Shown here: one piece after another, positions 1 through 54,095 of the stretch | How positions within the stretch are numbered: the first letter of the stretch is position 1 | Layout: each line of letters starts with the position of its first letter | NCBI GenBank assembly: GCA_024636675.1 | Contig: JAGXGM010000070.1 | Location: 1 to 54,095, forward strand | Length of the DNA stretch: 54,095 nucleotides | Source: Hydrogenophilales bacterium | Lineage (GTDB): Bacteria; Pseudomonadota; Gammaproteobacteria; Burkholderiales; Thiobacillaceae | Reading direction: 5' to 3' | Notes under the pieces: generated by a model | What the model saw: the letters and a program-made list of their open reading frames with translations, nothing else | What the model was told of the DNA's origin: nothing | The model's database searches: none | Made by a program: the position numbers and the translations under genes

Positions 1-222
1 GGGGTGGTGGTCGATGCTGTCAACGAGGTTCTGGAAATTGCGGGCGCGGATATCGAACCGCCACCTTCGTTCGGCACCCGGATCCGTACCGACTTCATTC
101 AGGGCATGGGCAAGGTGCAGGAGAAATTCGTCATCATTCTGAATGTCAGTAACGTGCTGTCCACCGACGACCTGATGGTTCTGGGTCGAACAGTATCCGA
201 TGGGATGGATGTGGCTGCCTGA
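1..222 (+). CDS. cheW: Chemotaxis coupling protein CheW, C-terminal part
   Basis: The reading frame is open from the first base, so this is the 3' end of a gene starting outside the window. It shows the CheW end pattern: a VVDAVNEVLEI strand, a conserved Gly-Met-Gly turn (FIQGMGKV) and the closing FVIILNVSNVL strand. CheW joins chemoreceptors to the histidine kinase CheA at the inner membrane. About 73 residues are visible, close to the last 40-45% of a normal CheW. It precedes cheR, cheD and cheB on the same strand, the usual order of a chemotaxis operon. A strong hairpin follows, so downstream genes may be partly uncoupled from it. Family assignment is secure; which CheW paralogue it is cannot be said. 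Confidence 0.88.
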   Translation, partial: GVVVDAVNEVLEIAGADIEPPPSFGTRIRTDFIQGMGKVQEKFVIILNVSNVLSTDDLMVLGRTVSDGMDVAA

Positions 223-269
223 GTAGCCCTGGATAAGCGAAGCAGGGGTGGCTTGTGTTCCGTACTGGC

Positions 270-311
270 ACGCACAGCCGCCTTCGATCTCGACTGAGGG
301 CGGCTGTGCGT
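270..311 (+). terminator. Hairpin after cheW (attenuator or terminator)
   Basis: A perfect 13-bp inverted repeat (270-282 with 299-311, loop 16 nt) lies 48 nt after the cheW stop. There is no T-run behind it, so it may act as an mRNA-stabilising or Rho-dependent hairpin rather than a classical intrinsic terminator. Confidence 0.55.
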
Positions 312-477
312 ATCTCATGGCCGGTTGTGCCCCATCTGAATGGAAAAGGAAGCGCCATGCGCAACAAACAGACGAAAAAGGGTGGCGGAATGCCATTGCA
401 TGCATCCCCGTTGCCGTCCGCGTGGGCGCAGGGGCAGTGCGCCACGGGCAGCACCGTGAAGTGGAGCGCGAAAACGC

Positions 478-1296
478 ATGCAATGTGAAGGAACCCTGCT
501 CAATGTGAGCCTGAAGGACAGCGAGTTCATCAGCTTCCAGCAGATGATTTTCAGAATTGCCGGCATCAGCCTGTCATCGGCCAAGAAATCGCTGGTAGCG
601 AGTCGATTGGCCAAACGCTTGAAGCATCATGGGCTCGATAGCTATGCGGTGTATTTCGAGATGCTGTCCGAACAGCATGACGAACTGCAGATGGCAGTGG
701 ACCTGCTCACCACAAATGAAACCTATTTTTTTCGCGAGCCCAAGCATTTCGAGTTCCTGCGCGATCGGGTGCTGCCCCAGCATCAGCCCCGTCGACCGTT
801 TCGGATCTGGAGCGCGGCATGCTCCAGCGGCGAGGAGGTCTACACGCTGGCCATGCTTCTGGCGGACCGGCTGGGCGAGGAGCCGTGGGAAGTATTCGGC
901 TCGGACATCAGTACCCAGGTGCTGGACAAGGCGAGGAAAGGGGTCTATCCGATGGAGCGGACCCGCGACATTCCGCCTGCTTTGCTGCGGACCTACTGCC
1001 TGAAAGGCATTGGCAGCCAAGAGGGCCACTTGCTGATCGATCCGGTATTGCGCAAGCGGGTGCGCCTGGCCCAGATCAATCTCAACGAGACTCTGCCCAA
1101 CGTGGGTGAGTTCGACGTGATCTTTCTGCGCAATGTCATGATCTATTTCCAGCAGGAAACCAAGCGCCAGGTGGTGTCGCGCCTGCTGACCAAACTGTGC
1201 TCCGGTGGGATATTCGTCATCGGCCATTCGGAAAGCCTGAATGGACTCGGTCAGAACCTGGAATCGCTGGCGCCCTCGATTTATCGCAAGCCATGA
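478..1296 (+). CDS. cheR: Chemotaxis protein methyltransferase CheR
   Basis: CheR transfers methyl groups from S-adenosylmethionine to glutamates on chemoreceptors, setting adaptation. The 272 residues match a full CheR: an N-terminal helical domain (residues ~15-75) followed by the AdoMet fold with the RIWSAACSSGEEVYTLAML nucleotide loop (~103-121), a DIS acidic end and the VIFLRNVMIYF segment (~210-220). The ATG at 478 has only a weak upstream GGAG. A GTG at 505 with AAGGAA ten bases upstream is a possible alternative and would remove nine residues outside the conserved domain. The stop overlaps the cheD start as ATGA, showing translational coupling. Confidence 0.93.
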   Translation: MQCEGTLLNVSLKDSEFISFQQMIFRIAGISLSSAKKSLVASRLAKRLKHHGLDSYAVYFEMLSEQHDELQMAVDLLTTNETYFFREPKHFEFLRDRVLPQHQPRRPFRIWSAACSSGEEVYTLAMLLADRLGEEPWEVFGSDISTQVLDKARKGVYPMERTRDIPPALLRTYCLKGIGSQEGHLLIDPVLRKRVRLAQINLNETLPNVGEFDVIFLRNVMIYFQQETKRQVVSRLLTKLCSGGIFVIGHSESLNGLGQNLESLAPSIYRKP

Positions 1297-1847
1297 CGAA
1301 ACCCGGGCATGTCGTGGAGGTTTTTCTGCAGCCGGGTGAAATCTGCTTCGGGGACGAACACACCCGCATCCGCACGCTGCTGGGTTCTTGTGTCGCCATC
1401 ACCCTGTGGCACCCCGGCCGCGGAATCGGCGGCATGTGCCACTACATATTGCCGAGCCGCGGCGCGTGCCGCAACAAACCGGCCCTGAATGGCCGCTATG
1501 GCGACGAGGCATTACAGATGCTGCTGAACGAAATCCGTAGCCAGCATGGCGACCCGACGGCGTTCGAAGCCAAGCTGTTTGGCGGCGGCTACATGTTCGC
1601 TGGACCGCCGGCCTCTGTTGACGCCCCTGCCCAGGTGCAAACGCGCAACGTTGATGCCGGACACGCTCTGCTGGCCCAGCATGGGATCAAGGTCAAAGCC
1701 CACCATCTGGGGGGCAATGGTCACCGGCAGGTCATATTCGACATCTGCAGTGGCGATGTGTGGATGAAACAGGTGCCGCCGGATGCCGATCGCGAACTGG
1801 ATGCGCGTGGCAGCCGTGCGCCTTCCCAGAAAGCTTATGTGTCATGA
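1293..1847 (+). CDS. cheD: Chemoreceptor glutamine deamidase CheD
   Basis: CheD deamidates specific glutamines on chemoreceptors and can bind CheC-type phosphatases. The protein (184 residues) shows the catalytic Cys in the [10 protein letters not shown] segment (~residue 32), the His in GGMCHYILP (~48), and the later [16 protein letters not shown] block of the family. The ATG at 1293 overlaps the cheR stop by four bases and the stop overlaps cheB the same way, so cheR-cheD-cheB are translationally coupled. An upstream in-frame extension exists but lies wholly inside cheR and is rejected. Confidence 0.93.
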
Positions 1848-2902
1848 AAGCACTGCGCGTCATGATCGTGGACGACTCTGCCACGGTGCGTCAGATTCTT
1901 TCCGGCCTGCTTTCCGACGCGCCCGGTATCGAGGTGATCGGGGTGGCGGCCGACCCGCTGTTCGCGCTCGAAAAAATGAACAAGGACTGGCCCGACGTCG
2001 TGGTGCTGGATGTGGAAATGCCGCGCATGGACGGCATTACTTTTCTCAGGAAGATCATGGCCGAGCGCCCCACGCCGGTGATCATCTGCTCCTCACTGAC
2101 CGAAAAGGGCACCGACACCGCCATGCAGGCGCTGGCCGCGGGAGCGGTCAGCATCGTGACCAAACCCCGAATCGGACTCAAACAGTTTCTGGTGGAGGCC
2201 GGTCGGGAAATCGTCGCCGCAGTGCGGGCGGCTGGCATGGCCAACATACGTCGTCTGGTGCCGATGGCCGCCGCGCCGCCCCGTCATGGCCTCGATGTGA
2301 TCCCTTCCAGTCCGGCCCCGGCGATGGCCGAAACAACCGACAAGGTGGTGGCGATCGGCGCCTCAACAGGCGGAACCCAGGCGCTGGAGGCGGTGCTGAT
2401 CGAATTGCCGCGCGTCTGTTCCGGCATCGTCATCGTGCAGCACATGCCGGAGAAATTCACCGCCGCCTTTTCCGCACGTCTCGACAACATATGTGCCATC
2501 GAAGTGCGCGAAGCAAGACACGGCGATCGGGTGCGTCCCGGCTTGGCCCTGGTGGCTCCGGGCGGTCGTCACATGCAGCTCAAGCGCAGCGGCGCCCAGT
2601 ATCACGTGGATGTCATAGACGGTCCGCCAGTGAATCGGCACCGGCCTTCGGTCGATGTGCTGTTTCGTTCCACCGCCCGCTGTGCGGGCAGCAATGCCAT
2701 GGGGATCATCCTCACCGGAATGGGCGACGACGGCGCGCGCGGACTCAAGGAAATGCGGGAAACCTCTGCCACCACGATCGCGCAGGATGAGGCGAGCTGT
2801 GTGGTGTATGGCATGCCCAAGGAAGCCGTCAAGATGGGCGGGGTGGAACGCAGTCTGTCGCTAGCCAGCATCTCCCGCGAAATTGCCCGCTATGGCATGT
2901 AG
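1844..2902 (+). CDS. cheB: Chemotaxis response regulator / protein-glutamate methylesterase CheB
   Basis: CheB removes methyl groups from chemoreceptors when phosphorylated by CheA. The 352 residues hold an N-terminal receiver domain (acidic pair D10/D11, phospho-acceptor D56 in [13 protein letters not shown], conserved Lys in TKP ~110), a linker, and a C-terminal esterase domain with Ser in GASTGGT (~168), His in VQHMPEKF (~195) and Asp in GMGDDGARG (~290). All catalytic positions are present. The start is fixed by the ATGA overlap with cheD. It is the last plus-strand gene of the operon; a convergent lipoprotein gene follows. Confidence 0.96.
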
Positions 2903-2950
2903 GCGCCTGCATGCCAGCACCGGTCCGACGGACCGGGTGTCAGGCGCGGC

Positions 2951-3628
2951 TTAGTTCGCAACCACCGGCAGGATCCACAGTTCGACCCGGCGATTCAGCT
3001 GGCGGCCGGCTTCGGTCGCGTTGTCGGCGCGCGGCTCGGATTCGCCCCTGCCGTAGGCCTCCAGACGCAGCGGGTTGACGTTCTGGCCGGCGAAATAATT
3101 CATCACCGCCTGCGCGCGATTCTCCGACAGGGTCTGGTTGGCGGCGTCGGAGCCGACACTGTCGGTATGGCCGATCACGGTGACGGTGGTTTTGCCGTAC
3201 TGGTTCAGCACGCGGGAAATCTTGTTCAGCGTTGTGGTGTAGCCGGGCTTCAACATGTAGGAGTTGGTGTCGAAACCGGTATTGGCCGTCATGCTGACCA
3301 GCAGGGCATTGTCGCTGGCGCGTTTGTCGATGCTGATCTCGCCGCGCTGGATTTCCGGCTGCAACTGTTTGACCAGATCCTTGGCCTGCGTGTCCATGTA
3401 GTAGCCGACGCCGGTTCCGGCCAGACCGCCGCCGACCGCGCCAATCAGCGCGCCCTTGCCACGGTTCTTGTGATTGATGATCGCGCCCAGCACCGCACCG
3501 CTCGCGGTGCCGATGATGGCACCCGTCTGGGTCTTGGAGAGGTCGCGGGAGTCGCCCATATCGTTGGTGGCACAGGCGGAAAGCAGAAAAGTGGCCAGCA
3601 GGGGCAGTGCAATGAGGGGCGTGCGCAT
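2951..3628 (-). CDS. OmpA-family glycine-zipper lipoprotein (YiaD type)
   Basis: A 225-residue outer-membrane lipoprotein. A signal peptide ends in the lipobox LLSAC with Cys19 as the acylated residue. Residues ~35-80 form a glycine zipper (GAIIGTASGAVLGAI, then GALIGAVGGGLAGTGVGYY). The C-terminal half is an OmpA-like peptidoglycan-binding domain with VTVIGHTDSVGSDAANQTLSENRA and the closing NRRVEL motif. It probably ties the outer membrane to peptidoglycan. The start at 3628 is chosen because AAAGGA lies upstream and the lipobox sits correctly; a longer frame to 3736 has no support. It is separated from phaG by about 120 bases and may have its own promoter. Confidence 0.9.
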   Translation of the reverse strand: MRTPLIALPLLATFLLSACATNDMGDSRDLSKTQTGAIIGTASGAVLGAIINHKNRGKGALIGAVGGGLAGTGVGYYMDTQAKDLVKQLQPEIQRGEISIDKRASDNALLVSMTANTGFDTNSYMLKPGYTTTLNKISRVLNQYGKTTVTVIGHTDSVGSDAANQTLSENRAQAVMNYFAGQNVNPLRLEAYGRGESEPRADNATEAGRQLNRRVELWILPVVAN

Positions 3629-3749
3629 GGGGAAATCCTTTGGGTTGATGTGCGGCAGCGAAATGCGCCGCAGCCGTTTTGGCGTCTTGAAGTGAGAATA
3701 CGCGGTTTGCTCGTTTTCATCTGTTGCATAGCACACATAACGGGCGCGT

Positions 3750-4079
3750 TCAATCTGCCGGGGCGTCGTTGTCCGGTGGCATGGCGGCGATCGATCTGAC
3801 CTTCAGATGCAGCGCCGCCTTGGCGAGCAGGTGCGCGGAGACCGGCGCGGTAATGAACAGGAACAGCGTGACCAGTACCTCGTGCAGGCTGACGCCCTCG
3901 TCGTGCATGCTGAAGTACAGGGCGGAGGCGATCAACAAGCAACCGACGCCCAGCGTGGTGGCCTTGGTGGGGCCATGCAGGCGGGTGTAGAAGTCGGCGA
4001 GGCGCGCCAGGCCCAGCGAGCCGATGAAGGTGAAAATCGCGCCGGTGAGAATCAGCACGGAAAGCAGGATGTCGATCAT
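3750..4079 (-). CDS. phaG: Pha/Mrp antiporter subunit G
   Basis: A 109-residue membrane protein with three transmembrane segments and the subunit G signature LARLADFYTRLHGPTKATTLG (residues ~25-45). In Mrp/Pha systems, G is one of the small subunits needed to assemble the multisubunit cation/proton antiporter in the inner membrane. It is last in the minus-strand operon phaAB-C-D-E-F-G, 13 bases after phaF. Sequence cannot decide whether Na+ or K+ is the exchanged ion; the fused AB subunit upstream favours the PhaABCDEFG type. Confidence 0.92.
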   Translation of the reverse strand: MIDILLSVLILTGAIFTFIGSLGLARLADFYTRLHGPTKATTLGVGCLLIASALYFSMHDEGVSLHEVLVTLFLFITAPVSAHLLAKAALHLKVRSIAAMPPDNDAPAD

Positions 4080-4092
4080 GGCTGGCCGGTCC

Positions 4093-4362
4093 TCATTCGA
4101 TGATGTCGCCGCGTAACAGGTACTTGCACAGCGCTACGGTGCCGACGAAGCCCATCATCGCGATCAAAAGCGCCGCCTCGAAATAGATCGCGCTGCCCAG
4201 ATGGATGCCGAGCAGCACCAGCAGCGCGATGGTGTTCACGTACAGGGTGTCGAGCGCGAGAATGCGGTCGGGCGCGTCGGGGCCGCGCAGCAGGCGCCAG
4301 AAGCTCAGCAGGAAGGCCAGGCTGACCAGCGCATAGGCGATCGGGATGACGGTCATCAGCAT
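4093..4362 (-). CDS. phaF: Pha/Mrp antiporter subunit F
   Basis: An 89-residue, three-helix membrane protein with the F-subunit signature WRLLRGPDAPDRILALDTL after the first helix and GFVGTVALCKYL near the end. Normal length is about 90 residues. The first ATG (4362) is two bases after the phaE stop; an internal ATG at 4356 is also possible. A longer frame reaching 4929 is a shadow over phaE and is not used. Confidence 0.9.
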   Translation of the reverse strand: MLMTVIPIAYALVSLAFLLSFWRLLRGPDAPDRILALDTLYVNTIALLVLLGIHLGSAIYFEAALLIAMMGFVGTVALCKYLLRGDIIE

Positions 4363-4364
4363 GT

Positions 4365-4859
4365 TCAATCCTCCTGTTCGAAGATTTTTTTCAGCGGCGT
4401 CTCGTAACGCTGCTTGATTTCGGCGACCAGTGCGGCGGCATCGCCCGTATCCAGCGTGTGCACGATCAGCGTGCGCTTGTCCGCACTCAGGTTTGCCGAC
4501 ACCGTGCCCGGCGTCAGCGAGATGGTGTTGGCCAAGAGGCTGATGGCGAGATCGCTCCTGAGCGCCAGCGGCACCGCGACGAAAACGGGGCGCAGTCGGG
4601 TCGGCCCCCGCAGGATCAGGTACGCGACTTGAAAGCTGCCGCGCACGATGTCGATGACGAACACGCCGAGGAAACGCAACAGGGTGAGCGGGTGGCGGAT
4701 GCGGATCTGCTCCGGCCAGAAGCGCGAAGTGGCGAAGGGAATCAGCCAGCCGAGCAGCGCGCCCAGCACGACATGTCCGGCCGACAGCTGGTTGACCAGC
4801 AGCAGCCACAGGAAAGCGAGGGTGACGCTCAGCAGGGGGTGCGGCAACAGACGTCTCAT
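4365..4859 (-). CDS. phaE: Pha/Mrp antiporter subunit E
   Basis: A 164-residue subunit E: two or three N-terminal helices, then a cytoplasmic domain with the family pattern LANTISLTPGTVSANLSADK (~residues 108-127) and IVHTLDTGD. It belongs to the small-subunit half of the antiporter. It overlaps phaD by four bases (ATGA) and runs directly into phaF, consistent with one transcript and coupled translation. Confidence 0.92.
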   Translation of the reverse strand: MRRLLPHPLLSVTLAFLWLLLVNQLSAGHVVLGALLGWLIPFATSRFWPEQIRIRHPLTLLRFLGVFVIDIVRGSFQVAYLILRGPTRLRPVFVAVPLALRSDLAISLLANTISLTPGTVSANLSADKRTLIVHTLDTGDAAALVAEIKQRYETPLKKIFEQED

Positions 4860-6373
4860 GGCGTGGTTCCCAGCACGGCTTCGATGTACTGCTGCGGCTG
4901 CAGCAGCTGCGCCGCAGTGGCCTGAGCATAGCCGGACAGCGGCCCCGCCCAGACCACCAGGCCTGCGATCAGCAGCAGCAGGCCGGCAACGGGTGCCAGT
5001 GCGGCGGCAGTGGGCGCTGTCAATGTGGCTGGATCATGCGAGGTATGGGTGCGATAGAACAGCAGGCTGCCGCTCCTCGCCAGCGCGATCATGCCCATCA
5101 GGCCGGTGAGCAATACGATGCTCCAGACCCAGGGCATCAGCGGCGAGTCGAGCGCGGCCTTGAGCAGCATGAACTTGCCGAGAAAACCCGACAGCGGCGG
5201 CAACCCGACAATGGCCACGGCGGCGACGAAGAACAGCCCGCCCAGCACGCGCGCGCCCGGCATTTCAGGGCCGGATTCGAAGCGGTCGGCGAATTCGCCG
5301 CGCGCCCGGCTGATCGCATCGGCCAGCAGGAACAGCGCGGCCGCGGCGAAGACGGAGTGCGGCAGGTAGTACAGGCCGGCGGCGATTGCATCGGTGCTGC
5401 CGAGGCCGAAGGCCAGGAGCAGGCTGCCGATCGAGGCCACCACCAGGTAGGCCGCCTGCTGCTGCAGCGTGGTGCTGGCCACCGCGCCGAGCATGCCGAG
5501 GGTGAGCGTTGCCAGCGCCAGCGGGGCGAGCCAGGGATCGAGCAGGTGGGCGACCGGTCCGGCGTCGTCGCCGAACATCAGCGTGTAGACGCGCAGGATG
5601 CAATAGGCGCCGACCTTGGTCATGATGGCAAACAGCGCCGCCACCGGCACGCTGGTGTGGGCGTAGGCGGCGGGCAGCCACAGATACAGCGGCAGCAGCG
5701 CGGCCTTCAGCGCAAACACCGCGAACAGCAGCAGGCCGGCGGATTGCACCAGCGCCAGGTTGTCCGGCGGCGTGGCTGCGAGCTTCACCGCGAGGTCGGC
5801 CATGTTGAGCGTGCCGGTCACCCCATACAGGGTGCCGACGGCGAACAGGAACAGCGTCGAGCCGACCAGGTTGATGACGACGAAATGCAGCCCCGCCTTC
5901 ACCCGCAGGCGGCCGCCGCCGTGCAGCAGCAGGCCATAGGAGGCGAGCAGCAGAATCTCGAAGAAGACGAACAGGTTGAACAGGTCGCCGGTGAGGAAGG
6001 CGCCGTTCAGACCGAACAGCTGCAACTGGAACAACACATGGAAGTGGCGGCCCTGCGTGTCGCTGCCGCGAATCGCGTAGAGCAGCGCGAACACCGCCAG
6101 CAGGGCAGTCGTCAGCAGCATCCACGCCGCCAGGCGGTCGACCACCAGCACAATGCCGTAGGGCGCGGCCCAGTTGCCGAGCGCGTAGACCAGATGGGTG
6201 CCGTCGGCGGCGGCTTGCAGCAGCGCGATCGCCAGCGGGATCAGCGCCAGCGCCGCGACGAGGCTGACGCCGCGCTGCACCGCCAGGCTGCGGCCGCGCA
6301 GCCCCAGCAGAACGATGCCGGTGATGAGCGGCAGCAGCACCGGCAGGATGGGCAAATGAGCGAGCCCGTTCAT
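4856..6373 (-). CDS. phaD: Pha/Mrp antiporter subunit D (NuoM/N-like)
   Basis: A 505-residue polytopic protein with about 14 membrane helices, of the proton-translocating family shared with complex I subunits NuoL/M/N. Diagnostic parts are the LFNLFVFFEILLLASYGLL helix with the conserved Glu, FALKAALLPLYLWLPAAYAH with the helix-7 Lys, and AIMTKVGAYCILR with a second Lys. It is thought to form one proton path of the antiporter. It overlaps phaC and phaE by four bases each. Length and residues are normal for MrpD. Confidence 0.94.
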   Translation of the reverse strand: MNGLAHLPILPVLLPLITGIVLLGLRGRSLAVQRGVSLVAALALIPLAIALLQAAADGTHLVYALGNWAAPYGIVLVVDRLAAWMLLTTALLAVFALLYAIRGSDTQGRHFHVLFQLQLFGLNGAFLTGDLFNLFVFFEILLLASYGLLLHGGGRLRVKAGLHFVVINLVGSTLFLFAVGTLYGVTGTLNMADLAVKLAATPPDNLALVQSAGLLLFAVFALKAALLPLYLWLPAAYAHTSVPVAALFAIMTKVGAYCILRVYTLMFGDDAGPVAHLLDPWLAPLALATLTLGMLGAVASTTLQQQAAYLVVASIGSLLLAFGLGSTDAIAAGLYYLPHSVFAAAALFLLADAISRARGEFADRFESGPEMPGARVLGGLFFVAAVAIVGLPPLSGFLGKFMLLKAALDSPLMPWVWSIVLLTGLMGMIALARSGSLLFYRTHTSHDPATLTAPTAAALAPVAGLLLLIAGLVVWAGPLSGYAQATAAQLLQPQQYIEAVLGTTP

Positions 6374-6714
6374 CGATGCCGCGCCTCATGGTGGTGGTGG
6401 CCGTCGACGTGGTCGTTGCCGAGCTCGGCGCGCGCCTTCAGCGCCAGCACGATGACAAACGCGGTCATGCCGAAGCTGATAACGATGGCGGTGAGCACCA
6501 GCGCCTGCGGTAGCGGATCGGTGTAGCCCTCGGCCGCCGCACTGATCACCGGCGGTACGCCGATGGCGAGCCGGCCCATGACGAACAGGAACAGGTTGAC
6601 GGCGTAGGACATGAGAGTGAGCCCCAGCACCACCGGAAAGGTCTGGCCGCGCAATGCGAGAAACACGCCGCCCGCGGTGAGCACGCCGATGACCAGGGCA
6701 ATCAATATTTCCAT
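6370..6714 (-). CDS. phaC: Pha/Mrp antiporter subunit C (NuoK-like)
   Basis: A 114-residue, three-helix subunit of the NuoK family, with GLTLMSYAVNLFLF in helix 2 and PLPQALVLTAIVISFGMTAF in helix 3. The C-terminus is His-rich (GHHHHEARHR), a feature often seen in PhaC proteins and possibly metal-binding. The start at 6714 shares one base with the phaAB stop (TGATG). A longer frame upstream is a shadow inside phaAB. Confidence 0.92.
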   Translation of the reverse strand: MEILIALVIGVLTAGGVFLALRGQTFPVVLGLTLMSYAVNLFLFVMGRLAIGVPPVISAAAEGYTDPLPQALVLTAIVISFGMTAFVIVLALKARAELGNDHVDGHHHHEARHR

Positions 6715-9512
6715 CAGTGTTTTTCCCGGTGTTTGGGCAGGGCGTGATGCACGCCGCCGAGGTTGACCAGGATCATCAGCGTGGCGCCGACGACGACGAG
6801 GAACACGCCGAGGTCGAATGCCATCGCCGAGGCCAGTTCGAAGTCGCCGACGATCGGCCAGTCCAGGTGGCCGTAAGTCGACGTGAGGAAGGGATAGCCG
6901 AACAGCCAGCTCGCCAGCCCGGTGAAAACGGCGATCGCCAGTCCCCAGGCGATCAGCGGCTGGCTGTCGGACGCCATGCGCTGGTGTGTCCACACCGCGC
7001 CGTTGGCGAGATACTGCACGATCAGCGCCACCGCCGTGATGAGGCCGGCGATGAAGCCGCCGCCCGGCTGGTTGTGGCCGCGCAACAGGATGAACACCGC
7101 GACCAGCAGCGCCAGCGGCAGCAGGATACGGGTGAGCGTGGCCATGATGACCGGATGGGCGTCGGCATCCCAGTTCCGCCTGCCGTCGTCGCGATTGGGC
7201 GCCGCCAGCGACAAGCCTTGCAGCATTGCCACGATGCCGAGTCCGGCCAGCGCCAGCACGGTGATTTCGCCCAGCGTGTCGTAACCGCGGAAGTCGACCA
7301 GAATGACGTTCACCACGTTGCTGCCGCCGCCGCCCGGCACGCTGTTGGCAAGGTAATAGCCGGCGATGGTTTCGTAGGGCCGGGTCAGCACGGCCCACGC
7401 CAGCGCGGCGGTGCCGCCGCCCGCCAGCAAAGCAATCACGCCGTCGCGCCAGAGGCGCGCCGGTTCACGCTCGGGCGCGACGTGCTGCGGCAGGAAATAA
7501 AGCGCCAGCAGCAGCAGGACAATGGTGACGATCTCGACCGACAGCTGGGTCAGCGCGAGGTCGGGCGCGGAGAACTTGACGAAGGCGAGCGAGACCACCA
7601 GTCCCACCACGCCGATGGTGACGATCGCAGTGAAGCGTTGCCGGTGCAGCCAGACGGTGGCCAGCGTGGCGACGATCAGCGCGCCGGCGGCGGTGAGGCT
7701 GACGGCGTCGAGCGGCAGGCCGCTGCGATTGCCGGTCAGCGGTGTGCCGCCCGCCAGCCACGGCGCGATCCCCAGCAGCAGCGCGGTCGCCAGCAGGAAG
7801 AACACCTGGCGCTGCAGCGAACCGGTGTCGACCAGGCGGGTGATTAAGCGCGACAGGGCGAACAGCCCATCCTGCAATCCGTTGAAGATCACGCGCGCGT
7901 CGAGCCGGCCGAGGCCGCGATCGTGCCAGGCGAACAGCGGGCGGCGCACCAGATAAATAAGCGAACCGCCCACCAGCGCGATCAGGCTCATGAACAGCGC
8001 CGGATTGACGCCGTGCCACAGCGCCAGGTGGTAGTCGGGCAGCGGCGTCTGCAGCGTGCTCTGCGCCGCCACCGCCAGCAGCGGCGCCACGGTGAGCGCG
8101 GGCGCGACGCCGACCACCAGGCACAGCACCACCAGGATTTCCACCGGGACCTTCATCCAGCGCGGCGGCTCGTGCGGTGTACGCGGCAAATCTACCGGTT
8201 CACCGTTGAAGAACACGTCGTGGATGAAGCGCAGCGAGTAGGCTACCGCCAAGGCCCCGGCCAGCGTCGCCAGCGCGGGCAGCAGCCAGCCGCCGATATA
8301 GCCCTCGGAAATCTCCATCGCTTCGACGAAGAACATTTCCTTTGAAAGAAAGCCGTTCATCAGCGGCACCCCGGCCATCGCCGCGGCGGCGACCATCGCC
8401 AGCGTCGCGGTGTGGGGCATGAACCGCCACAGGCCGTGCAGCCGCCGCATGTCGCGCGTGCCCGTCTCGTGGTCGATGATGCCGGCGGCCATGAACAGCG
8501 AGGCCTTGAAGATGGCGTGGTTGATGATGTGGAACACGCCGGCCACGGCCGCGAGCGGCGTCGACAGGCCGAACAGCAGCGTGATCAGGCCGAGGTGGCT
8601 GAGGGTCGAATAGGCGAGCAGGCCTTTGAGGTCGTGCTTGAACAGCGCGACATAGGCGCCGAGCAGCAGGGTGGCCATTCCCGCGCTGGAGACCAGCCAG
8701 AACCATTCCGGGGTGCCCGACAGCGCCGGGAACAGGCGGGCCAGCAGGAACACGCCGGCCTTCACCATGGTCGCCGAATGCAGGTAGGCCGACACCGGCG
8801 TGGGCGCGGCCATCGCGTGCGGCAGCCAGAAGTGGAAGGGGAACTGCGCCGACTTGGTGAACACGCCGAGCAGGACCAGCAGCAGCGTCGGCAGGTAAAG
8901 CGGATGCGCGCGGATCAGGTCGCCCGAGGCGAGCACCACGGACAACTCGTAGCTGCCGACGATGTGGCCCAGCAGCAGGAAGCCGCCCAGCAGCGCGAAG
9001 CCGCCGGCGCCGGTCACCGCCAGCGCCATGCGCGCGCCGTGGCGGGCTTCCTCGCGGTGCTGCCAGTAGCTGATCAGCAGGAAGGACGACAGGCTGGTCA
9101 GCTCCCAGAAGATCAGGAGCTGGATCAGGTTTTCAGACAGTACGATGCCGAGCATCGAACCCATGAACAGCATCAGGTAGGAATAGAAGCGCCCCATGCT
9201 GTCCCGTTCGGACAGGTAGTAGCGGGCGTACAGCACGATCAGCAGGCCGATGCCGAGAATCAGCCCGGCGAACAGCAGTGCCAGGCCGTCGAGGCGGAAC
9301 GCGAGGTTGAGACCCAGCGCGGGCAGCCAGTCGTGCTGCTGGATCAGCGTGGCGCCGTCGAATGGCAGGTGCAGCGAAGGCGCCAGCCAGACCATGGCCG
9401 CCAGCGTGACCGCGCCCGCCGCCCAGGCCGAATGCACGCGTCCGAAACGGGATGCCAGCGCAACCAGGGCTGCGCCCATGAAGGGGGTCAAAACAGCAAA
9501 GAAAAGCGTCAT
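6714..9512 (-). CDS. phaAB: Pha antiporter large subunit A fused to subunit B
   Basis: A 932-residue polytopic protein. Residues ~1-500 are a NuoL-like antiporter module (LIFWELTSLSSFLLI, FTKSAQFPFHFWLPHAMAAPTPVSAY, HLGLITLLFG). Residues ~600-760 hold the MrpA C-terminal DUF4040/MbhE-like part (SAPDLALTQLSVEIVTIVLLLL, then VILVDFRGYDTLGEITVLA). Residues ~790-925 are a MnhB domain (FILLRGHNQPGGGFIAGLI). The A+B fusion is the form called PhaAB in proteobacteria. It is the first gene of the operon; the 93 bases upstream must hold its promoter, though no clear box was picked out. Confidence 0.94.
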   Translation of the reverse strand: MTLFFAVLTPFMGAALVALASRFGRVHSAWAAGAVTLAAMVWLAPSLHLPFDGATLIQQHDWLPALGLNLAFRLDGLALLFAGLILGIGLLIVLYARYYLSERDSMGRFYSYLMLFMGSMLGIVLSENLIQLLIFWELTSLSSFLLISYWQHREEARHGARMALAVTGAGGFALLGGFLLLGHIVGSYELSVVLASGDLIRAHPLYLPTLLLVLLGVFTKSAQFPFHFWLPHAMAAPTPVSAYLHSATMVKAGVFLLARLFPALSGTPEWFWLVSSAGMATLLLGAYVALFKHDLKGLLAYSTLSHLGLITLLFGLSTPLAAVAGVFHIINHAIFKASLFMAAGIIDHETGTRDMRRLHGLWRFMPHTATLAMVAAAAMAGVPLMNGFLSKEMFFVEAMEISEGYIGGWLLPALATLAGALAVAYSLRFIHDVFFNGEPVDLPRTPHEPPRWMKVPVEILVVLCLVVGVAPALTVAPLLAVAAQSTLQTPLPDYHLALWHGVNPALFMSLIALVGGSLIYLVRRPLFAWHDRGLGRLDARVIFNGLQDGLFALSRLITRLVDTGSLQRQVFFLLATALLLGIAPWLAGGTPLTGNRSGLPLDAVSLTAAGALIVATLATVWLHRQRFTAIVTIGVVGLVVSLAFVKFSAPDLALTQLSVEIVTIVLLLLALYFLPQHVAPEREPARLWRDGVIALLAGGGTAALAWAVLTRPYETIAGYYLANSVPGGGGSNVVNVILVDFRGYDTLGEITVLALAGLGIVAMLQGLSLAAPNRDDGRRNWDADAHPVIMATLTRILLPLALLVAVFILLRGHNQPGGGFIAGLITAVALIVQYLANGAVWTHQRMASDSQPLIAWGLAIAVFTGLASWLFGYPFLTSTYGHLDWPIVGDFELASAMAFDLGVFLVVVGATLMILVNLGGVHHALPKHREKH

Positions 9513-9605
9513 CGAACGGGTGTCAGGATGCCAACCGGCGGGTGGCCGAAAAATGCGGCCATTCTAACGTGACTTGGCGCCGCCATGAGTCCAAGTCGCG
9601 CGGCC

Positions 9606-12600
9606 TCAGTCGAAGCTGGGGTGCTGGGCCGACGGCCGGTCGAGGTGATAGCCCTGCGCCATGTCGACGCCGAAGTCGCGCAGCATGTCGAGGGTGGCGG
9701 CGTCCTCGACGAACTCGGCCACGGTGACCTTGCCGAGCCCGCGGGCGACGTCGATCATGGCTTTGACGAAAGCCTGGTTATCGCGGTTGTTCGGCAGGTC
9801 GCGGATGAACATGCCGTCGATCTTCAGGATCTGCGCGCCGAGGTATTTCAGGTAGGCGAAGGTGGAAAAGCCGGAACCGAAATCGTCGAGGCAGATCATG
9901 CAGCCAGTCTGCTGCAGTGCCTCGATAAAGCGCTGCGCGTCCTGCATCTCGGAGACGGCGGCCGTCTCGGTCAGTTCGATGATCAGCCGCTTCGGTGCGA
10001 CGCCGTGCTGTTCCAGCGCTTCGTGGATGTAGCGCGGCAGGCTCGGTTCGTCGAAGCTGCGGCCGGAGACATTGACCGCCAGCGCCGCCAGATCGGGGTG
10101 CTGCGCCAGGATCTCGATGCTGCGCCAGATCACCCAGCGGTCGATTTCGAGAATCTGGCCGGTTTTCTCGGCAACCGGGATGAACTGCCCCGGCATGATC
10201 AGGCGCCCGGCTTCCTGCGGATCCCGCATTCGTACTAGCGCTTCCAGGTGGCTCAGGCTGCCGTCGCGGGTGTGATAGATGCCCTGGAAGTGCAGCTCCA
10301 GCCCGTCCTGCTCGAGCGCCTGCGCGATGCGGCTGCGCCAGGTCATGCGCGCCAGCATCGCCTCGGTGGTGTTGCGACTGGCGTCGTACACGGCCCAGGT
10401 GTTCTTGCCGCTGCCCTTGGCCTGATACATGGCGGTGTCGGCATGGGCCACCAGGTCTTCGGCGTTGTCGCCGTGCTGGGGGAACAGCGCGATGCCGATG
10501 CTGGCGGTGAGGCGCAGGTTGCTGCCGCGAAAGCGGAAGGGGATGGCGGAAATGGCATGCACGACCCGCTCGGCCAGCTGCGTCGGCTCGTCGCCATGGA
10601 TCATCTCGACCAGGATGGCGAATTCGTCGCCGCCCACGCGCGCGAACATCTCGCCGCCGCGCACCAGGCTGGCCACTTCGCCCGCCGCGCGCAGCAGCAC
10701 GGTGTCGCCGGCGCGGTGGCCGAAGGTGTCGTTGATGTACTTGAATTCGTCAAGATCGAAATACAGCAGGCCGAAGCGCGCGCCGCTGCGCGACGAGGCA
10801 CCGACCATGCGCTCCAGGTGCTCCTGGAAGCGGTGGCGGTTATGGAGGCCGGTCAGGGCGTCGTGTTCCGCCAGGTAGATAAGCTGCTGCGCGGTCTGGC
10901 GCTCGTGGGTGATGTCCTCGTAGAGCCACAGCCGGCCGATGACGCGGCCGTCCGGGTCGGACACCGGATACGACAGCTGGGTGAGGATGCGTCCGTCGTA
11001 GAGGTCGACCTCGAAGCGCTCGCTGATCTCGTGGGTGTCGAGCACGTGCAGGATGTGCCTGGAGGCGTGGTCGGGGCGCGCCAGGCGGTGGGTCGAATGG
11101 TCGAGCACAACCTGGGTGGGCAGGCCCACCAGATCGACGTCTTCCTTGATCGCCCACATATGGCGGAAGGAGGGGTTGACGTATTCGACCCGATTGTCGC
11201 GATCCTCGAACAGGATGCCGATGCTCATGCCCGACAGCAATGCCGCCATGCGTCCCTGCTCGCGCTGGCTCAGGACCAGCAATTCACGCTGGCGCTGCTC
11301 GGCGGCGCGCAGCTCTTGCAGGCTGCGCGCCAGTGCCATTTCGGTCTGCTTCTGCTCGGTGATGTCGAAGATGACGCCGTGCCACAGCACGCTGCCGTTG
11401 GGCAGCCGTTCCGGCGAGGCGCGGCCCTCCACCCAGATTTCGCCCTTGACGGGATGGTTGACGCGGTATTGCGCATGCCAGGGGGCGAGCTCACCCGCCG
11501 AGGCCTGGATGCTGGCGGCGACACGCCGGATGTCGTCGGGATGGCCGGTCTCGAACACGAAGCCGGCGTCGGCGGCGACCTCGTCCGGCGCCACGCCGTA
11601 GATGTCGCGGATGCCCTCGCTGGCATAGGGAAAGCATGACGAGCCGTCGGCGCGCAGCTGGTATTGATAGATCATGCCAGGTGCATTGCGGCCGATCTTG
11701 CTGAGCCGCGACAGCAGCTCGGCTTGTGCGGTGATGTCGGTCGCTACGCCAAGAAAGCCGGTGATGACGCCGTCCTCGTCGCGCAACGGGGTCACCCCCA
11801 CGTTGACGGTCAGGCGGATGCCGTCGGCGCACACATAGGTCCATTCACGCGGAATCGAATCGCCGCGGCGGGCCGGTTCGAGGAATACCTCCATCCCTTG
11901 CAGCGGGCGGCCGTACGCCCGGCTCAGCGCCACCGCACGCGCGGCGATCTCGGCTGCGTCGTGCAGGGGCACCGGGGTCTGCCTGCCAACCATGTCCTGC
12001 GCACGGTAGCCGAGCATCTGCTCGGCGCCGCGGTTGAACAGGGTGATCAGCCCGTGCGCGTCGGTGGCGATGATCGCGACCTCGGTTGCGGCGTCGATGA
12101 CTGCCTGCAACTCGCGGCGCGCGGCCCGGGTGGCGTCCTCGGCCGCCCGCCGCGCGGTGATGTCCTGCGCCATGCCGGACATCTGCAGCGGCCGGCCGTC
12201 TGCCGCGCGCCGCACTTCGCCGCGCGCGGCCAGGAAGCGCACTGCACCGTCGGTGCGAACGATGCGAAATCCGGTTTCAAACGGTGCGCCATCGTTGACC
12301 GCATGCCCGATCAGGGCGAGCACCCGCTCGCGATCCTGCGGGTGGAGCATCCGGGCAAACAGGTCGAAAGTGGGCGTGATCGCGCCGGGTTCGTAACCGT
12401 GGATGTGGAATTGTTCGTCCGACCAGTCGAGGGCGCCGGACTCGATATCCCATTCCCAGCTGCCCAGATGCGCCATGCCCTGGGCCAGATTGAGCCGGCG
12501 CGTGCTTTCCAGCAGCCGGTTTTCCGCCTGGATGCGTTCGCTGAGGTCGACGAAGGAACTCATCATGCAGACCGGTTTGCCGGCGTCGTCGAACACCATG

Positions 12601-13970
12601 TTGGCCGATAGCTGCAGGTCCATCAATGAGCCGTCGGCGCGGCGCGCGCGCAGTTCGCCCTGCCAGCTGCCGTGCTGCTGCAGCGCATCCACGACGGCCT
12701 GGGCCGCCTGCGGGTCTTCCCAGAATTCGATCGGCGAACGGCCGATCGCGTCCTGCGCCCCGTCCAGTTGCCAGAGCCGGACGAAAGCGGGATTCACATA
12801 ACTGAGTGTGCCGTTGAGACCCACCATGGCAATGGCGCTGATCGAGGATTCAATGGCGGCCTCCTTGATGCGCAGATCCTCGTTGGCCTGAACCAGCGCG
12901 GTGGCATCGGTGATGTGGCCTTCCAGGAAGCGCAGCCTGCCGCCCTTGTCGAAGATGCCGCGACCACATTCGTACGCCCAGATCAACCCGCGATGGCGCG
13001 TGCGCAGCCGGTAAGACAGCTCGAAATCGCGCCGCTCCTCCAGCGCTTTCTGTACCTCGGCCCAAACCCGCGGGGCGTCGTCGGGATGGATCAGGCTGCC
13101 CACGGTCACGCCGTTGCATTCGCGAAATTCGTCAGCCGTATAGCCGCACAGTTGCTTGACGTTGCCCGACAGATCAACCAGCGACCAGTCGGGATCATTG
13201 TTGCAGCGATAGACGAAGCCATTGACGGAGTCGAGCGTGCGTTTCAGATCCTCGCTTCTGCGGGTGGTCGACAGACGCATCAGGGCGATCAGGGACAGGG
13301 TGGCCGCCACTGCGAAAATGGCTTGCAGCAGCTGGATCGGCAGCCCGGTGGCGGCAAAGAAATCCGCCGTGTTGGGGAGCCAGGCGGGCAGGGCGGCATC
13401 CTCGGCAGGGATGAAGGGCGTCAAGGCGCCATAGCCCAGAAAGGCGGTTGCGAGAACGCCGAGCCACGTCACGAATCCGCGCGACACACCCGCCTCCGGC
13501 CGTGCCTGGCTGCGCAGCAGTAGGAGCAGGGCAAGGCCAGTGAACAGTGCGCCTGGCAGGCCAATGAAGATGCGCGACCCGATCGCCAGCCCGGCCAGCG
13601 GATCGGCTGCCGCCAGCGTCAGCGCGGCGACGCCCAGACCGGCCATTCCAAATAGCCATACCGGTTGCAGGCGGCTTGAGACCTGTGCAAGCGTGCGGCG
13701 GCCGAATTCCAGCAGGGGCAGATAGGAGACGGTCAGCAGCAGGATGCTCGCGTCGGCGAGCCAGGGAGCAGGGTTATGCAGTCGTTCCCATTCGAGGAAT
13801 TCGAGCACCCCATGCAGCATGCCGAAGACAGCCAGCAGCCACAGGTCGCGGGCGAAGCGCAGCGTCGTGTCCTGTCTGGGCAGCACATAGGCCACCACGC
13901 CCAGCACAATGAAAGCCAGACCGTAAACCTGGAAGATCAACCCCAGATGGGCCAGGGTCCAGCCGTTCAC
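9606..13970 (-). CDS. Membrane-bound multi-PAS GGDEF-EAL c-di-GMP enzyme
   Basis: A very large (1454-residue) c-di-GMP turnover protein. Residues ~10-245 contain seven predicted membrane helices, a sensor resembling MASE-type modules. Six PAS-like domains follow (~255-370, 375-490, 500-615, 625-755, 760-880, 895-1010), several ending in D-I-T linkers. The GGDEF domain (~1020-1180) has an intact RVGGDEF signature and FDLDEFKYINDTFGH. The EAL domain (~1195-1445) keeps LEALVRM, NVSGRSF, the ELTET pair, DDFGSGFSTF and VAEFVED, so both activities could work. Translation begins at a GTG, the only start in an open stretch; no strong ribosome site is visible. It is transcribed alone, upstream of the phaAB operon on the same strand. 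The ligand sensed is unknown. Confidence 0.93.
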   Translation of the reverse strand: MNGWTLAHLGLIFQVYGLAFIVLGVVAYVLPRQDTTLRFARDLWLLAVFGMLHGVLEFLEWERLHNPAPWLADASILLLTVSYLPLLEFGRRTLAQVSSRLQPVWLFGMAGLGVAALTLAAADPLAGLAIGSRIFIGLPGALFTGLALLLLLRSQARPEAGVSRGFVTWLGVLATAFLGYGALTPFIPAEDAALPAWLPNTADFFAATGLPIQLLQAIFAVAATLSLIALMRLSTTRRSEDLKRTLDSVNGFVYRCNNDPDWSLVDLSGNVKQLCGYTADEFRECNGVTVGSLIHPDDAPRVWAEVQKALEERRDFELSYRLRTRHRGLIWAYECGRGIFDKGGRLRFLEGHITDATALVQANEDLRIKEAAIESSISAIAMVGLNGTLSYVNPAFVRLWQLDGAQDAIGRSPIEFWEDPQAAQAVVDALQQHGSWQGELRARRADGSLMDLQLSANMVFDDAGKPVCMMSSFVDLSERIQAENRLLESTRRLNLAQGMAHLGSWEWDIESGALDWSDEQFHIHGYEPGAITPTFDLFARMLHPQDRERVLALIGHAVNDGAPFETGFRIVRTDGAVRFLAARGEVRRAADGRPLQMSGMAQDITARRAAEDATRAARRELQAVIDAATEVAIIATDAHGLITLFNRGAEQMLGYRAQDMVGRQTPVPLHDAAEIAARAVALSRAYGRPLQGMEVFLEPARRGDSIPREWTYVCADGIRLTVNVGVTPLRDEDGVITGFLGVATDITAQAELLSRLSKIGRNAPGMIYQYQLRADGSSCFPYASEGIRDIYGVAPDEVAADAGFVFETGHPDDIRRVAASIQASAGELAPWHAQYRVNHPVKGEIWVEGRASPERLPNGSVLWHGVIFDITEQKQTEMALARSLQELRAAEQRQRELLVLSQREQGRMAALLSGMSIGILFEDRDNRVEYVNPSFRHMWAIKEDVDLVGLPTQVVLDHSTHRLARPDHASRHILHVLDTHEISERFEVDLYDGRILTQLSYPVSDPDGRVIGRLWLYEDITHERQTAQQLIYLAEHDALTGLHNRHRFQEHLERMVGASSRSGARFGLLYFDLDEFKYINDTFGHRAGDTVLLRAAGEVASLVRGGEMFARVGGDEFAILVEMIHGDEPTQLAERVVHAISAIPFRFRGSNLRLTASIGIALFPQHGDNAEDLVAHADTAMYQAKGSGKNTWAVYDASRNTTEAMLARMTWRSRIAQALEQDGLELHFQGIYHTRDGSLSHLEALVRMRDPQEAGRLIMPGQFIPVAEKTGQILEIDRWVIWRSIEILAQHPDLAALAVNVSGRSFDEPSLPRYIHEALEQHGVAPKRLIIELTETAAVSEMQDAQRFIEALQQTGCMICLDDFGSGFSTFAYLKYLGAQILKIDGMFIRDLPNNRDNQAFVKAMIDVARGLGKVTVAEFVEDAATLDMLRDFGVDMAQGYHLDRPSAQHPSFD

Positions 13971-14408
13971 GAATGTGTGGCCCTGCAGCAGATGACCGAT
14001 GACCGGGACAAGAGGCAGAGCGGGAAATGGACGGGCAAGCGCAGGGATGGCAGATGTGCGGGTATCGAAACCGGGGCTTTCATCGCGCGGGCGCCCATCA
14101 GGAAAAATGATTCGAACCGCACGTTACCTTGCCGCGGCAAAAGGGGTCAAGAGGGTTACCTGTTCGGCACGCCGGCCTGCGCCGGACCTGCGCCGGAGGG
14201 AAATACTTGCGCATGCAATTTGTTTTGTGCAAACATAAAAAGGCATTTCGCTTGCGGCCCGTTCTGGCCCTCGGCGCTCGTTCGGGCCAATGCACATTCC
14301 CGTGCGGCCGCGCGTCGCCCATCCGGTTTTCCAACGGCGCGCGATGTCCAGGCATCTTTTGCAGCACGGGGATGTCCGCCGTCGGCTTTTACCGAAAAAG
14401 GAAATGGC
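13971..14408. other. Intergenic region between the GGDEF-EAL gene and the DUF481 gene
   Basis: No convincing gene. It must hold the divergent promoters of both flanking genes. A perfect 12-bp palindrome (TTGCCGCGGCAA) lies at 14129-14140 and could be a regulator site. An A/T-rich patch near 14205-14245 is the likeliest promoter area for the plus-strand gene, but no box is clear enough to name. Confidence 0.4.
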
Positions 14409-15422
14409 TTGAAACGATCCCTCCTGCAGCTTGCTGCAACCGGCTGCCTGGCGTCATCGGCCTCACTGGCCGACACCGTCAGCCTCACCAACGGCGACCG
14501 GCTGAGCGGCACCCTCGTCCGCATGGAAGCCGATTCGCTGGTGTTCGAAACGCCTTACGCAGGCAAGCTCAAGCTGCCCTGGGCGCAGGTGAGCCGGATC
14601 GGGACGGACGCGCCGGTGCGGGTGCGGCTGGCCGACGGTACCGAACTTGACGGCCAGTTGCGTGCCGCGGACGCGCGGCAGACGCGCATCCGCATCGGCA
14701 GCCTGGCGGAAACGCTGCCGCTGGCGCTCGACCGTATTGCCGCGATCAACCCGCCGCGGCATCCCGACAAGACGGTGATGAGTGCGCGGGTCTCGCTCGG
14801 CGGCAGCCATGCCCGGGGCAATACCGATGCGCAGACCCTGCATCTGGGCGGCGAGTGGGTGGCGCGCAATCCGTCCCAGCGCGTCACCCTCGACGCCGAA
14901 CTCAACGAAGCCTCGCAGGACGGGGCGAACACGGCGTCGAACTGGCGCGCGGGCCTGAAATACGACCATTTTCTCAAGCAAAAGACCTATTGGTACGCCA
15001 GCACCCGCTTCGATCACGACGGCCAGGCCGACCTCGATCTGCGCAGCACGCTGGGTGTGGGCGTCGGCCGCCAGTTCGTCGATCGCGATGACCTGAAATT
15101 CGCGCTGGAAGGCGGCCTGAGTCTGGTGAACGAGGATTACGGCAGCGCGCCTGACGAACGGTTTCCCGGTGCGCGCTTCGGCCTCAAGTACGAGCAGGCC
15201 TTCTGGCAGGAGCGGCTGAAGCTGTTCCACAACAGCGATGTGCTGCTGAGCCTGGAATCGCTGGCCGATTATCTCTACCAGAGCCGCACCGGCGTGCGGG
15301 TGCCGATGGGCAATGGGATCAGCCTCGGCACCCAGGTGAATGTCGATTACGACGCGGTACCGGCGGCAGGCAAGGAAACCACCGACACGGCGCTGATCTT
15401 CAATCTGGACTACGCACTCTGA
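14409..15422 (+). CDS. DUF481 (YdiY-like) outer-membrane beta-barrel protein
   Basis: The 337-residue product starts with a signal peptide (Lys-Arg, then a hydrophobic stretch ending ASSASLAD). Residues ~25-110 form a small beta domain that resembles an SH3-like fold (LTNGDRLSGTLVRME, PWAQVSRI). Residues ~120-337 are a DUF481 barrel with alternating strands, GNTDAQTLHLGGEW and a C-terminal LIFNLDYAL strand. Function in the family is unknown; some members are induced by salt. I place the start at a TTG (14409) because AAGGAAA lies five bases upstream and the signal peptide begins there. No ATG or GTG is near in this frame, although the frame stays open far upstream. Confidence 0.85.
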   Translation: MKRSLLQLAATGCLASSASLADTVSLTNGDRLSGTLVRMEADSLVFETPYAGKLKLPWAQVSRIGTDAPVRVRLADGTELDGQLRAADARQTRIRIGSLAETLPLALDRIAAINPPRHPDKTVMSARVSLGGSHARGNTDAQTLHLGGEWVARNPSQRVTLDAELNEASQDGANTASNWRAGLKYDHFLKQKTYWYASTRFDHDGQADLDLRSTLGVGVGRQFVDRDDLKFALEGGLSLVNEDYGSAPDERFPGARFGLKYEQAFWQERLKLFHNSDVLLSLESLADYLYQSRTGVRVPMGNGISLGTQVNVDYDAVPAAGKETTDTALIFNLDYAL

Positions 15423-15497
15423 AGCCTGTCGGAACACCCGGCGGACCGAATGATCGGATAAGGCGAGAGTGCAAATCATTTTTTAGAGGTTTGAATC

Positions 15498-16451
15498 ATG
15501 AACATCTTGAACGTAGCGGCCGTCATGCATCGATCGGCCGACGCTCCCCAACCCCATGCGCAATCGGTGGTGGCCTTTGGCGAAACGCTGGTCGATCAGT
15601 CCCCCGATCACAGCGTGCTGGGCGGCGCGCCGTTCAACGTGGCGTGCCACCTTGGCGCGTTGGGGGCGCATCCGGTGTTGATGACGCGCGCCGGCAAGGA
15701 TGCGCCGGGCGAGCAGCTGCAGCAGACAATGAGCGAACGCGGGCTGGACAAGCGCGGCCTGCAGCGTGACCCGGCGCGCCCGACCGGGCGACTCAAGTTG
15801 ACTGAGACGGCCACCGGCCGCCTGTCCGGCCTCCCTTCCGATCAGGCCTACGAACACATCCACGCCGGCCTGGCCCGCATGGTGGGGCTGCTGGTGCATC
15901 CGGCGATGGTCTACTTCGGCACGCTGTCGCAGCGCGGCGAATCGCGCCGTGCGTTACGCGAACTGCTGGGTGCGGTCGACAGCCGCGTATTCCTGGATGT
16001 CAATCTGACCGATCCGTGGGTGGACGCCGACACCTTGCGCAGGTCGCTGCAGCAGGCCAGCGTGGCCAAGCTCAACGAAGCGGAACTGACCCGCGTCGGC
16101 AATTTCCTTTCGCTGGAGGGCGCCACCCCGGAAGCCCGCGCGCGGGAACTGGTGACGCGCTTCGGTCTGGAACGCGTGGTGATCACGTTTGGCGCGTCTG
16201 GCGCCTGGACGCTCGACGCGGCCGGCAGCATCGTGTCGGTGGCGGGCAAGCCGTTGCCCCAGATCGTCGATACCAGCGGTGCGGGCGACGGCTTTGCCGC
16301 CGTTTTCATTCTCGGCACACTGCGCGGCTGGCCACCGGCCGAGCGGCTGGCACGCGCCGATGCCTTTGCCCGCGCCCTGTGCCAGATCCGCGGCGCAGTG
16401 CCGGCCTCGCAGGATTTTTACACTCCTTTCATCCGCGACTGGCAGCTCTGA
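15498..16451 (+). CDS. PfkB-family carbohydrate kinase (fructokinase-like)
   Basis: A 317-residue sugar kinase. It has the N-terminal VVAFGETLVDQ and LGGAPFNVACHLGALG (~residues 28-55) and the C-terminal ATP-site signature DTSGAGDGFAAVF (~residues 263-275), where the Asp is the catalytic base. The first ~25 residues are an extra, poorly conserved extension; a later start is possible, but AGAGG precedes the ATG at 15498. The closest functional types are fructokinases; substrate cannot be fixed. Its neighbours suggest no pathway. Confidence 0.88.
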   Translation: MNILNVAAVMHRSADAPQPHAQSVVAFGETLVDQSPDHSVLGGAPFNVACHLGALGAHPVLMTRAGKDAPGEQLQQTMSERGLDKRGLQRDPARPTGRLKLTETATGRLSGLPSDQAYEHIHAGLARMVGLLVHPAMVYFGTLSQRGESRRALRELLGAVDSRVFLDVNLTDPWVDADTLRRSLQQASVAKLNEAELTRVGNFLSLEGATPEARARELVTRFGLERVVITFGASGAWTLDAAGSIVSVAGKPLPQIVDTSGAGDGFAAVFILGTLRGWPPAERLARADAFARALCQIRGAVPASQDFYTPFIRDWQL

Positions 16452-16671
16452 ACCGGTTGGTTCAGGCGTGATCTCGCGCTGGAAAAACCTGTGGGTGGCA
16501 AGCGGATATGCCGGTCAGCTGTGCGGGCCGCCGCAGCCGCTCCTTGCCGATTGTTACGTCATGCTTACAGGGTTTTCTCACAGCTGAGACATTCTTGCTT
16601 TCGCCCGAACGCTGCGTATAACAAATTGATTTGTAAGTGATATTTGCTTATTTTCGATTTTTGGCGCGCCG

Positions 16672-16693
16672 GCTGTCAAAAATGTGGGACAGC
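16672..16693. promoter_or_regulatory. Candidate activator-binding dyad (upstream activating site)
   Basis: GCTGTC and GACAGC form a perfect inverted repeat separated by ten bases. Its centre is about 85-90 bases upstream of the -24 box, a normal place for a sigma-54 enhancer-binding protein. That the neighbouring activator (22401-23816) binds here is inference. Confidence 0.4.
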
Positions 16694-16767
16694 TTGCCAG
16701 TGAAACCCCGGACTTCCGTCCTCTGTTGTTGCTAGAAACCTCTTTTGTTTCAATTAGATAGTCATGC

Positions 16768-16782
16768 TGGCACACGCCTTGC
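16768..16782 (+). promoter_or_regulatory. Sigma-54 (-24/-12) promoter
   Basis: TGGCACACGCCTTGC matches the RpoN consensus, with GG and GC exactly ten bases apart and good TGGCAC and TTGC halves. Transcription would start near 16794, leaving a leader of about 60 bases before the first amyloid gene. Confidence 0.75.
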
Positions 16783-16855
16783 GTTTGTGGCGGTGAAGTC
16801 TGTTTTCTGTGGCTTCGTCTTTTTGAACTCACTCAACTTAAATGGAGGTTTCATC

Positions 16856-18814
<1,959 letters not shown>

Positions 18815-18827
18815 GAACCAGGGCTAT

Positions 18828-18851
18828 CCCCCGGGGCCTGTGCTCCGGGGG
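18828..18851 (+). terminator. Strong hairpin between the first two amyloid genes
   Basis: A 10-bp GC-rich stem (18828-18837 with 18842-18851, one G-U pair) with a 4-base loop starts 14 bases after the stop of the large gene. No T-run follows, so it is more likely to protect the upstream message or limit read-through than to end all transcription. Confidence 0.6.
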
Positions 18852-18871
18852 CGTCCAGCGGAGAATCCATC

Positions 18872-19249
18872 ATGAAACGCCAAAGCTTGTATTTCCTGTA
18901 TTCCATTGTCTTGTTATCAGCAAATGGTGCGCCGCCATGGGCCGACCCAACATGGGCTGACCAGGGCGCAGTTCCGTCTGTTTCCGATCAGGACGTGTCG
19001 ATGTTCGGGTCGGCTGCCATCGCGGATGAGCAACTGGACCAGTTGCGCGGACGACAAACGGTTTTCAACAGCAACGATGTGGATGGCCAGTTGTACAACA
19101 ACGAGGCGGTGTCCAATGTCACCGGCAGCAATTTCGTCACCGACGGCTCCTTTTCGGGCATGTCGGGCTTTTCGACCGTCATTCAGAATTCGGGCAATAA
19201 CGTCCTGATTCAGAACGCCACTGTTCTGAATCTGCAATTTCAGCAGTAA
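18872..19249 (+). CDS. Small secreted protein, candidate minor amyloid subunit
   Basis: The 125-residue protein begins with a probable signal peptide (MKRQSLYFLYSIVLLS then Ala-rich). Residues 50-62 read IADEQLDQLRGRQ, a Leu-Arg-Gly motif shared with the fourth gene of the cluster. The C-terminal 25 residues (STVIQNSGNNVLIQN onward) match the ends of its two partner proteins. A GGAGA ribosome site precedes the ATG. It lies between the large subunit and the C39 peptidase, and I infer a nucleator or minor fibre component, similar in place to FapA/FapB. No family was recognised by sequence alone. Confidence 0.75.
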   Translation: MKRQSLYFLYSIVLLSANGAPPWADPTWADQGAVPSVSDQDVSMFGSAAIADEQLDQLRGRQTVFNSNDVDGQLYNNEAVSNVTGSNFVTDGSFSGMSGFSTVIQNSGNNVLIQNATVLNLQFQQ

Positions 19250-19264
19250 CAAAGGAGGTCACCG

Positions 19265-19951
19265 ATGCATATCGCGGGCAGCCTGCTTCTGGTCGTCCTG
19301 TCGGCTACTTTCCTCACGGCCAGGGCCGGCGAGGTGATGGTCCCCGACATGGGGGGCGGCTTGTTGAATGTAAAAATCACCAGTCTCAAAGAGCGCCGCT
19401 TTAGCACCACCATCCGCCAGCAGCACGACTACAGCTGCGGCTCGGCCGCACTGGCCACCTTGCTGACCTACCAGTACGACCATCCGGTCGACGAAGTCAC
19501 CGTTTTCAAGGCGATGTGGGAGACGGGCGACCAGGCCAAGATCAGCCGTGAAGGGTTTTCACTGCTCGACATCAAGCACTACCTGGAAGGCATCGGTTAT
19601 TCGGCGGACGGCTACACGGCACCGCTGGAGAAACTCGCATCGGTGGGGATTCCCGCCATCGTGTTGATCCGCGACAACGGCTACAACCATTTCGTCGTCG
19701 TCAGGGGCATCCGGGACGGCAAGGTGGCGGTCGCCGACCCGTCGATGGGTGCGCGTGTCATTCCCCTGGCGCAGTTCAAGAAGATGATGCTCAACCGCAT
19801 CCTCTTCGTCATCAACGGCCGCAAGGAACAAGTCGCTTTCAACCGGGCAGCGGACTGGAAAACTCGGGAGAAAGCCCCCATTGGCGCCGCCCTCGGAACG
19901 GATCACCTGGCCAGTTCGATCCTGCTGCGCCGTTCGCTGAGTGATTACTAG
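19265..19951 (+). CDS. Secreted C39-family cysteine peptidase (FapD-like)
   Basis: A 228-residue peptidase with an N-terminal signal peptide (~residues 1-22). The C39 core shows Gln53 and Cys58 in RQQHDYSCGSAALATLL, His142 in GYNHFVVVRG and Asp158 in VAVADPSMG, so the catalytic set is complete. C39 enzymes normally cut after double-glycine leaders in the cytoplasm as part of an ABC exporter. This one has no ABC domain and should act in the periplasm, as FapD of the Pseudomonas Fap amyloid system does. AAAGGAG lies just upstream of the ATG, 15 bases after the preceding gene. Likely substrates are the Leu-Arg-Gly proteins on either side. Confidence 0.88.
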   Translation: MHIAGSLLLVVLSATFLTARAGEVMVPDMGGGLLNVKITSLKERRFSTTIRQQHDYSCGSAALATLLTYQYDHPVDEVTVFKAMWETGDQAKISREGFSLLDIKHYLEGIGYSADGYTAPLEKLASVGIPAIVLIRDNGYNHFVVVRGIRDGKVAVADPSMGARVIPLAQFKKMMLNRILFVINGRKEQVAFNRAADWKTREKAPIGAALGTDHLASSILLRRSLSDY

Positions 19952-19966
19952 GCTCTGGAGACAATC

Positions 19967-20818
19967 ATGGCTATTGCTACACCACTACAAACCGCGTGTG
20001 CGGGTGCGTTGCTGGCCCTGGCGCCGATGCAGGGCGTGTTGGGCGCCGGCCTGGAAGCCGGCGATTTCGAGGGCTATCCCGTGGTCAGCAATCAGGCGTT
20101 GGCGGGTTTGCGCGGCGGATTCGAACTGAATGTCGGCGGGCAATTGCTCTCCCTGGCGTTCAGCCTGGAACGTGTCAGTTTCCTGAACGGCGAGTTGTTG
20201 ACCCGGACCCGCATCACGGTGCCGGACATCGCCGCTGCGATCCTGTCGCCGCAGAGTGTTTCGGTCACAGCTTATGCTGCGCCACCCGTCTCCGGCGAGG
20301 CGGCCGGCAATCCGGACAGCCCGCCGCCGCAGATTGCCAGCGTCAGCGTGCCGGACCAGGATACGGGCAGTCATGTCACGCTGATCCAGAATGGTGCCGG
20401 CAACAATGTGGCGCTGCCTGCCCAGGTGAACCCGGATGTGAGCCAGCCCCAGCAGGTGACCCAGCCCCAGCAGGTGACCCAGCCCCAGCAGGTGACCCAG
20501 GATGTGAACCAGCAGGTAAATCAGCAGGTAAATCAGCAGCTAAATCAGCAGCTAAATCAGCAGGTAAACCAGCAGGTAAACCAGCAGGTGAATCAGCAGG
20601 TGAATCAGCAGGTAAACCAGGCACTGCAGGCCGCGCAGGCGCAGATTCTGCAGGCCTATAACCAGGTTACGGTCATCCAGAACAGCCTGGATAACCAGAT
20701 CATCCAGAACATGACCACGCTCAATATCACCTTGTCCAACGCGGCACTGGCGCGGGCGGTCGAGTTGAATGCCGGCTTGGCGAAAGTGTTGAATATGCCG
20801 GTCGTGCTGCCTCAATGA
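19967..20818 (+). CDS. Secreted Q/N-repeat protein, candidate amyloid component
   Basis: A 283-residue protein with a likely signal peptide (~1-28). Residues 40-51 end in the motif LAGLRGG, followed by a conserved-looking beta domain (FELNVGGQLLSLAFSLERV). Residues 160-177 are three exact copies of a QPQQVT unit and residues 181-216 are nine NQQV/NQQL units. Residues 234-258 (VTVIQNSLDNQIIQN onward) repeat the C-terminal motif of the two other secreted proteins, and a shorter version (VTLIQNGAGNNV) occurs near residue 140. GGAGAC precedes the ATG. The place in the operon suggests a FapE-like or FapB-like minor component; this is inference. Confidence 0.78.
   Translation: MAIATPLQTACAGALLALAPMQGVLGAGLEAGDFEGYPVVSNQALAGLRGGFELNVGGQLLSLAFSLERVSFLNGELLTRTRITVPDIAAAILSPQSVSVTAYAAPPVSGEAAGNPDSPPPQIASVSVPDQDTGSHVTLIQNGAGNNVALPAQVNPDVSQPQQVTQPQQVTQPQQVTQDVNQQVNQQVNQQLNQQLNQQVNQQVNQQVNQQVNQQVNQALQAAQAQILQAYNQVTVIQNSLDNQIIQNMTTLNITLSNAALARAVELNAGLAKVLNMPVVLPQ
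20444..20614 (+). repeat. Tandem repeats inside the Q/N-rich gene
   Basis: Three identical 18-base units (20444-20497) are followed after a nine-base break by nine near-identical 12-base units (20507-20614), all in frame. The copy number is likely to vary by slippage without breaking the frame, changing the length of the Q/N tract. Confidence 0.9.
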
Positions 20819-20858
20819 TTGATCGAGGTGGACAGGCAAAAAATCGATGCGATGCAGC

Positions 20859-20887
20859 GCTTGAGCCCGCCCCCGGCGGGCTCAAGC
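20859..20887. terminator. Bidirectional terminator between convergent amyloid genes
   Basis: A perfect 13-bp stem with a 3-base loop sits between the stop of the Q/N-repeat gene and the stop of the convergent FapF-like gene. No long T-run is present on either strand, but stem strength and position make it the shared end of both transcripts. Confidence 0.7.
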
Positions 20888-20896
20888 AACGCTGGA

Positions 20897-22213
20897 TCAG
20901 AACGTGTAGGGCATCCGAAGGGTGAATTGGGTATCAGGCGAGTCATCCGTCAGGCCGGCCCCGATCGACAGGCTCAGCGATGTGTTCTTGTTGAGGCGAT
21001 ACGCATAGCCCAATAGCAAGCTCGCCGTCTGCAGGCTGGTCGTGCCCACGGTAATGTCACCATCCGTCTTGGTCTTGCCGATCCAGGTGTGCTCGTAGCC
21101 GATGCTGAATGAACTGCGTTCGTTCAGCCCCAGTCCCATACCGAAGTTGATTCCGACCGCGTCGCCGGGATCGACCTCCCCGACAAAGCTGCTTTCAACC
21201 CCTTCAAGCGATTTGTTGACGTCGCGCTTGATGTTCCATTGATAGTTGATGCCACCGAAGAATACCGCCGGATCGGTGGGGTAAATCATGCTCAGGCTGG
21301 GTTGCAGCGAATAGAAGCCCGACCCGGTGGGCAGCGATGTCTGCAGGGATGGGAGACTGGGACCGGCCGACAGATAGCCGACTTCAAACGGATCCTCGCC
21401 GGTACGGGTTTTGAGGCGCAGGCCGCCGATGAAATAGGGATTGCCCGGCTTCGGCACGTTGAGCTGGTAGCGGCCGGCCAGTTCGATATCGCCCAGTCCG
21501 GAGCCATCGGCGTTGAATACGATGGCGGCACTTGAGGGCGCCAGGTCGATCGGACGGCTGACGGTGTCGTCATTGCGGTAAACATATGGAACCCGCCCCT
21601 CGATTTCCAGCCGGTTGGTCAGGCCGTAGCGTGCAGTCAGACCGGCTACCGCGGTGGTGCGATGGACGGTGCGCACATCGATCAGGCCGATGACCAGGGC
21701 GGGAATAATGGTGTAGCCGACGATGGAAACCCGGTCCGAGGAGGAATATGAGTACTGCAGCGAGGGTTCCAGGGTGAGACGGCCGCGTGGCGAGAGCACG
21801 CCAGGCTGTTCAAACAGGGGCGCGATTGCAGGGGGACGGCTGTCTTCCTGGACGGGCGCCTGGCCGACCGGGCGACCGGTGGGGGGCGCGTCAGCCTGGC
21901 TGACACGGGTTGCCGGCTGCGCCCTGCTTGCCGCCTGGGCAGGCTTTGCGGGCGCGGTCGCCAGTTGTTTTTGCAAGGCTTCCAGTTTTTTTTCCAGGGC
22001 GTCGAGATGTCGGTTCGATTCGTCTATCCGGCGTTGCTGTTCCGCCAGCTTGAGGGCTTGCGCCGCGACCTGCTGGCGCAACTGGCCCAGGTCCGGCTGG
22101 GGGGCCGCGGCATCCGGAGGCGCCTGCCGTACGGTTTGAGCATGAACCACCTGCACCCCCAGCATCATCACCAGACCGGCGCGCAGCCAGGTTCTATTTT
22201 TTGTCATCATCAT
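20897..22213 (-). CDS. FapF-like outer-membrane pore for amyloid export
   Basis: The 438-residue product has a signal peptide (~1-25, ending VVHA), a predicted coiled coil (~40-92, heptad-like EQQRRIDESNRHLDALEKKL), a Pro/Ala-rich linker (~93-150) and a C-terminal beta-barrel of about 290 residues ending in FTLRMPYTF, with the terminal Phe of outer-membrane proteins. This order (coiled coil, linker, barrel) is that of FapF, the trimeric pore that secretes Fap amyloid. Three ATGs in a row (22213, 22210, 22207) follow AGGGGG; the second or third fits spacing better. It converges on the subunit operon, unlike Pseudomonas where fapF is in the same operon, so it needs its own promoter in the region 22214-22400. 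Confidence 0.8.
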   Translation of the reverse strand: MMMTKNRTWLRAGLVMMLGVQVVHAQTVRQAPPDAAAPQPDLGQLRQQVAAQALKLAEQQRRIDESNRHLDALEKKLEALQKQLATAPAKPAQAASRAQPATRVSQADAPPTGRPVGQAPVQEDSRPPAIAPLFEQPGVLSPRGRLTLEPSLQYSYSSSDRVSIVGYTIIPALVIGLIDVRTVHRTTAVAGLTARYGLTNRLEIEGRVPYVYRNDDTVSRPIDLAPSSAAIVFNADGSGLGDIELAGRYQLNVPKPGNPYFIGGLRLKTRTGEDPFEVGYLSAGPSLPSLQTSLPTGSGFYSLQPSLSMIYPTDPAVFFGGINYQWNIKRDVNKSLEGVESSFVGEVDPGDAVGINFGMGLGLNERSSFSIGYEHTWIGKTKTDGDITVGTTSLQTASLLLGYAYRLNKNTSLSLSIGAGLTDDSPDTQFTLRMPYTF

Positions 22214-22400
22214 GCCCCCTGTCGAAAAGACGCATTCGTTTTGGCCGGCCAGGCTTCCGGGTTTTGATGGCCGGCATTCAACGAGTGTGTGGTCAAAAAA
22301 CGCTTGTATTCATTCCAGTCTGTTTAGTAGATTTTTGGGGATTTGCACGTTGACTGGCGAACGTGGCGCATTCAGCGTGCGCCGGAATGGCGGGGTGGGG

Positions 22401-23816
22401 TCAGATGGGCTTGCTTGCCCACGGCAGCCTGCCCTCCGGGATGGCTGGCGACGGCACCTGCTTCAGGATGGCCTTGCCCTTGTAGGGACCGGACAGTTCA
22501 TAGCGCTCCAGCAGGCGATACAAGGTGGCGCGCGAGACCCCCAGTTCCCGGGCCGCCTCGGACACGTTGTGCTGGCAGCGGCGCAAGGCCGCGCGAATGG
22601 CGTCGATTTCAGCTTTGGCGCGCGCGCCATCGAGGGTCGGGCGTCCTGCGCTCGACGCACGCCGCTCCATTCCCAGGTCATCCGGGGTCAGATAGGGATG
22701 GTCGGCCATGACCATGCCCTGGCGGATGCGGTTCATCAATTCCCGCACGTTGCCAGGCCAGGCATATTGGTTCATCGCACGCAGGGCCTGCCGGCTGAAG
22801 CCTTTGACCTTGCCGCCGTTGTCCCCGGCAAACCGGCCCAGCAGGGCCTGCGCCAGAAGTTCCACATCCCCTTGCCGGTCTCGCAGGGGAGGCGCCTGGA
22901 GGTTGACGACGTTCAATCGGTAATACAGGTCTTCCCTGAAACGGCCTTTTGCCACGGCCTCCCAAAGATTGATATGGGTCGCCGCGATCACCCGGACATC
23001 CAGCTGGATGGGCTGGTTCGAACCCAGCCGTTCGATCACTCTGTCCTGCAGCACGCGCAGCAGGTTGGCCTGCAGATTGAGGGGCAGGTCGGCAATTTCG
23101 TCGAGAAACAGCGTGCCGCCCTGGGCCGCTTCCAGGCGCCCGATCTTGCGTTGATACGCACCGGTAAATGCGCCTTTTTCGTGGCCGAACAGTTCGCTCT
23201 GGATGAGATGGGTGGGCAAGGCCCCGCAGTTGACCGCCACAAAGGCATGGTTGCTGCGGGTGGACATATTGTGGATGGCGTGGGCGGCCAGCTCCTTGCC
23301 GGTGCCGCTTTCACCGCCGATCAGCACGGGCGCATCCACCTTGCTGGCCTTGCGGAGTGAGCGGGAGAAAGCCAGCATCGCCGGGCTGCTTCCCACAATG
23401 CCGTGTTCTTCCAGGGTGTCCGGGCGCGAAGGCAAAGGCTTGAGCAACTGACCCTTGCCCCAGGCGTGCCCCAGGGAAATGGCCAGCCGGTCCTGGTCGA
23501 CCGGAAGGGTATGGAAATCGTATACCCCCGCGAGAAAATTGCGGAGTTGGGGGGTGGGGCGCCACATCGACTGATCCATCAGTGCAATCCACTGCAGGGA
23601 TTGCTGTCGTCCCACCAGATCGAACAGCTTGTTGTGGCCGACGCGCTGCAGTTGCATCAGCCCTGCATGAAAGTCCTGCTGCTCGACGAGCGCGGCCAAA
23701 TCATCCGCATTGGCCGCCCGGTGCAGGGTCCAGCCCCTTGCCTGCAAATAGCCAAAAAGCCTGGTGTGCAGCGCGTCATCCAGCAGCGCCACAACGTCTC
23801 GATTTACCGAAGTCAT
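22401..23816 (-). CDS. Sigma-54-dependent transcriptional activator (VpsR-like)
   Basis: A 471-residue enhancer-binding protein. The N-terminal ~135 residues resemble a degenerate receiver of the VpsR/FleQ kind and lack the usual acidic triad. The AAA+ domain (~137-375) has Walker A GESGTGKE (168-175), the sigma-54 contact loop GAFTGA (215-220) and Walker B GTLFLDEIADL. A Fis-type helix-turn-helix closes it (~425-450, NVSEAARELGVSRATLYRLL). The start at 23816 follows GGAGAGGAAA. It ends 187 bases upstream of the FapF-like gene and most likely controls the amyloid locus through the -24/-12 promoter at 16768. The VpsR-like head hints at c-di-GMP responsiveness, which is not shown here. Confidence 0.9.
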   Translation of the reverse strand: MTSVNRDVVALLDDALHTRLFGYLQARGWTLHRAANADDLAALVEQQDFHAGLMQLQRVGHNKLFDLVGRQQSLQWIALMDQSMWRPTPQLRNFLAGVYDFHTLPVDQDRLAISLGHAWGKGQLLKPLPSRPDTLEEHGIVGSSPAMLAFSRSLRKASKVDAPVLIGGESGTGKELAAHAIHNMSTRSNHAFVAVNCGALPTHLIQSELFGHEKGAFTGAYQRKIGRLEAAQGGTLFLDEIADLPLNLQANLLRVLQDRVIERLGSNQPIQLDVRVIAATHINLWEAVAKGRFREDLYYRLNVVNLQAPPLRDRQGDVELLAQALLGRFAGDNGGKVKGFSRQALRAMNQYAWPGNVRELMNRIRQGMVMADHPYLTPDDLGMERRASSAGRPTLDGARAKAEIDAIRAALRRCQHNVSEAARELGVSRATLYRLLERYELSGPYKGKAILKQVPSPAIPEGRLPWASKPI

Positions 23817-24304
23817 TCGGTGTTTCCTCTCCGGGTGACAACGCACGCGAATGGTTGTTTTTGCCGGGCTCGACGCACGCGCTGAGGGGAATCCCAGTTC
23901 TGTTCGGGCCAACCGTGCGAAATTCAGTTGAATGGCCAGCAGCAATGCCTGTATCTGACCTGAGTCTAGGACATCGAAAATGAAAAATGACTGGCGCGGA
24001 CAATGCGGTGTCGCCCGTCGAACTTTTCGAGCATCGTCGCCTCAGCCTCCAGGTGTTGATATTGCACGCCCATGCCAGCTTTGATTTGGCAGCCTGCAAC
24101 GATGGGCTTAAACTTGCGCGCTGTTAACAGGCTGGCTTTTCAGGCCTTGTCCCGCGCGCTGATGTTGCCTGGTGCCGCTTGAAACACTAATCAGGCCCTA
24201 TTCAGACCACGCCCCGCCGCTTCGTTCTCGCCGTGCAGACCCCGCAAAAGGCGTATCGCACATCGCTATTGCCCGCGTGCCCAATACTCTCAAGGAGATC
24301 ATGA
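23817..24304. other. Intergenic region between the sigma-54 activator and mscS genes
   Basis: Divergent promoter region of 488 bases. No gene I can support. A short minus-strand reading frame of about 50 codons ending near 23964 has coding-like codons but no clear start or recognised relative. AAGGAG precedes the mscS start. Confidence 0.35.
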
Positions 24305-25207
24305 ATGGAATTACCTGCCACCTTGCAACAGGCCCTGGGCGACTGGATGTGGCTACTGGAAAGCACGCTTCATGTCGTGATCATTCTGGCGCTGACCTGG
24401 CTCCTGATCAGACTGTCGCGCAAGGGTCTGGCGCGGCTGCGGACGCACATGCAGCAGGACCTCGGCGATCGCGAACGGATCAAGCGCCTGGATACGCTGG
24501 AACGCGTATTCCGCTATGTCGCCGCCGTGGTCATCACGCTGGTGGGTGGCATGCTGGTGCTCTCCGCGGTCGGCATTTCCATCGCGCCGATCCTGGCCAC
24601 CGCCGGGGTGCTCGGCATCGCCATCGGCTTCGGCGCGCAAAGCCTGGTCAAGGACTACTTCACCGGCTTCTTCCTGTTGCTGGAAAACCAGGTGCGCCAG
24701 GGCGACGTGGTGGAGGTGGCCGGCAAGGGCGGGCTGGTCGAGGAGATGACGCTGCGCTACATCCGCCTGCGCGACTACGAAGGCAGCGTGCATTACATTC
24801 CCAACGGCACCATCGACGGCGTCACCAACCGCAGTCGCGGCTTTGCCTTCGCGTTGCTCGACATCGGCGTGGCTTACCGCGAGGACGTCGACGAGGTGTA
24901 TGCCGTGATGCGCGAAGTGGCCGCCGGCATGCGTGACGACCCCGAGTTGGGCGAGAAAATCGTGGAGGACCTCGAAATCGCCGGCGTCGACAACTGGGCG
25001 GATTCGGCCGTCATCATCCGCTGTCGCTTCAAGGTTTTGCCGCTCGAGCAATGGACGGTCCGCCGCGCGTTCCTGTACCGCCTGAAAAAGGCCTTCGACG
25101 CCGCCGGCATCGAGATCCCCTTCCCGCATCTCACCGTGTATGCCGGACAGGACAAGGACGGCAACGCGCCGCCGCTGCGATTGCTGCAGCAGGCTGCGCC
25201 GGACTGA
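24305..25207 (+). CDS. mscS: Small-conductance mechanosensitive channel, MscS family
   Basis: A 300-residue inner-membrane channel that opens under membrane tension and lets solutes out after osmotic downshock. It has an N-terminal helix (~15-38), a second helix pair (~70-105) and the pore helix with the Gly/Ala pattern APILATAGVLGIAIGFGAQSLVKDYFTGFF (shown in parts: ILATAGVLGIAIGFGAQSL), followed by the beta domain (QGDVVEVAGKGGLVEEM) and a C-terminal alpha/beta domain. Length is close to E. coli MscS (286). AAGGAG lies seven to eight bases upstream of the ATG. It is transcribed alone. Confidence 0.92.
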   Translation: MELPATLQQALGDWMWLLESTLHVVIILALTWLLIRLSRKGLARLRTHMQQDLGDRERIKRLDTLERVFRYVAAVVITLVGGMLVLSAVGISIAPILATAGVLGIAIGFGAQSLVKDYFTGFFLLLENQVRQGDVVEVAGKGGLVEEMTLRYIRLRDYEGSVHYIPNGTIDGVTNRSRGFAFALLDIGVAYREDVDEVYAVMREVAAGMRDDPELGEKIVEDLEIAGVDNWADSAVIIRCRFKVLPLEQWTVRRAFLYRLKKAFDAAGIEIPFPHLTVYAGQDKDGNAPPLRLLQQAAPD

Positions 25208-25473
25208 GCACTGCAGTCGGGTTGACCTGAGACGACGCTGGATACTGCACCTTAGTCTTCGTCATTGCGGGCCAGGCGAAGCAATCCAGGGTGCCGGCGG
25301 CGTCACGAACTTCGGATGGCCCTGACGGGAGAATCCAGGACGCCAGTCCTGTGATGGTACAAACAGACCATCAATGCTGGTACGAAAGTTAAAGTTCGAA
25401 GGCGGTTTGTCGTAACAAGGACAGCCAGCCCACAAATACAACCGCTGGCCATCTCAATAATTGGGGGTTAGCC
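25208..25473. other. Intergenic region with a degenerate dispersed-type repeat
   Basis: Around 25257-25292 the text CGTCATTGCGGGCC followed by GCGAAGCAATCCAG resembles the common extragenic element GTCATTGCGAG...GAAGCAATCC seen in many proteobacterial genomes. Only one, imperfect, copy is present in the window. Nothing else was identified. Confidence 0.35.
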
Positions 25474-25953
25474 ATGCGCACTATGCAAATTCTGAACTCG
25501 AAGCATCGGATCGGTGTGTCGACAGCGGTCTGTCTGGGCTGGGAAGCGGGTCCGGGCGCGTCTGCGGATCTGGTTGCGGCGGCGGTGGATGCACTGAACG
25601 ACATGGGAAACATCGTTTCACAACAGTGCTTTGCCAATCCGGAAGCCTTGAGTCAAGGCAAGATTACCGCTTATGCCCTGGCGTTGATTCGATTGCGCGA
25701 GTGCGCCGGTGCAGCAGGTTTTGAACGCCTGATGAAGGCATGCGATGCGCTCGCGGTGACGGTATCCCTGCTCATCGAAGATCGGAGTCGTGCCTGCAGC
25801 GGAAAGTGCGCAAGCTTGACGCGCTTTGTCGCGCACGCGCAGGTGATGATCCAGATGTCTATTGACGGTGCGAAGCATGACGCCCCGCCCCCGGGTATCC
25901 GCACCGCTTCATCCAGGGAAAGCTGGCGCAAACCGGATGTCCGGCATGCGTGA
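25474..25953 (+). CDS. Uncharacterised 159-residue protein
   Basis: Not recognised. The protein is mostly helical, with a central Ala/Leu-rich segment (LSQGKITAYALALIRLRECAG, residues ~59-79, in two pieces) and four cysteines (residues 20, 77, 90 and a CSGKC pair near 109-113). The C-terminal 30 residues look disordered. GGGGG lies nine bases upstream of the ATG and codon use is like that of neighbours, so I take it as real. The pattern of helices recalls HPt or small chemotaxis-related helical bundles, but no phospho-His motif is visible, so no function is proposed. Confidence 0.6.
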   Translation: MRTMQILNSKHRIGVSTAVCLGWEAGPGASADLVAAAVDALNDMGNIVSQQCFANPEALSQGKITAYALALIRLRECAGAAGFERLMKACDALAVTVSLLIEDRSRACSGKCASLTRFVAHAQVMIQMSIDGAKHDAPPPGIRTASSRESWRKPDVRHA

Positions 25954-25977
25954 TGACGTTGCGCCGGCCACGGGTAT

Positions 25978-26463
25978 TCAGTTGCTCTTTGCGCGCACAA
26001 TTCGACGTTCGATACGGACCACGACGTAGTTAATGGCGAGCACGATCAGCACTACGCCGCCTGCCAGGTAGAACTGGTACAGGGCGACCGCGATGCCGAC
26101 GCCCGCCGAAAGCAGGATGGAAGCGGCTGTGGTGAGATAACGCACACGATCTTCCGCTTCCACCTTCAGGATAGTCCCGGCACCGATAAAGCTGACGCCG
26201 ACGATAATCGCCTGCATGATGCGCACCGGATCGATGCGAAGGCTCTGTTCCAGCGCTCCGATATCATCGAAGTGGAGCGCCAGAACCCGACCGAGGATGA
26301 TCAGCATCGCGGATGCGCCGCCGACCAGCATGTGGGTGCGGAATCCCGCCGGTTTGTCGGAGTGCTCGCGCTCCAGGCCGATCAGGCCCGCGAGCAGGGC
26401 TGCCAGCCCGACCAGCCCGATGGATTCAAATTGACTGGCGGGAAGCCATGCAAAGTCATTCAT
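25978..26463 (-). CDS. MgtC/SapB-family inner-membrane protein
   Basis: The 161-residue protein has four to five membrane helices and the MgtC signature: GLIGLEREHSDKPAGFRTHMLV (residues ~27-48, in pieces LIGLEREHSDKPAGFRTH), then VSFIGAGTILK and LTTAASILLSAGVGIAVAL. MgtC proteins are linked to survival in low Mg2+ and regulation of the F-type ATP synthase; many members, including this short type, are not characterised. It lacks the long C-terminal regulatory domain of Salmonella MgtC. It is convergent with the unrecognised gene before it. Confidence 0.9.
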   Translation of the reverse strand: MNDFAWLPASQFESIGLVGLAALLAGLIGLEREHSDKPAGFRTHMLVGGASAMLIILGRVLALHFDDIGALEQSLRIDPVRIMQAIIVGVSFIGAGTILKVEAEDRVRYLTTAASILLSAGVGIAVALYQFYLAGGVVLIVLAINYVVVRIERRIVRAKSN

Positions 26464-26499
26464 GATGCAGATAATGGGCGGCCGTACGCATGCGCTGTA

Positions 26500-26766
26500 T
26501 CACTGGGCCGGCGGTTGCTTCGGGTTGATCCAGAACCCACTGCGCGCTGCCGTGGATATGTTAGCTGGATGAGCGGGGATCCGGCGGCATTGGCCCTCGG
26601 CAGCAGCGTGATAATCAGCAGGAACCGGCATGTGCCTGGCTCGGGGCAACGGAACGGTTCGCTGGGGCGGTATAAAGGTCCGCCAGTTCGGTTTTTGCGG
26701 ATACGTCGCGGCGGTCGCCGCGCCGCCGATGCCGAGCTTGTTGAGGATTGTGCTTCGAAGTCCCAT
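26500..26766 (-). CDS. Possible small protein of 88 residues
   Basis: No family recognised. The ATG at 26766 has a good AGGAGA site eight bases upstream, which is the main reason to list it. The product starts MGLRSTILNKLGIGGA and is then rich in Pro and Arg, without a signal peptide or membrane helix. The N-terminal 20 residues look genuine, whereas the rest could be a frame-shifted tail. It is 36 bases upstream of the MgtC-like gene on the same strand and could be co-transcribed with it. Confidence 0.35.
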   Translation of the reverse strand: MGLRSTILNKLGIGGAATAATYPQKPNWRTFIPPQRTVPLPRARHMPVPADYHAAAEGQCRRIPAHPANISTAARSGFWINPKQPPAQ

Positions 26767-26884
26767 TGGCGCTCTCCTGGTGCTGAGGGGGCTGCATGTT
26801 CTGTCTGGGTCGATTGGGTAAGTTGAGTCTAGTTTATTTGATGCGCGATTGCGTCCAGCTGGCGCCGTCATCCCCAATGAGCTG

Positions 26885-26919
26885 GGTCACTGGTCACTGG
26901 TCACTGGTCACTGGTCACT
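26885..26919 (+). repeat. Five tandem copies of a 7-base unit (GGTCACT)
   Basis: Exact head-to-tail copies in a gene-free stretch. No role is evident; the unit is not a known binding site and is probably a slippage product. Confidence 0.9.
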
Positions 26920-27017
26920 GCCAATTCCGCAATTCCGTGATCCGACGCCAAGGGTGTGGATGGGGTCAAAGGCGCATGCGCGTTTTCACACATGGACAGC
27001 TCACGAGTAAAAACCAT

Positions 27018-27051
27018 GGAAAAACGCCCCGGGGACCCGGGGCGTTTTTCC
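27018..27051. terminator. Intrinsic terminator, usable from both sides
   Basis: A perfect 15-bp stem (27018-27032 with 27037-27051), loop GGAC, with A5 and T5 runs inside the ends of the stem. It lies 24 bases after the minus-strand membrane protein gene and most likely ends that transcript. Confidence 0.85.
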
Positions 27052-27074
27052 TTCAAGCAGGTGACATCAGATGA

Positions 27075-28268
27075 TCACTGGCGGATGCGCCTGGCACCCA
27101 TGCGCCCTGCACCCATGCGGCCGCCAAACATCGCGGCCAGCAGAGCCAGCAGAGAAGCGAGAAAAAGACTCCAGAGCGCCATCTGGGTGTAGTCTGCAGC
27201 CGCTTCGATGGCTTGTTCGGCCTGTTGTCTCCATTGCGCCAGCTGCTGTTCGAATTTCGCTCCAAGCTCGTCAGTCACCCGGTCCACTTGCTGCTTGCTG
27301 AGCGAGGAGTTCGAGATCAGCACATTCCTGGCACGGTCTTCCTCACCCTGCATCAGATGCGTGGCAATTTTGGCCAATGTGTCGCCATCGAGCTGATCGA
27401 GCACAGTACGTAATTCCGAGGCGGTCAGCGCGGGACCGGCAATATCGGCCGCAGCCTGCAGCGCATCGTTGACCTGTGCACGAAGGCCTGCCTCCAGCTC
27501 GTTAAGCAGGGCCGAATCAGCGATGGCAGCTTCGATTTCGGATTCCATGCCATTGATGATGCGGTTGATGTCTGAACGACTGAGGTTGGTGGCCTGTGCC
27601 AGCCGCTGGACGGCCTGATCGGTGTCGCCGGCGACCAGATGACCGCTGACCGCAGTTACGGTTTCATTGTCGATTTCACTGATGGCCTGACGGGTTTCCT
27701 GCTGGCTGATACCTTCGGCACTGCCTGACAACATTTCAGCCACACGGGATTTGAGGGCGGCCGTCATCTCGTCGGCCAACTCGCTACCTGCGAATGCGCT
27801 CATCAGTTGCCGGGTCGTGTCCGAACCCTGCGCGATGTCCACTACCACGTTAGTGCTGGCTTTGGTGACATCACCCGCCGCACGGGTGGCCATCGACGCC
27901 GTGCCACCAATGCCCCAGGCACTCAACACCAGTGACAGGACGGTAGCGGTTGACCATACCGTGACACCATGCAGCATACCGCCGAGACTGGTGGGGTCAC
28001 TTGACAGCCGAGCGGCCATCACGCCACCGATAAAATAGGCAAACAGAAATGACAATATCAGCCAGATGACCGCACCCCAGCCCAGCCCGCTACCGAGCGC
28101 TGCGGCATCGCTCGCGTCCAGAATGCTGACACCGAGCGCCGAGCCCAGCAGAATCAGCAGCCACAGCAGGGCCAGCGTGCCGACGAGGCCTGCGAAAACC
28201 CCGCCCCAGCTGATGCGGTGCAGTCCCTCCGGTACCAATCCGTAAATCTCTCCTTGGTTCGTGTTCAT
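27075..28268 (-). CDS. Uncharacterised membrane protein with long soluble helical domain
   Basis: The 397-residue protein has two or three membrane helices at the N-terminus (~20-125, including a Gly-rich VIWLILSFLFAYFIGGVMAA), a long soluble helical part (~130-355) with acidic repeats around SELADEMTAALKSRV, SQQETRQAISEID and TASELRTVLDQLDGDT, and one C-terminal helix (~360-380) followed by a basic repeat GGRMGAGRMGARRIRQ. The soluble part contains three to four related motifs of the type xLxxxDxxTxxAxxxHLxxGDxDxA, suggesting internal duplication. It has AGGAGA before the ATG and its own terminator. Function unknown; a stress- or envelope-related role is only a guess. Confidence 0.8.
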   Translation of the reverse strand: MNTNQGEIYGLVPEGLHRISWGGVFAGLVGTLALLWLLILLGSALGVSILDASDAAALGSGLGWGAVIWLILSFLFAYFIGGVMAARLSSDPTSLGGMLHGVTVWSTATVLSLVLSAWGIGGTASMATRAAGDVTKASTNVVVDIAQGSDTTRQLMSAFAGSELADEMTAALKSRVAEMLSGSAEGISQQETRQAISEIDNETVTAVSGHLVAGDTDQAVQRLAQATNLSRSDINRIINGMESEIEAAIADSALLNELEAGLRAQVNDALQAAADIAGPALTASELRTVLDQLDGDTLAKIATHLMQGEEDRARNVLISNSSLSKQQVDRVTDELGAKFEQQLAQWRQQAEQAIEAAADYTQMALWSLFLASLLALLAAMFGGRMGAGRMGARRIRQ

Positions 28269-28490
28269 TTTTGTTTCTCCTGTGAAAATGCCTGACTACC
28301 GATAACCAGTCCGTACACCCGCCCCTCACGGTTGGCCATATGGATAGGCCGCATAAAGAAACTATAGGAAAGTTTTGGAAAGTATAGAAAACACAAACGC
28401 CCGGTTTGCCCGGATCCGGAAAACCATGGTCCGGCGCAGCGGGCGCCCGTGCATTCAATGCGCGCAGGGTTTGACTGATTGAGAAGCCCG

Positions 28491-30125
28491 CTAACCCATA
28501 CCTGTCAGCAGTGCGATCAACGCCGCCAGCAGCGCCAGCCACAAGGCGCCCGCCGTGCCCCAGGCGCGCAGTTGTGATTCCAGTTGGGGCGGGTGGGCTG
28601 CGGCGCGTGAGCCGGCCGGCAGCGCGATCCGCCGTTTGGGCAAGGCTGGTGCCCGCCGCCTGAGATAAGCCAGTCCGCGCAGCAGCGGCACCAGCACGTC
28701 GCCCGGCGGCAGCAGGGGCGCGCGCCAGCGCAGGCGCAGCGCGATGACGCCGAGCGCGACCGCGGCCAGCGGCGGCCAGGCCGCGTCCAGTTGGGCGCTG
28801 AGGCTGAGCGCTTTTGTCATGAGGGATTGCGGCGCCATCACCCAGGCCAGCCCGGCCAACGCCAGCAGCAGCACCAGCCAGGGTGCAAGCAGGCCAACTA
28901 CCGAAGCGGACGGCCGCTGTGCCGGGACCGTCCGCCCCACCAGCCTGAGCAGGCGAACCATCAACAGCGCCGTGCCCAGCGCGGCCAGCGGCAGCAGCGC
29001 CGCCAGCAGATCCGCCCATGGCGCCGGCAGGTTCGCCAGGCCCGTCTTGAGCCCGCCCTTGACCAGCGTGCCGCTGGTGAAGGGCGCGCCGGCCAGCGCG
29101 AGCGCGGGCAGGGCGAGGCCGAGCAGCACCCGGCGCGAGGCGCCGTGCCGCTCGGCCACGCCCACGCCGAGGAACAGGGCGGCCTTGGCCAGCGCATGGT
29201 GCAGGGCGTAGAGCACCACTACCGACAGCAGCAGTGGCCACAGTTCGGGTGCGAGCAGGCCGGCGCCGAGAGCGAGGCTGAAGTAGCCCATCTGGCTGAT
29301 GCTGGAATAGGCCAGCAGCGCGCCGGGCTGGCGCTGGGCAAGCCCCACCGCCACACCGTAGAAAATCGCCAGCAGGCCGGCCAGCATGAGGGCGCTGCCC
29401 GTTCCCGGCAGCGTCGCCTCGCCCAGCGGCAGAAAGCGCAGCCAGCCGAGCAGGCCTGCGTTGATCATCGCCCCGGCCAGCACCGCGGCGCCGGGGATCG
29501 GCGTGGCGGCATACGCCAGCGGCAGCGAGACGTGCAGCAGCGGCAGTCCGGTTTTCACGCCGAAGCCGAGGATCAGGCAGACCACGGCGGCGGGCATGTG
29601 GGTGGCGTCGGCGACGAGCAAGAGGCCGGACAGGATCAGCATTTCGCCTGCCAGCGCCAGCACCAGATAGATCCGCCCGGCGCGCCGCGCGGCGGCGCTG
29701 CGGTCATGCACGATGAGGCCGTAGGCGGCCAGGCTCATCAGGGCGAAAAAGGCATAGAAGCCGGCTGCGTCGAGCACCAGACAGACGCCCAGATTGCCGG
29801 CCTGGGTCAGCAGGAAAAACCCGGCAAAGACATGGCGGCGCTGACTGTCCGCCAGCCAGGCACGGGCAAACCACCCTGCGGCGAGCCAGATCAGCGCGGT
29901 GAACAGCAGGAACACCCGGCCGGTTTCGTCGAGTCCGAGCCGGGTGCCGAGCAGCAACCAGGGCAGGTTGACTTCGTAGGGGATTGGCGCGGCCAGCGCC
30001 AGGAACAGCGCCGGCAGCGGTGCCCACGGCGCCAGCCGCAGGCCGAGCGGGCGGCTGGCCGGCAGCCACAGCAGCGCGGCGGCCAAGAGCGGCGCTGTCA
30101 GGCTCAGGATAGTCAGGGTATCCAC
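28491..30125 (-). CDS. Degenerate NuoL/M-like antiporter subunit (third D-type subunit)
   Basis: A 544-residue polytopic protein of the proton-translocating complex I/Mrp family, last gene of the second Mrp-like operon. The core fold is clear (FGVKTGLPLLHVSLPLAYA, LLAYSSISQMGYFSLALGAG, LHHALAKAALFLGVGVAE). Two positions that normally carry charge are changed: the helix-5 Glu is Ala in FFALMSLAAYG, and the second pore Lys is Asn in GAMINAGLLGW. The helix-7 Lys and helix-12 Lys remain. It may therefore be structural or conduct protons differently. A C-terminal soluble loop (~465-515, Arg/Pro-rich) precedes a final helix. It overlaps the upstream gene by 13 bases. Confidence 0.86.
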   Translation of the reverse strand: MDTLTILSLTAPLLAAALLWLPASRPLGLRLAPWAPLPALFLALAAPIPYEVNLPWLLLGTRLGLDETGRVFLLFTALIWLAAGWFARAWLADSQRRHVFAGFFLLTQAGNLGVCLVLDAAGFYAFFALMSLAAYGLIVHDRSAAARRAGRIYLVLALAGEMLILSGLLLVADATHMPAAVVCLILGFGVKTGLPLLHVSLPLAYAATPIPGAAVLAGAMINAGLLGWLRFLPLGEATLPGTGSALMLAGLLAIFYGVAVGLAQRQPGALLAYSSISQMGYFSLALGAGLLAPELWPLLLSVVVLYALHHALAKAALFLGVGVAERHGASRRVLLGLALPALALAGAPFTSGTLVKGGLKTGLANLPAPWADLLAALLPLAALGTALLMVRLLRLVGRTVPAQRPSASVVGLLAPWLVLLLALAGLAWVMAPQSLMTKALSLSAQLDAAWPPLAAVALGVIALRLRWRAPLLPPGDVLVPLLRGLAYLRRRAPALPKRRIALPAGSRAAAHPPQLESQLRAWGTAGALWLALLAALIALLTGMG

Positions 30126-31621
30126 GCCAGGTACTCCCGCACGGCAATCAACTCGACCCAGCTCAGCGGGCTGAATGCCGCGCCGGCGAACAGCCCCGTC
30201 GCCAGCGTGGCAACCGCGGTGGCCAGCGGCGGAATCAGCAGCAGCGGCGCGGTTTCCCAGCGACCGCGCTGCGGAATTTTTTCATCCGGCCACGCGTCGT
30301 TCGCCGGCTTGAACCAGGCACGATGCAGGATGGGCAGGAAATAGGCGGCATTCAGCAGACTCGACGCAGCCAGCACCGCCAGCGCCCATGGCATGCCCGC
30401 TTCCAGCGCGCCGGCGCCGAGATACCACTTGCTGGCGAAGCCGGCCAGTGGCGGCACCCCGATCATGCCGAGCGCGCCGAGGCTGAAGGCCAGCGTGGTC
30501 CACGGCATGCGCCGGCCGACCCCATCCATCTCGCTGACCTTGTGGATGCCGAGGGTCTCGGCGTAGTTGCCGGCGCAGAAGAACAGGGTGATTTTCATGA
30601 TGCCCTGGTGTACCAGATGCACCAGGCCGCCGATGGTCCCGATCGGACCGAACAGGGAGACGCCGAGCACGATGTAGGCGACCTGGCTGACGGTGGAATA
30701 GGCCAGTCGTTTTTTCAGATCGTCCTGGAACAGCGCGCGCAGGCTGCCCCAGATGATGGTGATCGAGGCGGCAATCGCCAGTGGCAACAACAGGGCGAGC
30801 GATTGCGCGAACTCGATGCCGTAGACCTCGTAGACGACGCGCACGATGCCGAAAGCGCCGGCCTTGACCACCGCTACCGCGTGCAGCAGCGCCGACACCG
30901 GCGCCGGCGCCACCATCGCCATCGGCAGCCAGCCATGCAGCGGCACCAGCGCCGCCTTGACCCCGAGGCCCGCGATCAGCAGCAGGAAAATGAGCTGCAG
31001 CTGTCCGGCAGCCTCCGGCGGCAGCGCGGACAGCGAGCCGCCCTGGATGAAGTCGACCTGGCCGGCCAACCCGTACAGCCACACCGTACCGATCAGCAGC
31101 AGGGCGCCGCCGCCCAGGGTGTAGGCGAGATAAATGCGGCCCGCGCGCAGCGCCTTGTCGGTGCCGCGATGCACCACCAGCGGGTAGGTGGCGAGCGTCA
31201 GCAGTTCGTAGAAGAGAAAGAAGGTGAACAGGTTGCCCGCCATCGCCACCCCGACGGTGGCGGTGACGCACAGGCTGAAAAATCCGAAGAAGCGGCTGCG
31301 GTTCGGCGCGCCTTCCAGGTAGCCGATCGCGTACAGCGTGGTGAACAGCCACAGCACCGCCGACAGGGTGACGAACAGCAGCGCCAGCGCGTCGGCGTGC
31401 AGCACCAGGTCGATGCCAGGCAGCACGGTGTGGCGGAACACGTATTCGCGGCCGTTCTGCACCCCCCACAGCATCACGCCGATGAAGCCAAGCTTGACCA
31501 GCGCGCCGGTCAGGTTGAGCGTGGTGCGCAGGCGGATGCGCGTTTCCGCCAGGAAAAAAATGATCAGCCCCGGCAGCAGGGAACTCAGCACCACCATCGC
31601 GGGCAGCCAGGGGTCGCTCAT
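30113..31621 (-). CDS. Mrp-like antiporter subunit D (second copy, NuoM-like)
   Basis: A 502-residue polytopic antiporter-like subunit. Conserved features are LFTFFLFYELLTLATYPLV with the helix-5 Glu, GVKAALVPLHGWLPMAM with the helix-7 Lys, HAVAVVKAGAFGIVR with the helix-8 Lys and KKRLAYSTVSQVAYIVLG. It should therefore be competent in proton transfer. It starts at an ATGA overlap with the preceding D-type subunit; a much longer frame reaching 33028 is a shadow and is rejected. A family member of this kind often follows MnhC/MnhD in archaeal-type Mrp modules. Confidence 0.92.
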   Translation of the reverse strand: MSDPWLPAMVVLSSLLPGLIIFFLAETRIRLRTTLNLTGALVKLGFIGVMLWGVQNGREYVFRHTVLPGIDLVLHADALALLFVTLSAVLWLFTTLYAIGYLEGAPNRSRFFGFFSLCVTATVGVAMAGNLFTFFLFYELLTLATYPLVVHRGTDKALRAGRIYLAYTLGGGALLLIGTVWLYGLAGQVDFIQGGSLSALPPEAAGQLQLIFLLLIAGLGVKAALVPLHGWLPMAMVAPAPVSALLHAVAVVKAGAFGIVRVVYEVYGIEFAQSLALLLPLAIAASITIIWGSLRALFQDDLKKRLAYSTVSQVAYIVLGVSLFGPIGTIGGLVHLVHQGIMKITLFFCAGNYAETLGIHKVSEMDGVGRRMPWTTLAFSLGALGMIGVPPLAGFASKWYLGAGALEAGMPWALAVLAASSLLNAAYFLPILHRAWFKPANDAWPDEKIPQRGRWETAPLLLIPPLATAVATLATGLFAGAAFSPLSWVELIAVREYLAWIP

Positions 31622-33078
31622 GCTGCCCGCCCGACCGCCAGCAATTCCAGCAGTGGCGCACCGAACAGCCCCAGCAGAATCGACGCCAGCGCCAGCGCGA
31701 AGGCGCTGAACTCCAGCGTGCGCGGCACCCGCGCCACGCGGTCGCCTGCCGCCCTCGGCAGGAAGGCGCGGCGCAGCACCTTGAACACGTAGGCCGCGGT
31801 GAGGAGCCCGCCGACGATCATCACGACCACCCACCACCACTGGCCGGTTTCCAGCGCCGATCCCAGCAGCAGCCACTTGGCGGAGAAGCCGCCGGAGGGC
31901 GGCAGGCCCATCAGCGTCACCCCCGCCAGCCCGAAACTGAAGAGGGTCAGCGGCAGGCGCACGCCGACGCCGCCGAGATGGCCGATGTCGTCGCGTCCGG
32001 TGGCGACGATCATGCTGCCGGCGGCGGCGAACATCGCTGCCTTCGCCAGCCCATGCGCCACCGCCTGCATCACGCCGCCGGCCAGCGCGCTCTCGGCGGC
32101 AGCCGGCGGAACCTGGGTGGCGAGCGGGAACAGCAGGAACAGGTAGCCGACCTGCGCCACCGTGGAATAGGCCACCAGCATTTTCAGGCGCGATTGCATC
32201 AGCGCCAGCACCGAGCCCCACAGGATCGCCGCCGCCCCCAGCGCCCCCAGCAGCTGCGCGGCGGCGACCGTGGTGAGCGGCAGGAACAGTTCCAGCCACA
32301 GGCGCAGCGCCAGATAGAAGGTGGCCTTGATCACCAGCGCGGAGAGCAGCGCGGACACCGGCGCCGGCGCGCCGCCGTGAGCCGGCGGCAGCCAGAAATG
32401 GAAGGGAAACAGCGCGGTTTTCAGCAGCAGGCCTGCCAGCATCAGCGCGGCCGCCAGCGGCACGGCGAGCGGCGCTCCGGAATGAATCAAGGGTGTCAGC
32501 ACCGCCAGCGACACGCTGCCGTAGGTGCCGTAGATCAGCGCGACGCCGAGCAGCCAGGCGCCGGACCCCAGCAGGGTGGCGAGCAGATAGCGCATCGCCG
32601 CGGTCACCGGCTGTGTGCCGCCGGCGATCGCCACCAGGCCGACTGCCGCCAGCCCCAGCAGTTCGAGCGTGACATAGATGTTGAACAGGTCGGCCGACAG
32701 AAACAGCGCGTTGAGAGCGGCCAGCAGGAAGCCGGTGAGCGGCCAGAACAGCTCGCGTCCTTTCGGGCTCGCGGCAAAGTAGCCGCGCGCGTAGACCGCC
32801 AGCGGCAGGGCGACCGCCTGCGTCAGCAGCAGCATCACCACGGCAAGGCCGTCCGCCATCAGGTCGATGCCGAGCGATGCCCCCCAGCCGCCGACCGCAT
32901 AGACGCGCGCGCCGCTGTCGATCAACTGGCCCGCGAGCTGCAGGGCGAGCGCGCCTTGCAGCGCGATTGCCGCGACGGCGAGCCGCCCGCCGCGCCCCGG
33001 GCCGAGCACGAATGCCAGCGTGCCCCACGCCAGCGGCAGCACGATCAGCCAGGGCAGCGGATCGAGGAAATCAGTCAT
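31618..33078 (-). CDS. Mrp-like antiporter subunit D (first copy)
   Basis: A 486-residue polytopic protein of the MnhD/NuoN family: LFNIYVTLELLGLAAVGLV with helix-5 Glu, LLLKTALFPFHFWLPPAHGG with helix-7 Lys, SALVIKATFYLALR with helix-8 Lys and MLVAYSTVAQVGYLFLLFP. I choose the ATG at 33078, which overlaps the subunit C stop by eight bases, instead of the ATG five codons upstream. It precedes two further D-type subunits, giving three in one operon. Confidence 0.92.
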   Translation of the reverse strand: MTDFLDPLPWLIVLPLAWGTLAFVLGPGRGGRLAVAAIALQGALALQLAGQLIDSGARVYAVGGWGASLGIDLMADGLAVVMLLLTQAVALPLAVYARGYFAASPKGRELFWPLTGFLLAALNALFLSADLFNIYVTLELLGLAAVGLVAIAGGTQPVTAAMRYLLATLLGSGAWLLGVALIYGTYGSVSLAVLTPLIHSGAPLAVPLAAALMLAGLLLKTALFPFHFWLPPAHGGAPAPVSALLSALVIKATFYLALRLWLELFLPLTTVAAAQLLGALGAAAILWGSVLALMQSRLKMLVAYSTVAQVGYLFLLFPLATQVPPAAAESALAGGVMQAVAHGLAKAAMFAAAGSMIVATGRDDIGHLGGVGVRLPLTLFSFGLAGVTLMGLPPSGGFSAKWLLLGSALETGQWWWVVVMIVGGLLTAAYVFKVLRRAFLPRAAGDRVARVPRTLEFSAFALALASILLGLFGAPLLELLAVGRAA

Positions 33079-33391
33079 CCACCGGCTCCGCATCGGACCG
33101 GTCTTCGGGCAGCCGCATCTGCCCGGTCAGGTCGAGCAGCTGCCGCGCCAGCGCCAGCGCCAGCGCGGTGGCGGCGATGGCGACGACGATGCCGGTGAGC
33201 ACCATCGCCTGCGGCACCGGGTCGATCGTGCCGTCGCGCTGGCCCAGTCCCACCAGGATCAGGAAGACTCCGCTGCCGAGGATGTTGAAAGCGAGAATCT
33301 TGCGCAAGAGATGCGGTTGCAGCAGCAGGCCGGCCAGCCCGATGGCGAACAGCGCGGCGCCGGTCAGCGCGTAGAGCAGCGCGGCGCTCAT
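33071..33391 (-). CDS. mnhC: Mrp-like antiporter subunit C (NuoK-like)
   Basis: A 106-residue, three-helix NuoK-type subunit with LLRKILAFNILGSGVFLILV in helix 2 and PQAMVLTGIVVAIAATALALAL in helix 3 (both as shorter blocks in the protein). The tail is acidic (PEDRSDAEPVDD), unlike the His-rich tail of phaC in the first operon. It has ATGA overlap with the subunit B gene upstream. Confidence 0.9.
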   Translation of the reverse strand: MSAALLYALTGAALFAIGLAGLLLQPHLLRKILAFNILGSGVFLILVGLGQRDGTIDPVPQAMVLTGIVVAIAATALALALARQLLDLTGQMRLPEDRSDAEPVDD

Positions 33392-34050
33392 TGGCGCCAC
33401 CCCGCGCTGGCGAGATAGAGGCCGGCCAGCGTGAGGCCGATCGACAGCGTGAGGCCCGCCTCGACCAGCAGGATCAGCGGGCCCGCATAGGCGAGCGGAT
33501 ATTGCAGCAGGCTGCCCTGCGCCAGCGCCGCTGCAGCCACCGCCAGGAAGACCAGCAGGCCCAGCGCCAGCCCGCCGCGCAGGAGCCGCCCCGGTTGCGC
33601 CCAGGCGGGCAGCAGTCCGGCCAGGCGCAGCAACACGCCGGCGGCGGCCAGCACGGCGCCGGCCTGAAACGCGCCGCCCGGCGCGTGCGCGCCGATCCAC
33701 AGCAGATAGCCCGCCACCAGCACCATCAGCGGCGCCAGCAGCCGCGCCAGGGTCTGCAGCACCGGATGGGCCGGCGCGCTGGGACGGGCATGGCCGCTTC
33801 CATGGAGCGAAAGCGCGAACACGCCGAGCAGCGCCAGCAGCAGCACCGCCACTTCCAGCAGGGTGTCGTAGCCGCGGAAGTTGAGCAGCACCGCGGTGAC
33901 CGGGTGGGCGACACCGCTGTCGTCCAGATTCGCCGCCACCTGCCCGGGCAGGCGCACCGCGAACCCGGGCAGTGCCAGCATGGCCGCGCCGAGCGCCAGC
34001 GCAAGCCCGGCGCAGAGCAGGGCGGTCAGCGCAGTGCGCCAGGCTTTCAT
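33388..34050 (-). CDS. mnhB: MbhE-MnhB-type antiporter subunit B
   Basis: The 220-residue protein combines an N-terminal MbhE-like part with the diagnostic VLLNFRGYDTLLEVAVLLL (~residues 53-71) and a C-terminal MnhB domain with GYLLWIGAHAPGGAFQAGAVL (in parts, ~112-132) and several helices. In classical Mrp systems the first part is the tail of subunit A. Here the large subunit A is absent and its tail is split between this gene and the next small one upstream, as in archaeal Mbh/Mrp modules. The ATG at 34050 overlaps its neighbour (ATGA-type); a longer frame to 34260 is a shadow. Confidence 0.87.
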   Translation of the reverse strand: MKAWRTALTALLCAGLALALGAAMLALPGFAVRLPGQVAANLDDSGVAHPVTAVLLNFRGYDTLLEVAVLLLALLGVFALSLHGSGHARPSAPAHPVLQTLARLLAPLMVLVAGYLLWIGAHAPGGAFQAGAVLAAAGVLLRLAGLLPAWAQPGRLLRGGLALGLLVFLAVAAAALAQGSLLQYPLAYAGPLILLVEAGLTLSIGLTLAGLYLASAGWRQ

Positions 34051-34307
34051 TGTTCCGGCTCCCGCTGTTTTGCCCGCAGGTGGCCGACGGCATCGAGCAG
34101 CAGCGCGCCGGTGAGCCCGGCGCCGATGGCCGCCTCGGCCAGCGCAATGTCGGGGGCGCCGAGGCGCGCCCAGGCCAGCGCCATCAAAAGACCGAAAACG
34201 ATGAACAGCACCACCGCGCGGAACACGTCGGCGGTGGTGAGCGCACGCGCGGCGCTCCACAACAGCGCCGCGATCAGCAGCAGGTCGAAGGCCAGCGCCG
34301 GCGTCAT
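34047..34307 (-). CDS. DUF4040 (MbhD-like) subunit
   Basis: An 86-residue, three-helix protein matching DUF4040, equivalent to the part of MrpA near its helices 16-18: GLLMALAWARLGAPDIALAEAAIG is the diagnostic segment (~residues 38-61, given as GLLMALAWARLGAPDIALAE). It is encoded separately here, as in Mbh hydrogenase and archaeal Mrp operons. The start at 34307 overlaps the subunit G stop by four bases. Confidence 0.88.
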   Translation of the reverse strand: MTPALAFDLLLIAALLWSAARALTTADVFRAVVLFIVFGLLMALAWARLGAPDIALAEAAIGAGLTGALLLDAVGHLRAKQREPEQ

Positions 34308-34615
34308 TCGCGATCTCCGGACTGCCACGGCACGATGCCGTTCTGACGTGCGCGTCGGGCGATGAGGAAGCCGACGGTGGCGCTGGCCGCCAGCGCCAAG
34401 AGCCAGATCAGGACCAGTTTGAGCACCGTCGCCGGACCGGGCGCCTGCAGCAGCAGGCCGAGCATGATGAAGCCGAGCCCGAGGTTGTCGGCCTTGGCCA
34501 GCGCATGCAGGCGGGTGTAGACATCGGGAAAGCGCAGCAGGCCGACGGTGCCGGCGAAGAAGAACGCTGCACCGGTCAGCAGCAGAATGACGCTCGCGAT
34601 TTCAATCGTCGTCAT
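34304..34615 (-). CDS. mnhG: Mrp-like antiporter subunit G
   Basis: The 103-residue product carries the G signature GTVGLLRFPDVYTRLHALAK followed by ADNLGLGFIMLG. It overlaps the F subunit by 14 bases and the DUF4040 gene by four. The Lys-Ala-Asp-Asn in place of the usual Lys-Ala-Thr-Thr is typical of the second, archaeal-like type of operon. Confidence 0.9.
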   Translation of the reverse strand: MTTIEIASVILLLTGAAFFFAGTVGLLRFPDVYTRLHALAKADNLGLGFIMLGLLLQAPGPATVLKLVLIWLLALAASATVGFLIARRARQNGIVPWQSGDRE

Positions 34616-34880
34616 GTGTGCCCTCCTCCTCGCGCCAGGCGCGCTGGGCAAACGCCGCGCCGCTGACCCCCGCCAGCAGGGCGAACACCAGCGCGGCATC
34701 CAGCAGGGCGGCGCTGGCTGTCGCAAAAGCCAGCAGCAGCAGGATCGCCACCCCGGTGGTGCCGAACAGCAGCGCCGCCAGCAGGCGGTCGGCCGGGGTG
34801 GGGCCGCGCGCCACCCGCAACAGGGCGACCAGCAGATTGGCGAGCAGAAAGACGGCGAGGATCGACAGCAACGTGTTCAT
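34602..34880 (-). CDS. mnhF: Mrp-like antiporter subunit F
   Basis: A 92-residue protein with three helices and RVARGPTPADRLLAALLFG, the F-subunit loop motif. The start at 34880 (MNTLLSIL) is preferred over an upstream one that adds a charged, non-conserved 13-residue head. About 166 bases separate it from the subunit E gene; no gene or strong signal was seen in that gap, so a second promoter there is possible. Confidence 0.88.
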   Translation of the reverse strand: MNTLLSILAVFLLANLLVALLRVARGPTPADRLLAALLFGTTGVAILLLLAFATASAALLDAALVFALLAGVSGAAFAQRAWREEEGTHDDD

Positions 34881-35046
34881 GCTCAAACCCACATTGGAAC
34901 CACAACGGCACAGCGACACCGGAAAGAAAATAACGACTTGCGTCGCGCTATCCCGTAACGCGCCTGGCGAATGGCGCAGTGCGGCTGGATGATCGATTGC
35001 TTGTCTTTTCCCATGCCTTTAGCACCGCTGCGTGAGGAATTCAGGT

Positions 35047-35544
35047 TCATGTCTCCTCCAGCTCCAGCCCAAGCATGTGGGCCACACGGACTTCGGCGCG
35101 GCGCACCTCAACTTCAGTCGGCGCCGCCGCATCGAGCACATGCATACACAGGCGCCGGCCATTCAGTTCCACGCTCAGGGTGCCCGGCAACAGGCTCAGG
35201 GTGTTGGCCAGCAGCACGCGGCCGATGCCTTCGGGCAGGCGCAAAGGAATTTCATGGATGGCGGGCCGCAGCGAAAGGCGCGGGCGCAGCGCGAACCACG
35301 CGACCTGTATGCCGCCGCGCAGCGAGTGGTAAAAAAAGAAGATCAGAAAGCGCAGCAGGCCGACGCGCGATATATAGGTTGACACCGGCGGCAGCAGACG
35401 CAGGCTGAGGATGGCCGCGGCGAGAATGCTGACGCTCCCCACCCCCCAGCTGTCGGCACGGCCATCGGTCAGCGCCCACCACAGCACGGCAAGCAGGGCG
35501 CTGCGCCAAAGGGCGGCGCGGACAGCCGGGACCGAAGGCTTCAC
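35047..35544 (-). CDS. mnhE: Mrp-like antiporter subunit E
   Basis: A 165-residue subunit E with N-terminal helices and the soluble part LLANTLSLLPGTLSVELNGR (~residues 111-130), HVLDAAAPTEVEV. It starts four bases inside the DUF502 gene (ATGA), so the DUF502 gene and the Mrp-like genes probably form one transcription unit. Confidence 0.9.
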   Translation of the reverse strand: MKPSVPAVRAALWRSALLAVLWWALTDGRADSWGVGSVSILAAAILSLRLLPPVSTYISRVGLLRFLIFFFYHSLRGGIQVAWFALRPRLSLRPAIHEIPLRLPEGIGRVLLANTLSLLPGTLSVELNGRRLCMHVLDAAAPTEVEVRRAEVRVAHMLGLELEET

Positions 35545-36236
35545 TTGGTCTGCACCTCCGCGGCAGCGCGCGGCGGATTGTCGAAGTGGACCTGGTCAGG
35601 GGCGTTGGTCCCGCCGGTCATGACAAAGCTCATCGCTTCCTCCATCGTCCAGTTGGTCATCACCACATCGTCGAGCGGCAGGATTTCAATGTAGCCCGAA
35701 GTCGGATTGGGAGAGGTGGGGACGTAGACCACCGCCAGTTCGCGTCCGCTGCCAGCGTCCGTCATCACCTTGGTAATGAGCCCGACCGCTTTCATCTCCG
35801 GCGAGGGGAAACTGATGAGCACCACCCGCTGTCCCTGCATCGGCGGCTTGCTGACGGTTTGCAGGAAGCGCTTGGTGGAACCGTAGATGGTCTGCACCAG
35901 TGGCAGGCGACTGAGCCAGTATTCGACGGTGGCGATGAGCTTTCTGCCCAGTACGAACGATGCAAAAAGCCCGATCAGATACAGCAGGACGAGCGTGAAC
36001 AGGGCCGCGAGCGCATATTGCACGTCGGCATTCAGCAGCCAGGCCGCCAGCGTATCGGAGAGCGGCTGCAGCAGCCGCGCCAAGGCCTTGATGAAGGGCG
36101 CACCGGCATTGGCCAGCAGGCCGAACAGAAAGTCGAACACCAGCCAGGTCACCCACAGCGGCGCGATGGTAAAAAAGCCGATCAGTAGATAGCGGAACAC
36201 GTGCGTCTTGCGGCGGGGCGGGGTTTCGTCGGGCAT
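35541..36236 (-). CDS. DUF502 family membrane protein
   Basis: A 231-residue protein with two strong membrane helices (~15-45 and ~75-100) and a soluble C-terminal domain: VEYWLSRLPLVQTIYGSTKR, VLISFPSPEMKAVGLITK, VVYVPTSPNPTSGYIEILP, all typical of DUF502. The role of the family is unknown. It is the first gene of the second Mrp-like operon and overlaps subunit E, which suggests a link to membrane energetics or ion balance. Confidence 0.9.
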   Translation of the reverse strand: MPDETPPRRKTHVFRYLLIGFFTIAPLWVTWLVFDFLFGLLANAGAPFIKALARLLQPLSDTLAAWLLNADVQYALAALFTLVLLYLIGLFASFVLGRKLIATVEYWLSRLPLVQTIYGSTKRFLQTVSKPPMQGQRVVLISFPSPEMKAVGLITKVMTDAGSGRELAVVYVPTSPNPTSGYIEILPLDDVVMTNWTMEEAMSFVMTGGTNAPDQVHFDNPPRAAAEVQTK

Positions 36237-36247
36237 GGTGGAAAAGC

Positions 36248-36350
36248 TCAGGTAGGATGGCCGGCGACAAGCACGTCACTGCTGGAGTAGGCAAGGATAT
36301 GTTTGGTGACGCTGCCGAGCAGCAGTTCTTCCAGCGTGGACTGGCCGCGC
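36248..36350 (-). pseudogene. Truncated universal stress protein gene (3' end only)
   Basis: Reading on the minus strand gives about 34 residues, GQSTLEELLLGSVTKHILAY then SSSDVLVAGHP, nearly identical to the end of the intact universal stress protein at 39117-40013. Similarity stops abruptly at about 36350, where unrelated sequence begins. The remainder of the gene is missing, so this is a remnant of a duplicated copy. Confidence 0.8.
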
Positions 36351-36510
36351 CAACAACATTGCGCAAAATACTAACCGCAATTCGCAAATCGTCGTCACCG
36401 AAGACGACGCCAGCGCCGAACTCGGCGGCGACACCACCAGCGGCAAAGCGGTCAGCGACACCGGAGGCTCGGGCGACACGGCACGCAAATCAAACCCGGC
36501 CGTCCTGTGA
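36351..36510 (+). pseudogene. Orphan 3' end of an unrecognised gene
   Basis: On the plus strand an open frame of about 52 codons ends at TGA 36508-36510. Its codon use is coding-like and the product is polar and disordered (NNIAQNTNRNSQIVV, then Gly/Asp/Ser-rich). There is no start: it is joined directly to the truncated stress-protein copy, in the opposite direction. It looks like the remaining end of another gene, perhaps for a secreted Asn-rich protein. Confidence 0.45.
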
Positions 36511-36516
36511 TCTTGA

Positions 36517-37095
36517 CTATGGCGTCTTGAGCAGCTGCCGGCGGATGCGCTGTTCATCTGCGGAACTGATCAGGCCCTCGTCGAGCAGTTCCTGCAGAAC
36601 TTGCAGCTGGCGCAGACGACGTTGGGAGATGGCTTCGGTAGTGACCGGGACGCTGGCGTCTGCCGACGGTATTGCGGACGCCAGCGGTGCGGCCGATACA
36701 GGCGGCTCCGGTTTGCCTGCGGCCGCGGCGCGTGCAGCGGAGCGGACACTGCAGTCGAGCGTGACATTCAGGCCGCGCTCGATGTCGTCAAGGGTAACGC
36801 GGTGGACACGGGTGGCGCAGCCTGCGTGGCGCAGGGTCACGGTGCCGTATAGATGCGCCTGGTCGTCGCGAAAGTCGTTGGGATAGATGCTACGCTCGCC
36901 GATGGTGAGCGGTGTGTGCCCGGCTTTGCCGCCGATCAGCAGGACCTCGGCGCCAGGCGGGTCCGATTCGAGGTGCAGTTTGCGCAGGGTTGGCTCGGCC
37001 GCTGCGGCAGGCACCGTGACCAGCGCGCACAATAGCAGCAGCGCAGCGGGGAAGGGCAGTTGACAGCCGGTTTCAGAAAGCAGCATCGAAGCCAA
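36517..37095 (-). CDS. Secreted PEGA-like protein with SHOCT-like tail
   Basis: The 192-residue product has a signal peptide (~1-33, ending VPAAAAE), a PEGA-type beta domain (~38-115: LHLESDPPGAEVLLIGGKAG, HTPLTIGER) with two cysteines that may pair, an Ala/Pro linker and a C-terminal helical SHOCT-like motif (LQVLQELLDEGLISSADEQR). The start overlaps the upstream cytochrome-porin gene by 23 bases (or 14 if the second ATG is used), so the two are co-translated. PEGA domains are found in surface proteins; here a role beside the outer-membrane cytochrome is inferred from location only. Confidence 0.8.
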   Translation of the reverse strand: MASMLLSETGCQLPFPAALLLLCALVTVPAAAAEPTLRKLHLESDPPGAEVLLIGGKAGHTPLTIGERSIYPNDFRDDQAHLYGTVTLRHAGCATRVHRVTLDDIERGLNVTLDCSVRSAARAAAAGKPEPPVSAAPLASAIPSADASVPVTTEAISQRRLRQLQVLQELLDEGLISSADEQRIRRQLLKTP

Positions 37096-38377
37096 ACAGG
37101 ACGTAGTTTTCTTTGGTCAGGTGGCCGGTCCAGTAGGTGCCGGTCTTGGTATCCTCGTTGAGGAAGTCGACGTTGATCTCGGCGATGCCCTTGACGTTTC
37201 GCATGAAGTAATACGAGGCGGTCAGGCTGAGGCTGCGCATGTCGATGCCTTCGTAAATGGTGTCGGTGTTGGCGAGATCGCCGGCGTCGGCATGGTTGTA
37301 CAGCAGCGAGAACGCCCATCGCTCGCTGGGAATGTAGTCGACGCCAGCGAAGCCGCCCTGCCAGCGGTAGTCCCGGTTGGGATCGGCGTCAAGAAAGCCG
37401 TCCCAGGCGTTCCACAGATACTGCACATACCAATAGGTGTTGCCGCCGAAGTCGCCTGACAGGTCGAGGCCGAGGACACGCTTGTCGGTGTCGCGGCTAC
37501 TGCTGTTTATGCCGGCGTCACCGACTGCAATGCTGCGCTGCTTGCCGGACAGGCCGAACAGACCGGCATTCACGGGGCCGATGTCCGTGCTGATGCGGCC
37601 GAACACGGTCTTGGAGTTGTCGTTGTCGAACATCTTGTCGGGCCGGCGGTAGCCCGGGCTGTTGACGTTCAGGTTGTCGACGATGCCGTTGCCGTTGACC
37701 AGGCCTAGGGCAAGCTCGACCGGGCCGACAGCGCGGTCGAACAGCACTCCGCGGTCGTAGGTGATGCCGGCCATGCGGTAAGCCATGAAATCCTGGAAAG
37801 GCATGCGAACCTCGCGCGGAAACATCAGGTCGGAGAGCTGGAACTGGCCGAGTTGCATGCCGGTACCGGTGCCGAAGATGTCGCCATGCCGGAACCAGGC
37901 GTCTTCGACAAGTGCCTCGCCGTTGGCGCCTTTCTCGGCGAGGATGGCGTAGAAGTAATAGGTGATGTTCTCGCTGAGCGGCGCGCTGGACAGGAGCTTG
38001 ACCAGATAGGGAGACTGGAAGTCGGTGGTTGCCGAGTCAGTGGCGCCGGTGAGCGGGTCGATCGATTTGCCCTCGCGCGCCTGTACATAGGCCTGAGCGC
38101 GTACGGCGAGAGGCGGATAGACCGGCAGGGCCAGCATTTTATCTCCGATCTTGGCGGTGCTGTCCTTCCAGTTCGGCAAACGCATATTGCTGGCGACGAA
38201 GTGTTCGCCAAATTTGTTCAGACGGGGGAAGGCGGAGTGGCAAGCGGCGCAGCTGAGGTTGTAGCGGCGCGCGAACTCCGGCATGGCCCAGGCCGTCTGC
38301 ACGCTGATGACCCACAACACTGCGACCTGAAATATCAGCAGAGCATCAGCATATCCATGGCGGGTGATGGGGCGCAT
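37073..38377 (-). CDS. Fused monohaem cytochrome c-porin (Cyc2-like architecture)
   Basis: The 434-residue protein has a signal peptide (1-31), then MPEFARRYNLSCAACHSAFP with a single CxxCH haem site (C43, C46, H47), and a beta-barrel of about 16 strands filling the rest and ending in GFDAAF, with a terminal Phe. This order, and the FAR...CxxCH...FPxLxxFG pattern (here FPRLNKFGEHF), is that of Cyc2-type iron-oxidising outer-membrane cytochromes, though it lacks the LTPFGRxFKLxGY wording of well-known Cyc2 and may belong to a sister group. It could pass electrons across the outer membrane. The ATG at 38377 follows AGGAGGAAG; a longer frame to 38533 has no support. The PEGA-like gene follows in the same operon. 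Confidence 0.8.
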   Translation of the reverse strand: MRPITRHGYADALLIFQVAVLWVISVQTAWAMPEFARRYNLSCAACHSAFPRLNKFGEHFVASNMRLPNWKDSTAKIGDKMLALPVYPPLAVRAQAYVQAREGKSIDPLTGATDSATTDFQSPYLVKLLSSAPLSENITYYFYAILAEKGANGEALVEDAWFRHGDIFGTGTGMQLGQFQLSDLMFPREVRMPFQDFMAYRMAGITYDRGVLFDRAVGPVELALGLVNGNGIVDNLNVNSPGYRRPDKMFDNDNSKTVFGRISTDIGPVNAGLFGLSGKQRSIAVGDAGINSSSRDTDKRVLGLDLSGDFGGNTYWYVQYLWNAWDGFLDADPNRDYRWQGGFAGVDYIPSERWAFSLLYNHADAGDLANTDTIYEGIDMRSLSLTASYYFMRNVKGIAEINVDFLNEDTKTGTYWTGHLTKENYVLFGFDAAF

Positions 38378-38507
38378 GTTAACTTCCTCCTGGCTTGTCG
38401 GCACCGAATCTGGTGGCATCCGTGACGATCGCGCTCGTATGTTGGAGGCAAATCGGCATGTCGCGAATCTAAGCCTAGGCATGAAGTTTGAGAACGTCAA
38501 ACCGGCC

Positions 38508-38532
38508 TGATCATGTAATTTTGAAATGATCA
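38508..38532. promoter_or_regulatory. A/T-rich dyad upstream of the cytochrome-porin gene
   Basis: TGATCAT and ATGATCA form a perfect inverted repeat around an 11-base A/T-rich spacer, about 130-155 bases upstream of the cytochrome-porin start. It could be an operator, or the old end of the hemW transcript, which it touches. Confidence 0.4.
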
Positions 38533-39086
38533 AGTCGGTTTTTGCATGGAATTCAAGACGCTTTTCGATGTTTCGTGTGGCGCGACCGGGTGCGATTGAA
38601 CTTGCAGTTTCCCGTCAGGTTCTGGAACAATCCCGGCGGGCAAAAACAATTCCAGCAGATCGTTCAAAAGACGCGACCCCTGCAGCGTCGGCTTGAGCCG
38701 GCCGGGGTCGGCTTCCTGCAAGTCCCGGGTGCGCGCCCGTTCGAGGGCGGCCGCACAAACGACCAGCGTCTGGCCGGTGCGCTCCTCGGATAGTGTGGCG
38801 GGAACCCCCTTACTAAGGCGCAAGGCGTTCATCATGAGCTCGAATGACAGGTCGCTTCGCGTGAGGGTGCGGGTGTAGGCGACGTGCGCGCCCGCTTTCA
38901 CTTCGTCCATTTGCTGCTGCGGATGCTTGGTGCGCATCTGGCGAACGATGCGGAGGTGGAAGGATGGCTTGCTGTTCCGCCGGCACCAAGGTAGTCGCCG
39001 AACTGCCAGTGGTTGAGGTTGGAGTGAAAAATATGCTCAGGTCTGGATAAGTAGCGCTTCCCTCGCAAATACGGGTTGCGGCGGGT
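38530..39086 (-). pseudogene. hemW: hemW remnant (3' part, frameshifted)
   Basis: Two minus-strand frames together give the last ~180 residues of HemW, the radical-SAM haem chaperone formerly called coproporphyrinogen oxidase-like. The upstream piece reads FHSNLNHWQFGDYLGAG, the downstream piece reads RIVRQMRTKHPQQ, then FELMMNALRLSKGVPATLSE and LLNDLLELFL. The frames differ by a shift near 38970-38985, where the GAGAH turn should be, and the radical-SAM half (with its CxxxCxxC site) is missing. The gene is therefore dead. It is interposed between the cytochrome-porin and stress-protein genes. Confidence 0.8.
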
Positions 39087-39116
39087 CGGGGCGGTGTCGG
39101 ACCTATCGGAAGGTGA

Positions 39117-40013
39117 TTAAACGGGATGGCCGGCGACGAGGACGTCGCTGCTGGAGTAGGCCAGAACATGTTTGGTGACGCTGCCGAGCAGCAGTTCCTC
39201 CAGAGATGACTGGCCGTGCTTGCCCATGACAATGAGGTCGGCATCGAGCGACTGCTCGTGTTCGAGAATGCGCAGGGTCGGCGCGCCATGCACGATCAGG
39301 TGCGTCAACTGTCCCGGTGGAGCCGACAGCCGGTCGATGAACTGCGCCATCGCGTCGATCGCATCCTCGCGCGCCCGCACCCGGTACTGATGGATCTGCT
39401 CCTCGGCGATGCTGGCGAAGCGCAGGGTGCCTTCGATATCGACCTCGAACGCGTGCAGCAGGATGATTTCGGCGTCGGGCAGCCAGCGGTGAGCAGTCTG
39501 CGCCGCCGCCAGAGCATGGACCGAGAAGTCGACCGGCACCAGCACGCGCCGATAGGCACCCTGCGGACGCTGCTTCACCGCGAGCACGGGGCGGCGGGTC
39601 CTGCGCAGCACGCGCTCGGTGGTCGAGCCAAGCAGGAGTTCGCGTACAAAATGCGCGCCGCGTGCGCCCATCACCAGCAGGTTTGCCTGCAGTTCATCGG
39701 CGAGCTCGGTGATGGCATCCAGCGCCGTCCCCTGGGCGATCCGGGTGTTGACCGGGCAGGCGTACTGCGTTCTGAGGCGGGCCGCCAGTTCGGTCAGGGC
39801 CTGCTGCGTCTTGTCGGCGACGCGTGCTTCCATCGCCGGCGCCTCGTCGCGCATCACGCCGCGTAGCCGCACCAGCATCGAGGCACTGACGACATTGGCC
39901 AGCGTGAGCTGCGCGCAGGAATGGGTGGCAGCAAGCTGCGCCGCGCGCTCCAGCGCATGGCGCGCGGGGGCGGAAAAGTCGGTGGCCGCGAGTAGCGATA
40001 GAGATGAAGTCAC
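39117..40013 (-). CDS. Tandem-domain universal stress protein
   Basis: A 298-residue protein made of two UspA domains (~5-148 and ~152-296). Each ends in the ATP-loop pattern: LLVMGARGAHFVRELLLGST (domain 1) and LIVMGKHGQSSLEELLLGSV (domain 2), matching G-2x-G-9x-G(S/T). Such proteins act in general stress and redox adaptation. It overlaps the CPA2 antiporter gene by four bases, so it is co-translated and may modulate that transporter. A broken copy of its 3' end lies at 36248. Confidence 0.92.
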   Translation of the reverse strand: MTSSLSLLAATDFSAPARHALERAAQLAATHSCAQLTLANVVSASMLVRLRGVMRDEAPAMEARVADKTQQALTELAARLRTQYACPVNTRIAQGTALDAITELADELQANLLVMGARGAHFVRELLLGSTTERVLRRTRRPVLAVKQRPQGAYRRVLVPVDFSVHALAAAQTAHRWLPDAEIILLHAFEVDIEGTLRFASIAEEQIHQYRVRAREDAIDAMAQFIDRLSAPPGQLTHLIVHGAPTLRILEHEQSLDADLIVMGKHGQSSLEELLLGSVTKHVLAYSSSDVLVAGHPV

Positions 40014-41689
40014 GATGAGGTCTCCTTGTTTTTTTTAGTCAGTTCGGACGCGGCGATGCGCGCGGCAAGGTCGAGCGCGGCAAAGTCGGCCGCCTGGTTG
40101 AATGGCAGGATGATCTCGACCCGGCCGAGCGTGCGCAGGCTGGCGGCGTCGGCCTCGTCGCGCGCCACGATGGCGATCTGCCCATTGTAATGGTGCTCTT
40201 TCAGCGCATTGAGCAGGGCGTGGTTGGAGGCGCGGTCGGGTAGGGTGCTGACCACCCAGGGCACCCCCGCCAGCGGCAGGGTTTCGATGTAGTCCGGCGC
40301 CTCGCCATCGCCGAAGCGGGCATCCAGCCCGAGGCGCTGCTGCGCCCTCACCACTTCGGGATCGAAGTCCACGCCCAGTACATGAATGTCCTGCTCGCGT
40401 AGCGAATGCGCCAAGCGGTTGCCGTAGCGGCCGAGGCCGAAAATGGCCACGTCGGGGCGCACGCCGTCGTGCGGGGTGTGCTCGACCGCCAGTTCGCGGA
40501 AGGGGCGGCGGCGTTCGAACAGTCCCAGCGAGGGCGCCAGCCAGGCATACAAACGATGCGAGTACAAAATCATGTAGGACGACAGCGCGATGGTGATGAG
40601 GCCGACCAGCGTGGTGAGCCCCAGCGTGTTGGGCCCGACGTGGCCGAGGCTGATACCCATGGCGACGAAAATGATGGAGAACTCGGAGATTTGCGCCACC
40701 GTCAGCCCGGCGAGGAAACCCGTTCTTTTCCGGTAGCCCATGTAGCCCATGATCGCCATCACGATCAGCGGGTTGCCGATCAGCACGAATAGCGACAGCA
40801 CGATGGAGGAACCGATCTCGTCGCCGAGGGTGGAAAAATCGAGCTTGGTGCCGAGGTCGATGAAGAAGAACAGCAGCAGGAAGTCGCGGATGCTGGTGAG
40901 TCGCGCGCTGATCGCTTCGCGATAGGTCGTGGAGGCGAGCGAGAAGCCGGCGATGAAGGCACCGGCCTCCTTGCTGAAGCCGGCGAATTCGCCCGCTGCC
41001 GCCAGCGCAGTGCCCCAGGCGATGGCAAAGATCATCAACAGTTCCTGCGAGCGCGCCAGGGTGTCGACAATGCGCGGCAGCACGTAGCGCATCAACACGT
41101 ACAGCAGGAGCGCGGCGCCGCCCAGGCGCGCCAGCAGGGTCAGCACCAGGGTCGTGCCGCTGACGCCTTCTTCGCCCATGCCGCCGAGCCCGCTCATCAC
41201 CATCATCGCGATCACCACGGCGAGGTCCTGCACGATCAGGAAGCCGACCGCGATGCGGCCGTGCAGCGAGTCGAGTTCGCGCTTGTCCGACAGCAGCTTG
41301 ACGATGATGATGGTGCTGGAGAAAGTGAGCGCCACGGCTATGTAGAGCGCCTCCAGCCAGCCCTTGCCGAGCGCAAGGACGATGAAGAAGCCGAACACGA
41401 TGGTAAAGCTGAGCTGCCCCAGCCCGGTGGCGAGCGCGACCGGGCCGATGTGGCGGATATGGCGCAGATCAAGCTTCAGCCCCACCACGAACAGCAGCAC
41501 GGTGATGCCGATCTGCGCCAGCAGGTCGATCTGGTCGTGCGCCGACACCAGCGAGAATCCTGCCGGGCCCAGCAAAATGCCCACCGCGATGTAGGCGATC
41601 AGGATGGGCTGGCGCAGCCGCACCGCGATCGCTCCCAGCACGGTGGTGATGATCAGGAGCAGGGCGAATTCGTCAAAAGGCTGCGTCAT
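40010..41689 (-). CDS. CPA2-family monovalent cation/proton antiporter with TrkA-N domain
   Basis: A 559-residue transporter of the Kef/YbaL kind. Residues ~1-385 hold 12-13 membrane helices (LLGPAGFSLVSAHDQIDLLA, LTFSSTIIIVKLLSDK, GFLIVQDLAVVIAMMVM with the ion-binding QD). Residues ~412-545 are a Rossmann-type TrkA-N domain beginning VAIFGLGRYGNRLAHSLRE. It lacks the long C-terminal tail of KefC. It likely exchanges K+ or Na+ for H+ and is gated by nucleotide. The partner stress-protein gene overlaps its end. Confidence 0.93.
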   Translation of the reverse strand: MTQPFDEFALLLIITTVLGAIAVRLRQPILIAYIAVGILLGPAGFSLVSAHDQIDLLAQIGITVLLFVVGLKLDLRHIRHIGPVALATGLGQLSFTIVFGFFIVLALGKGWLEALYIAVALTFSSTIIIVKLLSDKRELDSLHGRIAVGFLIVQDLAVVIAMMVMSGLGGMGEEGVSGTTLVLTLLARLGGAALLLYVLMRYVLPRIVDTLARSQELLMIFAIAWGTALAAAGEFAGFSKEAGAFIAGFSLASTTYREAISARLTSIRDFLLLFFFIDLGTKLDFSTLGDEIGSSIVLSLFVLIGNPLIVMAIMGYMGYRKRTGFLAGLTVAQISEFSIIFVAMGISLGHVGPNTLGLTTLVGLITIALSSYMILYSHRLYAWLAPSLGLFERRRPFRELAVEHTPHDGVRPDVAIFGLGRYGNRLAHSLREQDIHVLGVDFDPEVVRAQQRLGLDARFGDGEAPDYIETLPLAGVPWVVSTLPDRASNHALLNALKEHHYNGQIAIVARDEADAASLRTLGRVEIILPFNQAADFAALDLAARIAASELTKKNKETSS

Positions 41690-41788
41690 CGTTTTGTGCG
41701 TGACTCCTCGTGTCGATGGTCATGGCTGGCGGGCTGAAACCATGATGGCCGGCTTTACGGCCACGGACAAGACCGGGCGGGTTCGATT

Positions 41789-43525
41789 TCAGTGCGCATC
41801 CACCAGATGGGTTGGAATTCTCAGGCCCACCTGCCTGATGCGGCCGTCGACGATCGAACGCACCACAAATTCCAGTTTGCCCAGCCGGACGCGGTCGCCG
41901 ACCACGGGCACACCTGGCAGCTTCCGGATGACAAACACCTCCAGCGTCAGGTCGGACATTTCCGGCGGCAACGGCAGACCGTATTGCGCGGCGACATTCG
42001 CCATGATCGATTCACCGTTCAGGATGAAATCGCCATAGAACTGACGCTTATCAAGATAGGCGGGTGCGGGGGGCGCCGCCAGCAGATCGCCCAGTGCGGC
42101 GCTGTCCGCTTCATTTGCCAGGACATACAGCGTGTCCCCGGCGGCCAGTTCCCCGGCCGCATCCGGCACCAAGGCGAGGCCATTGCGCAATACGGTCAGC
42201 AGGCGCGCTTCGCCGGGCAGGCGCAGCGCGCTGGCGGGGCGGCCGATGAACTGGCCGTCTGCCGTCAGCCGGTAGCCGAAAAAGGCATGGCCGCCGGCGG
42301 GTGCCGACGCCAGGTCGAAGCGTTCGGTCGGCGCCGGCGCCGGCGGGACCTGCAGCCGCAGGCGACGGGCCAGGGCGGGGATGGTCCAGCCCTGCAGGGT
42401 CAGCGAGATCAGCACCACGAAGAAGGCGACATCGAGGATCAGTTCCGCCTCGGGGATGCCTGCCAGCAGCGGGAACAACGCAAGGATGATGGGCACCGCG
42501 CCGCGCAATCCCACCCACGCGATGAACGCCTGCTCGCGCCAGGGGAAATGGAAGGGCAATAGACATAGCCAAACAGCCAGCGGCCGCGCGACGAACATCA
42601 GCACCAGCGCGATCGCCAGGGCGGCGGGCGCATGTTCGAGCAGGCTGCTTGGAGAGGCGAGCAGGCCCAGCATGAGGAACATGGCGATCTGCGCCAGCCA
42701 GACCAGGCCGTTGTGCACCTGCAGGATGTTGGTCGATTCGCGCGGCGCGCTGTTGCCCACCACTACGCCGGCCAGATAGGCGGCGAGGAAGCCGCTGCCG
42801 CCCAGCACTGTGGTGAGGCTGTAGAGCGCGAGGCCGCCGGCGAGGACCAGCATGGGATACATGCCGCGCTCCAGCGGCAGGCGGTTGACCAGCCGCACCA
42901 GCAGCCAGCCCCCGCCGAGGCCGGCGACCAGACCCAAGCCCATTTGCTGGATGAACAGCACGAGCGTTCCCCAGTCAGGGGTGCGTTGTCCGGAAAGAAT
43001 CAGCTCGATGAGGGCGATGGTGAGCAGCGCCGCCATCGGGTCGTTGCTGCCGGACTCGATTTCCAGTGTGGCCGACACCCGCTGCTTCAAGGCCAGGCCC
43101 TTGGCGTGCAGCAGCGCAAACACCGCGGCGGCGTCGGTGGAGCCCACTACGGCACCGACCAGCATGCCTTCGAGCAGGCCGAAACCGAGCATCCAGGCGG
43201 CGAACAGGCCGGTCACCACGCAGGTGATGAGCACGCCGACGGTGGCCAGCACGGATGCCGGGCGCAAACCGGCGCGAAAACTGTCGGAACGGGTGTTGAG
43301 GCCGCCGTCCAGCAGGATGACGGCGAGCGCCACGCTGCCCATGGTGTAGGCAATGCCGCTGTCGTCGAACAGGATGCCGCCCGGGCCGTCTTCACCGGCC
43401 AGCATGCCGACCGCCAGGAACACCAGCAGCAGCGGCATGCCGATGCGGTACGACAGCGCGCTGGCAAGGATGGCCAGCAACAGCAGCACCGCGCCGGCGA
43501 GAACGAGTTGATTCAAGAAATCCAC
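41789..43525 (-). CDS. cvrA: K+/H+ antiporter of the CvrA/NhaP2 type (CPA1)
   Basis: A 578-residue antiporter. Residues ~1-390 are a CPA1 membrane domain (VFLAVGMLAGEDGPGGILFD, AVVGSTDAAAVFALL with the TD motif, LEIESGSNDPMA with the ND motif, VGLRGAVPIILALFPLL). Residues ~405-490 are a TrkA-C-type domain and ~495-578 a CorC-HlyC-like domain (LTLEVFVIRKLPGVPVVGDR). This three-part layout is that of the NhaP2/CvrA proteins, which export K+ in exchange for H+ and protect volume under low osmolarity. It is transcribed alone; downstream is the CPA2 gene. Confidence 0.93.
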   Translation of the reverse strand: MDFLNQLVLAGAVLLLLAILASALSYRIGMPLLLVFLAVGMLAGEDGPGGILFDDSGIAYTMGSVALAVILLDGGLNTRSDSFRAGLRPASVLATVGVLITCVVTGLFAAWMLGFGLLEGMLVGAVVGSTDAAAVFALLHAKGLALKQRVSATLEIESGSNDPMAALLTIALIELILSGQRTPDWGTLVLFIQQMGLGLVAGLGGGWLLVRLVNRLPLERGMYPMLVLAGGLALYSLTTVLGGSGFLAAYLAGVVVGNSAPRESTNILQVHNGLVWLAQIAMFLMLGLLASPSSLLEHAPAALAIALVLMFVARPLAVWLCLLPFHFPWREQAFIAWVGLRGAVPIILALFPLLAGIPEAELILDVAFFVVLISLTLQGWTIPALARRLRLQVPPAPAPTERFDLASAPAGGHAFFGYRLTADGQFIGRPASALRLPGEARLLTVLRNGLALVPDAAGELAAGDTLYVLANEADSAALGDLLAAPPAPAYLDKRQFYGDFILNGESIMANVAAQYGLPLPPEMSDLTLEVFVIRKLPGVPVVGDRVRLGKLEFVVRSIVDGRIRQVGLRIPTHLVDAH

Positions 43526-44038
43526 GCGGCTTACCCTGGGTTCCGCCTGGCATGAAGCGGGTGGTGGACGCTATGCAGCAGGGCCGGTTTGCACTGGGTT
43601 TTGTTCATTTTTTTAATGGGGCGGCGGCGTTATGCGTTGTGGATCACGGCTTTTTTCGATTTCCGCCACACTGTAAACGACGAGGCCGAAAAGGAAAATG
43701 CGCCCCGGGCAGCGAGGTCGAGCGCGGCGGTTGCAAACAGCGTCTGCATCACCACCGAAAACGTGTTGACCCACAGAATTTGCACTGGGCGATCGGCAGG
43801 GGGGTCCGGGCAGGTGCCAGCGCGGTCGATCTTCGTTGGCGTACAAGCGATATCTCCGGTTCGGGCAACGCTTGGCTGGAATCGCGGTGAAACGCACGTC
43901 AAGAATGTGGAATTTGTCTCAACGCACCCTACAATTCTGGACACACCTCAAAAATACGGATGCGCAATGCCGGGATTTTCTGTCGCGGGCGCGACGCCGC
44001 AGCCTTTTAACCTTTCCGCTGCTGCGGGCTGAAACTTC
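43526..44038. other. Intergenic region, possible decayed P-type ATPase piece
   Basis: 513 bases between divergent genes. A minus-strand frame (43630-43944) contains ADRPVQILWVNTFSVVMQTL, and the block PVQILWVN matches a conserved stretch in the C-terminal membrane part of cation P-type ATPases. The rest shows no match, so this is at best a short relic. No other gene or strong signal was found. Confidence 0.25.
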
Positions 44039-44590
44039 ATGCTGCCGAAACGTTTTCGCCGCTTTCTCCCCGACCCGCAAACCCTGCGCGAACATCGCGC
44101 GCTGCGCTGGATGGGGCCGATGCTGCATGACCGCCGCCTGTGGCATGTGAACCGGCGCGGGATTGCCATGGGTCTGGCCATTGGCGTTTTCTTCGGTCTG
44201 CTGATGCCGGTGGCGCAGATTGTTTTTGCCGCGATGGCAGCGCTGCTGCTGCGCGCCAATATCCCGGCTGCGGTCGGCAGCACCCTGATCACCAACCCCA
44301 TCACCTTCGCGCCGGTGTACTACGCGGCCTATCACCTTGGAGCCTGGATGCTGGGGCACGCTGACGTGCCGTTGGCCGAGGTCGATCTCGACCGCGTCGC
44401 AGCCAGAACCGAGACCGGGCTGGCGCTGTGGGTGGACCGCCTGTACACCGTAGGACCGCCGCTGGCGCTGGGCTTGCTGACGCTGGCGGTGGTCCTGTCG
44501 GTGCTGATCTTTTTTGCCGTGCACTGGACCTGGCGGCTGCGCGTCATGCGCGCCTGGCAGCGCCGCAAGGCGCGTCGACAGCAGCGCTGA
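44039..44590 (+). CDS. DUF2062 membrane protein
   Basis: The 183-residue protein matches DUF2062: an N-terminal basic segment with the VNRRGIAMGLAIGVFFGLLM block (~38-57), PVAQIVFAAMAALLLRANIP, and GSTLITNPITFAPVYYAAYH (~80-99), followed by two C-terminal helices and a strongly basic tail. Function is unknown. The start ATG is at the edge of the intergenic region with no strong ribosome site. It lies upstream of the cation exchanger on the same strand, about 180 bases away. Confidence 0.9.
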   Translation: MLPKRFRRFLPDPQTLREHRALRWMGPMLHDRRLWHVNRRGIAMGLAIGVFFGLLMPVAQIVFAAMAALLLRANIPAAVGSTLITNPITFAPVYYAAYHLGAWMLGHADVPLAEVDLDRVAARTETGLALWVDRLYTVGPPLALGLLTLAVVLSVLIFFAVHWTWRLRVMRAWQRRKARRQQR

Positions 44591-44768
44591 GGCTTGGGCA
44601 CGGGCTTTTGCCGCTTATGTTCCCCGGCCGGTTGCTGGCTAAAGGCCAAAATTCACCAATACTTGTAAGCGTGAATTGCCGGCATACGGGCGCCCCCGGG
44701 AAGTGCCGGCCGGTGCGTGGATTTCGGCGCTAACCGCCCATCGACCTGGAGCAGACTACCTACCCCTC

Positions 44769-45785
44769 ATGCTGGATATGGCTGTCATCTGGCTGTCTCT
44801 GCTTGTCAGCCTTGGCGTGATCGGCGTGGCGGGCGTCAGGCTTTCGCGCAACGGCGACATCATCGCCGAGAAGAGCGGGCTGAGCCGCGGCTGGGTGGGC
44901 CTGATCATGCTGGCCTCGGTCACCTCGCTGCCGGAGCTGGTCACCGGGCTGTCAGCCGTGACGGTCGCCGATGTGCCGGATATCGCGGTGGGCAACATCT
45001 TCGGCGCCTGCATTTTCAATCTGGGTTTCATCGTGGTGCTGGATTTCCTCTACCGCAAGGAATCCATCTTCACGCGTGCGCGCCAGGGCAATGTGATAGC
45101 CGCCGGCTATGGCATCGTGCTGATCGGCGTTGCCGGCTTCAATCTATTGCTGTATCGCGGAGAAACAGTGCCTTCGATCGGCCATGTCGGCCTCTATACG
45201 CCGGTCATCCTGCTGCTCTATCTGCTGGCCATGCGTACGCTCTACCGCTACGAGCAGTCGCAGGTCGCCGAATTTGTGGAAGATCGCGCCGAGCTTTATC
45301 CGCACATCAGTCTCAAGCAGGCCATTCGCGCCTACGTCATCGCCGCGCTGGCGGTCGTCGCGGCCGGCGTCTGGCTGCCCTACATCGCCGGTGATCTGGC
45401 CGACGCGATGGGCTGGCAACAGAGTTTCGTCGGCACCCTGTTCGTCGCCGCCGTGACGACGGCGCCGGAAATCGTGGTGACGGTTTCCGCCCTGCGAATG
45501 GGCGCAGTCGATCTGGCCATCGGCAACCTGTTCGGCAGCAACCTGTTCAACATTGCCATCCTCGCCATCGACGACCTTGCCTATCTGCGCGGACCGCTGC
45601 TGGCCGATGTTTCGGTCTCGCATGCGGCCTCGGCCTTCTCGGCCATCATGATGAGCGGACTGGCGGTGGTCGGGCTGATCCTGCGGCCGGTATCGCGCGT
45701 TTACCGTACAGTCAGCTGGATCAGCCTGCTGCTGCTCGTCGTCTATCTCTTGAATACCCTGTTCCTCTACCTCTATGGCCACTGA
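44769..45785 (+). CDS. Ca2+/cation antiporter (CaCA family)
   Basis: A 338-residue transporter with two homologous halves. The alpha repeats are visible as LASVTSLPELVTGLSAVTV (with the Pro-Glu ion ligand) and AAVTTAPEIVVTVSALRMG, each followed by the matching VGNIFGACIFNLGF / IGNLFGSNLFNIAI segments. It should exchange Ca2+ (or another cation) for Na+ or H+ across the inner membrane. The ATG at 44769 is chosen because the protein begins directly with the first helix; the ribosome site is weak and an ATG nine bases later is possible. A small frame starts inside its last codons. Confidence 0.9.
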   Translation: MLDMAVIWLSLLVSLGVIGVAGVRLSRNGDIIAEKSGLSRGWVGLIMLASVTSLPELVTGLSAVTVADVPDIAVGNIFGACIFNLGFIVVLDFLYRKESIFTRARQGNVIAAGYGIVLIGVAGFNLLLYRGETVPSIGHVGLYTPVILLLYLLAMRTLYRYEQSQVAEFVEDRAELYPHISLKQAIRAYVIAALAVVAAGVWLPYIAGDLADAMGWQQSFVGTLFVAAVTTAPEIVVTVSALRMGAVDLAIGNLFGSNLFNIAILAIDDLAYLRGPLLADVSVSHAASAFSAIMMSGLAVVGLILRPVSRVYRTVSWISLLLLVVYLLNTLFLYLYGH

Positions 45786-46107
45786 TTCCGGCGAACACCC
45801 CGTTCACTGGCGTGGACTCGACAGTGCGGCGACCGCCGCGCATCTCGGCAGCGACCGCGATCAGGGGCGGGTCGCCGCCGCCGTCATCGGCGGCTTCATC
45901 GGCGCGCCGCAGGACACCATCGCCATCGTGGTCCTGCGCAATCCGCCGGCAAGGGAATCGGTGACCTATAGTCGCGCGGCCCTTGGCGCGGCGCGGCTGG
46001 CGGTGGCGTGCCGGTTAACGCGGCTCAGAGTTCGGACAGCGGTTTTTGCGCGGCCTGGGTGTCGACCGCGCCCATGTGCGCGATCAGCGCAGCCAGATCC
46101 TGGTTGA
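45775..46107 (+). CDS. Possible small protein coupled to the cation exchanger
   Basis: The ATG lies 11 bases inside the end of the exchanger gene, a coupling arrangement. The first ~45 residues (EHPVHWRGLDSAATAAHLGS) recall the N-terminus of cation P-type ATPases, where His-Trp precedes a helical regulatory segment. The sequence then loses likeness, and the last third runs antisense over the MarR gene and is Arg-rich, so the true end is probably lost. It is best seen as a decayed gene or a fragment. Confidence 0.3.
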   Translation: MATDSGEHPVHWRGLDSAATAAHLGSDRDQGRVAAAVIGGFIGAPQDTIAIVVLRNPPARESVTYSRAALGAARLAVACRLTRLRVRTAVFARPGCRPRPCARSAQPDPG

Positions 46108-46498
46108 GGCGCGCCAGCGCATCGTCGGACAACTGGCCGAGCGCGTGCGTGAGGATGCCGGTCTGGGGCTGCGGTGCTTTTTCCAGAGCCTGTTCGCCAG
46201 CATCGGTGAGATACAGCTGCACCACGCGCTGGTCGACATGGTTGCGCTCGCGCCGGATCAATCCCGACTTCTCGATCTTGTCGAGCAGATTGCTGGCGGT
46301 GGAGGCGTGGATCGACAGCGCCTGCGCCAGTTCGGATACCTTCATTCCGGGATGCTGACGCAGCGCGGCCATCGCCCAGATCTGCGCGCCGCTGACGCCG
46401 CAGGCTTTTTCAACCGCCTTGAAATGCTGGCGGACGGCACCAAAAATCACGCGAAACTGGCGCAGGGACTCACTGGCGGCGGGGTTGCTTGAACTCAA
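46025..46498 (-). CDS. MarR-family transcriptional regulator
   Basis: A 157-residue winged-helix regulator: MKVSELAQALSIHASTASNL is the recognition helix region (~52-71), followed by the wing with LIRRERNHVDQRVVQLYLTD (~79-98), including the conserved Asp-x-Arg. MarR proteins repress nearby genes and are released by small ligands. Translation begins at a TTG with GGAGA-like bases (GAGACCCG) upstream. It is next to glnE, 44 bases away on the same strand, but probably not functionally linked. No target dyad was identified. Confidence 0.88.
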   Translation of the reverse strand: MSSSNPAASESLRQFRVIFGAVRQHFKAVEKACGVSGAQIWAMAALRQHPGMKVSELAQALSIHASTASNLLDKIEKSGLIRRERNHVDQRVVQLYLTDAGEQALEKAPQPQTGILTHALGQLSDDALARLNQDLAALIAHMGAVDTQAAQKPLSEL

Positions 46499-46542
46499 GA
46501 CGGGTCTCCGGATGCGGCAAAGCGCTCATCATGGCAGGAATT

Positions 46543-49236
46543 TCAGCTTGCCGTGTTCATGACCTGCGCCCACAGCGACTGGACGCCATCGCGCACGGGT
46601 GCCACCGCGGACAGCGGCACCCGAGCGTATTCCGCGCCGCTGAGCTTGATTGCGTGCTGCTGGCGGCGCAGTTCACGGTAGGCGTCGGCGGCAGCCTGCG
46701 CGAGTTCGGCGGGAACCAGCCCGGCCGCGGCCGCGCGCAGCAGCAGCGCGATGTTGCCCACGTTGTCGGCAAGTTCGGGATGCGCATTGCTATGCCGCAG
46801 CACCAGATACTGCACGCAGAACTCGACGTCGACGATGCCGCCGCCGTCATGCTTGAGGTCGAACAGTTCGCTGGTGTTGACGTGGCCGGCGTGCATCTTC
46901 TCGCGCATTGCCAGCACTTCTTCGCGCAGCTTTTCGGCGTCGCGCGGCAGGCACAGTATCTCGCGGCGCAGGGCCTCGAAGGCCTCGCCGATCGCCGCGT
47001 CGCCGCAGACGAAGCGCGCGCGCGTCAGTGCCTGATGCTCCCAGGTCCAGGCGTGATGCCGCTGGTAGTCGCGGAACGCCTCGACCGAGCTGACCAGGAG
47101 GCCCGCCGCGCCGTCCGGGCGCAGGCGCAGGTCGGTCTCGTAGAGGATGCCCGCCGGGGTGAGGGTGCCGAGCCAGGTGTTGATGCGCTGCGTCAGCCGT
47201 GCGTAGATTTCCTGCGCGCGCTCGTCGGTATCGTCGTAGAGGAACACCAGGTCGAGGTCGGACGCATAGCCGAGTTCCCGGCCGCCGAGCTTGCCGTAGC
47301 CGACGACGGCGAAGTGTGGCGTGTCGCGGTGGCGCGTCTTCAGTCCGGCCCAGCAGCGCGACAGGGTTTCGGCGAGCAACGTGTCGGCAAGATTCGACAG
47401 GTGATCCGACAGCGCTTCCAGCGTCAGCCGGCCGGCCACGTCCTGCGCCAGGAGGCGCAACGTCTGCACCTGCTTGAAGCGGCGCAGCGCATCCAGTTGC
47501 GCTTCGGTGTCGCCGGGGCGGGCATCGAGTTCGTCGCGCAATTGCGCGGCAAGCTGCGCCCAGTCGGGCACGCTCATCAGGGATTGCGGCGATATCAGTT
47601 CGTCCAGCAACTGCGGCTGCTGCGTCAGCACCTGCGCCGCCCACGGACTCGCCGCCAACAGGCGCGCCAGCTGGCGCAATGCCGCCGGATATTCGGCGAG
47701 CAGCGCCAGGTAGGTGGAACGGCGCGCGATGGACTGCATCAGCGCGGCGAAGCGTTCCAGCGTGGCCGCCGGATCGGGCTGGCTGCCGATAACTTCGAGC
47801 GCGGGCGGCAACAGCGCGTTGAGCAAAAGCTGGGTCGACTCGGCAAGTTGCGCGGTGTGCTGGCGCAATGTGTCGAGCGTGGCCAGCACCCGCTGCGGAT
47901 CGCCATAGCCGGCGTTTTCCAGCAACGCGCGGATGGTGGCGGCGTCCGCCGTGCCGCAGCAGACGGCGGTCAGCGGGTGACTCTCCTGGTCGGTCTGCGG
48001 CGCGGCGAACATCTGTTCGAAGTGGCGCGTGACCTTGTTGCGGTGACGCTCGAGCGCGGCGAGCAGCGCCGCGTAGTCGGGAAAGTCCATCGCCTCGGCG
48101 AGCATCGCCTGCGATTCGGCGTCGTCCGGCAACTGCTGGGTTTGCGCGTCGTCCAGATACTGCAGCCGGTGTTCCAGCCGTCGCAAGAAATCGTAGGCAG
48201 CGGCAAGTTCCTGCCGTGCATCGGCCGTCATCAGGCCGCTGTTCACCAGTTCGCCCAGCACCGTCAGGGTCGGCCGCTGCTGCAGCGCGGCAATCTTGCC
48301 GCCGCGGATGAGCTGGAACACCTGCGCGGTGAATTCGATTTCGCGGATGCCGCCCGGCCCCAGCTTGATGTTGTCGGCCATCTCGCGGCGCGCGACCTCG
48401 CGCCGTATCTGCATGTGGAGGTCGCGGATCGCGGCAAATGCGCCGAAATCGAGGTATTTGCGGAACACAAAGGGCCGCACGATTTCCATCAATTCGTCAT
48501 GGCGGCTACCGGTGAGCGGGCGCGCCTTGATCCAGGCGTAGCGCTCCCACGGCCGCCCCTGCGCGACCAGATAGTCTTCCAGCATCGCAAAGCCCATCGC
48601 GAACGGCCCCGAATCGCCCCACGGGCGCAGCCGCAGGTCGACGCGGAACACGTAACCGTCGGCGGTGGCTTCCGACAGTGCCGCCGTCAGCTTGCGCCCG
48701 AGGCGGACGAAGAATTCATGGTTGCTGATCGATTTTATTGCGGCGGCGTTGTTGTCGGCCGCGGTGTCGCCTTCCTCAGGGTAGAGGTAGATGAGGTCGA
48801 TGTCGGACGACACATTGAGCTCGCCGCCGCCGAGTTTGCCCATGCCGACGACGACCATCTGCTGCGGCAGGCCATGTTCATCGCGCGGTTCGCCGTGGCG
48901 CGCGGCGAGCGCGGCGTGGTGGAAATCGAGCGCCGCCGCGAGGCATACCTCGGCCAGCGTGGTGTAGGCGGCCGTCACTTCGGCCAGGTCGGCGCTGCCC
49001 GCCAGATCGCGCGCGGTGGCAATCAGCCACACGTGCTGGCGCAGCTGCCTGAGCCGCTGATGCAGCGCGGCCTCATCGGCGCATGGGGGTGCGCTCAAAA
49101 ATGCCTGCATCGCTTCGCGGGCGAACGCCCGGTCGAGTTGTCCGGCCACGGCTTCGGCCAGCAGGGGGTGTGCCGCCAGCAGGTGGCGGCCGAAGCGGGA
49201 ACAGCGGACAACAGGGTCGAGTACGGGATTGCTCAT
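46543..49236 (-). CDS. glnE: Bifunctional glutamine synthetase adenylyltransferase/deadenylylase
   Basis: GlnE adds and removes AMP on glutamine synthetase under control of PII and glutamine. The 897 residues hold two nucleotidyltransferase domains with the metal motif GG-x-EL-x5-D-x-D: GGGELNVSSDIDLIYLYP (~150-167) and GGRELGYASDLDLVFLYDD (~655-673), separated by a helical linker, and the family's LGPGGIREIEFTAQVFQL and GGGIVDVEFCVQYLVL. Length is normal (about 900-950). The start at 49236 is divergent from acs. A longer frame reaching 50964 is a shadow over acs. Confidence 0.95.
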   Translation of the reverse strand: MSNPVLDPVVRCSRFGRHLLAAHPLLAEAVAGQLDRAFAREAMQAFLSAPPCADEAALHQRLRQLRQHVWLIATARDLAGSADLAEVTAAYTTLAEVCLAAALDFHHAALAARHGEPRDEHGLPQQMVVVGMGKLGGGELNVSSDIDLIYLYPEEGDTAADNNAAAIKSISNHEFFVRLGRKLTAALSEATADGYVFRVDLRLRPWGDSGPFAMGFAMLEDYLVAQGRPWERYAWIKARPLTGSRHDELMEIVRPFVFRKYLDFGAFAAIRDLHMQIRREVARREMADNIKLGPGGIREIEFTAQVFQLIRGGKIAALQQRPTLTVLGELVNSGLMTADARQELAAAYDFLRRLEHRLQYLDDAQTQQLPDDAESQAMLAEAMDFPDYAALLAALERHRNKVTRHFEQMFAAPQTDQESHPLTAVCCGTADAATIRALLENAGYGDPQRVLATLDTLRQHTAQLAESTQLLLNALLPPALEVIGSQPDPAATLERFAALMQSIARRSTYLALLAEYPAALRQLARLLAASPWAAQVLTQQPQLLDELISPQSLMSVPDWAQLAAQLRDELDARPGDTEAQLDALRRFKQVQTLRLLAQDVAGRLTLEALSDHLSNLADTLLAETLSRCWAGLKTRHRDTPHFAVVGYGKLGGRELGYASDLDLVFLYDDTDERAQEIYARLTQRINTWLGTLTPAGILYETDLRLRPDGAAGLLVSSVEAFRDYQRHHAWTWEHQALTRARFVCGDAAIGEAFEALRREILCLPRDAEKLREEVLAMREKMHAGHVNTSELFDLKHDGGGIVDVEFCVQYLVLRHSNAHPELADNVGNIALLLRAAAAGLVPAELAQAAADAYRELRRQQHAIKLSGAEYARVPLSAVAPVRDGVQSLWAQVMNTAS

Positions 49237-49287
49237 GGCATGGATTAGAATTTGCAGTATCAAACACTCTATCAGTGGAGAGACCGT

Positions 49288-51255
<1,968 letters not shown>

Positions 51256-51361
51256 ATGGCATGGGGCAGGGGGAAAGGTGGTTCAATCCATCCCTTGTCT
51301 TCCCGTGCGTGCCGTCAGCCGGAACCAGTAGCCGTTCAGCCATCAACCACGGAAGAAAATC

Positions 51362-51826
51362 ATGCCTCATTACCATGCCGTCGTCTGGCTCGACCACAAT
51401 GGAGCCAATGTCATGCACATCAATCCGGATGACGTTGAAAAATCAGTGGTGAGTCCGGCCACGCCGCACCGCAATTTCCACCGCAAGCGGGACTCGGTCA
51501 GCGGCAGTCGCCAGCCCGAAGACCAGCACTATTATCACGAGGTCGTGGAAGCCCTCGCCGGCGCCGCGGAAATTCTGATCGTCGGCCCCGGCCAGGCCAA
51601 GCTTGAGTTGATCAAGCATATCCATTCCCACGATCACGGCGTCTCCGATAAGGTGATCGGGGTGGAAACAGTGGATCATCCGAGCGATGCCCAACTGGTC
51701 GCGTATGCCCGCAAGTATTTCGTGACCAAGGACAGGATGCTGTCGCAGTGTCGGGAACCTTGTTCATGGCCGCGTCTATGCGCTCGCGTTCACAGTTGCC
51801 ACCATATTCAATGCCAAACCATCTAA
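51362..51826 (+). CDS. eRF1-domain-like 'translational machinery' protein, altered C-terminus
   Basis: Residues ~1-130 match a family of small bacterial proteins related to the C-terminal domain of eRF1: YHAVVWLDHNGANVMHINPD, VEALAGAAEILIVGPGQAKL, VIGVETVDHPSDAQLVAYAR, KYFVTKDRM. Family members usually end a few residues after this point. Here the frame runs on for 25 more residues (CREPCSWPRLCARVHSC...) that look like read-through of unrelated DNA, so the natural stop was probably lost at about 51745. The conserved part is whole and may still be made. GGAAGAAA precedes the ATG. It is downstream of acs by about 100 bases. Confidence 0.75.
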   Translation: MPHYHAVVWLDHNGANVMHINPDDVEKSVVSPATPHRNFHRKRDSVSGSRQPEDQHYYHEVVEALAGAAEILIVGPGQAKLELIKHIHSHDHGVSDKVIGVETVDHPSDAQLVAYARKYFVTKDRMLSQCREPCSWPRLCARVHSCHHIQCQTI

Positions 51827-51983
51827 AATCAGGTTCATTCACGTCCCGCATTAACCATTCAAGGTGCAGTCTATCGGCAAGCAGATGGTCAACCTCAACA
51901 ACTGGGTCGTCTTCTTCGTCCAGGCCGAGTAAAGCCAAAATCATGCTGTAGTCGTTGGCTTCTTCGTTCGTTATTTCAACCAT
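51745..51983 (-). pseudogene. Truncated gene of unknown function
   Basis: A minus-strand frame from an ATG at 51983 (or a TTG at 52007) encodes about 80 coding-like residues (MVEITNEEANDYSMILALLG, then EEDDPVVEVDHLL and EPDFRWFGIEYGG), acidic and unlike the neighbours in base use (more A/T). Past about 51745 it continues only as antisense of the eRF1-like gene. The 3' end appears cut off at the same breakpoint that altered that gene. No family recognised. Confidence 0.45.
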
Positions 51984-52096
51984 CGTTATCTTCAATTCTG
52001 TGTCCAACAGGGTGCTCCAGGCGACGGCTTACGCTGCGCCTGAACTTTGTTCAGTGGAACACCGTCCCTGGATGTAAGGGGGCGTATTCTTCATCC

Positions 52097-52119
52097 AGCA
52101 CCCTGCGGGGTGCTTTTTT
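52097..52119 (+). terminator. Intrinsic terminator
   Basis: A 7-bp stem (AGCACCC / GGGTGCT, loop TGCG) followed by six T. No plus-strand gene ends just before it; it may be the original terminator of the eRF1-like gene, now displaced by inserted DNA. Confidence 0.8.
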
Positions 52120-52202
52120 GTCGGATTTTTTACAAATAAGTATAAATAATCAGGTTGTTGAATTTGATTAAAATAAATCGATTATAGGATCTGATTTTCA
52201 GC

Positions 52203-52529
52203 GTGAATCTGGCGCCCAATGCCAACAACGACCTGACCATCACCGCCATGGATAAATCGGGCATAACGGATTCCTTTGCCAACTGGGCCGCGCTGGATGA
52301 CTGGGTCAATGGAGAAAACCGGATACTGGTGCTGTCGACGACCGGAAATCTGATGCAGTTCGTCACCATCAATTCTGAATTCGGGGTCTTGGGGGTGTTT
52401 GGTGGTTTGGATCAATACAAGCAGACCGAGATTTCCGGTGTTACCGCTGTCCCCGAGGCCGACACCTACGCCGTGCTGCTGGCCGGTCTCGCTCTGGTGG
52501 GCTTCGCCGCACGCCGCAATCTGGCCTGA
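52203..52529 (+). CDS. PEP-CTERM protein lacking its N-terminus
   Basis: The last 25 residues form a PEP-CTERM sorting signal: the Val-Pro-Glu motif, a hydrophobic stretch (TYAVLLAGLALVGFA) and a terminal Ala-Arg-Arg cluster, recognised by exosortase for export and anchoring. The frame opens only at a TAG six codons before the GTG, so no signal peptide is encoded, and the 108 residues are short for such proteins. It is probably the remaining 3' part of a larger gene. No exosortase gene is in this window. A terminator follows 17 bases after the stop. Confidence 0.7.
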   Translation: MNLAPNANNDLTITAMDKSGITDSFANWAALDDWVNGENRILVLSTTGNLMQFVTINSEFGVLGVFGGLDQYKQTEISGVTAVPEADTYAVLLAGLALVGFAARRNLA

Positions 52530-52546
52530 TCAGTCGACGCCCTGGG

Positions 52547-52576
52547 AAAAGCGCCGCTTGGCCGGCGCTTTTTTTT
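52547..52576 (+). terminator. Intrinsic terminator after the PEP-CTERM gene
   Basis: Stem AAAAGCGCCG / CGGCGCTTTT with a 6-base loop and eight T at the end. Confidence 0.88.
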
Positions 52577-52769
52577 GCGTAACGAAGAGGTCTTTCGCCG
52601 GCTGTAAATACGGCCGTCCCGGAACATGGAGCGGGTGATGGATTTGCGGATGTGAGCCGGGTTTTTGCCGAAAAAACATAAATCATTGAATATAAAAGAA
52701 TAAATAATTTTCTATTATTGTCCGACCCCCTAAAGTCCGTCGAAATATCGACGTAACTGTTGATAATCC

Positions 52770-52850
52770 TGTAAAGGGCAAACTCGTCGTGAGGCGAGGA
52801 CGCAAAGCTACCGGTCTTTGAACTAAGACGGCGGGGCTGCCAGTGGAAGC
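52770..52850 (+). ncRNA. Cyclic-di-GMP riboswitch (GEMM-I)
   Basis: The sequence holds the GEMM-I core: AGGGCAAAC, a short hairpin closed by a GTGA (GNRA) tetraloop, GACGCAAAGC with the tetraloop receptor region, a second helix (CCGGTCTT with AAGACGG) and GGCGGGGCTGCC at the 3' side. The middle G of AGGGC, and a C at the 3' partner place, are the bases associated with c-di-GMP rather than cGAMP. The start codon of the protease gene is about 67 bases downstream. A hairpin (AGCCAT, loop T5, ATGGCT at 52848-52864) and the T-run inside it may form the switching part; a GGCT/AGCC stem followed by T6 could act as terminator. Confidence 0.9.
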
Positions 52851-52916
52851 CATTTTTTATGGCTGTGGTGCGTAAAAGTGTCCTGATTCAGGCGGTTTAT
52901 TGATCAAGGAGCCTCC

Positions 52917-54095
52917 ATGTCGCATCAATGCCCATTCCCCGTCCGTTCGACCGACAGCCGCTACAGCTACCGTGCCGGCAGCGTGCCGGGCTTTACCCTG
53001 AGCCTTGCCCTGGTGGCGGCCCTGGCGGGCTATGCCGGGCTCAGCGACGCCGCACCTGCAGCGCAGGCAAACGCCAAAGCGTCCGGGGCGGTCACGGAGA
53101 TCCCCGTTTCCTCAGGCGCTGCCATCGGCTGGGCCAAGGGACGCCTGCTGATGGCGCCGCGCGCCGGCCTGCCCGATAAAGAATTCGACAAAATATTGAA
53201 GTCGCTGAACGCCAGGTCGAAAGGCCGCTTCAGCCGGACCCATACCCATGTTGTCGAGCTGCCACCGGGGATGGACGAGGTGAAGGCCATGCAGGTGCTG
53301 AAAAAGGATCGACGCCTGAAATATGTCGAGCTCGACATGGCGCTGGCGCCGTCTCTCAGCGTGAACGATCCCTCGTATTCGAACAGCTGGGCCTTGCCGA
53401 AAATCCAGGCGCCCAATGCGTGGGACAAGGCCAACGGCAGCGGTGTGACCATCGCTATCCTGGATACCGGCGTGAATGGCAACCATCCCGACCTCGCCGC
53501 CAACATGGTTCCGGGTCGCAATATTTTCGACAACAACACCGATACGGCCGACGTGAACGGCCATGGCACCTCGGTGTCGGGCGCGGCAGCGATGGTGGGC
53601 AACAATGGCACGGGTAGCGCCGGCGTGGCCTGGGGCGCGAAGATCATGCCGGTGCGCATTTCCGGCCTGGACGGCTATGCCTACTACAGCACGATTGCGC
53701 AGGGGATCAACTGGGCCGCCGACAACGGCGCCCGCGTGGCCAACGTGAGCTACGGCGTATCCGGCAGCGCATCCGTGCAGTCGGCGGCGAACTACATGCG
53801 CAGCAAGGGCGGCGTGGTGGTGGTTGCTGCCGGCAACAGCGGCATCGACGAAAACATCGCAGCGCACGATTCCATGCTGAGCGTCTCGGCGACCGGCAAC
53901 ACCGATGGGCGCCCCAGCTGGTCGAGCTACGGCAATTACGTCGATCTCGCCGCACCCGGCGTAAGCATTTACGCGCCCACCCGCGGCGGCGGCTATGCCA
54001 ACGTGTCGGGCACCTCTTTTTCCGCGCCGATCACGGCCGGCACTGTCGCCCTGATGATGTCGGCCAATGCCAAGCTGACGCCGGCGGATGTCGAC
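52917..54095 (+). CDS. Secreted subtilisin-like serine protease (S8), 3' end outside window
   Basis: 393 codons are visible and the gene continues past the window. A signal/anchor region (~residues 25-50) is followed by an inhibitor-like propeptide (~65-135) and the S8 catalytic domain: Asp in AIAILDTGVNGNHPDL, His in VNGHGTSVSGAAAM, the oxyanion Asn in VVVAAGNSG and Ser in SGTSFSAPITAG. All catalytic residues are present. AAGGAG lies six bases upstream of the ATG. The c-di-GMP riboswitch in its leader means expression follows c-di-GMP level; a role in surface-protein processing or biofilm release is inference. Confidence 0.92.
   Translation, partial: MSHQCPFPVRSTDSRYSYRAGSVPGFTLSLALVAALAGYAGLSDAAPAAQANAKASGAVTEIPVSSGAAIGWAKGRLLMAPRAGLPDKEFDKILKSLNARSKGRFSRTHTHVVELPPGMDEVKAMQVLKKDRRLKYVELDMALAPSLSVNDPSYSNSWALPKIQAPNAWDKANGSGVTIAILDTGVNGNHPDLAANMVPGRNIFDNNTDTADVNGHGTSVSGAAAMVGNNGTGSAGVAWGAKIMPVRISGLDGYAYYSTIAQGINWAADNGARVANVSYGVSGSASVQSAANYMRSKGGVVVVAAGNSGIDENIAAHDSMLSVSATGNTDGRPSWSSYGNYVDLAAPGVSIYAPTRGGGYANVSGTSFSAPITAGTVALMMSANAKLTPADVD

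What the first reader, a model, noticed from the sequence alone, without database searches (positions are those of the whole stretch)
16452..23816. Diverged Fap-type functional amyloid locus with new subunits and sigma-54 control
Seen: a gene set of three secreted low-complexity or repeat proteins, a secreted C39 peptidase with a full catalytic set, and a convergent outer-membrane protein built as coiled coil, linker and barrel, plus a sigma-54 activator. Known: the Pseudomonas Fap system pairs fibre proteins FapB/C/E with FapD (C39 peptidase) and FapF (coiled coil-barrel pore). Inference: this is a distant Fap relative. It differs in that the main secreted protein is Asn/Asp/Ser- plus Gly-rich and lacks FapC repeats, the pore gene is on the opposite strand, and a dedicated activator sits at the end.
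Basis: partly seen in the sequence, partly recalled or inferred. Interest (0 to 1): 0.85.

Follow-up and report, generated by a model that had tools for sequence, protein, structure and literature searches.

The report
Sister system of Fap amyloid fibres
A sulfur bacterium carries a cousin of the Pseudomonas Fap amyloid-fibre system that is common in related bacteria, and its proteins suggest, in a testable way, what the system's essential but unexplained protease cuts.

Summary
The gene set is real: three secreted proteins (A, B, E), a C39 peptidase (D), a FapF-like barrel (F) and a sigma-54 activator (R), with an exact -24/-12 promoter before A. D and F are homologues of FapD and FapF (F matches FapF crystal structures, E 9e-32). 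In trees they fall apart from the Fap group. A, B and E hit no FapB, FapC or FapE model, while control Fap proteins do. B-D-E-F was found in 78 of 80 named loci, mainly Burkholderiales-type. I read it as a sister system of Fap.

The most useful result: B and E carry a leader (hydrophobic -12, L -7, RG-G) resembling double-glycine C39 leaders, and FapE carries the same frame with RG-R/K. FapD's substrate is reported as unclear, so this predicts a cut site. A stricter form of the published consensus fits only a minority. A and B share a C-terminal module that weakly resembles the Fap repeat. Amyloid formation is inferred, not shown.

The parts
16768..16782 (+). sigma-54 (-24/-12) promoter, about 74 nt before the ATG of A
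   Evidence: only exact match to TGGCAC-N5-TTGC in the window; with 1 mismatch allowed the window has 4 matches against 7.1 expected, so only the position and the exact match speak for it. Similar sites lie before 22 of 41 A-like genes in relatives
16856..18814 (+). gene A: large secreted low-complexity protein (N/S/D-rich, then Gly-rich with period three)
18683..18811 (+). C-terminal module of A, homologous to that of B
   Evidence: hhalign prob 98.8 between A-like and B-like modules
18872..19249 (+). gene B: small secreted protein, the most telling marker of this system
19019..19054 (+). predicted leader site of B (residues 50-61, I-12, L-7, R-3 G-2 R-1)
19265..19951 (+). gene D: FapD-like C39 peptidase
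19967..20818 (+). gene E: secreted protein in the position of FapE
20084..20119 (+). predicted leader site of E (residues 40-51, V-12, L-7, R-3 G-2 G-1)
   Evidence: RGGF invariant in 14 aligned relatives
20860..20886 (.). perfect 12-bp hairpin between the converging genes E and F; possible two-way terminator
   Evidence: read by eye from the sequence
20897..22213 (-). gene F: FapF-like outer-membrane pore
   Evidence: PDB 5o67/5o65/5o68 FapF matches; NCBIfam FapF; tree
22401..23816 (-). gene R: sigma-54 activator with VpsR domain, directly upstream of F on the same strand

Best explanation
A sister system of Fap that exports and assembles surface or biofilm fibres. R, perhaps in response to c-di-GMP, activates the sigma-54 promoter before A (inferred from the sequence and by analogy with BrfA). 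A, B, D and E enter the periplasm by Sec (inferred). D recognises a leader in E and B (hydrophobic -12, L -7, R -3) and cuts after RG-G, or RG-R in the window's B (predicted from sequence). Processed E and B, with A, leave through F (inferred from FapF). Outside, the shared C-terminal modules of A and B stack into a Fap-like core while A's long arms coat the fibre (inferred, the weakest step).
For: F matches solved FapF, D and F match FapD and FapF models. B-D-E-F conserved in 78 of 80 named loci. Site sought as RGG in E: found in 80 of 80 E segments, with L at -7 in 80 of 80; sought as RG[GRKMA] in B: 80 of 80, L at -7 in 80 of 80; sought as RG[RK][FY] in FapE: 18 of 18, L or M at -7 in 18 of 18. 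Position -12 is V, L, I, M or A in all of these. L..[LMIV][RK]G[GRK]: 27 of 32 E, 14 of 18 FapE, 28 of 1944 other ORFs, 0.5-0.9% of shuffled sequences. A published C39 leader consensus is L(-12)xxxE(-8)L(-7)xxxxG(-2)G(-1) (PMC6959990, passages). A and B modules are homologous and resemble the Fap repeat. Sigma-54 sites before 22 of 41 A-like genes against 34 of 1600 random windows.
Against: A stricter leader pattern with E, D or Q at -8 and a hydrophobic -4 fits only 8 of 80 E, 8 of 80 B and 8 of 18 FapE (background 60 of 6719). Without the leader region E and FapE are not detectably similar (prob 0.9). The Fap repeat profile alone does not find A or B (best E 0.23). An A-like gene was recognised before B in only 37 of 80 loci. 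R lies within the fetched flank in 38 of 80. Structure models of B and E are poor (pLDDT 51 and 52). No experiment shows fibres.
Confidence: 0.65

Rival explanations
1. Same export machinery, but the product is not amyloid: A, B and E form a Gly-rich surface coat, adhesin or matrix protein.
For: A's Gly-rich part has a strong period of three (0 of 500 shuffles in each of two stretches), unlike the Fap fibre subunits; A and B have 0 or no recognised Fap repeats.
Against: The shared A/B module resembles the Fap repeat; machinery is Fap-like.
Confidence: 0.25
2. It is simply a member of Fap whose subunits have drifted.
For: Same gene order logic, FapD and FapF kinship, leader frame shared with FapE.
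Against: D of 18 Fap loci forms one group and the 46 window-type D fall in another (with 2 divergent loci), SH-aLRT 94 each, below the 95 mark; one genome, G158, holds both types; FapB, FapC and FapE models find control Fap proteins but not A, B or E.
Confidence: 0.06
3. It is a form of the Acinetobacter Fil putative pilus system.
For: D also hits FilB (E 9.6e-35) and F hits FilC (E 2e-15).
Against: FapD and FapF score higher for both; the one Fil peptidase in the tree lies outside both groups.
Confidence: 0.02
4. A peptide (bacteriocin-like) export locus, since C39 peptidases and double-glycine leaders are typical of these.
For: C39 fold match to a double-glycine protease (6mpz, E 1.1e-8) and leader frame.
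Against: D stands alone with a signal-like start; no ABC exporter among the nine neighbouring proteins scanned; the partner is a FapF-like pore; the A protein is large and low-complexity.
Confidence: 0.02

Closest known systems
Fap, functional amyloid of Pseudomonas (fapABCDEF)
   Same: C39 peptidase and FapF-type pore homologous; E in the place of FapE with the same leader frame; RpoN promoter and nearby activator, as published for PF07.
   Different: A, B and E unrecognised by FapB, FapC and FapE models; one C-terminal module in place of three repeats; no FapA recognised; D and F in other tree groups.
Fil, putative pilus system of Acinetobacter
   Same: FilB and FilC models match D and F.
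   Different: Lower scores than FapD and FapF; FilB row outside both groups.
Peptidase-containing ABC transporters (PCAT1, LahT) and their double-glycine leaders
   Same: C39 fold; hydrophobic -12, L -7, G -2, G -1.
   Different: D has no ABC part and a signal-like start, so the cut would be in the periplasm; -8 acidic residue mostly missing.

Membership tests
Fap system | FapD-type C39 peptidase | tested here: inconclusive
   FapD is the best family (E 2.9e-41) but 141 bits against a cut-off of 330; a control Fap peptidase also fails the cut-off (280.7). In the tree D falls outside the Fap group
Fap system | FapF-type pore | tested here: met
   FapF crystal sequences E 9.2e-32; FapF model E 1.3e-47, below its cut-off of 700
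Fap system | FapB and FapC with Fap repeats | tested here: not met
   no FapB or FapC model match for A, or for B in 13 of 13 members, while control proteins match; A has 0 strict repeats. Weak module resemblance only
Fap system | FapE | tested here: inconclusive
   0 of 14 E proteins match the FapE model; controls match. Profile comparison prob 93 at the leader, 0.9 without it
Fap system | single operon fapABCDEF | tested here: not met
   A-B-D-E on one strand, F with R on the other; separation of fapF also occurs in known Fap genera (PMC3792158)
Fap system | amyloid fibres of the subunits | not testable with these tools
   needs staining, microscopy and extraction
Fap system | RpoN promoter with adjacent activator (PF07) | tested here: met
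   PMC9207406. R was not compared with BrfA itself
Fil pilus system | FilB and FilC as best families | tested here: not met
   FapD and FapF score higher
double-glycine C39 leader | L(-12), L(-7), G(-2), G(-1) | tested here: met
   hydrophobic -12 and L -7 in 80 of 80 E and B; G -1 in 69 of 80 B
double-glycine C39 leader | E(-8) and hydrophobic -4 | tested here: not met
   E, D or Q at -8 with hydrophobic -4: 8 of 80 E, 8 of 80 B

The most novel reading that the evidence does not exclude
A second, widespread family of peptidase-gated fibre systems: a periplasmic C39 peptidase releases two leader-bearing subunits for export through a FapF-type pore, and the fibre joins a single-repeat cross-beta module to long Gly-rich arms. 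The same leader code, in RG-R/K form, marks FapE as the substrate of FapD in Pseudomonas.
Probability: 0.4. Interest if true: 0.8.

Novelty: new variant of a known kind. Interest (0 to 1): 0.62.

Why it matters
FapD's peptidase activity is needed for FapC secretion, but its target is described as unclear and Fap proteins as lacking canonical C39 sites (PMC5557850, passages). In the sister system the site appears in near-canonical RG-G form in two proteins, and FapE shows the same frame, so the question becomes a point-mutation test. The system also looks common: 475 places encoding relatives of B in one scan of named genomes, of which 80 were kept and examined.

Tried and rejected
Tried with little result: structure models of B and E (mean pLDDT 51.1 and 51.6), so no fold search was run. 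Fap repeat profile alone (A/B no better than E 0.23). E against FapE without the leader (prob 0.9). Literature listings on Fil and on amyloid in Cupriavidus or Thiobacillus: nothing on point seen in the listings.

Considered and set aside: F strand as a defining difference; sigma-54 control as new. Curli genes were not searched for. No FapA model match was seen among the proteins scanned, but the control FapA candidate also matched no model (L103), so absence of FapA is untested.

Limits. The E profile was built over the leader, so E counts are partly selected by it. The 80 named loci were found by C-terminal peptides of B, and L at -7 was not part of the site search, so B is the cleaner test; the site letters themselves (RGG, RG[GRKMA], RG[RK][FY]) were part of the search. 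The 18 FapE were picked by me as the ORF after D. Near-identical loci are counted separately (for example L137/L173, L188/L195/L201). Random windows for sigma-54 sites were not matched for composition or intergenic position, and the A and B start codons were set by a rough rule; the 22 of 41 and 0 of 78 were counted from the printed rows. In the order sample of 250 genomes 47 had a D match; wider loci were read for 23: 17 window type, 5 Fap, one of them both, 2 neither. In the class sample 60 of 274 had a match; 20 were read: 7 window type, 12 Fap, 1 partial. Searches used A one residue short and R from an earlier open start.

Full report
What is there. The window is one contig of a 2.54 Mb, 81% complete assembly. 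The nearest named loci for gene B are a Hydrogenophilales MAG and Thiobacillus denitrificans RG. A-B-D-E run on the + strand behind an exact sigma-54 promoter; R and F run on the - strand; the two units meet at a perfect hairpin.

Machinery. D is a C39 peptidase with its catalytic residues; the same residue pattern is in 80 of 80 D segments of the named set. Its best family is FapD, then FilB; F's is FapF, then FilC. F matches the FapF crystal sequences. Scores lie below the curated cut-offs, but so does a control Fap peptidase (280.7 against 330), and none of 274 genomes of the class passed that cut-off. In the D tree (70 rows) 18 Fap peptidases form one group and the 46 window-type ones another with 2 divergent loci, SH-aLRT 94 each, just under the 95 mark. 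In the F tree (58 rows) 39 window-type pores group with 2 divergent loci (support 100); 14 of 15 Fap pores group together (83), one falls elsewhere, and the tool warns of long branches.

Conservation. In 80 named loci: B 80, D 79, E 79, F 78, R 38 within the fetched flank; B-D-E in order on one strand in 79. F is on the other strand in 37 and on the same strand in 41; R lies next to F on its strand in 18. An A-like gene was recognised before B in 37, so A is not shown to be universal. By their titles the hosts are mainly Cupriavidus, Paraburkholderia, Massilia and its kin, Dechloromonas and Thiobacillus-type bacteria; single records are titled Nitrospira and Planctomycetota and may be binning errors. 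More distant forms lie on Photobacterium and Polymorphobacter plasmid records.

Cargo. A, B and E hit no FapB, FapC or FapE model (A; B 13 members; E 14 members), while the FapB, FapC and FapE of two control loci do. The modules of A and B are homologous (prob 98.8). Against the Fap repeat profile the module of A gives prob 80 over 35 columns, that of B 42 over 24, both together 76 over 34; 0 of 300 column shuffles reached the observed score in each case, and reversed profiles scored far lower. The Fap repeat profile alone does not find them (best E 0.23). So a distant link between the A/B module and the Fap repeat is suggested, not proven. A's Gly-rich part has a period of three (60 G pairs at lag 3 against 41.8 expected, and 54 against 35.5; 0 of 500 shuffles each); a polyglycine-type bundle is my inference.

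Leader. L..[LMIV][RK]G[GRK] occurs in 27 of 32 E and 14 of 18 FapE, against 28 of 1944 other ORFs and 0.5-0.9% of shuffled sequences; in the named set 67 of 79 E fit a slightly wider pattern and the other 12 also read RGGF; for B 75 of 80 fit L...[RK][GE][GRK] and the other 5 read RGM or RGA. Counting from the R as -3, L stands at -7 in 80 of 80 E and 80 of 80 B, L or M in 18 of 18 FapE, and V, L, I, M or A at -12 in all. Against: with E, D or Q at -8 and a hydrophobic -4 also asked for, only 8 of 80 E, 8 of 80 B and 8 of 18 FapE fit (background 60 of 6719). A short helix is modelled just before the site in B (52-58) and E (42-47), at low confidence. The published consensus is L(-12)xxxE(-8)L(-7)xxxxG(-2)G(-1), helix at -10 to -4 (PMC6959990, passages). 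FapD's target was called unclear, Fap proteins were said to lack canonical sites, and no peptides were seen from about the first 70 residues of FapE (PMC5557850, passages). My searches for a published FapE site showed none in their listings; most subscription papers and preprints are outside that library.

Regulation. Sites with at least 9 of 10 matches lie before 22 of 41 A-like genes, 0 of 78 B genes and in 34 of 1600 random windows; perfect sites 8 of 41 and 3 of 1600. PF07 fap has an RpoN promoter by 5'-RACE and an adjacent reverse activator gene, brfA (PMC9207406, passages); BrfA is described as sensing c-di-GMP (PMC13101488, passages). R has a VpsR domain; R was not compared with BrfA. 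The genome encodes sigma-54.

Known before. Co-located fapD and fapF homologues were reported in five further phyla (PMC6173800, passages), and FapD and FapF models were said to belong to larger families (PMC3792158, parts of three sections). The pairing is therefore known. What this work adds is the conserved B and E cargo, the leader frame and the sister-system reading.

Verdict. A real and widespread sister system of Fap, with a concrete prediction for its peptidase. Fibre formation is the main untested step.

Noticed in passing
window 52768-52845 (+) and 52917-54095 (+): A c-di-GMP-I-GGC riboswitch (RF03167, 70.5 bits) lies about 70 nt before a secreted ORF that runs off the window end and looks like a subtilisin-type protease (by eye).
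   Followed up: no
window 52203-52529 (+): Small ORF with a C-terminal tail that looks like a PEP-CTERM sorting signal (motif recalled, not searched).
   Followed up: no
window 20500-20640: The VNQQ repeat run in E is long here, short in L127 and absent from the other 12 relatives aligned.
   Followed up: partly
L102-L109: Loci with true Fap repeats also carry an R-like sigma-54 activator in the fetched stretch in 8 of 8.
   Followed up: partly
L066 and L049 (genome G158): One genome holds both the window-type system and a Fap system.
   Followed up: partly
L126: In this Acinetobacter record the FilB-like peptidase reading frame is interrupted by a stop.
   Followed up: no
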